The notes beneath the pieces are model-generated. The model had not been told where the DNA came from and searched no databases. It was given only the letters and a program-made list of their open reading frames with translations. The position numbers and the translations under genes were made by a program. A DNA stretch of 64,000 bases from Phallus indusiatus (Eukaryota; Basidiomycota; Agaricomycetes; Phallales; Phallaceae). Positions 1 through 64,000 of this stretch are shown in pieces (within the stretch, counting starts at the first letter, position 1; each line of letters starts with the position of its first letter). Location: NCBI GenBank assembly GCA_027605045.1, contig JAQFWX010000032.1, positions 62,001 to 126,000 on the forward strand, written 5' to 3'.

Positions 1-67
1 TTATTTTGACTCATGTTTTCTTTGCTGACCTTGTCTTTTTGATATTCTTGCTTTTTGGGATGTATAG

Positions 68-1389
68 GCTGGCATTAATTTCATCGATACATATCAGAGA
101 AAGGGTATTTATCCTAATCAAGCGGGATGGCCTTTGATTATGGGAACGGAAGGAGCTGGAGAAGTGGTTCAGCTTCCAACTGATCCTAAAGTTCTTGAAG
201 ATCCTTGGTACAAGAGTAACAACCTCCAGATTGGAACCAAGGCGAGTTGTCAGGAATTTCACACCCATTTTGCGTGGACTTATTTTTAAAAATGGCACTT
301 CCTGAATCAGGTTGTCGTTGTATGTTTAGATACCCAGTGTGTCGCAAGAACCAGACTTTAAAACAAGTTTATTGACAGCTTGGACGTTCATACGCCGAGT
401 ATGCTGCAGTGCAGTGGAAACGTGTTGTTCCTCTCTCGGCATCGATTTCTACTCGTCTTGGAGCGGCATCATTCACCCAAGGTTTGACAGCCTTGACATT
501 TATCACCGAAGCCTATCCTGTCAAAGCGGGAGAATGGATCCTTGTGCACACGGCAGCCGGTGGATTAGGCAAGTCGTTTTTGTTCTTTGCCTCTCTTCCG
601 ATTCAGAAGGAGAGATCAAAAGGAGGAGCATGCTGCTGAAGAACTGAAACAAAATTGTGGTTTGATAGGATTGTTTTTTACGCAGCTTATGGCACATGTT
701 GGTGCCAAAGTTATCGGAACAACTTCGAGCGAGGAAAAAGCTCGTATCGCTAAAGAACATGGCGCAACGGAAATGATCATCTATACCAAGGAAGACACTG
801 TCGCTCGTGTCCTCGAGATAACCAATGGCGAAGGCGTCTCTGCTGTGTTTGATGGTGTTGGGAAGGATACGTGAGTGAGGCATGGACTAACCGTATCTGG
901 ATGATTCTTTATTGATTGGATGGCATGTTCCAGGTGGGAAAATAACTTTAAGCTTATCAAACGTAAAGGAACGATCGTCTCGGTTGGGAATGCCTCCGGT
1001 GTCGTACCTCCCTTCCCTCGTCAGTATACATAAACGAACGGCTTTTTCGGAATGATATCGTTTTTCTAACACTGCGTTGAAACAGCACTCAAGCTGACGG
1101 AGAAGAACTTGAAAGTTTGCCGTCCGACGTGCGTTCTTCTTCTTCCTCGTTTTCTTTTTCGTTCTTCTTAGATTGTGTGTGTCAATGTCAATCTAGGTTA
1201 TTCAGTTATCTGGTTACACAGGAAGAAGTTCAAAAATATACTTCCGAGCTGTGGGACTTGATTGGTGCTGGAAAGGTGAAAGTCAATATTTTTAAGGAAT
1301 ATCCTTTCACCGAAGAAGGCGTTCGTGCTACACATGACGACATAGTCGGGAGAAACACGGTTGGAAAGCTGTTACTGAAGGTCGCTTAG
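68..1389 (+). CDS. Quinone oxidoreductase (zeta-crystallin/ZTA1 type), 5' end outside window
   Basis: Partial multi-exon gene of the NADPH:quinone oxidoreductase branch of the medium-chain dehydrogenase family, which reduces quinones with NADPH, probably in the cytosol. The first visible exon opens after the acceptor at 66-67 and encodes AGINFIDTYQRKGIYP, the usual zeta-crystallin substrate-site stretch, followed by GTEGAGEV. Later exons give GRSYAEYAAV, then VHTAAGGLG and GLFFTQLMAHVGAKVIGTT (the Rossmann NADPH site, interrupted by an intron near 570-660), then EGVSAVFDGVGKDT and finally NTVGKLLLKVA with TAG at 1387-1389. I count about six introns, for example at 871-933, 1020-1084 and 1129-1197. 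The N-terminal roughly 60 residues lie upstream of base 1. No zinc-binding cysteines are seen, as expected for this zinc-free subfamily. Confidence 0.9.
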
Positions 1390-2708
1390 AATCAAAGAGT
1401 GCAGTTAAAAGATCATGATATTGTAACATTACCGAAACGTACGTATCAAAAAAAATGAAGTTTGTTTTAAAATAGGTATGCTTTTAAGCAAGTTCATTCA
1501 GAGGGGCGCCCGGCGTTCACGTCGTAAAAAATCGTCATAGTTCGGACCATCTTTCACCATGCGCTTCGATGAATCCTATGTTGAACACTGGATACCTGAA
1601 CTAATGTCATTAATGATCAGCCAAGTTCCGATGGATCATGGTGTTTATGGCGGTGAATCGATGACCAGCCAATAGTAGAGGGTAGATTTTTCAACCGCTG
1701 ACCATGATGATAAGACAGCCGGTTATAATTTAAATAACATTCTATAAATATTTTGTTTTACGCATTTCGCGTCCAATAGCGTGAATCGGACGTTCTCTCC
1801 TCCACTCCAGACCCCAGAGAGCGGCGAAGACTTGGCACAAGACCAAATGAGATTCGGCCGCGAGAGCAATAAATATTTTTATCTGCATCTCCGTTAATAA
1901 TATTTTATTCATGAGTCGAGGTTCTTTAGCTGCTACATGATGCGTATAATTCGTATTTGAGAAGTTGAGTCTCAATCATTGTGTTGCCCTGCGCAGTGCC
2001 CCGTCTGTATCTATCCATCACTTGGAGTCCTTGGGGGTTCCGCAGTAACGCAGTCAGAAGTATGATTGAAATTCAAAAAGTCGACCGAGGTGCCTGTTTA
2101 TTTTAAAAAAAGAGTACTGCCAAAGGTTCATGCCGAGTGAGCTCCCGTTCCACGCCACAACAATAATAAAAATAGGTGAACGGGTGAACGGGGGTACTAT
2201 GGTGAGGTGGAAATCATAGCAACCCTGACTTTCGTTTTGATAAAGCCTTCGTGTATTTCCCTTCACATGTTTAGAAAAGGGTGATTTGGAGTGGAATACG
2301 AGTTTGGGATTTTTCACTGCAGCGGAGAACTAGACGCCTTTTTACCCTCGGGCCTAGCCTATCTGGACAAGTCTTTTCTTAGTTAGCTTCCCGTACCTGA
2401 CGCCAATGGATGTATCGATGATGGGATTTTCAAAAGGCTTTCCACATCAAGTGCACTGGTATTGATATTGAGACGTGAGGTATATTATTATAATTATAAT
2501 TATATCACCATGAGATGATCAGCGATTCTTCGCTCTTTTCATATATAAATTGCCTTCTTCCCAGACAAGACAAAACTCACCTGGACCTTTCACATCACCT
2601 CCTCACCCACCCACACTCGCTCTAAAGAGTCACCCGCCCGTCCAACGTGCAATCCGGTTCATTGGTTTTTTTGAATTGATATCACCTCTTGTCTACAAAG
2701 AAAAAAAA
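1390..2708. other. Intergenic region, no gene recognised apart from a TATA box
   Basis: About 1.3 kb between the oxidoreductase and the first small peptide gene. Short open frames on the minus strand (1742-1975, 2054-2317) lack splice context, signal peptides or recognisable motifs. An AT-rich run of TTA/TAA units sits near 2480-2505, and a clear TATA box lies at 2542-2550. Confidence 0.6.
2542..2550 (+). promoter_or_regulatory. TATA box of peptide gene 1
   Basis: TATATAAAT lies 160 bases upstream of the ATG at 2709. It is followed by a C-rich, G-poor leader typical of strongly expressed fungal genes and an A-run directly before the start codon. Confidence 0.55.
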
Positions 2709-2905
2709 ATGCGTCTCTCGTTAATATCCACCTTCATTACTTTGGTCCTTGCTCAATTGAGCGCTGCAGTTCCCGTTGCTCAACCTGGTACGTCCGTCCC
2801 GTCACGTCATACATACTTCAAACTGAGAAGATAACTCATCGACACATAATGACAGACTCCCTTGTCGTCAGAGACGGTGACTTCGTTGACTCCCCTCCAT
2901 GGTAA
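2709..2905 (+). CDS. Tiny secreted peptide precursor 1 (ends SPPW)
   Basis: Unrecognised gene of 42 codons in two exons, 2709-2787 and 2856-2905, joined by a 68-nt GT-AG intron in phase 1. Exon 1 encodes a textbook signal peptide (MRLSLISTFITLVLAQLSAA, cleavage likely after SAA or SAV) plus PVAQP. Exon 2 encodes DSLVVRDGDFVDSPPW and TAA. Cutting after the LVVR motif, as Kex2-like proteases often do in fungal secreted precursors, would release DGDFVDSPPW. Leader, intron phase and Pro-x-Trp end are shared with the genes at 4816 and 6259, which is the main reason to call such a short frame real. The function is unknown; a secreted signalling or antimicrobial peptide is possible. Confidence 0.6.
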
Positions 2906-4159
2906 ATAGGGATATTGGACTATTCATAACCTGTCAATTTGCGAATCGTGTGAGTCAACCGTGATGCCTTGACTCGATCTTGAAAGCTAACGACTGTCCT
3001 TTAGCTTTAGCCCGGTCAATTAATGTTCTCGTTTAGTTTGCTTTGCCCTTGCTAGTTCCTGTTTTTTATTTGCTGTTTATGGACATTTTCTCAGGGAGCC
3101 TTCCGATTCCTGGGTAGTATGGCATACTGTATATTGATTGTGCTATTATTCAGTGAATGTAGACTGCTGCTCAGGGTCTAATCGCACGGACCACCTGTAA
3201 AGACAATGACAACGGAGAGATTTCACCTCGGTTCGAAAAATTCTATTAGTAAAATGAGAAACGAAGCACCAACTTGTTTAGTCCATGGGCCGGCGCTGCT
3301 GTCACCTGTCCTCTCCGGCATTCTCCGGGTAAAGACGGACCTTTTTGAGAACAAGAGTACATACCTGAATGGTGTTCCTGGATTTTTAACCGTTGGTTAT
3401 TCGGCTATCCAAAAGGTTCATTCGCCAGTCAGCAGTGGGGGTCGGAGCAACTCCCAGATTTTTTTTTACAAAGACCTTGAGTTAATTCGATTAGCCGTCT
3501 TTTTTTTTGGGCGGTTAGTATTCCAATTAAAGACACCGCCCAAAAACCGAGTTGGGTGGATTAACAGCAGAAAGGAAGTTTTGAGTTCGGCCGTGTCATC
3601 ATAGATGACGATAAGGGTCCGTCATAGAGAAAATACTTGAAATGGAAACTTATTTCATTTAGTATAGCAAGAAACACGGGGAGAGAAGTCTCGATATTGA
3701 AGGAGCTGATCAAATTCGGACGTTTGTAAGTAGCTTGGAATACCCCCAAACTCAGGCCCAGGGCCAAATTGAACGCGTTAAACTTGAGCTTGATCCGCTA
3801 ATCAAGAGTTCGGGCTTTATTGTACCATATGAATTGAATATTAATTGTCGCAAACGACTTCCACCGTCCAAGACATCGCCGGAAGAGACTTGACCGGGTT
3901 TTTATGTATTCAGATTACAATAGTATGGGACGCTCTCACCGTCAAGCGCCAGTCCGAATAGGTCCGAATCAGCCTGGAAAGAACCAAAGGTACGATAGTA
4001 GGTTGAGAGCACGCTTTTGCAGACTCTTGACCATTTCCCGTTTGTAGTCATGAAAACGGCATGACGCCGTTGTGTCGCATGCTGACCTCGGCTGAATCAT
4101 TCAATCGCCGGTACTGGCCTTTGTGTAGTTCCCTCTAGTTCCCTGCATTTCCAAGCAAG

Positions 4160-4219
4160 TATATAAGCTTGTAGATACTAAAAAAAAAATCCTACGCCAC
4201 CATGGAACGTTTCTTATAA
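4160..4219 (+). other. Possible decayed promoter and start of a fourth peptide gene
   Basis: TATATAAGCTTGT at 4160-4172 closely resembles the TATATATAAGAGCTTGT promoter of the peptide gene at 4816. It is followed by an A-run and CCACCATGG at 4198-4206, but the frame closes after five codons (MERFL, stop). It may be a dead or truncated member of the local family, or chance. Confidence 0.25.
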
Positions 4220-4750
4220 AAATAAATTCTTCTCCTACAGGGAAACCTAGTCAGGAGAAGAGTTTCAAGCACCCTGCTTCCGCCAAACACCGCCAAGGCT
4301 TGACCTTTTCTGAAAATAAAAAAAAAAACACTTGCAAAAAGAGATGGTTAGTATAAACCATTTTAGATGATATCCGCCAGGCTGTCCATGAAACATACTT
4401 GAGCTAGTTTCGTCCAAGTAAGACCGCGCAAGGCACGATTCCGGCACGGAGTATTCTTGGCCGGAATCGTTAAAAAAAATTGGATAACGAGGATTCGTTC
4501 ATCGTGCCTGATTATTAGATAAACTTACACTAAATGACTCGTAATGCCAGTAACATATTTTGAGTTCAACGCGAGACACGTATGTATGTATGTGTTATAC
4601 CCTTGGCGCAAAAAGGTTTTTCTTTTGCCATGATAAGGGGTAAAGGTGGAGCGATATTCAGATCTTGAGTCGTTCAAAAGTCATTTTCGGTCAGGCACTC
4701 CCGGTATCCCTGATCATAACGGTATGTCGTGACCAGCAAAGCACCGTAGG

Positions 4751-4760
4751 TATATATAAG
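4751..4760 (+). promoter_or_regulatory. TATA box of peptide gene 2
   Basis: TATATATAAG sits 56 bases before the ATG at 4816, followed by a CT/CA-rich leader. This is strong core-promoter geometry. Confidence 0.6.
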
Positions 4761-4815
4761 AGCTTGTCTTGTTGTCGCCCCCACCCTGATAGACACAACC
4801 GCAATCGTAACGAAC

Positions 4816-5032
4816 ATGTCGGTCAAATTCCTTGTCAGTTTTGTCGCTGCTTTTCTCTTCGCTCAAGTCAGCGCAGCTCCGACTCCGGGCGGCGAGTACC
4901 ATTCTTCTTCTTCATTTTAAAAGACTCTTTAATTTTCTCTTTTGCTGTAAACTAATACATCTGCATTTCATAGATTTCGGCGTAACCACCCCTGGTTGGA
5001 AACGCTCCCCAAATTCTGAGAATCAGGTGTAG
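4816..5032 (+). CDS. Tiny secreted peptide precursor 2 (TPGW-KR)
   Basis: Unrecognised 44-codon gene with exons 4816-4891 and 4974-5032. Exon 1 gives a signal peptide, MSVKFLVSFVAAFLFAQVSA, then APTPG. Exon 2 gives DFGVTTPGWKRSPNSENQV and TAG. The intron is phase 1, as in the two sister genes, and the split codon again encodes Asp as in gene 1, but the donor would be GC (gcgagt), a GC-AG intron. A GT donor four bases on (gtacca) would put exon 2 in another frame and lose the shared motif, so I prefer GC. The KR is a classical Kex2 site. After Kex2 and carboxypeptidase trimming, the N-terminal product would end TTPGW, matching the Pro-x-Trp ends of the sisters, with SPNSENQV as a trailer. Confidence 0.5.
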
Positions 5033-6258
5033 TACTGAATCTTCTGAACGGCTTTTGTTAGTAAGTTAATTCTATGCTGATGGTCCACGCTATGCAACGT
5101 TTATTAATTGCTGTCAAGTTGCACCTATCCTTATCACAATCGTTTGCAAATGCCTTGGTCTCCTCGAACTTTCTTCTTATCTTCTCTTCATTTTTCGGAG
5201 CATACCCCCTTAAGTTATCGAATGCTCGGTATCTTCCCACTATCCGTTCTTTTCAAGTGGTCTAACCTCTATGAGGTAATTGTCGGGTGTCGACTGACCT
5301 TTTAATAAACATGTACAATCGAAGTGTAGCAAGGTTGATATGTACTTTCTTCCTCTCGGTAGTCGAAAAAAAATGCATTATTGTTCTTGCTTGGGGAATC
5401 ATGCTTTTCTTTTAAAATTTCAATAAACTTAGATCGATTAAACTATGAGCCAGGTGCTTATCTCAACATGTGTTAGGTACCCGGGTAACGGTTATGCACA
5501 GTCGTTAGCTACCCTGTCCGCAGTTAAGGAGTTGAATTGTATGATCCCACAGAAACACAAGATGTACATACATTGGCGAAATATATGGATGGACATAGGC
5601 GTTGTGTGCAGCCGAAGCAATAATATATTAGCAAAGCACGACTTTAGATCTCACTTCTTCCAATCTCGAGGTGTCTGTGGTGTCCCATGGAGAGCCATTT
5701 ACGCTGCGTTTTACGTTTTACTTGATCACGTTCATCGAGGAGCTAATTAGCCCAATGTCAATTGACAAAGTTCATAGAGCTTAATTTCAACATCGAATCC
5801 TAATCGAGAGATGACTTCAAAACCGCGCAGAGAAAAAAAGACCACTCCCCGGCGGATAGATGAACTATGACGACATCGATTTTTGTTCAAAGGAAGGAGA
5901 TACGCTCCTGATCCTAATAGGGCGTCAAAAGCAGAAGCAGAGCAGAAAAAAAAAGATTTCTGATTCGAGATATGTATACATAACTCGATGGAGCAGGCAG
6001 TGAGAAAAACGCTGTGCCCAAACGGAAGTCAGGCTCGGCTCAAATGTGGCTGGCGCTAAACACTGGCGTCTGTGGCGCGTTTAGTCATTCTTGGCGCTAG
6101 ATAGACGAAAGTATTCAGCTGTTTTCCTTTGGACTAAACCATTTAAAAGGGATGACAGGCTGCTTTTTATTCGACGCTTCCCGCTTAGTGTCTCACTCCT
6201 CTGCTTGCACTCTCTTCCTTCAGCCCTCTGCGAAACTCCCCTAGGAAAGATTGACTCT
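5033..6258. other. Intergenic region between peptide genes 2 and 3
   Basis: No supported gene. Open frames at 5058-5305 and 5445-5750 overlap on opposite strands and show no domain, signal peptide or splice logic. A TTTAAAAGG element at 6142-6150 is a weak TATA candidate for the next gene. Confidence 0.5.
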
Positions 6259-6470
6259 ATGGTCATGCAGCGCTTTACCGTTTGGATTGCTTTAGCAGCT
6301 ATCACGCTCGCAGAGTTCGTTTCAGCAGTTCCTATAGTCCTCATCGACGATCAGAACAATGGTGAGTTGCTTATCTACGGCTTATAATATTTTGTTCACT
6401 TTGACTGACTTGCGTTCTTGGTCTGGCAGTTCTCGAAGCACGTCAATCTATCGCTGCACCCAGCTGGTGA
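6259..6470 (+). CDS. Tiny secreted peptide precursor 3 (ends APSW)
   Basis: Unrecognised 47-codon gene with exons 6259-6361 and 6430-6470 and a 68-nt phase-1 GT-AG intron, the same length as in gene 1. Exon 1 encodes a signal peptide, MVMQRFTVWIALAAITLAEF then VSA, followed by a short acidic linker (PIVLIDDQNN). Exon 2 encodes VLEARQSIAAPSW and TGA. LEAR followed by Gln is a frequent processing site in fungal secreted precursors. Cleavage would give QSIAAPSW, whose N-terminal Gln could cyclise to pyroglutamate. Met3 is an alternative start. The function is unknown, but the shared layout with the genes at 2709 and 4816 supports a small paralogous family. Confidence 0.55.
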
Positions 6471-8866
6471 ACTGAACTAAACTTGTTGCCTGTATGTCGT
6501 CCAACTCTAACACGCATCTTTCCATCTAATTATCGTTCTCATAGCAAAAAACAAACATCTGTTCCCCTTCTCTTTGACGAATACTGCTGTTCTGTTGTTT
6601 TGATACCGCGTTATTGCTTTGTCCATTTTTCTTTGGATACTGTAACCCAAAACCTATCATTTTTTTCTCCATTTTCTTAATGAGATTTTTTTTTATGGTT
6701 TATGTATTGTATTACTGTATCAGACGTTGTGCCACTTCGATAGACACCGGGCTAATACTATCTTCGCTCGATTAAGAATAGTCACGAGGCCCCTGTGGCC
6801 ATCCCTTCAATCTTAGCGCAATAGCGAAACGCTGGCCATTGAGTTCACGAGAACCATTCCAATTCAGTTAATGACATCTTTTCAGGGCGTCCGTGCGCAC
6901 ATGCGCCGATATTTTATATTGTATCTCCATCTTATCGGCACTAAATTGGCTGAGAGAACTATGTACATACAGTACATACCTGTTCTGTTCTCAAAAAAGT
7001 ATTGGCTTGTAATTCATTTCAAAACTGAATGTGTTTATATTCACTGGTTCACTGACTGCGGAAGAAAAAGGTGCCTAGGTGACTGATCCGGAAATTCGAA
7101 CTTTTGAAAGCACAGCGCAATTGTTTTATGAGTGCTTTCTCACTGACGGAACGGCGTCGGAACTTTGATGTGGCGCATATGTAAAAACAGGATTCGTCTT
7201 CCATTATATGCGCGCGTCCAGCCTATGTGTGTATGTGTTTATTTGTTCCGCTATCACGCTTGTTATTCCTTATTGTCCAGCCTATAGGAAATTTGGTTTT
7301 GCGGACATATGTAGCCAGACTGAATCCGAATGACGGTGTGGCAATCGTGAGAGGGTTGGACAACCGTGCACATGTGCACTTTGCAATATGTATGTATTTC
7401 ATCTATGAAAACCGGACTAAGTGAACTAAAATATATATATTGACGACCCCCTGATTATTCAAATGCCTCAGAGGGTCTCTTGAATAGCCCAATTTTCAGC
7501 TAAACCATTTTTGAATTGTCCGTGACTCGTGTGCGGCGTGGCATGATAGCAAACACAAAACCAGGTGGACAAATCATATGATGCGTGACTAGAAATTGAA
7601 TTGGTTAGTCATATGCACCAAGCCCCCCCAATGCTTGTACCTTTGCTCTTTGAGCTAGTCTGCTGCCAAACTCTATATCGGCTGGGAGATGGCGCGGACG
7701 GTCATCAGACCGGCTGCCATTGACAGAGCAGGTGAATTCGGAAGTGGTCCAGACACAGTGTTTAGTGAATGCTCTCGTCATCCCGGTTTTACACCGAGAT
7801 TGGGATATGCCGGTATGTTTGTTATCGGATGATTTTATGACGTTATCGTTGGAGTTATGGAGCTATTAAGTTTTCACCATACTCGTCCGCTCAAAACAAT
7901 CTGGTAGACTGTGTTGGAAGAAAACTCGGCTGAATATCTAATTTTCCAGACTGTTGCACTAGCTCCACTTTTGTCTATGAAACCTCGGGACAGTAGACAT
8001 CTTGGGTGAAACATCTAGAAATGGGTAAACTTGTATTGACGGGGCGCGACTGACCACGCTTCCTGAGGCACGCGAGTTGCATGTGAACACCTTGTAGAGG
8101 TTGGACAGGATAACACAATCAAGATAATCATTATGATCAGAAACTGCGAAAAAATGTGGACAGGCATTCCTATAAAATAGAAGAATATTGTCTTTCAGAA
8201 GCCTGAATACCTAGCGCTTCAAATTTTAGCGATCGGGTCAACTCGTACCTTCATCGCGTGAGTGACGTTACACACGGTATACACTTGTGTCCTTCCTCAA
8301 TCGATCTTCTTTCGCTTGAATGAACCACCATTAATACACTTTCAAATTAAACTCAAAGCCACAGCCTCACTTTACACAACCCCGACAAGTTCTAAATCGG
8401 AACGATCGGTGTTGCGACTCTACAGCTTGTAAAGGTACATGAAAGCTGTCAAATTACTAAGTTTTACCTCCTGGTACTCTCGCATAAGTCATGTAGGGAC
8501 TTTCTGTAGCAAGTTAGTATCAAACCCGCGTAGAAGTGCCCAAGTAATACATGTTGCTTTGTTGAGGTTCGTGATCGGCAGCACTTGCGAAAAAAAGCCG
8601 CGGAAGCAAAAAGTCTCACCCCGGTTTTTGCCGCTGACGACGTCTTTTCTTCGAGGTGAGTGTACAATGCCCTTTCCTGTAGTGGATTCATTGATAAACT
8701 CATTGACCTGTTTTGTTTATTTTATTGCGTTTAAACAATACAGACTACTATTCCCAGACACTGATAACAAAAGCTTCGTCAGGCCAGCAGAGCTGACAAG
8801 GATTTCCACTCATTTCTTGACAACTGAAGTTGACGCTTTTCTTCCCGCCTCGACTTGGAATAAGAA
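6471..8866. other. Gene-poor interval of 2.4 kb
   Basis: No supported gene. The longest frame (8439-8885, plus) has no recognisable motif and runs into the promoter and start of the ATP synthase subunit gene. Several short AT or TATG microrepeats are present (for example near 7215-7240 and 7428-7440). Confidence 0.5.
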
Positions 8867-9295
8867 ATGGCTTCTCCGACTGTAAACGTATGTGGAAAAC
8901 TATCCCGCTTATTCCGCTGAGTCTGCCTTGGATATATAACCTTGTCTCTGCCTTTGGCGGTTGACGTTGAATTGAACAGGTTGTGCGTTATTCCGCTTTA
9001 ATCGGTGGTGCACTATACGGTATCATGCATCGACGGACACTACAAGCTAAAGAAGATTTGAGAAAAGAACACCATCATGCCGACAGACGAGAACAGCTTA
9101 TCCAACAAGCTCGGGATGCATGGAAAAATAAACAACAGGCTGGTAAAAGTGATAGTGAGTTGTGGTTGTTCCTGTTCCCTCGGCGTCCCTTTGCTGTTAC
9201 TAATTCGAGATCTTGTTGTAGTCGTTACGAATCCAGAAGATCCCGCTTTCGATTTAGAGAAACTCCTCGCAAAATGGGAAAAGGAATATTCATAG
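8867..9295 (+). CDS. F1Fo-ATP synthase subunit e (Atp21/Tim11)
   Basis: Small mitochondrial inner-membrane subunit needed for dimerisation of ATP synthase and cristae shape. It has three exons. MASPTVN is followed by an intron. The second exon encodes VVRYSALIGGALYGIMHRRT, which holds the membrane helix with the conserved GxxxG dimer motif (GALYG), and then a charged coiled-coil-like stretch rich in Lys, Glu and Arg. After a third-exon junction near 9150-9222 come IVTNPEDPAFDLEKLLAKWEKEYS and TAG at 9293-9295. The product is about 90 residues, the family's normal length. It lies about 350 bases upstream of the Msi1-like gene on the same strand. Confidence 0.88.
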
Positions 9296-9646
9296 ATCTA
9301 TTATACCTTACAGTGCTAGTAGTAAACATGACCACTGATATCTCTTCATACTCTGACATCCCCCGTCGCTGTGATTACTGTACAAATCATGTTAGGCAAA
9401 ATAAACATACTGGACAGCTCCGCGTCCACTTTCATTGAATCCACAAACAAAGTGTGCTGTTGTCCATGGACTACAAGTGGGAAATTCGCCATCAAGTGTC
9501 AAGAAGCGCGTAAAACTCGCGGACGCGTTCGGTGACATTTCTGTCTCCGGAGATCGCGCCTTTTGTCCTGCAACGTAGTGTCCGTCTCTTACACCTCTTT
9601 TTTCGTTCCATCCATACGCCCAAGTAACTGCGGAAACATCATAACA

Positions 9647-11704
<2,058 letters not shown>

Positions 11705-11768
11705 TAAATTTTTTGGTGCTTGTTGTACAATGGTTTATTGAATGAACGAAACGAGAGAAAAAAAGACA

Positions 11769-12122
11769 TTATAATATGAGTCTGATGAGCTCGAATATAA
11801 CTGTATACGATAAATGATCGATATGGTAACCAGCACAAGAAACATGAAACTCACAACCGCCGCCAACTAAGAATAGGATAAGACCCAATGCCCATTTCCC
11901 TGTGGTCGATTCAAAAAGACTATACGTATACAATTGAGAATCTTCTTACCAATTGGAGCTTGCTTTGACATCTGCTCTGCTCTGGAAGGTTTGGTCGGAT
12001 TCTTACCCGCACGGGCAGCATTGTTAAACGCAGCGTTTTTTTGACGAATTTCAAAAGCAGTTGGCTAAATAAGTCAATAATTAAATATGTTTACAAAAAC
12101 ACCGTTGTAAAGAACATACCAT
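11769..12122 (-). CDS. SERP1/RAMP4 (Ysy6-like) ER stress-associated protein
   Basis: Tail-anchored ER protein that associates with the Sec61 translocon and stabilises nascent membrane proteins under stress. It has four exons. The first coding exon holds only the ATG (12120-12122), directly followed by a GT donor. Then comes PTAFEIRQKNAAFNNAARAG, KNPTKPSRAEQMSKQAPIG, an intron, and KWALGLILFLVGGGFIFELI, the C-terminal membrane anchor, ending RLIL and TAA at 11769-11771. The total is about 64 residues, matching the family (human 66). The 50-nt intron near 11895-11945 was chosen because the earlier apparent acceptor would give the wrong phase. The gene is convergent with the Msi1-like gene, with about 65 bases between stops. 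Confidence 0.82.
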
Positions 12123-13424
12123 CGTTGATTAATGGTAAGGAACGAAGTGAGTATTACTTTTGAGGACGTGGCAGTGTTCAAGTGATGATGGTGAGCGTCT
12201 GTTTCGTTCGCTTCTGTCACAGAGATGCAACCGCTTGAGTTTCGTTTGAAACCTGACCATAACATCTTCTTACTTTGAGTGCTCTTGTTTGATATCTGTT
12301 AAGTAGGGTGTTTCTTTGAAAGTACGCGAATAAGTGCTCCAAGGTAAGGTACCTATCAACTTTTGTGATTGTTTCGTCTTTGCCACTAAAAATACCTCCA
12401 TCATGATCTTTGACTCCCAATTGTCTCCGACGCAGATGATAGAATGAAATCATAGACTCGGAGAACGTTAGTATTTCCCAGTGGCTAAAAGACGTGGTCT
12501 TTGGCGATTGAATCAGATTCCTGTACAAACGAGGTCCTTGGCATTCGTCCACCGACTACTCGCCAATACCACGGATTACTGACAGAGAATTCAGGATTCA
12601 AACTGAAAGAACTTGAAAAACAAGGCAGCTAGTTTTAAACTCCTAACTATGATAACTGCAAACGATCTCTGGATTTAGGAGTCCGAAACACTATCGAGAA
12701 AGTTATCTTGGCATTCATTGGCTGACTTGTCTATGGATACATATTCTGGATCCTACTAATTGCATCATAAGGCATAAGATATTGCATCCGACGAACTGAT
12801 CCCACTCAACGCCTTCCAATTCCAATATGCTTTTCCAATCTCCCCGTTCCGACACTATACCGGCGGCCTCAGCGTCAAATCTGGTGATTCCACATATTGC
12901 GTCGAACTATCGAACATAACTTGCGACAATCATGCGTTCATTTTTCAAAATCTAAAATGTCTTAGTCTCACTTCCTCGGTCCTTTACAATCAACTTGGAA
13001 AATACGGAATGGCTCTGTCCATATCTGTGTCTATATCTCATTTTCATGAGGTTAACTTGCTCTGCCAACATTTTGGATCGTCACGGTAATACTTCTATAC
13101 GGTCCCGGCTGAACAACCGTGTTGTAAACGAACTATTCAAGGATGAAATAGTTCGTTCATACCACAGGTAAGAATTATCATCAACCAATAAACATGTTTT
13201 TCCGATTTCGGAGAAATTCTCTTGCTGATCTTCGTTCAGCTCTTTTCTGGAACACCTACTTTTCTAAAGCCTCAGTAGAAGAAAAGAGTTTTACCGCGGC
13301 CCGCGTGGACCGGAATCAACCCGCAAGTTTAATGGTTCAATCAATCAATGTCGTGCTATAAAAGGTTTTGCTTTATTTGTTAAAACAAAAACTTGACTTC
13401 GCTTGGAGTGTCGACATTCTCAAT
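12123..13424. other. Intergenic region upstream of SERP1 and GH44 genes
   Basis: Divergent promoter region of 1.3 kb. The minus-strand frame at 12217-12552 has no recognisable motif. TATAAAAGG at 13357-13365 serves the glucanase gene. Confidence 0.5.
13357..13365 (+). promoter_or_regulatory. TATA box of GH44 gene
   Basis: TATAAAAGG is 60 bases upstream of the ATG at 13425, as expected for a regulated secreted hydrolase. Confidence 0.6.
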
Positions 13425-16297
13425 ATGAGAGGTCTCAAAAACTTGCTGAGCTTTATTGTCTTTCTCTTTCCCTTGGTGTCCGCTGACGAGGTCATCTACA
13501 CCGATGATGCTCTTGCTTCGCCATGGGAAGACTGGAGCTGGGGGAGCACCATCGACTATGATGCAACCACCATGGCCGAGGGCACAAGCAGTATCTTTGT
13601 AAACTCGACGGAATACTCTGCGTTGTCGCTTGAAACACCGACAGCATTCAACAACACTTTCGCCGGCTTAAGTTTTGACATCTCGGTAAAAAAATATAAC
13701 CTCTGCTATTTTTTACCTCAACTTATTGGAACCTCGTTTGTAGGGAGATCAACCAGATTTGACCATTACGATACAGGATACTGTAGACAACACTCAGTCA
13801 GCTTCTATATCGTTGTCCTCTTTGAGCAATTCGATCACATCCAATAATTTTACCTCAATTCTGCTCAATTTCAACAATATTCCCCCGAATGGTGGCGCTC
13901 TCGTCAGTACTGGTTCTCTTAACCTTTAAGGAGCCGTTGGCATTGATATAATTTTTGTTCCAGGGCAACGGTACTTGGAATCGTATTACTTGGCAAGCCG
14001 GCTCGGATGGCGCTGTTGTGAGTAATATCGAATTTTGTGGTGTCAACTGTTAACTTCACGACGATTGTAGTACTACATCGATAATATTGAGCTCATTTCA
14101 GTTATCACCGTTGCTCCTCAATTCCTGAGTGCTGAACCACTGATGAACAACATCATCGCCGTAACAACAGCCGGAAACGTGAATTTCTCAGCAGTTGCAG
14201 TCAACTTGAACGGTCGTGTAAGAAAAATTTTCTCCAAAATGAAAATCAGAAATATACATACCAAGGTTTATATTCCTGTAGCATCTCGCCGTTGAAAGTA
14301 TAGAGACGATGGTCCCCGCAGACACCCCCGCAATATCCATTACATATCTAACTCTCGCCTCTTCGTTAGCTCCCGGTAATCTCACGATTACTGCTGGCGA
14401 CTCTTCATTTACCTTTGCTCTTCCGGCGAAATCAGATGCTACGTCAGTATTGTTGATTTCCACTTAACGTTCAGTATTGAAACTTTTTTCTTACAGAATC
14501 GACCAATCTGGAACACATCTCATAAATGATCATGTTTATGGTATCAACTTCCCTACAGACGCCAGCTACATCCAAGAACTCGGTGTTACTATATCTAGAT
14601 GGGGAGGTAATGCTGAGACCGCATATAACCCCTTCGGCGGGTTTACCAACGCCGGAAATGACTGGTATTTCGAGAACCGGGTTAACGATGACGGCGATGC
14701 TGATCAATGGATTGAATGGGTTCATGCTGCTGGATCAGACACATTATTGGCTATCCCTGCGTACGACCCAATTATAATTCACAGATAAAAAAAATTGACG
14801 TAGTTCTTTAGCCTCGACTGGGTTGCAAAGGATGCAACTTCATATTCATATCCAGCGACGGTCTATCCTGGTAATTGTATTTTTTTCTGTTGTGATTTCT
14901 AGTCGAATAACAAAATTGAATAGACCAGGAATCTTTTGACCCTTACTTGCCTGATGCTGGTGATGGTCTGTTCCCCAACGGCTCCTACGTTACACCTGTA
15001 CCAAACCAAGAACTCGTTTATATCCCATGGAACACCTCTGCGGCAAAACAATGGCTGACTGGACTCGTCAACAAACCTACCCTAGTAACCATTGACAATG
15101 AAATGGAAATAGCAAGCAACACCCACCAGGATATGCACCCAATGTACGTTTTCTGGATATTTTTTTTATTTATCCCACGTGATTAAAACCCACCCAAGTC
15201 CCATGGACTATGATGAAGAACTTGCTCGCGTTGTAAATTTCTCGATCATTGCCAAGGAGTCTCTTCCAGACGTAAAAGTAGCCGCTCCTTCAACCTGTTC
15301 ATGGTGGTATTGTAAGTTTCCTGACTACCATTTGCCTCAAACATTTTATTTACCTATTTATTTATAAGATTGGACAAGTCAGGTGGGATTCTCCGACAAC
15401 GCTGCACACAACAACACGGATTTCCTTCCTTGGTTCCTGTCAGAAATGAAGGCCGCTGAAACCACTCACGGAAAACGTTTGCTTGACTATTTGGACCTTC
15501 ATTATTATTTCCAAGGAAATACAACTGCAGATGATGCCCCCACCAGGGCTTTACGTATGCGAATGACTCGTTCATTCTGGGACTCTACATATGTCGACGA
15601 ATCTTGGATCGGTACCGACCCCGCTCAGAACACTGAACCTAACCCTAACGTGGTTATGTTAATCCCGAGATTCCAGCAACTGATCGCGGAAAGATACCCG
15701 GGAACTAAATTGTCCGTCAGTGAGTGGGACTCTACAGCAGATTCCGACATCTCTGGTGGTCTTGTTACCGCCGATTCTCTGGGAATTTTCGGTAAATTTG
15801 GACTCGATAGTGCTACTTACTGGTCGGATCCCGATCCAACTAGTCCCGTTGGTGTTGCTTATTGGCTGTACAGAGGGTAAGGAATCAAGTTTCCGTTATT
15901 TCGGTCGGAGTCAATTGACAGTGCATTTAAGTAACGGAACGTACTTCGGAGACCTTAGTTTGACGGTTAACGTCTCGGACTTTGATCCCGATTTCTTGGG
16001 TATATATGCCTCTTCCAGTGAGATCAAAGGCAGAAAAGCCACATCATTGGTGATTGTCAACAAAAACCCGGACGCTCCGGTTTCGTTCGATATTTCCGGG
16101 TTGCCCTCCGGAGAATATCTCTTGAGGCATTTTGGTGGAGAAGCGGGTGTGGCAAAGTTCCAAGTGAGTGTTACTCCATTTTTAAGAATTAGAGTTGACA
16201 TAATACGACTCTTTTCAAGAAAACTTTCCAACTTCATTCTGCTAGCTATATTGTTGTCCCTGCGTATACTGCTGTTTTCTTGCAACAGCAAGTATAA
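13425..16297 (+). CDS. Secreted glycoside hydrolase family 44 (endoglucanase/xyloglucanase)
   Basis: Extracellular beta-1,4-glucanase or xyloglucanase acting on plant cell wall. It starts with a signal peptide (MRGLKNLLSFIVFLFPLVSA), then a carbohydrate-binding-like beta-sandwich region (WEDWSWGSTID to YYIDNIELIS). The GH44 barrel follows: HLINDHVYGINFPTDASYI, then ISRWGGNAETAYNPF, NAGNDWYFENR and VNKPTLVTIDNEMEI, whose Glu fits the acid/base. SVSEWDSTADSD carries the likely nucleophile Glu. After WLYR the last barrel strand reads GNGTYFGDLSL, if the intron 15877-15931 is used; this acceptor restores the family sequence while nearer ones give stops. The final exon encodes KTFQLHSASYIVVPAYTAVF and ends at TAA 16295-16297. 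About ten short introns are present. GH44 is found in bacteria and in many Agaricomycetes. Confidence 0.85.
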
Positions 16298-16555
16298 TGT
16301 TGTAACTCAGTGTTTTTCTTTTACAAGCGGTGTATTTCTTTCTAAAATATTATTGCTATTCGTGTTTTGCCATGTTCTTGACGTTAAAATCTTAACTGAA
16401 AAATCAAACCATTAGCCTGTGGGGTGCTTCGAATCGCTTATGGTATCACTCCCGCCGATCAAAACTACATGAAAGAGATTATATTTCAATGACCAGTATC
16501 TGATCATGAAAAGAAGCAACATAGGTAATGATCCCAATGATCCCAATTAAAAAAT

Positions 16556-17404
16556 CTAAAGCAAAGGTTGGACACCCTCTTTCAAAGTGACACCGGCATC
16601 GACGTGAGCGGAAAGTCCAGCATCAATGTTGACCGGGCCACCATGCACACCAACGTTTCCAGCGAACTGAGCGTTGCTTTCAGCACCAATGGCGAAGCCG
16701 ACATTACCCGCAACCCCAGCACCAGGGACATTGGTAACAAATGGTCCTGCGTAAGGGATACTGGAGCTAACGGGTCCGTAGACGGGTTGGTTCAGTAATG
16801 TGCTAACGCCATCATGTGAGGTCCAGCGTTGGTTGGCAAAGGCAGCTGAAGCGAAAGCAGCGTTGGCTGTGGATTGGTGAACACCGCTGACGCTGAAAGC
16901 ATCAATTTGAGGATAAACTACGCCGTATGGCATTCCTGCTTTGGGTCTGAGGGTATAACGAATGACGAGTCCGTCGCTTTCTTGGCGACGCTCCAAAACG
17001 ACAATCTAATACGAGAAATTGCTTAGGCTTCGAAACAGGAGAGAGGATAATTGAAGTTTAGGCACTAACAGTCGTATTGGGGCTGATCTTCAGCTGGACA
17101 TCGCGCCCGAAGTATCCACAAGGATAGTCGGCCCACAAAACCTTGGAGGTGGTTCCATTAGCGTCGATATGAGCGCGGGGAGCAACGCGCCCCGTGACCA
17201 AAATGTAGTTTTCATGAGGGACGAGCTGGACATCGGAGGCGACGCCCTGCATGTGGAGCCTAATCTCGAAAACACCATTTGAAAAACGAACAACAGAGGC
17301 CCTATTATACATGTCAACCGTGAGTCAGTGAAAATTCGTGTGTATCAACGTTTCTTGATGTCTCACCGGGGAACGAATGGGTTGGAGAGGGTGTGAACCG
17401 ACAT
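16556..17404 (-). CDS. Small heat-shock/alpha-crystallin-like protein with Gly-rich tail
   Basis: Three-exon gene of about 240 codons. Exon 1 is MSVHTLSNPFVPR. Exon 2 encodes ASVVRFSNGVFEIRLHMQGV then LVPHENYILVTGRVAPRAH and ADYPCGYFGRDVQLKISPNT, and exon 3 starts IVVLERRQESDGLVIRYTL. This strand pattern (modify, ENYILVTGRV, FGRDVQL with NTT, Glu-rich turn) resembles the alpha-crystallin/Hsp20 sandwich, but identity to typical sHSPs looks low and the IxI tail motif is missing. The remaining roughly 110 residues are low-complexity, rich in Gly, Val and Ala (GAGVAGNVGFAIGAESNAQF). Convergent with the GH44 gene. A chaperone role is inferred only; it may be a lineage-specific protein. Confidence 0.6.
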
Positions 17405-18996
17405 GTTATCGAGTGTAGATGTGGAGCTGAAGGAGTTGCTAGGCTGTAAACTTGGTTGTGATACCAGGCTGGGTGTTTCATTGCCAAATTCGCCCTGTTT
17501 TTATATGTACGTCCAAGACGCCAGGGATGCTGTTTCTCCAAAATCTTCAAAACCCAAAACGAATTGTACAATGCGGCTAAAGCAAGGCGTAAAATGTGTG
17601 ACATGAAAAGGCGGTCGTTTACGACTGGAATTGGTGTATACAATAGAATGCGCAGGTCCAAAATGCCTAATGATGAGCCATTCAGAGCTGCCCACGAGGC
17701 ATTTTTTGGGACACACCTTCTCCGAACCAAAGTCGTTATACATGATTCATAACAACCATAAAATAAGTTAAACTTCCTGATTAATTTTCCTAGGTGAAAG
17801 CTAGAGATTTGTGGGAGGAAAAAAAGGCATCAAAGCTTAAAACCCATGTTTAAGGTCGACAGAATTTGACGGCTAGGAAGGCTCGTGGTTCTCTAGTAAG
17901 CAGAGTCTAAGTATCCAAGAGACAGCGATAGAAACATACAAGTTCTATAAGTTCCGTGGGATATCAAGTGGAACTTTGAGCCAACTACTCCAGTGACTCT
18001 TTCTGTGTGTCACCACCCAACCGACGGCCAGGTCATAAATTGACTTCAACGCTCACTGTGACTGTAATCAAAAATTTAAGAAATTACCATCATACAGGAG
18101 GGAAACATGCCCGCAGTGATCTGTGCTATGCTGTCCCTGGCGTTTCTCGTTTATGATGCGAAACGGTACATTATAAAAAATTTAGACTATAATGAAACTT
18201 CTGAAACTATATGAAATGGTAAAAAAGAAGAGACGGGGTGATTCAATGGTGTTAGTTCACAACAAACACGAGACTTGAGACTACCTTCCAACATTCTTTA
18301 AAATTAACATGTTACCCCATTTTTCATTTGTGATTTCCCTCGTGTAGAGACAATTCCAAATAAAAAAGCCCGCACGTAAAAATACCAACGCTTTGAAAGC
18401 GGCACTTGAGGCTGGAATTGTTCCGGGGTGATTCGTATTGAAATGTGCGCAGTGCTCGCAGCTCGATCTTCATTAAACTATTAAATTGCCAAGATGTTCG
18501 TGTTTGACTCTGAGAAGACAAGGTGCTGTTATTGCTTGGTCAATGCGCCGGGAGCAAAGTGCGAATATCGTGGTCTCATCATGATGTCACAGCGCCTCAT
18601 CGTGTTTTGTTTTGTTTGCCTTCCTGGAAAGTATCAGTAGTCAGTAGCTCCCCCGCATTAACGTGGTCTATATAATATTTACACCAAGAAACGTGCCAAT
18701 ACATCACATCATATAGGACCGATAGCCAAGTTTTAACTTGAAAAAAAAATTTAGCTTTCAAATGTAAAATTAAACGAGAACTTCGAGCGTTTGAAAGGAA
18801 AAAAGACGCTAACACGAGACATTATGCTGGATATAGGAAAGACAGTTTTAGACACTCTAATCGTAATTGACATACAAGGCGGGTTTGGTATTAAACAATC
18901 AGGAAAAGATGGCAGGGTAGTGAATAGGTATGTAAGAAATTTGAAGTTCGATAATATGCAATTTGTTTCTGTATGAAAAGATGCTAGCATTGATTG
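17405..18996. other. Intergenic region, nothing recognised
   Basis: 1.6 kb upstream of the alpha-crystallin-like gene and downstream of the first metal transporter. Small overlapping frames on both strands at 17314-17752 and 18751-18990 show no family features. Confidence 0.55.
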
Positions 18997-21074
18997 TTAG
19001 ACATATTTACGATGCTCCTAATCAATCCAATATATCAACAGATTCTGCGGAGGATCGACAAGTCACTCACTGGACGGTGTTCGGTTTCGTGATCGACGTG
19101 CACGAAGGCCCGCTCTACATTAGGTAACAACTCAATCTTATCCTGCAATCGCTGCGCCAAATCGTGGGCTCTCCACAATTCCGTATTAGCTGGCATGACT
19201 ACATCCACTTCTACAAAATAATCCTACAAAGGGGGAAAATGAGATCTTAGTGAGTTTTTTGAGCGCTCAGTGAACTCGCGTACCGGTCCGCTCTGTGTGA
19301 TACAATCCATTAAATGCTATTTCAGAAGTATAACGTTAAAAAAAAACACATACGTGGTAGGCTCGCACGGTATCTAATTTTTCTATTTCGTCGCTGAATG
19401 TCATAGCCTTGTAAACAATGAGTTGCAGGAATTCATGAGGGGCTGATTTCCCAGCGAGAAGTTCAAATTGTGCATAAATCGTTCTCGCCCATGCAATAAT
19501 TACGCCTAAGGCAATCTGGCAGTCAAAATGTCTCGCTTAGACCAAATCAGAGATCTATATGTAATTGCACATACAATCATTCCTCCCATGGGATCCAAAT
19601 CTTGTGAAACAAAAACATGAGAAATTTGGAAGACAAAGGAAACACCAATACATACACCACTTCAAACGACTCCCGCCGGCTGACATCAATATTCCTGTTG
19701 TCAAGTTAAATATGTTAGCAACCTCAAAAAGAGAGAATTATATGTAAACTGGCTACCGAACGTATTTATCCACAGATCATTTCTATGATCCTCCCACAGT
19801 ATCTGAACTTGACTGGAAGAATGTCGAATACCAAAACAGTACAAGAACAATAAGAATTTGACACCTGAATAAAACCAAGTCGGTGGAATTCAGTTAATAG
19901 GGGGACATAATTATACCTAGAGCGGATGCAACGGCAATGAGGGAAGGAATATGAAGTGCATTGACATCTGATCCCCTGTGATCAATGATTGTCCGGACAG
20001 ATTCCACTGTAACAACCAAATTGACGGAGCTCATTCTAAATTATGACAGCACTTGAATCCACGTTTGAGTATGAACCACAAGTTGGTCACTCACAAAGAA
20101 CCTATCACGATATTACTATCTTCTTTATGATCAAACAGATGAAAGCGTCAAGGCTCACCATAAACTATATTCCCGATAGTTTCCAATCGTGCGCCTCCAA
20201 CAGGCCATTTATTGATGTCCAAACTCTTAGCCTTCTTATGTAGCCAAAAGAGCATGACATTACTGCCTAAATCGAAAATGGAGTCTATGCCAGTGGCCAG
20301 GAGGGAGAGTGATAATGACGAAATAGCAGCGTATACTGTAAGGTGATGGTTCGGACAAATGATCCGGAAAGTGTAATTAATACCGACGCTTACATTGAAT
20401 GACACACAAGGCGAAGTTCGCAATGAGACTTGCCCAAACAGCGATTTTGACCTAAACGAGATAGGTGTGAGAATCACATGGCGTAATTTAAATGATGAGA
20501 TTTCGCTTACAGAAAGACGCGCGGCTTCCTCTTGCTGCTGAGCTTCAGATGTATGAGTTTCCATTGGCTTGAGAAGATACTCTATCAACTAAAACTTCTG
20601 TGAGTACGGAAGAGAAGCAGGTGGGACAGGAACACGCTAAGAAATCAACCTCATTTTGCCTTTGGTGATAGCGTTCGACTCTCTTGCCCACTTTTCCTGA
20701 TTTGCGAAGAACAAGCAATTCTTCGGGAGATTTTATAGCCTTTTGGAACATGTATGGATCATCAAATCCTTGCTTGGAGGATTTTTCGAGGTCGTACTCG
20801 TTAGCGGTCTCAGAATTGGAGCTGGCAGGAAGATCGGTGACAGATTTGGAACCTGTCGGGGTACGAGGTGCTGTTTGAGCATCATTAGGAGGTATATATG
20901 TGCGCTGTAAGTGCAATAGGAGGAAACATGAGCGTGACAGCTCAAGTGGAGTGATGTAATCAGCTGACGTACATCATCGCTGGAGGCCTGAGCTGGTGAA
21001 GGACTCGTATGGGTATTCACGCAGGAATCGTCCTTGACAATCATTTTAATGAAGGAAGCCGGTGGTGAGTCCAA
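18997..21074 (-). CDS. Cation diffusion facilitator metal transporter, Mmt-like, copy 1
   Basis: CDF-family divalent cation/H+ antiporter (iron/manganese type, like yeast Mmt1/2), probably in an organelle membrane. It has about nine exons. The variable N-terminus (MDSPPASFIKMIVKDD, or start at Met11) precedes FDDPYMFQKAIKSPEELLVL, then IEYLLKPMETHTSE and VKIAVWASLIANFALCVIQ (TM1). LATGIDSIFDLGSNVMLFWL carries the DxxxD metal site, WPVGGARLETIGNIVYG is the family loop, and QVQILWEDHRNDLWINTFG holds the second site. The C-terminal cytosolic domain has DYFVEVDVVMPANTELWRAH and ERAFVHVDHETEHRP. The last tiny exon reads EHRKYV with TAA 18997-18999, chosen because it restores the usual family end. 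About 1.1 kb downstream of a near-identical gene. Confidence 0.88.
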
Positions 21075-22181
21075 AGACGGGGTAGACCGGGGAAAGGGTT
21101 AGAAGGACCTATATAGAAAAGTGGAGTCGCCTTTTCACTAGTGAAGAGGGCCGGATGTCCCGAAACCGAGGCGGATGGTGAGGAATGATTATGTTACGGG
21201 TAGAAAAGATTATTTTCCAGGACGATCGGAAGGTAAAGTAGTAAGATGATCTGTTCGTCAATTCGTGCGATAAGGCGTGATGGTGGAACGAGTAAGAAAG
21301 CACGGAAAGGGATACGGCGGTGTTTGAAAAAAGGTTGAGGTAGTGACACACCCACGCAGGCTTTCAAGCCCATGAACAGAAGAGAAAAAGTGAGTAGAAC
21401 TTGGGGGACAGTGAGCAGCTGCATTTAAATTCGCACAAATCTGATTTGCTTGCCACGCGAGAAGATATTCCTGACACGGAACTATAGTTAATCTGCAGAG
21501 ATCAGTGTTCTTACCGTTCCCTTGGGTCCCAGAGTCTAATAATGGGAAATCCGGCGTTTGTGGCGGCCAAAGCTGTCTCGACGCCGCCTTTCTCCAAAAT
21601 ATCAACTTACTCGTCAGATCGTCCCTTCCCAGCTGCTCGGGACATCCGAAACAGTGGTAGACCTCCATCTCTTGTCTTAGTCAGCAGCGGCTTTTGGGGC
21701 CGTCTCCGTCTCTTGTGCAGTACTTTGTACTAGCTCTGGCATCCTACTCTCAGTACTCGTCATCTGAAACCTGCATCAATCAATTGGAATTCAAAACAAT
21801 CAAATTTAGCGAATAAAATTCAATAACAGAAAAAGAACCCGCAATGATGGGGAGAATTTAGAACATTGTGAATATGTAACTAGATGAGAACTCGACTATT
21901 ATTTTGGTAAAAAGCATGGGAATCCAGATATACCTATTCCGAAAGGGAGAGTCACCTGCGTGGAAGTTGGGACCCTGACATTCCAACCTCGAATGTATTT
22001 CTATGACATCGTGGGTTTCAACTTGAGTATCGATGCCCTATCGGGGTTAAATAATAAAAGATAAGGGGTCGTAAATTACGTATATGCGAAAGGATGATTT
22101 ATCGTTCGACATTCAAAGGGTCCCTCTTTAAAAAAAATTGCACCAACAGTTTGTGGCTTGTTGTTACTAGAGGCATGGCCT
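21075..22181. promoter_or_regulatory. Promoter region of CDF copy 1 (shared with copy 2)
   Basis: Spacer between the tandem transporters. Blocks also found upstream of copy 2 include TGCCACGCGAGAAG (21452-21465), CTTACCGTT...TTGGGTCCCAGA (21512-21536) and AACAGTGGTAGACC (21650-21663). On the coding strand the second block reads TCTGGGACCCAAGGGAACG followed by GTAAG, so it could be a 5' UTR exon with a donor. Open frames here on the minus strand have no coding signal. Confidence 0.55.
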
Positions 22182-24181
22182 CTACTGGCCTTTACGATGT
22201 TCCTACCGAAATATGTCAGACTAAATATACGAACAAACGGATGAGAAAACTCACCGGGGGATGTTGAGTTTCATGGTCAACATGCACAAAGGCTCTTTCT
22301 ACATCTGGTAACAATTCGATTTGATCTTGCAATCGCTGTGCCACATCGTGGGCTTTCCACAACTCTGTATCAGCCGGCATGACTATATCCACTTCCACGT
22401 AGAAATCCTGTAGAAATTTTTAATCAAAGACAATATAGTAATACGGTTTAGACGTACAGGCCCGCTCTATAATTTGCAACAGTTGAGTCTCTTGGTGAAT
22501 CGTAGAGTGTAGAGAATAACAAAGACATACGTAATAAGCCCGTACAGTATCTAGCTTCTCAATTTCTTCGCTAAATGTCATGGCCTTGTACGCAATAAGC
22601 TGGAGGAATTCATGGGGTGCTGATTTTCCAGCTAGAAACTCAAATTGCCCGTGCATCGTTCGCACCCAGGAAACAATAACGCCTGACGCAATCTAGTGCT
22701 TGCTTGAGTAATACCATTTAATCGAAAAGTATGACTGAACATACAATCAACCCTCCCAAAGGATCCAAATCTATCAAAAGAAATTATTAACAATTTTTTT
22801 GAGAAGACAAAAAAACATACACCACTTCAACTTGCTTCCACCAAGTGACATCAATAGTGCTGCGCCAAAAATGTTTAAAAGGACATTAAACACTCAAATA
22901 AGCATGAATACTGTACCGAATGTGTTGATCCACAAATCGTTTCGGTGGTCCTCCCAAAGAATTTGTACTTGACTGGAAGAACGTCGAATACCAAAGCAAT
23001 ACAAGAAGAGTAAAAATTTGACACCTGTGTGTAACGAATGAGCCAAGTCGTCATATCAATGATGTGGAATAACCATACCTAAAGCGGCAGCAACGGCGAT
23101 CAAAGAGGGGATGTGGAGCTTATTTGTGTCACCTCCTTTGTGATCAAGGATCGTTTGGACAGATTCAACTACAACGACTAAATTGACTGAGCTCATCCTA
23201 GACGCAACCATACTTGAGTTCTGGATCTCATGAAAAAAAAATATTGTCAGCTCACAAAGAACCTAAAAACACATTACTTCCATTCTACGCGGTTTAAAAT
23301 TTCGATGACTTACCATAAACTACATTCCCTATCGTTTCCAACCGTGCGCCTCCTACAGGCCACTTGGCAGGATCCAAATTGTTGGCTTTCCGGTGAAGCC
23401 AGAAAAGCATAATATTACTACCGATGTCGAAAACAGAGTCTATACCCGTGGTGATCAGGGAGATCGAAACCGATGTTATAGCCGCGTATACTGGACATAG
23501 CATGTAAGGGCAACGTGCCAAGACAGGGTCTCAATTTTAATACTTACATTGGATCACACACAGAGCAAAGTTGGCAATCAGACTCGCCCAAACAGCAATT
23601 TTGACCTGAAACAGATCAGGTGGAACATACTGTCACTGCCTGCTTAAGTTTAGCTTACAGAAAGACGGGCAGCTTCCTCTTCCTGCAGCGCTTCGGAAGT
23701 ATGTGTCTCCATTGGTTTCAAAAGATATTCTATCAGCTATATACTTGTGAGCACCAATGAAAGAGCGAAACAGAGTGAACAGGAAACGAACTTCATTTTG
23801 TCTTCGATGATAACGTTCCATTTTCTTCCCCTTTTTCCCTATTTTCCTGAGTACGCGCAATTCTTCGGGGGACTTTACACCATCTTGAAACCCGTACGGA
23901 TCCTCATATTTTACTTTGGGGACACGCTCGGGGTCGCAACTGTCAATCGCCTGAGATTCGGAACTATTGGCAGGCAGACGTGTGAGGGACTTTGCGACGA
24001 CAGTGGCCGGAGCATGTGTCGACGTTGAAGAGTCGTCAGGTATATTCTGGATTAGCCCCGATCGTAAGTACTTTCAGCGGTGGAAAAATACAATTGGGCC
24101 ACGTACCTCATTGGCAAGTTTGGATGGAGCAAGGTAGGTACTAGTAGTACTAAGGTTAGAGTTGCCTTTAGTAGCCGTCAT
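22182..24181 (-). CDS. Cation diffusion facilitator metal transporter, Mmt-like, copy 2
   Basis: Tandem paralogue of the gene at 18997-21074, with the same exon order, intron positions and phases. It starts at ATG 24179-24181 (MTATKGNSNLSTTSTYLAPS). The N-terminus diverges from copy 1, but from YEDPYGFQDGVKSPEELRVL onward it is closely alike: IEYLLKPMETHTSEA, VKIAVWASLIANFALCVIQ, ITTGIDSVFDIGSNIMLFWL (DxxxD site), WPVGGARLETIGNVVYG, and DFYVEVDIVMPADTELWKAH in the cytosolic domain with ERAFVHVDHETQHPP. The last exon, EHRKGQ with TAG at 22182-22184, follows a 53-nt intron and parallels EHRKYV of copy 1. Most differences between copies are in introns, termini and conservative substitutions, so both are probably functional. 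Confidence 0.88.
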
Positions 24182-25642
24182 TCTTGTTTATATGAAAGGG
24201 ATAGAGAAAAGAGACGGATGAGGGAGAAGCTGGAAGTATCTGTGAGGGCAGGAATCAACGGCCTTATAAAGGTGCGGGTCCCGAGACCCAAAAAAGGGGA
24301 GTATTAATGATGGAAGATTAGATACCGGCATTAAAACCTCATATTCCCTCGTGAAAAGTCACGATCAATGACATCTTTACAGCAATATGTGCGATGATGA
24401 AACGGTAAAGGAAAAATACGCTCATCGGAATGCAGTGTTTGGCTTGCCAGTGGGAACAAACAAACAAACAAATAAACAGAGATGACTTTCACTCAACTAC
24501 CTGAAGTTTTTCGACAGGAAGAAAGAAAAAGTAGAATTGGGAGAAACTGAGAAATTGAGAAATTGATTTCCATGCCACGCGAGAAGGGGGAGCCGCAACG
24601 ATAATTATTCCTTACCGTTGCTTTGGGTCCCAGATACCAATAGTGGGGAAGGGCGCGTTTGTCGGAAACCGCTGCCTTGACTTAAGATTATGTCTCGCTT
24701 GTTTCCAAATGGCAAAATCCCAACACTCGATGGCGCCTTCCGACTAGTCGGGCCAACCAAAACAGTGGTAGACCATGGTAAACTTCCCCTTCGTCATTAG
24801 TCATCCATGGCTTCTGGGACCGGTGTCCGTCACTTATCGTTGAATGGTCGACCCGCCCATTGTCAATGCCAAAACCTTTTGATTCACGTCATTGCGTTTG
24901 TGTTTTTGAAAAAAAAATCTCTGGTCATGTGTGAAAATTGTGTTATTTTGGGACACACGGCTGAGGGCCTTCTCCTGCTCTGTTCGGATCATTGTTAGTC
25001 AGAAAATACTAGCATTTTTCGCATAAGCCTATTGTCTTCGCATAAATTGTGTTGTGATTTAAATCGTGAGCTCACCTGTTTAGCAGCTCTCGTAAATCAA
25101 AGGCTCGCAGTTTCATAATTCATGGTTCATCTGAACAAACTCCGTGCCATGCTCCTTATCTGATAAACAACGAATCATCAATCCGAAGAAACCCAGTGCC
25201 CAGAGCTTCTCAAATTCCCTAATTCAGTTGGTACCGGTAACTTCCTATGTGTGAACTCGAGACGGTTAATACAAGCACCGCCGCAGTGCCATATTTCACT
25301 TGCAAGAAGATCTGTCATAATCTTCCATATGATATATTCCCTGAAATGTATGTCGGACGTTCACAGAATTTGATATTAATAGCACGTTAAATTTCAGCGC
25401 GGTTTGAATGATTTTGAAGCTTCGTGGTTGCTGTGTGACTGGATCACATGCCGTCCAAGTCCGCAAAAATAGGAATCCCAATGAAAACCGAAACGTTATT
25501 ATGCTCCTCTATCGCGTTTGATAGCAAGAACTACGGAGCATTTAGGATGGCTAATCAAAGTAACGTTACTCCGGCGTGAAATGATGTGAAGGGGACAAGT
25601 TGACAGTCACCGAGTTTATTAACCTTCTCGCACCAAGTCTAT
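24182..25642. promoter_or_regulatory. Promoter of CDF copy 2, then intergenic DNA
   Basis: Upstream blocks matching copy 1: TGCCACGCGAGAAG near 24571-24584, CTTACCGTT...TTGGGTCCCAGA at 24612-24636, and AACAGTGGTAGACC near 24761-24774. AAAC/AAAT microrepeat at about 24459-24477. The rest (24850-25640) shows no supported gene. Confidence 0.55.
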
Positions 25643-28600
25643 CTACTCTGAGAGAAGCTCAACATTTTCAGTTACCCAATAGGAAGCGTTCAGGTCTTTT
25701 TCCATGTCTTCCTCTTCCACAAGCGGAGACGTTCCTGGCGGGGATGAACTCGCTTGTATGGCAAGTCGAGTTTCAATTTCATCATTCAATAGCATCTAAA
25801 AATATTTTTTACGTCAGTTCTTTTCGACACAGTTCACACCAGAGTTATCTTATCATTTGCTCCAGTTTTCTAGCGAACAAAAAGAAGTCTTACCATGCGT
25901 CTTTTTCCCAGAATATTTGAAAATTGCCCTAGTCTCTCCATCGAAGTCATATTCACCAATGTACTGACATCTGTATGACGAAGCAACAAGGCGGCTGCGT
26001 AAATATTCATTCCAGGAATACAAGAAATATCTTTCTCATCCTGTGTAGAAGTGGAGCCAAGTCAAATAAGCCATGCGTCATGAAGCGTAATAGTAAACGA
26101 CGTGCCTGCGTATATTCATCGGACAACCATTCCGCATTTAAGGCGCCAATCTCGTCGCCTACAAGCCTGGCAAATTTAGCAGCCTCCAAAACATCTCGAG
26201 CATAAGCGTATTTCACAACTGTACTAGGTAATTTAGCTGTCTTTTTTTCATTTACCGTAGACGGAATCATTTCCATGACTGTTAACAGTTTTTTTAAAGT
26301 CTTTATAGCTTTGATAGTCACTGGCGAGAAAGCATATGGTGTCAGATTCCCCTCAGTTAACCGTTGAGGACGCAACGCGGTTTTTGAAGAAAATGCCTCG
26401 AACACGACCATAATAAGCTCGAATCTCCAGGAAAGTACAGCGAGTCGGTCGGCCAGTTTCTCTTTTGAGAGATGAAGAGAGGACAAGGGCACATAAAGTA
26501 AGACAGCATCCACCCCGATAATGAGATCAGCACCGTGAGTTTCACTGGTCTCGCGCTCGACAAGGTCAACACGACATTCCAATTCCAGATGTTGCAACAA
26601 AACCGTTTTCTGTAAAACATTCATAGATGCAATATACTTAAGATTAGTGGCAGGACATGACCAATTCGAAGGTAGTAAAACTGTATTGGCATCGACGATT
26701 TCTGGGGGTATTTCCCTAGGAGGAGATGAAGGTCTATTTATTGACTTTTCTTCGACTGGTAGCGGTGGCGAACAGACCGGAGGTTCGGAGTTACCAGAGT
26801 TAAATTTGTCTCCAGCACGAAGATGGAGAAAGTCGGCGAGAGCCAATTTTGCTGAAGGAAGTCCCTGTTTCCAAGGACATTTCAAATTAGAAGGAGAACT
26901 TCCGTTATCAAGAATATTGCCTGTCGACTTCGCGCCGAAGGGAATATAACCAAAGGAGGAAACTGAATTTCTGAGGACCGCCTTTTTCCCTTGTTGGACA
27001 CAGGAGGAATCGTGCAGACCGATTTCGCCACATTCGATATAAGGACATTCACTATTCCTGACTCTATTAACAACCTCACAATTTTGGGAAGGAGTGCGGT
27101 GGTTGTTGTCTATTTCAGGACTCAGGAGGTGCGGCCGCGGTATGTTTACACCTGCTATGGCCTGACCCGAATTAGCGGACTCCTTTTCATCGTCTACCAC
27201 CGATGAGAGTGCTATGCGTAGCCTCTTGTTAGACTTCCCGGTTAGGACCGGATCTCCAAACCTTTCTTCGTTGTCCTCATCCATATTGACATTTTCCGGA
27301 GTTGTACCATTCGCCATTTTTTGACTTTGTTCTGCTGGAAATGAAGCATGAGCTTTTCGCCTGTCGACGTGAGTTAGTATTATGTCATAATCGCCACCAA
27401 AGGTATTAGTAAATTTCATCGAGGGATCATCCTCATGCTCTACATTAGTATGTGTCTTGCTCTGTTTTTCCAAGAGGGACACAATGTCCTGAATGCATGC
27501 TCCACTTGAGGCGTCTAACTCGGGTGCAGTTGACGGGAAGAATGAATTTGTATTGGAAAGTTCTTCGGTGGTTGGGACCCGAGACCCAAAATTAAAAGGT
27601 CTAGTGGGGATGGCATCACAAGACTTTTAAAAGGTTTGTAAAATGGTAATACCTCCAGGATAATTCGATGTTTAGTGATTGAGTACCAGAAACTTTTTTC
27701 AGCGCGAGAACCGAGACAGTGGGTTTGGCCTCTGAACCGGCGTTGGTCGGGGCACAAGTGAGAGACGGTGGAGTATTCGGTAGAATTGGGCAAGAAGGAG
27801 AAGGTGGATGTATGGAAGGATCCTTCATTCTGGGGACTAGAGAGAAAGTGGCCAATTATGTTAGATGTCAATTGGCTGCGATGGGAGAGTACTATACCTT
27901 CCATCATCAGCGTCTCCTTCTCTTCCAATCGCTCGGATAGAATCCAATCTTCAGGAGATTCATCATGAACCGGAGCGCACACTGTCTCGATCAATGTCCG
28001 AAGCCTTTCGGACGTCACTTTAGGTTTGATAGATGTTACTGACTGCTCCGGTTGTCTGGTGCTTAGAGAATGAACTACACGACTCCTAGACGGCTGTCCT
28101 AGAGTTGACGATGGAACCTCTGGATGAGAAGACTGGGGTTCACCCGAGTCAGAAGATGGTATTGCATCTATGCCAGGTAATAGAGGTGATAAGAATTCGC
28201 AAAGGCTAAATTTGTTGTGCATTCAAAATAATGCTTCCATAGTGATGAATGTTCACATACTTTCCTGTATCGTTCCTGCCGTGCTTAGCAGAGTCTACTC
28301 CTGGATGCAAGACGCGAGGAATTAAATACTCATCTAGAAGGCATTAGTCGGGATAGAAATCGAAATTAAACTAGCATACCCATTTTAGGCGTGGGAGATT
28401 CATGAGGGGGCGTTAAAGCGAATAGTTCATCGAATTCGGTCGTTTGTGAACTATTATCCAGGGAGGGTGTGTCTGAAAAAGCTTCGGAAAAAGTAGCTGT
28501 TTCGAGGTTCACCATTAGAAGGTAATATTTAACCGCCAGAGGATCTTTTCACGTACTCCATCCATTAAGAACCTGCATGTGCTTCTTCGAAATTTCTTCA

Positions 28601-29594
28601 TCGTCATCGAGCAATTCAACCTTTTTGATAAAGCCTAAAGTCTCCATCTCTAAGGGCCTTAAAAGTCTATCTTGAGAATGAGAGATCGTCTTAATAGGAA
28701 AAATAGGTGGTGACATGTGTAATCGGCAGTCGCCGTATGGGGGTGATTCATCGCGCAGAAAAGTTCTGAACGGATGAGTATGATGACGATAGTCATCAAT
28801 CGGAGGAGGACATGCAACATGACTTATGAGATGTACTACATGTTCATGCATCTCTTTCTCAATTGAAAACCGGACGCCTCTAACAGGAGAAATGTTAGTG
28901 AAAGAGTGCAAATTGCATGTCACTCACAAGAGAGAATCTTGATTTTTTTCGGTAAAAGCTATTGGTTCAATATAACACTCGGATACAGTTCCCATATCAA
29001 AAGCATTCAGTAGCTCATGTGATGCTGAAACCATCTTTGTATGGTTTGGTGCTAACTTTCCTAGTTCAGGCGTTTGAGAAATGGCTCGGCGGGTCAGTAT
29101 GGTGGACATTGGTTCCCAGACAAGATCATCTAAAACCCATCAAAATCAAAACTATCCTGGAAGCAAAGTATCTTATCCTCACGATCCTCTTCAAAACCGA
29201 AGCAACAAGTCGTAGGGCCCTTGGTGGACGCTGACAAACCACCAAGAGTGTCCATCAAAAAGGTTCTTGCTTCTGTATCAACTTTCCATGTTTCATCAAA
29301 TGGAGGCAGTTCTTTGACACGAAATAAGGAACTGAATGCGTCCAAAGGTTCGACAGGAAGAGCGAGGAAGGTCGGGTCGCGTAAGGGAACCACATCGAGA
29401 CTTTCTGAAAGTAACTGAGGGAGGGTAATGTAGATGAGACAAAGATAAACCCAAAAATGCGCAAAACCTGAAAAAAAAAATACCTCGGAGACTTCGGATT
29501 GAGAGTGGTCTATATAGTTTTTTGTTAGATGTTTCAGAGCGTAGGGCAACAGCAGTTGTCGTATATGAATTCTCAGCAATAGCTCTCGATCCAT
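25643..29594 (-). CDS. Large XPF-like/HhH protein, possibly Zip2/SHOC1-type meiotic factor
   Basis: Long multi-exon gene, tentatively one unit. The N-terminal exon starts MDRELLLRIHIRQLLLPYAL, then PLRDPTFLALPVEPLDAFSS, a region rich in Pro, Ser and acidic residues (RGVRFSIEKEMHEHV, LLDDDEEISKKHMQVLN, MHNKFSLCEFLSPLLPGI) and a long unstructured middle. The largest exon (about 26,050-27,480) carries SMNVLQKTVLLQHLELECRV then DLVERETSETHGADLIIGVD and LADRLAVLSWRFELIMVVFE. This resembles an XPF-nuclease-fold core with ERE in place of the catalytic ERKxxxD, so it is probably inactive. A downstream exon, ISCIPGMNIYAAALLLRHTD, looks like a helix-hairpin-helix. The last exon ends TENVELLSE, TAG 25643-25645. 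XPF-like core plus HhH in a long disordered protein is the layout of Zip2/SHOC1, which helps form meiotic crossovers. Identity is inference. The gene could also be two genes; junctions around 28,230-28,560 are uncertain. Confidence 0.5.
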
Positions 29595-29875
29595 CAAAAA
29601 TTCCTTAAGAAAAAAAAAGAACTCAAAGAATATAAAGCATGCAACCCAATGCAGATAAATAAGCAATTCGAACAGTGGTAAAAGGCAGAAGTGAACACGA
29701 AAGCATGCAAACTTTACCTAAGCAAGGACTCGGAAGCTTGCGCCACAACGGTGACTTAGAAAAAATCTGAGACTTGATGCTCAATCTCGAGCGTTACAAT
29801 CGTCGCTGTCAAGTCTGAGATATATCCGGCTTAATTTAAAACAATATTTTACTATGTACAATACTACAAGGAACA

Positions 29876-32116
29876 TTAAGCAAAAATTTCATAAGGGGTC
29901 CAAATAGGAATAATGGATCCTCCGTTGTCGATCTCAACCCAACGTGGATGCTGCCCAACCTTGTTATTTTGCCAATCAAAGGCATAATCCCAACCTAAAC
30001 CATCAACGGCCAGTTTGCATAAATTAGATCTACGAAACAAAAAAGATTTAGTAGGTAACCATATAAATAAGCAAATCAAATCAACATACGTAAGTGTGCA
30101 TATAGTCGCCTGTGGGGGAACGAACTGAAGCTGACCATCGTCGTCAGACCTCCATGCTCCGGACATCAACGCCCAATCCACAATAACACCCCTCGTCTCT
30201 CTGATTCTGCCGGCCTCAGCTCTGTTATTCCACTCGGACTGGACATACTCTTGCGTTGGTGCCAGATCCCGCAGTTCCTCGAATTGACTCGCTCCGAGCA
30301 TATATACAAAGGGATATAGGTTTTCGTCGTCGTACAGCTGCGCTAGGGTATCATTGGATATAAGGGTATCAATGAATTCAAACGAAGCATCTTTTGAATC
30401 TGAAGCGAGATATATGAACGGGGGATGCGATGGTTTTACGGACGGCTCTGTGAGCCATGTGTATGATTTCCAGACGGCATCAACGTACTCCTTTGCTGGT
30501 ATTTGTTTTTTCGGCAAAAAGTTGTACCGCCAAGACATTGCGCCTCGATCACCTCTACGTATATGAACCGATAGATATTGTGTTGCGCTATTATCTGAAT
30601 TTATGAAGTTAACACGAACTTTTAATAGCATGTAATAAACATACTCATTTGAAGAGCCAGCTGGGTAACCTCATCCCGCGTTTTTTGAATTAAATCTTGA
30701 TTAATCTTACTTGGTCGGATGAATTGCGAAATGGATTCAGCAGATCGGGAATATAAAGGCTTTTTACGTTCTACGGTCGATTTGTGACTATAAATGACGG
30801 TTCAGTAACCGAAAGAAAAGTAAACTTCGTTTACATACGAATCTTCAAACTCATCATCGAATCCGTTTGCGAAATGTATATAATTTATCCGGGCCGAGGT
30901 AACCTTGAACATTAATTAGGAATTCTGAAATTCAACATAAACGATTCTCTGCGTACCCAATGCCTGTGCGTGATTAACCCACCGAAACTGAAAATTATCT
31001 AAATGGAACTCACCTGGCTGTCCTCGGGCAAGAAACCAGCTCTAATCAAAATCAGAGGAAATTAAAGAATATGTTTTGCAGCAAAGGTATATTAAAAACT
31101 AACCCTCAGGAGGAGGTGGAGCACAACCAGGTTCTGGGCCAGGTTGGGTCTCTGAAAATGGAAGAAAGTGGTCTGACCAGCGACCTCTGTTCCAATTTTT
31201 GTCATACACAAAGAAGGTACGATTTCTCTGATGAGATTATATCAGAGAGAGTACGATGGATCAGAGAGTCGAATGAATCACCTCTCGAGCGAAGGCTGAG
31301 ATAATCGCAATGTGGGCCAGATCTGCCATCAGACCGACTGAACCGTCTAAAATATAGGTGATCGTTGACGAGCATATTGGCGGGTTAGAGGTTGATTTCT
31401 TAAGGATGGTTAAATTTGGCGTTCAATGGTCAAGAGTCATATGTATTTACCTGGTGAAGAACATCAAGTTCGGCTCCAGGGTGAGTATCCCAGTAGGGAA
31501 CGTAAGGCTTCATACGAGGGTCACGAACAACTTTCCAGCATTCTGCGAGATATTCATTGGTGGTCAGAGGAAATGAAGAATAGTTGGAATAATCAATAAC
31601 GGTCGACGTGTTGAATCGCGCTTTGCTTTCGTCGTCAAGAGTTTGTAGTCTGATCGCAGTTCTGTTTACGCCCATGTACTCCAGTAATGTACTTTTTCGT
31701 TTTGCTGACGCGAATATAAGAAAGATTAATATTATAACGGTTCCGCCGCCAAAAATAAGTCCAAAGGGTATTCGCTGTGCACGAACCACAAGTTTCTGCA
31801 AGTTGGAAGCGTCCCAAGATGGTTTTCGCTGTCGATTGGCATTATCATCCTGGACTGATATCGGAATTTGCTCCTGGTGCAATAGTGGATGATTTTGTAA
31901 GTCGATGTCATCGAATTCGTCCTCGTTTTCGTTTTCTGAAATCGGCTCGTTGACGGGAATTACAGCTGTTCTTGTCCGAGGAACTGCACGTCCTTCCTCC
32001 AGCTGTGCCGTTTTACGCGAAAAGGGTGTTCTCGGTGTCAAACCTGCAGAATCCAAGTCGGCATAAACTTCTACATTCGAGCTATAGGCTTCAACAACAA
32101 TCGGTTTGGGAGGCAT
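29876..32116 (-). CDS. Type II membrane fucosyltransferase-like protein
   Basis: Probable Golgi glycosyltransferase. It starts MPPKPIVVEAYSSNVEVYAD with an acidic cytosolic tail, then one membrane helix (FGLIFGGGTVIILIFLIFAS) at about residue 118. The luminal part contains DGSVGLMADLAHIAIISAFA, NRTFFVYDKNWNRGRWSDHF, a Pro/Cys-rich GCAPPPPE, and the key motif SVHIRRGDRGAMSWRYNFLP. HIRRGD is the GDP-binding signature of alpha-1,6/alpha-1,2 and protein O-fucosyltransferases. The C-terminus is LAVDGLGWDYAFDWQNNKVG to PYEIFA with the stop at 29876-29878. Eight or so exons. The donor sugar and acceptor are not predictable from sequence; many fungi carry such genes of unknown role. Confidence 0.65.
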
Positions 32117-32292
32117 GGATGAAAATAGTGCACGTGATCGACATCGTCAAGGTAACTAGTCTGCTAACCAAGGTACCAACGCGGGTGAGATCCTCCTGCA
32201 GAGGAAGAAAAGTTTCCTGTAATGTTCCATTGACGTCTGGAAACAGGAATGTACAAATTCTCAAACAAATATGAACAAAAAAAGACACCCTA

Positions 32293-32370
32293 GCCCCACG
32301 CGGGGGTCGAACCCGCAACCTTGAGATATCAATTAAGAGTCTCACGCTCTACCGATTGAGCTAGCAAGGC
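32293..32370 (-). tRNA. tRNA-Lys(CTT) with 6-nt intron
   Basis: The minus strand reads GCCTTGC (acceptor), TAGCTCAATCGGTAGAGCG (D arm), TGAGA CTCTTA then 6 extra bases then A TCTCA (anticodon arm), and GCGGGTTCGACCCCCGC (T arm). It ends GTGGGGC pairing with the 5' arm through four Watson-Crick and three G-U pairs. Anticodon CTT at positions 34-36. The extra ATTGAT (or TTGATA) falls after base 37, the canonical nuclear tRNA intron site. T-stem and T-loop are perfect. The base after the acceptor is T. Confidence 0.88.
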
Positions 32371-32446
32371 GCACACCCACGTGGTACAATCACGCAATTA
32401 TATACAGGATCTAATTGCCTCCATAGCAAAGTACATAGTGACTTCT

Positions 32447-33621
32447 TTATATTCTGTTCAAAAATTCAAAGATACTGTCAACGACCTCTTTTGGTCTTTC
32501 CTGCTGAACCCAATGACCAGCTCCCTTTATGAATTTACAACCTTCATTTCCAGGGGCCATTTTGGGACACGCAAGTCTCATACGGTCCAGTTCTCCTGGT
32601 GAATTATACCTGCCCCAGTCCTTTTCCCCGCAAACGAAAAGAACCGGGACATCAATTAGCTTGTTCATGAATGGAAAAAGTTCGACTTGAGGGATAATAC
32701 GATAGTTATAGAAATTCAGACCGCCTTGGAAAGTCGTCCGCCCGTACTCTCCAGCGAAAACGGCGAGATCTTCTTCAGTGAGCCATGGAGGAGCCACGGA
32801 AGGCGTATGAGGCAAGACGACTTCGGGCATAGATTTGTCGACTGGCATGACATAATACTCGGGTAATTTGGCGAGTTCAAACGCAGACCATTCTTTCAGA
32901 GGCTTAGGATCGTTGTGAGACCAGTCCGCGCTCTTCATGTGAAAGTAGCCTAGAAAGAAAGAATGAAGGCCCTGTGCAGGGTTCATCATGTCTCTGTTGG
33001 CTACTAGAGAGGGGTCGCAAAAGTACTCGGCATAGTGTTTACGTGCTGGCGACAGGGAGCGTAGATCAGATAGAATCTGTGGTATGTTCGGTGCCGGCGA
33101 GGACGACGGTAGCAAGTTGGATCGAGGGGGACCGGGAAAGGGTGCGCTCATGATGACGGCGGACTTGAAGAGATCAGGCCGGACGAGGGCGCAGTAGGCA
33201 GCGACGCGACTCCCAAAGTCATGGCCTATTATCGAACGGACAACGCTATATCCCAGACTGTATGCAAGGGCAATGACGTCTGTCACGAGGTTGAACATCT
33301 TGAACGACGCTGTGTCCGCAGCGCTCCACCCCGTTGTCCGTCCAAAGCCTCGCAAGTCTGGCGCGACAACATACGCATCCAGCTTACTAGCCAGTGGCAG
33401 CATAACGTGTCGATATGAATACGCGCTTTGACTTGTTCAACCTCCATCTCGCAAGCAATAAAGACGACGACAACTCACATTTCTGGAAACCCGTGCAGTA
33501 AAATCAACAACGGCTTTCCTTTCTCTCCTGCTTCCAAGACATGCATGTCCAGCCCATTCACATCCGCTATCATTCGAGAGCGAATGCCATCTGGGAGATT
33601 CAATGGTAATAACGTCGCCAT
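32447..33621 (-). CDS. Alpha/beta hydrolase, epoxide hydrolase type
   Basis: Soluble-type epoxide hydrolase or related alpha/beta hydrolase. Two exons, split just after LLILLHGFPEM. I take the start at MATLLPLNLPDGIRSRMIAD (33619-33621). An upstream Met (33699) would overlap the divergent phosphatase gene. Motifs: HGFPE oxyanion loop, SYSYRHVMLPLA, PDLRGFGRT, nucleophile elbow GHDFGSR (Asp), a cap domain around WSHNDPKPLKEWSAFELAKL, ELFPFMNKLIDVPVLFVCGE with the Asp of the acid position, and GAGHWVQQERP (catalytic His). These fit an Asp-nucleophile epoxide hydrolase. About 345 residues. No signal peptide, so intracellular. Substrate unknown. Confidence 0.85.
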
Positions 33622-33686
33622 CAAGTAACCTATCACTTGGGCGTCTCCCAATTCGACGTCTCCTCTCCGCCAATTCGCTCGTTCAT
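33622..33686. promoter_or_regulatory. 65-bp divergent promoter between epoxide hydrolase and tyrosine phosphatase
   Basis: The preferred start codons of the two divergent genes are only 65 bases apart. No TATA box was seen. The pair probably shares control elements. Confidence 0.5.
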
Positions 33687-34847
33687 ATGCCTCCTCCATC
33701 TTGGTTACAGTCGGCGACTCAGAAATCAGCCTTATCGCTCACCCTTCATACTCTCGATTACCGCGAGCAACAGCGACAACTTGCGCGACTGGGCCAGGAT
33801 TCATTCGTAACCTCAACATCGTCGTCCGCGTCCGCGTCCACCTCAACTGAATCATCGTCAGGAATTCCAGCCTACATCAGGGCGCATTACTCGTGTGCAG
33901 TTGGTCAGCTCCCCGCGCATAGACACAAGAATCGTTATATTGCTTTGGAGCCGTATGATCGGACAAGGGTGAAAGTTCCATCCCGTCCAGACGGTCTCCT
34001 TGGCAACGACGATGCTGACGACGCCGATGACGAAAGGTACATTAACGCGAATTGGGTACGCGAATTATGCGGAGGAAAATACTGGATTGCATCGCAAGCA
34101 CCACTGCCAAACACGTTCCATGCCTTTCTGACCCTCTGTATGACTCGCGCCTCACCACATCGACAGCGTGTCCACACGATCGTTCAACTCACTATGCCTG
34201 TTGAAAACGGCCGAAGAAGAGCCCATAAATATTTCTCTCCTCAAATCGAGAATTTTATTGTTCCCCCAGAATCGGACTGCGATCCAGCTCTCCCCAGTAT
34301 TCATGTTCGCGTCGAATCCGAGGAAGACCTTCCTGATGCTCGATGTGTCCTGACTGACCTCCGCCTCAGATGGTATGATCAACAACAACAGCAACCCATA
34401 GGTCAAGAATTCCAAGCTACCCATCTACTTTACACAGGCTGGCCAGACTTTGGCGTCCCGTCTGACAATGAATCCATCCTCAACTTTGTTCGTCTCGTAG
34501 AACGGGTGAACAACCGACATCTCAACGCTATACCTTCAGAACCCAACATCAGTCCTCCACCATTGATTCATTGTTCAGCAGGAGTAGGCCGCACAGGATC
34601 TTTCATCGCTCTTTCTTCCGTTCTTCGAGCTTATTCCCTTTTAACTTCCCACCGATCCGCATCCAACCCGTCTTTTCCGCCGCCATTACCAACATCTCCA
34701 CTTGGTCCACTGTCTTCAAAGTTCAAAAACGACATCGTAGCTCATGAGATTGATGCCCTGAGAGAACAACGTCAACGGATGGTCGAAAGAGACGAACAAG
34801 CGACATGGGTATATCAAGCTCTCATTGACGCCTTTAACGGTTTATAA
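33687..34847 (+). CDS. Classical protein tyrosine phosphatase (PTP)
   Basis: Intronless gene of 386 codons for a phosphotyrosine phosphatase; start MPPPSWLQSATQKSALSLTL. Motifs in order: HKNRYIALEPYDRTRVKVP (the KNRY loop that contacts phosphotyrosine), DDERYINANWVRELCGGKYW and IASQAPLPNTFHAF, YTGWPDFGVPSD (WPD loop with general acid Asp), and HCSAGVGRTGSFIALSSVL, the HC(x)5R active-site P-loop. The Q-loop helix reads LREQRQRMVERDEQATWVYQ, where the usual Gln-Thr pair after MV is replaced by Glu-Arg, though a Gln follows. The N-terminus has a Ser-rich stretch near residues 37-60. Substrates unknown; yeast relatives act on MAP kinases. Confidence 0.93.
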   Translation: MPPPSWLQSATQKSALSLTLHTLDYREQQRQLARLGQDSFVTSTSSSASASTSTESSSGIPAYIRAHYSCAVGQLPAHRHKNRYIALEPYDRTRVKVPSRPDGLLGNDDADDADDERYINANWVRELCGGKYWIASQAPLPNTFHAFLTLCMTRASPHRQRVHTIVQLTMPVENGRRRAHKYFSPQIENFIVPPESDCDPALPSIHVRVESEEDLPDARCVLTDLRLRWYDQQQQQPIGQEFQATHLLYTGWPDFGVPSDNESILNFVRLVERVNNRHLNAIPSEPNISPPPLIHCSAGVGRTGSFIALSSVLRAYSLLTSHRSASNPSFPPPLPTSPLGPLSSKFKNDIVAHEIDALREQRQRMVERDEQATWVYQALIDAFNGL

Positions 34848-34938
34848 ACGATCCCATTCCCCAAAGACTGTACTTATTACTTATAAATTGTACTCTTGTT
34901 ATTATTCACGCAAATGCAGTTTTTATATTATTATTATA

Positions 34939-36127
34939 TTATCCCTGCAGCCTCCCAAGCGCTACCCGTTCTAGTGCACTATCCGACAACCACTGTTCTC
35001 TGATAGGTTTGAAACCACGATGAACAAGATCACTAGTAAGTTCTTTCGGCTGAACGACAACAGACGGATTAACAGTGAAAACTTTAAGCCTCCCGCTCAC
35101 GGAAAGATGGTTCACCGCGTGGTCGATTGCACGAGAATAGGCAAACGACTCGGAACGCAAATAGCGGACGAGACGCGATGCAGACCGTCGATTGACAGCA
35201 TATGCATGATTGCACAAACTTTGCGTCGCTGGAAAGAGTGTCGGCGCGCCCTGAAGTGGTTTTCCAAACTCGCGACTCATGCAGTGCCCTGATAGTGCAA
35301 ATCAAACATAAGCTCGGAAGAGATTGAGTCCACCCACCTAACAGAACGACGTCCCAGTCCTGAGGCAAAAAGGGCCACATTACTCTCAGACGATGCTCCA
35401 GATCCCACTCCATATCGATATCATCTTCCAAGATGAGCGCAACCTCATCGTTTCCTTCAGCTATCCGACGCAAAACACTATAATGCGAATGCCAACACGC
35501 AATTTGAGAGGGTCGAAGCGGAATCTTTCCAAAGTGTTGGCCATCTTCGCCGTATGCATCCAGCAACACAGTCCTATTATCACTGGTCGTCTCCTTTTCC
35601 AGATGTCGTTCTTCCTCCTCCAAACTCCATAAATCAGCTCCTCGAACGCCTAACCCATCATCACTCTCCTCAAACACGTCCTCACCCCATCTAAACACAT
35701 ATGGCCGATTATGATCCTGGGTCTCCTCATTCTGTGGTTCAACCACATTCTCAATTCTCCACCTCCTCAGTCGACCCATAATCCGACTAACAACATCCTC
35801 TTCATAAAACGTCGCGTTGTGCCATGTGAACTCAATATCCATAGCGCGTTCTAAATCAGACATCACCCGTCGTCTATCATCTCGCGCAGCAAGATTAATG
35901 ACATATATGCGATCGAACACGCCTAGTGTTTTCGAGTGTGGCAAGCTATCTGAGCTTCGTATCGTACTAAGTCGTTCGCGATAGCTTGAGGATGAACTTG
36001 ATGTATTATTTTGGTGTTGTCGTTCGCATTGACATGGCGATGATGATTGTGAAAAAGTGGAGAATTTGAAAATGATACTTGCACACGCGACAAGCAAAAT
36101 AATGTACAAACGATTGTGAGGAGGCAT
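34939..36127 (-). CDS. Family 25 glycosyltransferase (LPS/procollagen galactosyltransferase type)
   Basis: Two-exon gene with an intron at about 35,287-35,337. The N-terminus, MPPHNRLYIILLVACASIIF, is a membrane anchor, giving a type II Golgi-type protein. The GT25 domain follows: DRIYVINLAARDDRRRVMSD, EFTWHNATFYEEDV, LRPSQIACWHSHYSVLRRIA, VALILEDDIDMEWDLEHRLR (EDD is the metal-binding DxD-like motif), WDVVLLG and then HCMSREFGKPL with NHAYAVNRRSASRLVRYLRS. The end, HRGFKPIREQWLSDSALERV, is ordinary for this family. Stop 34939-34941. Its ATG lies 93 bases downstream of the helicase stop on the same strand. Confidence 0.85.
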
Positions 36128-36219
36128 GCAAAAAAGGAAGAAAAGCTATATAGTAACCGCCTTTGCCGTCGATCATGATCTCGTCGCTAAGTGCGGCCGT
36201 ACCTAGCATCTGATGTTGT

Positions 36220-39200
36220 TCATTGTTTGGTCCTAAAAAAGGTACTAATTTCCCGCACAACTTCTCCAAAGCTATTGGCTACAACAGTCTCCTTTCCAAT
36301 CCATGCAGGGAGTTTCGTGCGTATCTGCGACGAACCATATCGACTATCGACAAGAACCAGCGTCGCATAGTCATTCTTATGTCTAATCGCGCGACCTAGG
36401 ACAATCAGCCGCATATGAATTAAACACGCCAAAAAGAAAGTACGCTGAACAACATACCAATAGACTGATTAACACTTCTCATACAAATATTCTCATACAG
36501 TTCCATTCCCGCGTCTTTAGTACCACCACCCGAGCCAGACGCGTTCAACTTTGATGTCTTCGCCAAACCGGTGACATATCTCATCCGTTCTCGAAGTTCC
36601 ACAGAACCCAATGAAGGGAATGGCAATCCCACAATTACGACTCCTCGAGCCAGAGAGTCTGAAAAGTTGATACCTTCGGAGAGTTTGGCTCCTACTACGG
36701 CAAATAATAAGGCCCCTTTTTTTGACGCGGTCTAGATTGAGTTGGTATCGGAGAAGGAAGAAAAATAGAGATGAGATAACAAACGGTTGAAACGGATGCA
36801 ATCGCCAAAGCGTATTGTCTGAGGACGTCATCCACGTCAGAGCTGCTTTCAGGCTCAAAAAAGACCTAGTTTATTACCCTGTAAATACTCTAATTTATGG
36901 GAACATTGTCAATTGACTCCACCTTTTTCTTTCCTTCCAGTCTGTCCAAAAACCCGTTTTCTTGAAATGCTTTTCTAGCAACATTCAAGAAAGCGTACGA
37001 CGGGAAGAAAACAACCAATCCATGGGGGATTAGATTGACCAGATTTCCGATGACTTGACCCAATTCACTGATCTATCACAGGATTGTCGTTCATTCCAAT
37101 AACACATTTTTTATACGTGCCTGCTTACCATTTCGACATTATCCCTCTCTTTATACTTGAACGTCAAATCACCTCCTTTTGGACCTTTCCCAGCCACAAT
37201 TACTCGGATATTCGAAGAGGGTATAACATGTCCGCAGGTGTAGACACTGTACTGTTCTGTTGAAAGGAAAGGAAACAATTGGAATTGGAAGTCGGATATC
37301 TGAACCGAAATTATATTCACTTTTTGGTGCACATTCCGAGAAAAAGATTAACTTACAGGAGCCATTGTTCCACCAGCTAAAATGACGCATCGCGCTGCTT
37401 CAAGTACAGTCTTGAAATGATTACTAGGATTAAGGAGTTGATATTTTATTGAGAGATTAGACTTGTCCGCAGATATTAGCATACAGCCATCTGGAATCAC
37501 ATTGAATTCTAAGATGATGATTACACAAGAGGAAAAATACCTGTGTTTGCATCGCTCAATGCTAAAATAAAAGCCTCGACAGCATGCAGCGGAGGAGTTG
37601 AACGTCGACGTAGTTTAGCAGCTTGCTTAGGATCTGGATGAAGATTGTAGTGAACGTCACAACAAAAGACGGACAACTAACCTACTCCAGCAGCTTTCTC
37701 AGCTTCTTTATCGCTATATCCGCTGATTTTCCCTGGCGTTTGCGGATTTAAGTCGACTATTAACAGCAGAAGGACACGAAGGAAACCCTTACGAGCGATT
37801 TTACTCTGCTTAAGATACGTCTTAATCTCCAATAGATTAATACCTTCAATGTGAGATCCTAAACCGTTCATCAACTGACTAGGTGTGTATACTTGGTCTG
37901 TAGCAGGAACAGTTAGGTTGGCCTTCCATTTTACTAGAAAGTTTTTCAATGCGACGAGAAATCGAAGTAATCGTCGTAAGTGTAGTGCATGAATTGCTGT
38001 TAGCCTCTTCTTGAACTTCTCAAGATAAGTGGTTAGTTGTATGATGGAGGTTTCAAGCGTTTGGAAAGAAAGCACGGTTGTGTGGATGGATAATAGTGTG
38101 TCAATGAGATCTTTAGGAAAAGATAGTGTAAGGGAGAGTATGCTCAACTAAATGGGGAGCTTACTGTGGGCTTCGTCGATTACGACGACGTGTCCTGTTA
38201 GATCGATACCGAGTGCCTCTCTAGCCGAACTTTGTAGCAAGAGATTGTATGGTAAAGTGACCAGCTAAATTGAAGACAGTGAACATCTTGTCAAGTGGCA
38301 TGACGGGTACCAACCTCAGCAAGAGGAATAGCACGCCGTGACCCGAAATAAGGGCAGGTTTCCAACTCTTCATACAATTAGGCTCTGGGATACTTGTCGA
38401 GTAGTTATCATGTTCATACCTTTTCCTAGTGTAACCAAATCTTCTATGTCTCTGGGGGTAGCCTGATACGTGTCAGTGGGATATTATGTTCTTGGATGTA
38501 CGTAGCACCTACGAGTACGTGGTCCCGAAATTCAAGTATTTGATGCTCCGCGTCATGAGGAGGGAGGTAAGGACACCTTTTCCCTTTCTTTTCTATGTTA
38601 TTATGGATTCAGTCCCTGATCGATCCGGAAATTGTGGTATTTACCATTCAAAAGTTCTCTGCACCCCTCGTCTAATTCTGTCGCAGTATCACCTTTGGCA
38701 CGAAGTTCTTCGTTGATACAAAGATTCTTTCGAGAGCCCAATGGTACAATACGAGACTTGTGGGAGGTTTTCAAAAGCTACAAGCCAATCTAACTTATTG
38801 ATAGCTCAGATCTCAAAATGATCGACGGACTTCACTACGTAGTTGAGCAAGCTGACTGTGTGTTCTAGAGGCGTAATATACCTGCATATGAGGATGAAGA
38901 ACTTGTGAAAGCCATAAGAACGTAGTGTGTTTACTTTGGTGCAGGTTACTTCTTCAGTTTCGTCTGTGTCTTGTTTCCGCCGCGAATTCTCCACGCTGAT
39001 ATGTGTTTAGTCTAGGACATTATTGAAATACAGTGGAGACCTACCGTGTCATAAGAGCCCTCAATTCTGGGGTTATTCCATCTTCATTACCGTCATCATC
39101 CACGGGAAGGAAATCCGCATCTTCATCTTCTAGTTCATGGTCCCTTTCAGACTTCTTCTCAGTTCTCTAGAGGAGTTCTTGAGTTTTATTATAAAACAAT

Positions 39201-39770
39201 GCGACCTCATAGAAAGAAGCAACCTGTCGTTTGTGGACAACATTAGCCATTGATTTGCGTTTCAATTCTTCCTCTTTTCGCTTGGCTCTCTCCAAGCGTT
39301 CTTGTAATTCTTCTTTACGGACCTCAAACTGGCGAATGTGAGCAGCGAGGGCTTGTTCGTGTACCCAATCAGGATCTATTGCCTTCAAAATCTGAACATT
39401 GCGGATTGAATGAAACGACACAAACCTCCGTCATTATTTAGCGAACTTCTGAATGATTCCACTTGTACTTTATTGGCACGTTCAGCATTGTCCGTCAGCC
39501 ATGTTAGGGTACTGCATAAAAGGCTCAGAGTCTTTCCCTATCTTAACGTTCTCTTGTAAGAATGATACCGGACCGAAAAAAAAAACAGAGGATTGAACAC
39601 TGAACTGTTCCGGTAGGACTTTCCACAATGGCGACCTTCCGGGTCGGATCTTCTATGGAGGCAAAGACATGTCGCATAAGTTCAGTTTGAATCGGATATG
39701 GTGGGTCATAGGGGAATGAAGAAAAGTGTTCCGGTGTTGAGAGAGGAAGATGTAATGGTTCTTCTGACAT
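36220..39770 (-). CDS. Chl1/DDX11-type Fe-S DNA helicase
   Basis: DEAH superfamily 2 helicase for sister-chromatid cohesion and replication-fork repair; nuclear. About 17 exons. Start [20 protein letters not shown] then [20 protein letters not shown] and [16 protein letters not shown] (Walker A, split by an intron at 39,547-39,605). Next come a lysine/glutamate-rich coiled stretch ([20 protein letters not shown]), an acidic linker, [20 protein letters not shown] (Fe-S cysteine region), [13 protein letters not shown] (DEAH box), and long HD2 helices. The end, [20 protein letters not shown], is the QxxGRxxRxxxDY motif VI and [20 protein letters not shown] closes the protein. Stop TGA 36220-36222. 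Several internal exon joins are not certain, but order and motifs fit XPD-like helicases, Chl1 best. Confidence 0.85.
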
Positions 39771-40240
39771 TATATATATATGAATAATGATACTTGAGGA
39801 GATAAACAAACGATCCGGTTATTGTGACGAGACGCGTTGTCACGATGTCCTCCTTTTGCTCTAAACCATACTGGTTAGCAGAAACGCATCGGGCGGTCGT
39901 CAATACTATTCCAATTGAACGTCTCGACAAAACGGTATGTATTGGACAAGACTATGAATCGTCAGCTGACTTCCGTTTGCAGCATAGATAACATATTCGT
40001 CAAATCCGGACCCAAGAGTCGACCAACACTTTATCTCTTAGGGCCGGGAGCGATTTGAAATTCTTTGCCTTCGGTTTCATGGTCATGGTCTAAACAAATC
40101 AGTATTTTTCGTGTTGGAACGTCATTACTTATCCTTCAAGAACATCGTACAATCCACGTGGACTCTGATTATAGGGATCATTTGACAGGCGGCGGGGCTT
40201 GAAAAACTCTTGCAAAGTCGACACCAATGTCAGTACTGGT
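39771..40240. promoter_or_regulatory. Divergent promoter, helicase and NR2C2AP-like genes
   Basis: A TATATATATA run at 39771-39780 lies just upstream of the helicase start. No other gene seen. Confidence 0.4.
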
Positions 40241-40801
40241 ATGCAGAGATCACTGATAACAACGGATCTCAAAATAAAGTATGTTCCACCTATCTATTCT
40301 TACATCATATTTCTCACCTTTCTCACCGCATCGATAAGAGTCAGCTCCACCCTAGACAAGAGTGTTGGTAAAAAGTATCTCACCGATGGTAATCCTGAAA
40401 CCTGTTGGTCATCTGGTCAAGTGAGAACATATTCGCCACACCGTTTCTGTGTACATGTCCTTACCAATATTCAAATCCAGGGCACGCCGCAGTTTATTCA
40501 CTTGACATTCTCAAATCCCGTTATACCAGAGAAGATCTTATTAGCCTTTCAGGGTGGATTTGTAGGAACACAGACTGCTATCCATACTCTCGTCTCTCAT
40601 GGGGAGTGGAAGCTCCTTACGCGGATCTTTCCGGAAGATGTTAATCGGCGTCAGGAGTTCGTGTGCCCTAAGGAAGAGGTTGAACAAATGAAGATTGTAT
40701 TCGAGCAAAGTTCGGATTTCTTTGGTCGGATAACCATCTACGAGTTTGATATTGTGGGAAGCGACACGGTGAACACAACTGGGGATGATAATCACTTATA
40801 G
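40241..40801 (+). CDS. NR2C2AP/TRA16-like discoidin-fold protein
   Basis: Small protein resembling human nuclear receptor 2C2-associated protein, a galactose-binding-like fold. Three exons: MQRSLITTDLKIK, then (after an intron ending at 40,335) VSSTLDKSVGKKYLTDGNPE TCWSSGQ, then GTPQFIHLTFSNPVIPEKIL, AFQGGFVGTQ, FPEDVNRRQEFV and SSDFFGRITIYEFDIVG. The VSSxL, GKKxLxDGxxETCW, FQGGF and DFFGRxxIY blocks are the family's diagnostic motifs. An upstream in-frame ATG at 40199 would add 14 residues. Role in fungi unknown; it probably binds a ligand or partner via the beta-sandwich. Ends TAG-adjacent at 40801. Confidence 0.78.
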   Translation: MQRSLITTDLKIKYVPPIYSYIIFLTFLTASIRVSSTLDKSVGKKYLTDGNPETCWSSGQVRTYSPHRFCVHVLTNIQIQGTPQFIHLTFSNPVIPEKILLAFQGGFVGTQTAIHTLVSHGEWKLLTRIFPEDVNRRQEFVCPKEEVEQMKIVFEQSSDFFGRITIYEFDIVGSDTVNTTGDDNHL

Positions 40802-41239
40802 CCGTGCCAGCAATTAAAAAATTCTATCAAATTGCAGAGTTGCCTAGATCTATGATTAGACATACCACACACAGTACTTACTTGGTGATAATCACAATAA
40901 ACCAAAAAAAAATTCACCAGTTGTCCATTGGGTGACTTTGCAACTCCGCGCTAGTTTCCAACCCTCCATCAGTTTGTCTGCTTTCTTACCCCTATTATAT
41001 ATACTATTTCGTTTCCTTCTTTTTATTCCCAATTTTCGTCTTTCTATTCATTTCTTACTGCAGCGGAAACTTCGGTGGTTTATATTCAGCACTTTCCAGC
41101 GTCATTATTAGCACTTGGATTGCATTCTACCCCTGATTGCACCGCAGTGTGGCTGCAAACAACGCGAATTTCCTTTCCCCTGATTTGAAAATCTCGGGTA
41201 CACCGACGTGCATTTTTACTCTATTTTATAATCACAGTC
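40802..41239. promoter_or_regulatory. Intergenic region with pyrimidine-rich kinase promoter
   Basis: A T/C-rich tract at 40,975-41,065 with TATATATAC near 40,997 lies in front of the kinase gene. No additional gene recognised. Confidence 0.4.
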
Positions 41240-43420
41240 ATGGTAAGCTGCCGTATCTTATCTTTATCTTCCAAACACCTGATATCGTTCAAGGATGCTC
41301 ACATCTCAGACCCGGAGGAGTTCTATGTCAAGCAAGATCGTATCGGTGCGGTTTATTTATGTTTCAACTTCAGCTCTTCCACTCACGAATATATTCTTGG
41401 ATAGGTAAAGGATCGTTCGGAGAAGTCTACAAAGGGTGCGTCGATACCTATCCTGCGTCTGGCAAATTTGGTATCTTACCGGATTATCATCTAGATTCGA
41501 TAAACGAACTCAGAAGACCGTCGCTATAAAGATTATTGATCTCGAGAGTGCCGAAGATGAAATCGAAGATATACAACAGGAGATTCAAATTTTAAGTCAA
41601 CTGGACTCACCTCATGTTACCAAGTATGTTCAAACCATGAACAAATCGACCAACATGCGTTATTAAACCATCTAAACAAAGATATCATGGTTCATACCTA
41701 AAACGATCAAACTTATGGATTGTAATGGAGTGAGTAATTGCGATATGATGATTTTAAGACAGATCTTGTGACAGCAGTTGAGCTAGATACTGCTCTGGTG
41801 GATCATGCTCAGACTTGGTGCGCATACAAACTCTACACGCTGTCTTATATTGAACGACTCATAGATGAAACCGGGTGTCTTTCGAGAGGAATATATCGCA
41901 ATTATTGTTCGCGAGTTGTTGAAAGGGCTGGAATACCTGCACATGGAAGGGAAGTTACACAGAGACATTAAAGGTACATCTTTCCCGGCTTCATTCCCTT
42001 ATAACTTATACTCAAGTTACGTTCAAGCTGCTAATATCCTCCTCACTGGCGTTGGCGAGGTTAAACTGGCCGATTTCGGTGTTTCTGGACAGCTCTCGGG
42101 AACTTTGTCAGCGAAGAAGAACACATTTGTGGGAACTCCATATTGGATGTCGCCGGAAGTCATCAAACAAAGTGGATACGACCACAAAGCCGACATATGG
42201 TCCCTCGGCATTACTGCCATTGAGCTAGCCAAAGGAGAACCGCCATACGCAGAACTTCATCCCATGAAAGTGCTATTCCTTATACCTAAAAATTCACCAC
42301 CAGCTCTAGACGCCTCATTCTCAAAGCCGTTCAGGGAGTTTGTATCTCTTTGCCTACAAAGGGACCCTAAAGATGTATGAGACAGTATATATACTCGCTG
42401 GGTTCATGGCTGATTTTACTCTACAGCGACCCAGTGCCCGTGAGCTGTTAAAACACAAATTCGTACGCATGGCAAAGAAGACCAGTTATTTAACCGAGCT
42501 CATTGAACGTCACGAACGGTGGAAAATGGAAGGTGGTGGACGACAGGAAGAAGAAGATGCAGAACAAGACGATGACATGTATGATCGCCTTTCTATCATT
42601 TTATTCCCAATAACCTCAATTCGTTTTTTGTATAGCGGTAATGGACCTGATCCCGAAGACCTTTGGGATTTTGGAACTGTTCGTCACGTAAACAGGCCTG
42701 CAACAATCGGTCGTGCGACGGTCCGAACAGAAATCGGACTCACGTATCCACAACCCGTTCCAGGCCTCGAACAAGTACAACGGCCCAACGGTACCCGGTC
42801 GTCCAATATGAACACACATTCATCTATGTCGTCCGACCGATCCTCCATCACATTACGCACAGAACCTCCGGGATCTGTTACTCCACAACCGTCGAAAGGG
42901 ATAGATGGTCTACCAAAACAGACTTCTGCATATCCACCAAGTCTTCATATGAATCAAATGCCAGATGAATTGCACAGTCCTGAAGCTACTACCTTTGGGC
43001 ATGGACATAATGATCAGAGTACAGTTCGGACAACGCCGCGAAGGGGCAGGGAGCGTTCACATGATTCGAATGGATCTTCGGGCTCAGATGATGGGGATAC
43101 AAAAAGATTGCAAGGGCAAATGTCATCACTCGATGTATACGACGCAGAAGAGTATGAAGATTATGATGAAAGATCAATGCTGGATTCCGTAGTTCTTCCA
43201 GCTATTGCTTCGGTAATTCCATATAAACTTATATCTGTTAGCTCTTGCTAACACCACAATTGTCTAGCTTGTCCCCAGGGTATCCACCGCCGAAGCTCGA
43301 ACAGCTTTAAACCAATTACAACGCGCTTTTACAGAAGCTGAACGCATCATTCCCGGGGTAACGATGGAGTTGGTAAACGAAATTGTAGACTCTGTAGAAC
43401 GTGTCGAAGACGACAGATAA
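41240..43420 (+). CDS. GCKIII Ste20-like protein kinase (MST3/4, Nak1 type)
   Basis: Serine/threonine kinase of the germinal-centre kinase III group, controlling polarity, septation and morphogenesis networks. About ten exons. Exon 1 is only ATG (41240-41242). Exon 2, after the acceptor at 41,302, reads [18 protein letters not shown]. Then come [10 protein letters not shown] (Gly loop), [20 protein letters not shown] (VAIK lysine), [28 protein letters not shown] then [25 protein letters not shown] (HRD), [20 protein letters not shown] (DFG), [20 protein letters not shown] and [40 protein letters not shown] ends the domain. The C-terminal third is Ser/Thr/Pro-rich and ends with [20 protein letters not shown] and TAA 43418-43420. 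Confidence 0.93.
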
Positions 43421-43662
43421 TTCATTTATACCCCCCATTATTCCATTTATTGTCTACAATTGCTATCTGCTCATCTATCGTTCGCAAATCTACTTCCATT
43501 ATTAGTACTCTGTATTGTTGTCGTTTCGTTTTATCAATGCTTGGGACAATTCCATTCGCATATGTATAGTGATTGTGTCTTTCTGGCGTCCATTGATATA
43601 CCATATTAGCACACAAGTGAAATAAAGACAGATCAAATTTCCTGATATCTAATTCTTCTTTT

Positions 43663-46600
43663 CTAAGCGGCAGTATCTTTGATTTTCTTCTTCTTCGTTG
43701 GTGCCTTCTTTTTCGACCGCACTACTTTGATAGGTTCTGGAGTAAGTGCACCTTCAACCTCGTCGTACGGTTCAAAAGGTCTTGATATGAATGGCGCGGA
43801 TTTTGAACTTCGCATTAGACTAGGTGGCGGTAATTCTTGTGACGGTAAAATCGCATTCTCCGGCATCTCGCCTTCAACCTCTACAACCGGACGCTGTGGG
43901 GTTCGAGTCTCGGATCGTGTGGTTAAAAACAGATCTAAATAAAGGACTTTGATTTCAAAGTCAACTTTTGATAATACTAAAAACTTACCATCCACGCCAT
44001 CCAGCTTCACTACGGGTATAGAATCAAATTCTTCGTCGTCTATATTGGTGTGCGATTGCGGCGGTGCGCTCTTTGGACGGTCAAATAGATAATAAGGGTC
44101 ATCTTTCAATCGATCTAAACATTCTGTCTTTCGCTAAAAAGAATAGTCATTGACAGTATATGATTCGTGACAGAATTTACTAACCAGTTCTCTCTCTGCC
44201 TTTTCCTCTTGTGTCTCTTCAACCACGTAAACATCATTAGGTATCCTCTGCTGTTTCTTCTTCTTCACCTTGTCAACGCCATTTTCAGCCTTCTCCTTGC
44301 CTTTCCCTTTCTTTTTCTTAGTCAACTGTGCGCTTTCCGAACCGATTGGGGTCTCTTCTGGAGGCGGTGGAGAAGCGATCCAGGCATCTAGATCAAGACC
44401 TTCAGGAATTGGAACACTTGCTTGCGCCATCGGAGCAACAGGCCTCAGTTCGTAGCTCATCGTTAAAGGTGAGATTAAGTAAAGACTCTTTGGGAACTCG
44501 GGTTCTGTATCAGACGGCTCAGCGAAGCCACTTTCCATATCCATTGCAGGCTTGAGCCTTGGTTTGAAAGATACCAAGTCAGCCTGAATAAAAGTGAAGA
44601 GCTGTGAAGTATTTGCAGCCTTTAACAATTCACAGTAAGTCACAAGATCGCATTCATGCGTACAGCAAAAAAAATAGATCTCACCCGCTCCTGAATTTCG
44701 ATATTGTCATGCTTGACGTAAGTTTGCAAAGCTGATAAAATGTGTTCCACAGTCTTCTTCAGTTCTGAAAGGAAATCGTTATTCCACCGGGTCGCAAGGT
44801 CAACAGCCCAAGCTCCAAACACTTTCATCACTGCTTGAATAAAGATCGCTGTGGTGCTATGAGGTAATCGGAGAACTGAGTCCCGCAATAAGTAGGATAT
44901 AACCTGGGGAGGATCGTCCAAGTCTCTGAAAAGCTGCTTTAAGAAAGGCGATACTGTAAGACTTTCGAAAAAAACCCTACTGTGGAAATTCTCCGCATAT
45001 CCATGCAGCTGCTGACAAAACCTGCGCCGATGCTGTCTTTTCCGTTCCAACTACAGCAATATCCGGAACAGCTGCATTAATCACATAGGTCTCATCGCCT
45101 AATAAACGGGCACAGTGTTTCACTGCATACGAACGTATCGCTTTAACTCTGACCACAACGTCTATCAGCGCGTCTTTCAGCTCTGGACCTGGGATTGGCG
45201 ACAAATACGCGAGATCTACGAGAACGGCAAAGTACCATTCAAAATCGTCGACACTTGCGTACCCGTCTTTGGAGGTCATAGCCAGAATGCGATGCGTTAA
45301 TACGTTTCTGTAAGACTGAGATGCCAAAGGAGAAGTGCTGGAAGCTAGTGTCTTTGTAGGTAGGACATCTGAGGATATAAGCGTGAGTGATTGAGCCGCG
45401 GAGGCTTGGTGAGTCGTAGGGAGGGCCAAATGAGAAAGTAGCTGTTGAACTATAGATTGTATGTTGTGTATGTTGACCTAGACAGTCACAAAAGCATTAG
45501 TACATTAAAAGATAGAAAATCTTTTGTGAATACCATTTCTGATACCAATTCCAGGGCTCGCATACGAATGCTAATGTCTGGGTCATTCACACTGGCCAGA
45601 ATCGTGGACTGGTATTGTGCGACAAGATGAGGGTGAGATGGGACAATCCTAACCAGTGCCAATAGAGCAATGTACTTCACTAAAAACACCATTAGGAAGA
45701 TCTAATATTGCCTGAATATTGACGTACAGTTCTGATCTGAGTCTTCCAAGAACGCAGCCAACTTCGTTACGCATGTTCTTGCTAACGAATCACCTTGAGA
45801 TCCTTGAAGCATCCCTCCTGTTATACATGTACGAACGCATTCGTAAAGTAATGATATAGCAGGGGTTGTAGATATCAAATGTGTAATTTGAGGTTGCAAC
45901 TTCTTCACCAGTCGTGGTTCATGAGGCGTCAGGGCTCCAAACTGATAAGAAAATCAAACACAAAGGAGGGAATAGAAGCTGTATCCCGTACCAGCTTAAT
46001 TATCTTTATTAACATCCAGTTATTGTTTGAGGTTTGAAGTATATGAAATAGCTGGGGAGCCAGAACGAGAAGCTCGGTGGGTCTTTTCAGAGAAAGCTCA
46101 CAAAGGACATTGACAGTAGCGGCCACAACCCCTTGCGATATTTAAGCAACAAATCGATGGTATAGGGAATGGGACACACCTGGATCGGGATCATCAAGTT
46201 TCTCTTTCAGTCGAGGAAAACCACGCTCAAACATTTCTGGGTAGCGCTGAGAAAGCGTATAGAATGTCAACACTGCTCGTTTCCGTACATGAGCTCTCGA
46301 ATGATTCATCATGTTTATAATGTCCGGGGAAAGGTCTCGAGCAATATCAGAACTCGATATGTGAGCTAGACCGTTCAGCGTAGTCGCTGCCTCTGATGGA
46401 GTAGAACTGAGATCCTAAAGTATATAACATCATCATCAAGAATGCAATCAATCCAGCCAAAGTTTACTCACCTTCTTCAGCAGATTTGTCGTCAGCATCA
46501 AGACATCCGTATCCGCATCGAATGATTGTATGGCCGCCAGATATCCAACGCTCTTCAGATGAAACTTTGGCGAGGACATAACCTCAACTACGCTGAATGA

Positions 46601-46845
46601 AGCCCACTTCATGTCATATCCCAACATCTCCAACTACATTCAGGTAATTCATATGCATTCATTGCAAGTACGACAATCCAAATACTCACATAGGTCAACT
46701 TCAATATAGCAGCCGCTTTGAGATCCATATCTTTGCTTTTGACCTCATTCCGGATCTCGTCAATTGCCTGAGCAATGAATTTGGCCTCATCCTTTTTGTT
46801 GGCTCGGAGACCGCGAATTAAATCTTGTAACGTTCTCTCCCACAT
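43663..46845 (-). CDS. AP-3 complex subunit delta (Apl5-like)
   Basis: Large subunit of the AP-3 adaptor, which sorts cargo from Golgi/endosome to vacuole. About eleven exons. Start MWERTLQDLIRGLRANKKDE, then AKFIAQAIDEIRNEVKSKDM, LKAAAILKLTY and EMLGYDMKWASFSVVEVMSS. This is the adaptin-N opening with KxYxEMxGY-like signature. HEAT repeats follow: DIINMMNHSRAHVRKRAVLT, NVLCELSLKRPTELLVLAPQ, NNWMLIKIIKLVRD, QSTILASVNDPDISIRMRAL. The hinge and ear regions are acidic, Lys-rich (KKKKGKGKEKAENGVDKVKK) and end with a basic tail, KKKAPTKKKKIKDTAA, stop 43663-43665. Convergent with the kinase gene. Confidence 0.88.
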
Positions 46846-47054
46846 TTCTTATAAATAGCGAACCATACAATGAAGGAATCGAGGATGGACCGGTGGTCGC
46901 GAGGAATTTGGCCAATTTAGAAGATCAGTGACTTCAGCTCGGTGGGAGTTACATAATAGACCTGGCACTGGCATGCATCGTACTTAGGTTCACTCAAACT
47001 TTGCTGATTTTAATCCGCACAACGCATCTCAATAACAAGCGGAAAACAAGGAAC

Positions 47055-47066
47055 ATGTCAGTATGA
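47055..47066 (+). promoter_or_regulatory. Three-codon upstream ORF overlapping the Arh1 start
   Basis: ATG TCA GTA TGA at 47055-47066 ends inside ATGA, overlapping the predicted start codon at 47063. Scanning ribosomes would meet this minimal frame first, so it may throttle translation. Confidence 0.4.
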
Positions 47067-48637
47067 ATGCGGTTACTCCAAAATTGCCTCTTAAACTTGC
47101 TATAATAGGCGGTGGTCCTTCAGGCTTTTACCTCGCCGCGCGCGTGCTGTACTTGACTTCGTCATGAAGGAAATTCCTCAAACAAATGGCGGTTTTGAAC
47201 ATGCTGCATCTCCTGTACGGATTCATATATATGAACGCCTTAAAACTCCTCATGGGCTGGTAAGGTATGGCGTTGCTCCGGATCATCCAGAGGTTAAAGT
47301 GAGTTCGTTTTTTTGCACTTGATTCGCTGCGTTTTTTTAATGCACTACTTTAGAACTGTATACATAAATTCGACAGAGTCATTCAAGACCCCAGAGTTCG
47401 TTATTTTGGAAATGTACATGTCGGAGGAACCTACCATACACAAAGTGCTCCGCCCACAAAATCACTCTCATCCAAAGGACTGTCCCATCACCACATCCCA
47501 TTGTCAAATCTCTTTCCGCATTATACACATCTTGCTTTTGCAACAGGCGCACCGATACCAAAAACGCATTCTCGACTTCTACCCTCCCAGTACTGTGTTC
47601 CCGCCTTAGACATTGTTCATTGGTACACAGGCCATCCTGAATCGCGTCATACCATCGGTAAGGTACCGCCCATATCTCCAACCGCCAAACACGTCACGAT
47701 TATCGGTCATGGGAATGTGAGTTTGGACGTGGTAAGGATGATACTTTCTTCTCCGGACAGGCTACGCAATCTCGACGATATGCCAGCAAATGTGAAAGGA
47801 GAAATGGAGCAGTTGGGCGTAAAACACGTTGAAATCGTTGGTCGTCGTGGACCTGAAGACGTTAGGTTTACGCCAAAAGAAGTCAGAGAAATTATGAGCC
47901 TCGAAAGCGCGGTTATGGATCCAATTCCGCCTCGACTATTTGAGAGAATAGATACCCCTTCGTTGAGTCGACAACAGACCAGAATTGTACAACTCCTTCA
48001 AAAAGGAAGCAAAATCCCTTCCAGTCAATCTCACGAGCTGAAAACGTTCAGTATGCGCTTCTTCGAACAGCCAGTAGGCTACCGAATACTTGAACAAGGT
48101 CTGGTCGAACTCGAGCTAGAGGAAACTTGCGTAACACCGCTGGGTGACGTTGTTCCAGCCAACCCTCCACGCCGACGCACCGTTCATACCAACCTAATCG
48201 TGACAAGTCTGGGATACGAAAGCAGTCCTGCATTATTCAACGGTTCGGAAGGAATCACATATCCATGGTTCGACGAACGGAGCAAGCACATTCGCACACT
48301 TTCAGCGGGTGGTAGAGTGCTTTCCGCAGACGGCCGTATCGTGCGGAATGTATATGCATCAGGCTGGGCAGGTCGAGGTGCGCACGGAGTACTCGCGGGC
48401 ACGGTTATTGACGCAAACGACGTCGCTTCTGCAATTGTACAAGACTGGAGAGGCGAAGAAGTTAAAAATGGTGATGAAGAAAGTCGACCGTCGCAGGAAA
48501 TTGGAAGTAAGATTAGACATGTTGAACGGCTTCCTACACCGCTTGCGATTGAGCCTTCAAGCGGATTGGACGCCATTTGCGAAGAGGTAGAGCAAGGTAT
48601 TCGGGATGGTACTGTATACCCGTATACTCAGTCGTAA
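47063..48637 (+). CDS. NADPH:ferredoxin/adrenodoxin reductase (Arh1-like), frame break near 47150
   Basis: Mitochondrial flavoprotein that passes electrons from NADPH to ferredoxin for Fe-S cluster and heme A synthesis. Start MNAVTPKLPLKLAIIGGGPS with the FAD GGGPSGFYLAAR motif. After this the frame stops (TGA 47152-47154 area) and the family sequence resumes in another frame: HIYERLKTPHGLVRYGVAPD then HPEVK, an intron, KFDRVIQDPRVRYFGNVHVG, FATGAP, ALDIVHWYTGHPES and VTIIGHGNVSLDVVRMIL (NADPH site), VGRRGPEDVRFTPKEVREIM and YASGWAGRGAHGVLAGTVID. End TAA 48635-48637. A 26-nt 'intron' (gtgctgtacttgacttcgtc + atgaag) would restore frame but is below normal spliceosome size; a 1-nt deletion is the other option. 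No clear targeting presequence. Confidence 0.8.
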
Positions 48638-49428
48638 AAACATTGGGCTTCTTATGCATCGGAAAACTAACACACACTTTTCATTCTAGTAGCAAAACCG
48701 GAGAACTGGTCATTATTACTATACCACCCCTCATTGTATCAAACTCTCAATATAATAAATTCACTGCTTAAAACTTTTCGGTGCACATGTCTTTTTGTTT
48801 CAGTTTTTCAAGCCAGTCGAATGATGATGCATTGATGAACCGATCCCAAACAAAAGATATATAAATTGCTACAAATCGCGATAGGAGAAATAGAGATAAA
48901 GAAAAAGATGAAAAGAAATACACAGAGATGATACCCAAGATACAATAGAGAAAAAAATGAGACGAGAGATACACAGAGATAAGAGAGAGAGGTATGTCAT
49001 GAAATGGAATAAATACATGTACATAATAGAGTCCATGAAATAAAATAAAAATAAAAATAGAAACCACCACCACTTCCACCGTCACGCGTCTCCGGGCGCC
49101 GTCTTCGAGATCTTATTTCGCACACCGAGCTTCATCAAACCTCGCCAACCCAGAGGTGGTCTTCTATCCAGAACGATGGGGCAAAGAAAATGCGTGGAAG
49201 AAAGCAAGCTCCAAGCTTGACACTTGACGCGTTCAAAGAGCAAAGGATTTCCAAGCGAGACCGAGTCGGATTGCTCAGGCATTAAAAGCCCAACAACGAG
49301 ACAAGCCCGAGACGATACGATTGGAAAGAGCCTCGGCACCTTGAACCGCGTGGCTCGAAGCACTACGCGTGTCCGCGAGAAAACCCATCGGCTAATGCTA
49401 CACAAAATAACTTCCAGAGATGAACACG
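48638..49428. other. Intergenic region with long polypurine tract
   Basis: From about 48,880 to 49,065 the plus strand is strongly A/G-biased (GAGATA, AAGA units; ACACAGAGAT occurs twice). Open frames across 49,082-49,465 on the minus strand are probably not coding, except the C-terminal exon counted in the next gene. Confidence 0.5.
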
Positions 49429-51582
49429 TTATGAAAGCCTTCGCTCCGGAAACGAAGGTTCCCATACCGCGTCCGCCTCGGGATGCTCTTGCGTAACCCT
49501 AGCATCCGAGCAACTCAAAACAGACCATGTGCAAGCGCGCAGACAACAGCCTATTCCAACGCAAGTTCAATGACTCCAAAGTCTGCTTACCTAGAAGAAC
49601 CAACCCAAGTTTTCCTGCTCGACCTTCGGGCTCTCCTCGTAACTTCAGTGCATCGATGATGTTCTTCAGACCACACGTCTCGTCAAACGAGTTGTCTTCT
49701 TCATCACAATGTTTGAAGCCTGAAAATACCGTTGAGTAATTGCATTCGGACAAACGATTGACGTGAGCACTTACGCCCGTTTTGAGGACGACGCGTCGAG
49801 GGGCTGGCTGAGCCGACGGGTAACGAGGTTGATTAACAGTGCCATACTTTTGCACGAGCGTATTCACCCACGATGGTCTGGGGGTCGGTTGGCGGAGCTT
49901 GGAAGGTGGACCAAACAATTTTCCCAAAATGAGAGCGACTGCGAGGGGCCTACGCGTCGGCTGTTTCAACTTCGACTTGAAGCTCGTAGCTTTGACCACT
50001 TGAACCACCTCCTCGGACAGAGCTGGAGGATCTTGGGACGATGGTAATGGTGACTGATGCTGAGATGGTAGTGGTGATAGTACCGGCGGCGTCAGCGGAT
50101 GTTCTATCTTCTCTGGCTTGATGAGCAGGTTAGATAACGACGATTCGGAGTCGGAGTTGTTATTAGTGAGTGCAGGTTGGGAATCAGGAAGATTGACTTC
50201 AGACGGTTCGTCAAGAGGATTTGCCGCTTTGTCTGCGCGAATACTGGACATGATGTTTGCAAGAATTGCGTCACAAACCGAGCCGTCGGACTCCTTGGAG
50301 ACTGGTGGGTCTTCAATGTCGTTTACTCGTCCCACAGAGAGGTTGAAAACTGGCTCTGGGGCTTCATTATCAAATCTGGAGAAGCTGATCGAAAGCTCGT
50401 CAGGATTGAAGGTCAAACTGGCTAATACTGAAACACTTACGGATCGTAAGGTGCGAGCGTTTCTGGCTGACGACCATGGCTGATCGAGAATGAATAGCAT
50501 TCGATGCACGCCAGGTCAAACAGTTCGTCAGGCGATAGTCCGTCTTTTTCAATTATTGGCTGGAAAGGTGGGGACCATTTGTTTGGAGGCGGCGGTGCGG
50601 CGGGAGAGGAGGAAAGACCGGCAGTAATGTTCAATGGGTCGCTGAAAAGATTCTCGATACCGGGCCAACCCTGATAACCCAACGTTGTGGGGGTTTCCTT
50701 TGAGCCTCCCGGACTTGGCGGTGACAGAATAATGAGAGGTTGTGGAGTGGATTCACCGATAACAGTGTTAGACAATGGAGTGGACAAAAGTTGTTCAACA
50801 GGATCGTGTTCTGAGACGATGGGCTTGTTGGAAGACAATTTTGAAAAAATATTTGAGTTCGATTTCATTTTCAAGTCTGGGACGGATGATGATGACCCGA
50901 CGGCGGTGATGGTGGATGTGGTGGTGGTAGTTGCGGTAGTATCCAAACCGACTAACAACGTGGAATCAGAAAGAACATTAGATTGATCAACGCACCTTTT
51001 AATCAAGTCCGAGGAAGTCGATATGTAGGCGTCTTCGAAGTCATCTTCCATGTCGTTCATAAAAGGTGATGGCGAGTCGGGCGGGTTGTTGACGGGTTCG
51101 GACGTGTTGGAAACGGATTCGGTGAGCGAAGTCGGCGGGACGGGAAGAACTGAAGCAGATGGTGAGGTTGCCAGAGAGGACGGAGCGGTGGCGGAATGAT
51201 GGAAGATGAAGCCGATAAGGATAAGTATAAACGAAAGTACGATTGCGAGAATGCTATGGATGTCAGTCATTTGGTCGTGGGAAGGTACGTACACGATGAT
51301 ATCAGTCGTCATTTTTGCCGTGAACAAGGGTGATGCGGTGTGTGCGATGGCGAAGGTCTCGAGGGCGGACTCGGAAGTTGACGTTGCGGACGGGAAGAAT
51401 TGGATAGTCGCGGCGGGGGGTAACGTATCTGTGGTGGGAATAATGATGTTAGTGAAGGAGGATAAACACGCGTACGCATGTCCGGGGAGAGATGGTTGGA
51501 CGCGTGTAGGGGAGTGAAAGGCAATGGGGAGGAAGAGGAAGGGGAGAATAGCGGAGAATATGAGATATAATGCAGGTAACAT
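49429..51582 (-). CDS. Uncharacterised secreted/membrane protein, Ser/Thr/Pro-rich
   Basis: I do not recognise this family. It starts at 51580-51582 with MLPALYLIFSAILPFLFLPI, a likely signal peptide or first membrane segment. An extracellular part, TNIIIPTTDTLPPAATIQFF, is followed by a clear helix IHSILAIVLSFILILIGFIF near residue 110, then a long Ser/Thr/Pro/acidic cytosolic region. It contains LSPDELFDLACIECYSFSIS and a Thr run (about 50,930). After an intron near 50,420-50,450 the protein continues LASLTFNPDELSISFSRFDN, then basic patches (FKSKLKQPTRRPLAVALILG, KLRQPTPRPSWVNTLVQKYG). The last exon (EHPEADAVWEPSFPERRLS, TAA 49429-49431) is joined by phase. A single-pass membrane protein is inferred. 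Confidence 0.6.
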
Positions 51583-53331
51583 GTTTGTAGTTTGTAGTAA
51601 TGTTATAAAGTTTAAAATAAAATCAAGTAATATCACAAGAATATTAAGAGAAGATGGTGGTAAGAACGTAAAAAGCGTTGGGGGGTCGACGCGTTGGTCA
51701 CGTGGATTTATACTTCCGTACGGCCCGGGTTTGTCGGCGACCGAAATGTATATTTGTAAGAGAGAGAGATAGTATAACTTTCTGAGCGAAAAGAAAGCAA
51801 ATAAGACGAAGGAGATGTTGACCATGTTCGTGTCGAGGACAGGCGAGGAAGTTGACGTCACGATGGCAGAAGCTAGCCCATAATTGGAAGTCGCGCCGAT
51901 AGCCAACCCTGCATGCAGGGCAGGCGACTAGGCGCTGCGATAAATGTGCCTGATTGTTGTAGCGCAGCCAATAGTAGGCTATACATAGTAGTACATAGTA
52001 GGATTCCCCGCACAGACGCGAAGACAACTAATAATTAATCTCTCATACATTTATTAAAAAAGCGAGACTTTCTATATATACATTATTGAAATATACTCAC
52101 GATAGTACACAACAATACGTGCATTCGGTTTTATATAATTACCTTATCGTATTTCTTGAACTGATTTAATCAGAACGGCAAATTTCTGAACAAGTTACGA
52201 ATTGCGTTAATGGCCTGAAAAATAGGAAATGGGGTCATAAAGAACGACCAGCTGCTGGGGACGTAGTCAAAGCCGAAGCCAGAGTAACCCAGTATTGGAA
52301 AAGCGATGATAGAGTTAGTACCTTGTCGTGATCATCATAATAGTCCAAAGCGAATTGTTTGCACAACTCAGGTAGGTCGGAATTTGGATAAAATTATAAA
52401 CACCTCGCCTAGCCTGTCTCACCAACGGATTGTTGTTTGATAGTTATCAGTGAACACGAGCGTGATTTGGCTTGAACAGAGATAAAAATCCGAGTTTGAT
52501 GCTATCAATCACGAGGATACATTCATCGCGGTTCGTATCTTATGGAGTCTAAAAGAGATAGAACAGACGAACACAGACAACCCTTACGTCGAGAATGTCA
52601 TTCGTGATCCAGTCTGACGCTATGGTGCGGTACTAGATACATATCATGGAACTAACCGAGCGCCGCAATTTGAACGGGCCTTCACACGGTGAACAGTATA
52701 ATTTTCCTTTCTTTTGCGATATCATCAACCACCGGGTCTTGTATCTTATGATCTAGTCTTGGGAACGAAGGAAGACAAGTGCGACCACAGCTCTTGCAAT
52801 TTTTCCAATCGTTTAAATCCGGATGTAGTGTATCACCGTCGAATCCAGCTGGGAACGAAACCGTGGCACCACCGGTACTAGGTTTTTCTCTCGATTATCA
52901 ATGCCTTTATGATCGAGGAGTCAATAAAAATCAGTAGAGATCAGAGGTGTTGAACGTCAGTTTGCGGGTGGACTCGACGCTAGCGACTGTTTACAGCGAC
53001 TGTTTACCGTCCGGAAATGAGCCCGTTTAACATGCGAATCCGGTGCCTACTTGTTCACGTTTCATGTTGTCATCTCACCCGGACGCTAACTTTAAGGAAC
53101 CTGGCAACTTTGGGCATATCTCTTCTCAGAGGCTTCAAATACAACTAATTGACACACTGCTTTCTTCGAACCGTACGCCGTGCAACCCTATAGTATTATT
53201 ATTACATACTTTAAACAATTTGGCTATTTTAATAAGATTTATTTTGATAAATAATGAAATAAGAAAAGGAAATATTGAAGATGATGGGTCTTGGGAGAGA
53301 CGATGAACCAAACTGAAACCGTGATGCTAAA
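51583..53331. other. Gene-poor interval of 1.7 kb
   Basis: No supported gene. Short imperfect repeats of TAGTACATAGTAGG at 51,970-52,005 and two copies of GCGACTGTTTAC at 52,984-53,008 are present. The plus frame at 53,043-53,306 lacks recognisable features. Confidence 0.5.
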
Positions 53332-54835
53332 TTAAAGGCCCAAGCTCAAGAGCCAGTTTTGCAGAATTTGGTTGAACTCTACAGGTTTTTCGAGATGTGG
53401 CCAGTGATGAGTGCTCATAGGCTAAAAAGGTGGTCGGCACCAGAAAAGTATATGTTAATACAGGAAGCAAACTCACCTCCACTCGAAGATTTTTGAAAAA
53501 GGACGCAGAACCAATGATGGTTGCAACATCATGCCAGTTCGCAACGGGATCCTTGGAAAAGAAAAGGTTTAGATAATCTCTCTCAAAAGCATGGTCACTA
53601 ACTCACGTCGGTAGGAGGTATAAATAAGGCTGGCTGAGGGATCGTCAAGTTGCCTTGTTCGTGGTCAAAAGCCCAAGTTCCATAGCGATTCTGTTTCTGC
53701 GCGTCAGAACAGTTATGGGACGAAAAGAGCGAGAAATGTACATACGCCATGTGTATAGAATTGCAGTGCTACAGGATACGTAAAAAGCTGTTTGTGCAAA
53801 ATTTAACCTAGGCGACTTACAGTTCCTGAATCCTTGTAGTTCATATTGTTCAACTAGGTAATCTTCTTCAATGGAGGACATGAATGGAATTGGAGGGATC
53901 ACATCTATATCCTTATATCCCTCTAAATAAGTTCGGGTGGTCAAGAACGTTGAGGGAGGAGGGGAGCTAGCGCTACGATATGTAGCGCGGAGCGTTCTAC
54001 GAACGGAATGATCGAGTTCAAGCACCGCCTCGTCTATACGTTTTTCGAAGAATATCTGGTATCATAATTTAACACGCAGAAGAAGAAGAAAAAGAGGGTT
54101 TTTTACGTGCCTGATATGATAATTTCGGTATAAATTGAGCTACTTGTTCAATTGGCATGAAGGGGCCAGCAGCAGGGATATAAGGAACGACAACGCCAGC
54201 GACAGCTTGGATAAGGTCCGGGCGCATCCTGGCGGCTTCCCAGCACACCTGGGATCCCCAGTCGTGACCGATACAAACGACCTTGTGTTTTGGCGAAGCT
54301 TGACGCAAGATGCAAGCAAGATCTTCTACCATGTCTGCCATAGTTCCTGACGATTCAACATCCCCCGGATGGGTTGAAGCGCCGAAACCACGCAAGTCAG
54401 GTATTATCAACCGATAGTTTTTCTTGAAAACGATTAGCCTTGACATACATATATAATGGTGGGAGGATAAGTACGTACCTCGAAATGTTGTATTTGATTG
54501 GACCACGAGCTCCAAAGGCCTGGCCAGCCATGCACGAACAAAAGAGTTGTGTCCGCTGTAGGATTTACATCCACATAACCTATAAAATAATGTCAGTTGG
54601 GGCGTAATGTTGCCGAAAACGACTCCTTACGCAAATCAATTTCTACAGCCTGCGAGGTAAGGCGGTTCACGGCCGGACAATGAGCAACATTCGTAGAATA
54701 GGAATACGGGTTGAACCCTACACAAGTAGGCTGAGAGAAAGGTTGTTGGATATCAATGATACTAGAAAATGCGAAGGCTGCTGGGGTTAAGGTCGCTAGC
54801 CACGCGAGACGGAGCAAGGCATTGGGGAGAGGCAT
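53332..54835 (-). CDS. Secreted epoxide hydrolase-like alpha/beta hydrolase
   Basis: About nine exons. The N-terminus, MPLPNALLRLAWLATLTPAA then FAFSS, is a signal peptide, so this enzyme is probably secreted, unlike the one at 32,447. Motifs: LLFVHGWPGLWSSWSNQIQH (HGWP oxyanion loop), LIIPDLRGFGASTHPGDVES, nucleophile elbow GHDWGSQVCWEAARMRPDLI (Asp), cap region FEKRIDEAVLELDHSVRRTL and MSSIEEDYLVEQYELQGFRN, then ALFIPPTDDPVANWHDVATI and the C-terminal MSTHHWPHLEKPVEFNQILQ NWLLSLGL. THHWPHLEKP holds the catalytic His. The second and third exons carry a Cys pair (PTCVGFNPYSYSTNVAHCPA) that may form a disulfide. TAA 53332-53334. Agaricomycetes often have several such paralogues; substrate unknown. 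Confidence 0.82.
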
Positions 54836-56113
54836 ACTAGCTCGGGAAAATCTTCTTGAGAAGAATCTGTTGACATCCTTCTTTTAAGTATGACAGCAAA
54901 GACACTGATGGTGAGCGCCGTAATTTTGGCGATGCGAAGAGACGCGGGAACAGAGAAGATAAGTAGCCATGTCTAAAAGCGTGTATTTGGTAATTGGTAA
55001 TTGTTTTTCAGGTTGAGCGTGCCCAATTGGCCATTGATTGTATCACGACGTCAGTAAACCAGATCACAGATGTCCTCGCGCGCTGCTAACTCTAACTTGC
55101 CAGGCCATCCGAGTCCTTTGAATTGACATCATCTAAGCGCACGATCGCCGCAACAGATTTGGCACAGCTTACCTGCAAAACGGAGCTCGGAAGGCTCGAA
55201 AATGAATGCTGTGCATTTCCGAAAGTCGAGTGTATGTACATATGGAGAAGAAAGTGCTTGCTTGCATATCCCTGAAGTTCAGGCCCAGTCAACGGCAGCA
55301 AGCCTTATCCCTGATATACGGAATGTCAAACGCCGACAACTGCATATGTATCAAGCACTGGTAATACCAAGCATCCAAGAGGAAAAAATTTTGTATATAT
55401 GTGACATAAAAATGTTTAGAGAGATATTTTACATTTAGTTTCACGTTTAATCTCGATAGAGGAGAGGCAGCGCTGAGGCTGGCTGTTGAGACAGTTGCGA
55501 GTGCTACTAGGTCAGTCGACCCTCAACTGGCTCTACCTGATCTGGCTCATCTGAATTGGCTATCAGGTCAGCATGTATCCCTGGTAACAAAACCTGGGAA
55601 AGTTATTTGGGTTGACTTTATACTTGAATCGTCAGTCGCTCCGACGCCACCCCTACATTGGTAGATTCTGAGTACCTACGGAGAGAATCACTTCTGGCGT
55701 TATGAAGAAGACCGTTAACTTCTTCACCGCGGATTATTATCAGGTACTTCAGGTACTTGATGAGAGGAGATGGTCAATTTGAGGTTAATTCGCAACCAAT
55801 GAAACCGGCGAAAAAACGCGCCAATCTTCCTAGGCCGAAGTTCCGAATTCGAGTTGGAAAGGCTGTTCATCACGCTCAGCCGTCTGTTTGCAGATATAAT
55901 AGGCCATTCAGGTACTGTTGGACTTAATCTTTGACTGATGCTTTAAGTACTTGAAGCCATGTGCTCGCACTGCAAGTTTGACACAATTTCCGATAACAGT
56001 AAAGCCGATCTCCCAGCTCCCATTGGTTTGAAGTGCAGGATTCAATGCCCGCTGATTTCTTTACTTGTAAATACTGGGCACAGTTATTTGATAATCGACA
56101 TGGTCGATTAGAG
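54836..56113. other. Intergenic region, 1.3 kb
   Basis: No supported gene. The motif CAGGTACTT/CAGGTACTG recurs at about 55,741, 55,751 and 55,909, and CTGGCT/CTGGCTC repeats occur at 55,520-55,560. Confidence 0.5.
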
Positions 56114-57276
56114 TTATAGTGTTTGTAAAGGGTGTCGGTCTTCCCTGCTCACTTCTATCTCGATGTTCCTTCCGTTTATGCCCGACTCGTTTTGAGTTTG
56201 AAGGATACTTGCGAGCTTCTCGCGCAGCACAGTTAAATAGCCCCTTTCAGTGTTGTCATGCCCACCTGTCGTTACATATTCATATCTTCAAAGTTATGAA
56301 GAAGTTTGGACCTAGAGTGACTCACATAAAATCACGTTAGTTCCCTCCCCTACAGCGGCAAGAACCTCATGCTAATCAAGGCATTTAATATATTTTTATC
56401 TGGTGTCTTTTGACCTTAATATGGGATACTCACGTGTTGCAATTCACCGGTGAAATACAAGTCGGCTTGAATGCCTTTGAACACACTTCCTCCGCTTCCT
56501 GCACATATTGCTATAGTTTTAATCAAGTTGGCATCTGGCTTGTTATTTTGCGCGGAACCAAACTGGACTAAAAAAATATAAGTAATGTCGTGTGAGCGAT
56601 CGGAAGGCAGGCTCTTTATTACATCCATGACTCACCATATTTTAGACCCAGGAAGGCTTTGATAGCGGGAATGATCTTGTGTATATCGACAGGATCCGAA
56701 AACCTGACCATACGACCCAAACCAGCTCCCGCTTCGTCGGTGTTCGGAAGTAAACTGAGTGGTTCGACAGTGGCAGACCCCAAATTAGTGAAGCATTCGG
56801 CAAGCCAGTCGTTTATGCCGCCTTTCACACTGTCCAGAGAGGTATGGGGACATAAGACAGATATACCGGAGGCTGCACACCTCAAGAGGGAGCGTTGAAG
56901 TGGGGTTGACATTGTCAATGAGGGTATGGGTTTGAATATTGATGGATGGTAGGCAATGATAACAGAGGTGGGTGTTTTCAAGGCTTCATCGACAACAGCT
57001 GCTGTTAGGCTGTAGCAAGACCACTTTATTCAACAAAAATTGATTGAATTTACTGTTGTATGAGGATGAACTCACTCGATGGTCAACAAGACGCGTGGAG
57101 CGTTTGGCCTGGGATATGGTGCTTCGAGAAGAACACCAACCTGTATAAAGTCTATAGATTGCAGCGATCATGAAAGAATAAAATTTTCGATATAGACATA
57201 CATTGTCCCACTTTGCTGCCAACTGAAGGGGAGCTACACGTTCGAGTGCGTGTTTAACGGCTTTAAGAACAGACAT
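56114..57276 (-). CDS. NIF3 family protein (Ngg1-interacting factor 3/DUF34)
   Basis: Conserved metal-binding protein of poorly known function, also called GTP cyclohydrolase type 2-like. Five or six exons. Start MSVLKAVKHALERVAPLQLA then AKWDNVG, LLEAPYPRPNAPRVLLTI, AVVDEALKTPTSVIIAYHPS (metal-binding YHP), IFKPIPSLTMSTPLQRSLLR, GISVLCPHTSLDSVKGGIND (HTxLD metal site) and GLGRMVRFSDP. The later part is IKTIAICAGSGGSVFKGIQA DLYFTGELQ and HEVLAAVGEGTNVILC. The last exon, GHDNTERGYLTVLREKLASI, restores the metal-binding GHxxTE motif and ends EVSREDRHPLQTL, TAA 56114-56116. The exon order and motifs are complete, so the gene looks intact. Confidence 0.88.
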
Positions 57277-57530
57277 TAACGAATTGGCAATAACCCGGAA
57301 ACGCTTGACCGAATGAGGGATGGGATTTCAACAGTCTTTCGGGAAGAGAAAACACAATCGTTATCAAAGCGCAATCTAGCAAAAATTTGTCGTTGATAAA
57401 TCGATAAACACCGAATCTACTTGCGCATGTATTCGGTGTTCACTCGAAGCGTTCACCAACTTGTGCCGAAGCTGTTGCATTCGCACTCCGATCTCGGCAT
57501 ATCTTTCTCCAGGACGACAAGACTCTCAAA

Positions 57531-58056
57531 ATGACACGTGCAGGACGCTTTGCATTAGTCGGCGGACTACTCACTACTCTTTATTTCCTGATATACCTTT
57601 CTATTTTACCTGTTCCATTAAGCGAAGAAATACGAGTCGAAGTCTTTCCTGTGGTATGTAATACTTTCGCTTCACAGCTCTTGAATCTAAATTCTGAGGT
57701 CTGAGAAGATCCCGTGGTGGTTGCTCGTTTCATTTGGAGCCTATTCTCTTGCTTCGCTGGGCTGGGGGTTGTTCACTTTCTCAGAATGTCCCGAAGCATA
57801 TCGTGAATTATTATCTGTAAGTACCCGTTAACCAACTAACACTAATGAGCTACATTGAACGTAAACAACACAGGAAATCTCTGAAGCTAAAAACGACTTG
57901 AGAGAAAGGCGTATCTGTGGATTAGAGAACAAGGACAATGCAGCTTCAGTGTTACCCCCACAAACCAAAAATTGCGCGTATTCTTATGTCAAGAACTTAT
58001 TCCAAATGTCGCTCGCTATAACTGCTATCAGAACTATTCACTCAGTAACTGTATGA
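57531..58056 (+). CDS. Dolichol-phosphate mannose synthase subunit 3 (DPM3)
   Basis: ER membrane protein that anchors the catalytic DPM1 subunit, which makes dolichol-P-mannose for N-glycans, GPI anchors and O-mannosylation. Exons: MTRAGRFALVGGLLTTLYFL IYLSILPVPLSEEIRVEVFP V (TM1), then IPWWLLVSFGAYSLASLGWG LFTFSECPEAYRELLS (TM2), then EISEAKNDLRERR. From here the frame stays open to TGA 58054-58056, but a donor at AGGC|GTATCT and an acceptor at CTCAG|TAACT would yield a 93-residue protein (human 92) ending LTV, which I favour. Reading through would add 46 residues. The C-terminal coiled-coil EISEAKNDLRERR binds DPM1. The 3' end overlaps the antisense neighbour. Confidence 0.85.
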
Positions 58057-58777
58057 CTCACTAATTGTATAAAAGTAGCTTTTTCACTGGGAGACAGCTG
58101 ATTAACTTGTTCGGGAGTGTATGATAAGATCTGGAGTACCATACTCTGAAAACAAATTTGGTCGGCAAAGCCAGAAAGTCGGATGGGAGAAAGAAGGAAG
58201 ACGACGCACCCTTTGATCATCTGGAATAGCGGCCAAGGTTGCCTGAGCACTTGGAGAGAGCTGGGAAGCTACTGGTCCAGGAGGTGGTGGAAGATACGAA
58301 TGAGGGATTGCGGAATTAACTGGTGGTGCGGACGGGTATACAGGACCAGCAGGGTATTGTTGAAAAGCGCCCAAAGGAGGAAGAGGTCCATTAGAAGGCA
58401 TCGGTGGAGGAGCATTGACAACTGCTGGAACGGGAGCAGGAACAGGTAATGCTGGTTGTTGTCCTTGATAAGCCGCGGCAGTCAGAGATTTCTGGTTGGG
58501 AAATATTCGTAAACAATTGTGTTATATTGATCTCAAGAAGTGTAGTCGCGTCACCTGCAAAGCTTCGGCACTCAATATGTTCATTCTTACCATAAGCTTG
58601 ATCAAAGAATAAGCAAGAGGAGGCTCCTTCGTCAATATGGCTTTCGCCTGATCTGGAACTGTTCCAGCAATTTTCTAAGAGACGATATTAGGACATTACA
58701 ATGAGGTTAAACTTGCACTAAACCTGAAGTTGAATGAGAAGGTCAATCAATGCATCGGTTTCGCGCTGGGATGACAT
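58038..58777 (-). CDS. CstF-64 hinge/C-terminal-domain-like protein without RRM
   Basis: Four exons. MSSQRETDALIDLLIQLQ, then KIAGTVPDQAKAILTKEPPL AYSLIKLMVRMNILSAEALQ resembles the CSTF2/Rna15 hinge that binds CstF-77. A Pro/Ala-rich linker (PALPVPAPVPAVVNAPPPMP, then PPPGPVASQLSPSAQATLAA IPDDQ) leads to a short helical end, SMVLQILSYTPEQVNQLSPS EKATFIQLVSHTVTE, typical of the CstF C-terminal three-helix domain. There is no RRM at the start: the hinge begins at about residue 10. Total about 220 residues. A pre-mRNA 3'-processing role is inferred. The first exon could lie upstream, but the divergent beta-COP gene begins only about 160 bases away. Confidence 0.7.
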
Positions 58778-58937
58778 ATGGCATTGGACAAGCACACCGT
58801 CGAGGGATCTCGGCAAGTGTGACTGTGTGACCCGCACATCGACCACGTACTTTTTCGTGGCTGTCAAGGACTCGAAAGAGTTTCGCGTTTGTAACGATAA
58901 GCAAACTCTTTAATTTTGCAACACTAGACTACACACT

Positions 58938-61900
58938 ATGGCCTCTTCCGACGCTCCATGCTTTACCGTTGTATATGAAGATGCTTCAGAGCTCCCCAGC
59001 ACTCAAGATTTACGAACTGCTCTGCAAAAGGGTTCTGATGAGGTCAAACTAGACACCTTAAGGAAAATTATCGTCTCGACACTTAATGGAAATCCTCATG
59101 TAAGTCCTTTTACTAGCCGAAGCTCTTGTGCCTGTTATTTACCCAAATGCTAGCCTCAATTGCTCATGCCAGTCATCCAATTTGTTTTGCCGTCACGGAA
59201 TAAACAACTTAAGAAACTACTGCACTTTTATTGGGAAGTCTGCCCAAAATATGACGATGACGGAAAGCTTAAGCAGGAGATGATCCTCGTCTGGTATGTT
59301 CTTCTTTGTTGAATACATGATTAGAAGGTTGAACCGGACTCTCATAGTAATGCTATTCGAAATGATTTGGTACGGCGTGCGCCTTCATTTTGCGAACGAT
59401 TAACTGAAATGAATCCTTAGCAACACCCTAATGAATATATCCGCGGTGCCACATTACGCTTTTTGACAAAAATCAGCAAGGACGCCGAACTATTAGAACC
59501 ACTTATACCAACACTTCGTACCTGCCTCGAACATAGACACGCCTACGTACGGAAAAATGCCGTTTTCGCTGTCTACACCATATACCGAAACTTTGAGAAC
59601 TTGATTCCCGATGGTCCTGAGCTCGTTCAGAGCTTTATTGCAGCAGAAAGCGACTCTACGTGTAAACGCAACGCCTTTGTGTTCTTGACCAGTATGGCCA
59701 TGTCCAAGGCTATCGAATACGTTTTGCAAGTGTTTGATCAAATCCCGAGTCTGGACGAAATGCTGCAAATGGCTATCATTGACCTCATCAGGAAGGATTG
59801 TTTGAATGACACCCAATATCGCGTATGCGCTCCGTTTTTGTGTTTCTCTTCTCAAATCACTAACAATCATTCATAGTCACGTTACATCCGGTGCATCATT
59901 GAACTCCTAACTGTCCCGTCTCATTCGGTGAAATACGAAGCTGCGACCACCCTTACAACTTTAACTCAGAACCCGGCAGCGATAAAAGGTATAAACCTTT
60001 TTCATAAACTTTGCGATTGCGAATTGTTAATTGTTAATTTCCCTTTGTTTCAAGCTGCCGCTTCCGCGTTAATTGAACTTATTCAAAAAGAATCCGATAA
60101 TAACGTCAAGTTGATTGTATTAGACCGTGTAGACGCGCTGCAACAAAAACACGCACATATCTTAGACGGACTTGTTCTCGACATTCTGGAAGTTTTATCT
60201 AGGTAAACCTATTTCCTTTGAAAATCTCATCCAAAATTTTCTAAACTAAAAATATCTTTTAGTCCCGACACTGAAGTTCGCCGAAAAGCTATTGCGCTGG
60301 CACTGAAGATGGTCTCCAGCAGAAACGTGGAGAGCGTGGTCGGACTCTTGAAAAAACAATTGCAAAGAACTATGGAGCAAGAACAAGACAAGGTGAGATC
60401 TCAAAGAGGTTTATAGTAGCCGTGCAGTGATACATCGCTCTGTAGAACTTGGAATACCGCCAACTCCTGATTCAATCTATTCACATTTGTGCCGTCCGAT
60501 TCTCAGAAGTTGCCGCGAATGTTATACATGCGCTCATGGAATTCCTCGGCGATCCAAGTAACTCTGGAGCAGTTGATGTGATTGCGTTTGTTAGGTATGT
60601 CTATTTCCCCATTCATAGGCTCCATTATCCCCTTTAGCTGAATCTATTACGCGAAAATTCAGGGAAGTGGTGCAAAAATTTCCAAATTTGCGCAAATCCA
60701 TCACAGAAAAGCTTTTGGCAACCATGAGCCAGATTAAAGCGGGGAAAGTATTCCGTGGTTCCTTATGGATTGTGGGCGAATATGTCACCGAAGTCAATGG
60801 TAACTTCCTATTTCTTTCTTACCCCCCCTTCAATGCATATGGAATAGCAGCTTACGTATATATTGGGCACCTTTTTCCCCGTTTTCAGATATTGAAGAAT
60901 CCATTCGAGAGATCCGTGCTTCTCTCGGCGAGATCCCCATTTTAGCCTCAGAGCAAGTAAGTTCATTAGCGTGGAGTTATTTAGGTCTTCTTTGATTGAT
61001 ATTGTCAGCGCCTTCTTGATGCGGCTGGTGGCGACGACGAGGCAGAAAAAGAAGAGGAGCCTAAGCAAAGTACTGGGAAGCCTCGTGTACTCCCGGATGG
61101 GACATATGCCACGGAGACAGCATATTCTAGTACGGCAGCGGCTCGCTTAGAAGCCGTCAAGGCTGCTAATAAGCCTCCATTGAGAGGTAAGTTTGATTTT
61201 TTCTTTCTTTCTTGTTCTTTTTTTTTAAAAAAAACTATGTGCCATTTCGATTATCAATCAATGGCTCTGTCGTTTTTTTTTTCAACGCCAAGCAAGCTGA
61301 TTAAAAAAAATTTTCAGCATTAATCTTAAGTGGCGATTTCTACACTGGGGCTGTGCTTGCCTCAACGCTGACAAAGCTCGTCCTGAGATATTCAAATTCA
61401 GGTGTTGATGCGGCGAAAGTAAATGCGATTCGCGCTGAAGTACGTGGTTCAATAGTGTTTTTGTGATCGTCATTTAACTCGTGTATACAGGCCATGTTGA
61501 TAATGACTTCAATCATTCGAGTCGGACAATCGAAGTTCGTGACACAACAGATTGATGAAGACTCTCAAGAGCGGATCCTCAATTGCTTGAAGACCCTTAG
61601 TGATCTCAATCAACAAGATGCTGCTCGTACCATTTTCCTGGAAGATACAAAGGCAGCTTACGCCACGATGGTTGCTACAGAAGAGGTAATACCAGCCGAC
61701 CCCCTGGGGGGTGTTCAAAATCAACAGAAGGGCCTGACGAGATTTTTCTTCATTTAGGATAAGGCAGCCAAAAAGCGTGAAAAGGAAACAAAGGCTAAGG
61801 CTGTTCAAGTTGATGATCTACTCAACTTTAGACAATTCTCTAAAAAGTCGGGAGCTGATGGTTTGAATGAGGTAATGTGGCGTCTTTTTATTTTCTCGTA

Positions 61901-63147
61901 TCATGTCATTCAAATTGATGTTTGTTTGTTTCGTTTTTGTTTTTTTTTGTTTCAAAGTACGAACTTGATTTGACCCGCGCGACTGGCCTTACTGACGTAC
62001 GAGATGATTCTGCGTCAAGTCTAAGCAGAGTGCATCAATTAACTGGTTTGTGATGCCTGTTTCTCTCAATTGCTCGGGATGTGAGCCGGTCCCTGATTTT
62101 CAATTATCACAGGGTTTTCGGACCCCGTCTATGCTGAGGCATATGTCAAGGTCCAAGGATTTGATATCTTGTTAGGTGTGTTCTGGCATGATGGAATTCT
62201 CACGTTATGATGTTGATGAAGTTGCGACTAGATGTATTGATTGTCAACCAAACATCTGATACTCTGCAAAACTTATGTATAGAGTTTGCCACCTTGGGCG
62301 ACTTGAAATTAGTCGAAAAGCCAACAACGTATACTCTGGCTCCTCATGGTTTCCATAGTATCAAGGCTACGATTAAGGTTCGAATAATAGATAGGAGACT
62401 GTTCTCCCTGACAAGCTTGCTCATCATCTCTTTAACCCCAGGTTGCTTCCACTGAGACTGGCGTTATATTTGGCAATATCATCTGGGAGTCTGGCACAAC
62501 TGAGAGCTGTGTTATTCTCAGCGATGTTCATATTGATATAATGGATTACATCAAACCTGCTTATTGCAACGAATCTCAGGTATGGAATTATCTGTTCCCC
62601 ACTAGTTCCGTTACATTTTTAACATCGTAGTTCCGGAGCATGTGGACCGAGTTCGAATGGGAGAATCGGGTTAACGTTAACACCACAATAACGTACGCCT
62701 CCAGATTCCGAGATTTTGGTTTTGATGCTTACCATTACCCTTTTTAATATAGGGATTTGAGGGAATATTTGCAACATATCATGAAATCAACGAACATGTC
62801 TTGTTTGACACCAGACACTGCTATGTCTGGAGAGTGTGATTTCTTGTCCGCAAACATGTATGCTCGTAGTTTGTTCGGTAAGGCTATGTTGAACAGATTG
62901 CGCCTGTCGGTGCTCATCGATCATCTGACACTTGTTATACAGGCGAAGACGCATTGGCGAATTTGAGCATTGAAAAATCAGACGGTGTCATTGTTGGTCA
63001 TGTACGGATCAGGAGTAAAACACAAGGCATTGCCTTGTCCTTAGGGGACAAAATTACGCTGGGTGAGTCATGAACGGACTCGTTTATGAGTCGAGTGTTG
63101 ACTCAGCAATTGCAGCGCAAAAGGGATCTACTAAGAGTCCTAATTGA
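58938..63147 (+). CDS. Coatomer subunit beta (beta-COP, Sec26)
   Basis: COPI vesicle coat subunit for Golgi-to-ER retrograde transport. About 17 exons. [20 protein letters not shown] then [20 protein letters not shown] is the conserved start. The HEAT-repeat trunk follows: [140 protein letters not shown] and [21 protein letters not shown] Lys/Glu-rich hinge then leads to the appendage: [51 protein letters not shown] and [20 protein letters not shown]. The last exon adds [10 protein letters not shown] and TGA 63145-63147. Divergent from the CstF-like gene. Confidence 0.93.
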
Positions 63148-64000
63148 TGTATGTAACGGATATCATTATTTATTTTTAACCGCGAAGGTCCGACAGTGAG
63201 AGACACGAGTTTGCAACAGCCTCATCAGCTGTACAGCATTTCCACGCGGACTTCCCTCCTATGTGCTTACCATCGAACACATCGAGCATTGTAATATTTT
63301 ATGGGTGCTCGGAATATACAGCCAAACAAATCTCGGACTTGATATGCCATCTCACGCCAGTGATGGCCTTGTGAGCCAGCTTTAAACAAACCAGTTTGCC
63401 AACACCCCTCAAACTACTGGCACGCGACCTTTCAACTGTTTCCGAGATCCAATGGTAACTGGCGTCTGCAAAAAGCTGTGAATGCAACGAATGCAACGTG
63501 TCCTTTCTTACAGTGTATAGTACATAGCGTTAGAGAAACCGTCGCGAAGGTGAGAAGAGTATATGTATCCACATTATAGTGTACAACGGTTGCTGCAAGC
63601 CATGTGCCTGAAAGTCAACTTCAGTGTATTACATACCATCTATTACCATCTATCGCCGTGTATGAACGTAAGAACGTAGATACATATACATATGGCCCTT
63701 ACACGTCGGTGTGCAAGCTTGATGAGGTTTTTTTGCTCAGGTTTGGCTTACCAATCCTCCTTTGCGTCGCGCTTTTATTTTTTTTGCATCTGCGCACAAC
63801 GTCGAAATGGATGAACGCACTCAAACACCAGCGAAAATATACTTTGTGTAGCCCGTCGAAGGAGACTGCGGTCGTTCTAATTTTGCCTTTTCCCGTCGGA
63901 CATTATCATTACTTTCTGGGGCTACACCGGGCTGCCGCCAGTGCTCCTGAGGCTACCCAACCGCCAAGGGCGAAAGTGCGCACGCCAGTCCCTGTTTGGC
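63148..64000. other. Intergenic region at right edge
   Basis: No supported gene. Short repeats of ATCTATTACC/ATCTATCGCC near 63,637-63,655 and TACATATACATATGG at 63,681-63,695. A next gene may start beyond the window. Confidence 0.5.

Follow-up and report, generated by a model that had tools for sequence, protein, structure and literature searches.

Three tandem genes of Phallus indusiatus with the features of single-core precursors for secreted peptides ending in tryptophan

Secreted peptides with a C-terminal Trp, several of them with P-S-W tails, have been identified by mass spectrometry as products of KEX2-processed repeat proteins (KEPs) of Coprinopsis cinerea, Lentinula and Pleurotus (PMC9769878). 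According to this report, expression of Coprinopsis KEP 490115 in Pichia gave QMRPPSW and QYKAPSW, Coprinopsis culture fluid contained GPPAPSW and DDDPEGPPAPSW, and AADW-ended peptides were found in fruiting bodies of Lentinula and Pleurotus; products of cleavage at a single Arg were noted as well. Six Coprinopsis KEPs were knocked out, with no visible phenotype described there, so that on this evidence a signalling role of the peptide class is itself unproven. A second basidiomycete system is Qsp1 of Cryptococcus neoformans, secreted as a pro-peptide and yielding a peptide of 11 residues that ends in Y-P-W (PMC5959073); it is matured by Pqp1 and imported by Opt1 (PMC7537855). Published surveys, as described in PMC6339444, PMC7329392 and PMC9769878, seek repeats between KEX2 sites and would therefore miss single-core precursors of 42-47 residues by design. 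In literature searches covering the text of papers open without subscription, tandem P-x-W precursors with a single core were not found to have been reported, and no paper jointly covered the terms 'C-terminal tryptophan', 'secreted peptide' and 'basidiomycete'.

The window, a 64,000-nucleotide stretch of P. indusiatus DNA, contains three two-exon genes on the plus strand, at 2709-2905, 4816-5032 and 6259-6470, whose spliced translation yields precursors of 42-47 residues. Retranslation reproduced the coordinates and translations of the three gene models in the original prediction. The features are as follows.

2542..2547, plus strand: TATA-like box TATATA, 167 nt upstream of the gene 1 ATG (consensus match only)
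2709..2905, plus strand: gene 1 coding region including the intron (spliced translation; 42 aa, ending SPPW-stop, stop end at 2905)
2709-2787 and 2856-2905, plus strand: gene 1 exons (spliced translation)
2788..2855, plus strand: gene 1 intron (68 nt, GTACGT...GACAG, GT-AG, phase 1, splitting an Asp codon)
2873..2902, plus strand: gene 1 predicted core DGDFVDSPPW, preceded by one Arg (VVR), with putative cleavage as read from the sequence
4751..4756, plus strand: TATA-like box TATATA, 65 nt upstream of the gene 2 ATG (consensus match only)
4816..5032, plus strand: gene 2 coding region including the intron (spliced translation; 44 aa, TPGW-KR and then 8 residues)
4816-4891 and 4974-5032, plus strand: gene 2 exons (spliced translation)
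4892..4973, plus strand: gene 2 intron (82 nt, GC-AG, GCGAGT...CATAG, phase 1, splitting an Asp codon)
4976..4999, plus strand: gene 2 predicted exon-2 core FGVTTPGW, preceded by Gly-Asp with the Asp codon split by the intron (putative cleavage)
5000..5005, plus strand: Lys-Arg (KEX2-type) site immediately after the gene 2 Trp (sequence)
6142..6147, plus strand: AT-rich TTTAAA motif, 117 nt upstream of the gene 3 ATG (weak consensus match only)
6259..6470, plus strand: gene 3 coding region including the intron (spliced translation; 47 aa, ending APSW-stop)
6259-6361 and 6430-6470, plus strand: gene 3 exons (spliced translation)
6362..6429, plus strand: gene 3 intron (68 nt, GTGAGT...GGCAG, GT-AG, phase 1)
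6444..6467, plus strand: gene 3 predicted core QSIAAPSW, preceded by one Arg (LEAR), with putative cleavage by analogy with the peptides described in PMC9769878

The genes share a common plan, which comprises a signal-like N-terminus, one phase-1 intron and one short core ending in Pro-x-Trp. In all three, a simple script (not SignalP) detected a hydrophobic N-terminus with small residues at the likely cleavage site. Cys is absent from the three two-exon products. The GC content is 48-54% in the exons, 31-44% in the introns and about 43% in the flanks. An alternative in-frame ATG at 6265 would give a gene 3 precursor of 45 aa. The tails SPPW, TPGW and APSW are present as originally predicted, but Trp is the encoded end only in genes 1 and 3; TPGW of gene 2 is followed by KR and eight more residues, and its C-terminal Trp is predicted to arise after removal of KR.

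The donors GTACGT (gene 1), GCGAGT (gene 2) and GTGAGT (gene 3) match the usual pattern, with GC replacing GT in gene 2. The earlier description was accurate in giving genes 1 and 2 a split Asp codon and genes 1 and 3 introns of 68 nt; it did not include the GC donor that the gene 2 intron requires. The adjacent quinone-oxidoreductase-like gene is also best fitted with a GC-AG intron (GCAAGT at 569, 100 nt), which preserves its glycine-rich motif. The gene 1 intron has no YTRAY branch motif; it contains CTGA only and so passes solely on the looser CTRA.

A scanner for this plan was applied to both strands of 264 kb of DNA, consisting of the window and 20 stretches of 10 kb from the same contig, with settings and thresholds picked when genes 1-3 were already known. 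It returned exactly three matches, genes 1-3, all on one strand within a single 3.8-kb patch. Dinucleotide shuffles (n=200) gave a mean of 0.09 matches and a maximum of 2, and none of the 200 reached three. A less strict scan, which accepted tiny two-exon frames of any secreted-like kind, found 70 places. Two of them (genes 1 and 3) end in Trp-stop, and three (genes 1-3) have P-x-W ahead of a stop or KR; at three further places Trp preceded a dibasic pair without P-x-W. The scanner was also run on 27 fetched loci (78 kb), mostly chosen by P-x-W patterns, and gave one match beyond genes 1-3, a start-to-PAW-RR frame in locus L027. This candidate was rejected as a family member, since reading it in full showed a frame that runs on into an intron of a larger secreted protein, which appears cupredoxin-like by eye. 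It is extremely unlikely that genes 1-3 arose by chance as open frames of intergenic DNA: the frames are very short and L027 illustrates that the scanner can give a false match in real DNA, but the shuffles, the single patch on one strand, the donor- and acceptor-like intron ends and the AT-rich boxes upstream all argue against it.

The three genes are probably paralogous, as judged from their sequences. The paralogy originally proposed is favoured by the common plan and by pairwise scores that composition-keeping shuffles reached in only 3/1000 cases for genes 1 and 2 and 9/1000 for genes 1 and 3; the score of genes 2 and 3 was reached by 252/1000 shuffles, and that pair alone therefore supports nothing.

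Further members were sought by DNA-pattern searches of the genome, each with a reversed-pattern control. W-K-[RS]...P-x-W-K-[RS] gave no match (control 2) and W-R-[RS]...P-x-W plus a basic residue gave 12 (control 7), all of which were among the 27 scanned loci. For [AP]-Q-x2-[AP]-P-x-W there were eight matches (control 4), which reduce to five different sequences; for four of these, one copy was read together with its flanks, while an in-frame stop interrupts the remaining one. [RS]-Q-x3-[AP]-P-x-W matched four times (control 5), one match being gene 3; two others are copies of a single repeated sequence, of which one copy was read and which, as judged by eye, may code for a GRASP-like protein in another frame, and the third has no signal frame. 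D-F-[VADEG]-x2-P-x-W matched five times (control 7), including gene 1, and [DN]-F-G-x3-P-x-W four times (control 6), including gene 2; their seven other matches comprise two repeated pairs, read one copy each, and three sequences with in-frame stops. No further family member was thus seen with these patterns, which are narrow, so that more may exist. An alignment of the three precursors, compared with a protein collection rich in Agaricomycetes, gave one candidate and none at E<=10, and gene 3 alone gave no candidate; such a search is weak for 45-residue proteins because it needs shared 5-residue words. Pfam returned no family for any of the three precursors at E up to 1. The genome appears to contain two haplotypes, as indicated by paired OPT matches and by pattern matches in identical pairs. 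A second-haplotype copy of the locus was not found: the window segments 2600-4000, 4500-8000 and 26000-28200 had no match other than themselves. The contig that pairs with another part of the contig carrying the window has 155,818 bases and is too short to reach the locus.

Genes 1-3 are not KEPs by definition, as they contain one core each and one dibasic site among the three. A second core was found in none of the precursors (0/3), and a dibasic KEX2 site flanks the core only in gene 2, as KR after Trp, whereas single Arg residues precede the cores of genes 1 and 3. The Coprinopsis KEPs 490115 and 447393 are secreted precursors, as is predicted for genes 1-3, and their short peptides end in P-S-W (PMC9769878). 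The predicted gene 3 product QSIAAPSW begins with Gln and ends in APSW, as does QYKAPSW, and by analogy its N-terminal Gln could be converted to pyroglutamate. The single-Arg cleavage products of Coprinopsis correspond to the single Arg before the cores of genes 1 and 3. In contrast to the KEPs described there, which contain repeated cores between dibasic sites, this locus encodes one core per 42-47 aa in three tandem genes; the peptides of KEP 447393 are stated to derive from its non-repetitive C-terminus. The AADW peptides of Lentinula edodes and Pleurotus are short and end in Trp, as predicted here, but stem from repeat precursors and have the tail A-A-D-W instead of P-x-W (PMC9769878). The Pleurotus precursors carry STE13-type X-P/X-A pairs, as do genes 1-3; unlike in some Trp-ended KEPs, no pair here follows a dibasic site ahead of the core, and the pairs follow the likely signal-peptidase site. 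The earlier statement that no named family fits must be narrowed: C-terminal-Trp mushroom peptides, as reported in PMC9769878, are a described kind that fits, and it is the single-core architecture that differs.

The single core, the few basic sites and the empty homologue search would also be expected if the genes were non-functional remnants of a former repeat-type KEP that has lost its repeats. This is very unlikely, as frames and tails are intact in all three genes. Furthermore, a decayed array might leave DNA repeats, but 1400-8900 matches only itself (DNA searched, E up to 1e-5).

A different objection is that genes 1 and 3 may not end at Trp-stop, where splice donors (TG|GTAAAT and TG|GTGAAC) could instead lead to a third exon; P-x-W would then be an artefact of reading into an intron. 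G|GTRA is inevitably present wherever TGG precedes TAA or TGA. Downstream of both genes, a CTAAC branch-like motif is followed by YAG acceptors with the frame staying open (candidate third-exon acceptors at 3004, 3010, 3036 and 3055 for gene 1 and at 6544 for gene 3), and the accepted intron of gene 1 itself has no CTAAC-like motif. An intron-like 3' end followed GTAAAT in 12/157 and GTGAAC in 13/130 cases, compared with 7/108 for GTACGT and 15/129 for GTGAGT, so that the hexamers are inseparable. One third-exon variant of gene 1 would end in C-P-V-N, with Cys at the CaaX position, and L027 is a real P-x-W frame created by intron read-through. On the other side, G at +5 is usually conserved in splice donors and is missing in both candidates. 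By class, an intron-like 3' end followed GT[AG]NGT in 80/875 cases, GT[AG]NAT in 56/1058 and GT[AG]NAC in 44/727 (overall 5.1%). The extra exons would add just 3 to 26 residues to gene 1 and 44 to gene 3. No such donor is involved in gene 2, where KR follows P-G-W, and a YAG acceptor is absent 40-160 nt past the end of this gene. Finally, APSW is an observed C-terminus of Coprinopsis peptides (PMC9769878). Taken together, third exons are rather unlikely. Because the hexamers are inseparable, the gene 1 intron lacks YTRAY and L027 arises by read-through, this alternative retains some weight and the reading preferred below is held with moderate confidence.

Ascomycete alpha-type mating pheromone precursors resemble the predicted products of genes 1-3 in having a signal peptide, KEX2/STE13-style trimming and a short, minimally modified peptide; they differ in their repeated cores between dibasic sites, and their receptor is STE2. 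A search of the genome for STE2 gave no match, but neither did the control genomes, so that this negative result carries no information. Basidiomycete a-type (CaaX) pheromones have small precursors, as do genes 1-3; their genes are often clustered and the precursors carry a CaaX end. They are synthesized in the cytoplasm, prenylated and exported by an ABC transporter (PMC9769878), whereas genes 1-3 have signal-like starts and no Cys, the C-P-V-N end belonging to the hypothetical variant of gene 1. Gene 2, with D-F-G...P-G-W, resembles Qsp1 by eye, although the peptides are too short for sequence comparison, and Qsp1 ends in Y-P-W without the P-x-W of genes 1-3.

The preferred reading, which we consider moderately probable, is that the locus encodes minimal precursors arranged in tandem, each with a single core, for signalling peptides that are secreted and have Trp at the C-terminus. 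What the DNA itself shows are the frames, the signals of the introns, the clustering and the tail that is encoded; transcription, splicing, each cleavage step, secretion, signalling and a receptor or importer are what this reading proposes in addition. Each of the diverged paralogues would give rise to a single short peptide that is secreted and carries a free Trp at its C-terminus. Immediately behind the likely signal-peptidase site lie X-Pro/X-Ala pairs (gene 1, VP-VA-QP; gene 2, AP-TP; gene 3, VP), which a STE13-type dipeptidyl aminopeptidase perhaps trims, and the spacers of genes 1 and 3 would be trimmed by cleavage at the single Arg. Gene 2 has the arrangement that KEX2/KEX1 need to produce a C-terminal Trp, with KR directly behind P-G-W: KEX2 would cleave after Lys-Arg, and KEX1 would then take off both basic residues. 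All three products would thus have P-x-W at the C-terminus; the stop codon would set this end for genes 1 and 3, and KEX2/KEX1 would create it for gene 2. The released peptides would be approximately DGDFVDSPPW, GDFGVTTPGW and QSIAAPSW. They may work extracellularly as signals specific to a species or a stage, in the manner of Qsp1 from Cryptococcus; Trp-ended peptides from other mushrooms are supposed to signal likewise. The genome contains one match to a KEX2-type P-domain exon and 76 matches to OPT-transporter exons, an abundance that is itself no proof of a role in peptide import. The single P-domain exon compares with three kex2 genes given for Coprinopsis and other agaricomycetes in PMC9769878, which counts against the preferred reading.

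The original prediction had named a secreted signalling or defence family; a signalling-type product is the best reading, and defence stands as a rival only. Small secreted peptides encoded by diverged tandem genes are common in defence, and the locus resembles this pattern. Having seen no phenotype under axenic conditions, the KEP authors propose that interaction with the biotic environment is involved (PMC9769878). The predicted cores, however, are short, acidic or neutral and free of Cys, unlike cationic or disulphide-rich antimicrobial peptides. It is therefore unlikely that genes 1-3 encode defence or effector peptides, whether antimicrobial or directed against animals, plants or competing fungi.

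A wider proposal, tentative and rather doubtful, is that a single basidiomycete-wide class of C-terminal-Trp signals extends from Qsp1 via the mushroom KEPs to genes 1-3, its free Trp being read by a common transporter or receptor; the locus would then be a stripped-down tandem form with three words, whose tail is reached via the stop codon or KEX2/KEX1. A common free C-terminal Trp would be a simple handle for finding the sensor of the mushroom peptides, which PMC9769878 leaves open. If the reading is real, mushroom genomes may contain a hidden set of peptide signals; if confirmed, genes 1-3 would be a compact version of the mushroom peptide signal that is overlooked by current gene surveys.

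Translation of the sequence confirmed the three predicted plus-strand gene models:

Gene 1, 2709–2905, plus strand: product MRLSLISTFITLVLAQLSAAVPVAQPDSLVVRDGDFVDSPPW; one GT-AG intron of 68 nt, phase 1
Gene 2, 4816–5032, plus strand: product MSVKFLVSFVAAFLFAQVSAAPTPGDFGVTTPGWKRSPNSENQV; one GC-AG intron of 82 nt, phase 1
Gene 3, 6259–6470, plus strand: product MVMQRFTVWIALAAITLAEFVSAVPIVLIDDQNNVLEARQSIAAPSW; one GT-AG intron of 68 nt, phase 1

The coding frames of genes 1 and 3 close with the Trp codon; in gene 2, Lys-Arg follows the Trp. A motif search of the three introns found at least one YTRAY branch motif in those of genes 2 and 3 and none in that of gene 1. TATATA boxes lie 167 nt and 65 nt upstream of the ATG of genes 1 and 2, respectively, and an AT-rich TTTAAA box lies 117 nt upstream of that of gene 3. 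The GC donor of gene 2 gives little cause for suspicion, because the adjacent oxidoreductase-like gene fits one too:

569–668: GC-AG intron of the oxidoreductase-like gene, 100 nt, GCAAGT...TTTGATAG, best fit among the joins tried

Among these joins, the one using the GC donor restores a glycine-rich A-A-G-G-x-G motif. Two GC-AG introns are thus found inside 5 kb.

A scanner requiring a signal-like start, an intron of 45–130 nt containing a loosely defined branch-like motif, and an exon 2 ending in P-x-W before a stop or a dibasic site was applied to both strands of 264 kb of the contig (the window plus 20 stretches of 10 kb). It reported exactly three places, which are genes 1–3. For 200 dinucleotide-preserving shuffles of the same DNA, the mean was 0.09 places and the maximum two; these odds should not be taken at face value, since the thresholds were chosen with the three genes already known. 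The scanner had no built-in preference for hits clustered on one strand within 3.8 kb. With the tail requirement dropped, a looser scan gave 70 places: two with a Trp-stop end and a third with P-G-W-K-R, all inside the cluster patch, and three others with Trp before a dibasic pair, lacking P-x-W. The scanner was also run on 27 further loci of the genome (78 kb), mostly chosen by P-x-W patterns and partly overlapping genes 1–3. It returned the same genes where there was overlap and one more place, in locus L027. This match was rejected as a family member, because its full reading shows a larger secreted protein with an intron read through. Around 1290–1540 of L027, a secreted multi-exon protein, cupredoxin-like by eye, yields a false P-x-W-RR frame by read-through, which is a warning for scans of this type.

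Whole-genome pattern searches recovered genes 1–3; the other matches were about as numerous as in the controls or somewhat more so (largest excess 12 versus 7 and 8 versus 4), and none of those read was a member. No homologue of the precursors was found in a protein collection rich in Agaricomycete proteins. This is not evidence of absence, because the word-based search is weak for proteins of 45 residues.

The proposed paralogy of all three genes found support in two of the pairs. In shuffles that keep the composition of the signal region and of the rest, the similarity of genes 1 and 2 was reached by 3 of 1000 and that of genes 1 and 3 by 9 of 1000, which supports both pairs, whereas that of genes 2 and 3 was reached by 252 of 1000 and is unsupported. 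On these sequence comparisons, paralogy is therefore likely, not proven.

The main doubt concerns the P-x-W ends. G followed by GTRA, a splice-donor start, is inherent in any Trp codon preceding TAA or TGA. The Trp-stop ends of genes 1 and 3 could hence be donors from which the frame runs into a third exon, Trp becoming Cys. Both genes are followed downstream by CTAAC branch-like motifs and by YAG acceptors compatible with this extension, and one third-exon variant of gene 1 ends in C-P-V-N. However, both putative donors lack the G at +5, and the donor classes GT[AG]NAT (56/1058) and GT[AG]NAC (44/727) are followed by intron-like 3' ends hardly more often, or no more often, than the overall rate of 5.1%, whereas GT[AG]NGT exceeds this rate (80/875). 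The individual hexamers are not separated by this test: GTAAAT (12/157) and GTGAAC (13/130) perform no worse than GTACGT of gene 1 itself (7/108). Gene 2 attains P-G-W without any such donor, and APSW is a peptide end observed in another mushroom. We consider a third exon improbable and keep Trp as the probable C-terminus in genes 1 and 3.

The cluster sits between the quinone-oxidoreductase-like gene upstream and an ATP synthase e-subunit gene. Three of the four exon pieces of the former match Pfam ADH_N, ADH_zinc_N or, under its cut-off, ADH_zinc_N_2, and the gene matches two PDB quinone oxidoreductases (E about 6e-4). Two further features were identified:

15368–15877: glycoside hydrolase family 44 exon beyond the ATP synthase e-subunit gene, Pfam E 1.5e-15
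33462–34844: long protein-tyrosine-phosphatase frame

The best named relative of the phosphatase frame is from the stinkhorn Clathrus columnatus (72% identity; Phallales, Phallomycetidae), followed by Hysterangium, Ramaria and Sphaerobolus; one further sequence is at 92%. The Termitomyces gene model P0045 has the same phosphatase domain fused with zinc-dehydrogenase domains, and judging from this model the neighbourhood is perhaps conserved across Agaricomycetes. The genome comprises 67.2 Mb in 206 contigs, and many transporter matches are paired on different contigs with near-equal score (for oligopeptide transporters e.g. C2/C150, C126/C191, C112/C128 and C132/C187); it therefore looks like a partly phased dikaryon or two-haplotype assembly. 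The genome of C. columnatus is reported at 36.51 Mb (PMC8830316). In a DNA search of the genome, 2600–4000 and 4500–8000 were single-copy, and the cluster region yielded no second copy.

The original prediction knew of no fitting named family. A described kind does exist, namely Trp-ended basidiomycete peptides (PMC9769878), although the definition of KEX2-processed repeat proteins (KEPs) does not cover the genes. Coprinopsis KEP 490115 expressed in Pichia gives QMRPPSW and (pyro)QYKAPSW, AADW-ended peptides occur in fruiting bodies of Lentinula and Pleurotus, and many basidiomycete KEPs combine STE13 motifs with C-terminal-Trp cores (PMC9769878). Coprinopsis also yields peptides without this end (PMC9769878), so the Trp tail is not general. 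Alpha-pheromone-like precursors of Basidiomycota include one with a P-C-W tail (PMC6339444), and Cryptococcus Qsp1 has 11 residues and a Y-P-W end (PMC5959073); Pqp1 matures it extracellularly, and Opt1 is its importer (PMC7537855). Qsp1 has 0 occurrences in the 2022 KEP paper (PMC9769878). With their AADW, P-S-W, Y-P-W and P-C-W ends, short C-terminal-Trp peptides recur in Lentinula, Pleurotus, Coprinopsis, Cryptococcus and, as predicted, Trichosporon. The predicted cores of the stinkhorn appear to fit among these; QSIAAPSW of gene 3 has the same N-terminal Gln as QYKAPSW and ends in the same four residues.

KEPs carry several cores between KEX2 sites (PMC9769878), and surveys filter for repeats (PMC9769878, PMC6339444, PMC7329392). 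In contrast, genes 1–3 have one core per precursor and a single dibasic site in all, that of gene 2, which is why they should not be classed as KEPs. The same mode of action is nevertheless open to them. After removal of the signal peptide, the spacer would be trimmed, in genes 1 and 3 by cleavage after a single Arg; X-Pro/X-Ala pairs following the likely signal-peptidase site may be removed as dipeptides. In gene 2, KEX2 and KEX1 would remove the Lys-Arg after Trp. The transcribed and processed product would thereby expose a C-terminal P-x-W, be secreted, and be perceived by a receptor or an OPT-type importer. Our search found one KEX2-type P-domain exon in the genome, and three kex2 genes are reported for Coprinopsis and other agaricomycetes (PMC9769878). 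This exon and the large OPT complement of the genome permit the mechanism without specifically supporting it. A search for STE2-type receptors in this genome was empty and carries no weight, because the controls were equally empty.

Since a stop codon (genes 1 and 3) and the predicted KEX2/KEX1 removal (gene 2) would be two routes to the same free Trp end, this end seems to be important. The three-gene observation is real and tidy. Basidiomycetes are known to secrete Trp-ended peptides of unexplained function; genes 1–3 probably represent a minimal, tandem form of these, and it is this minimal tandem form that is new.
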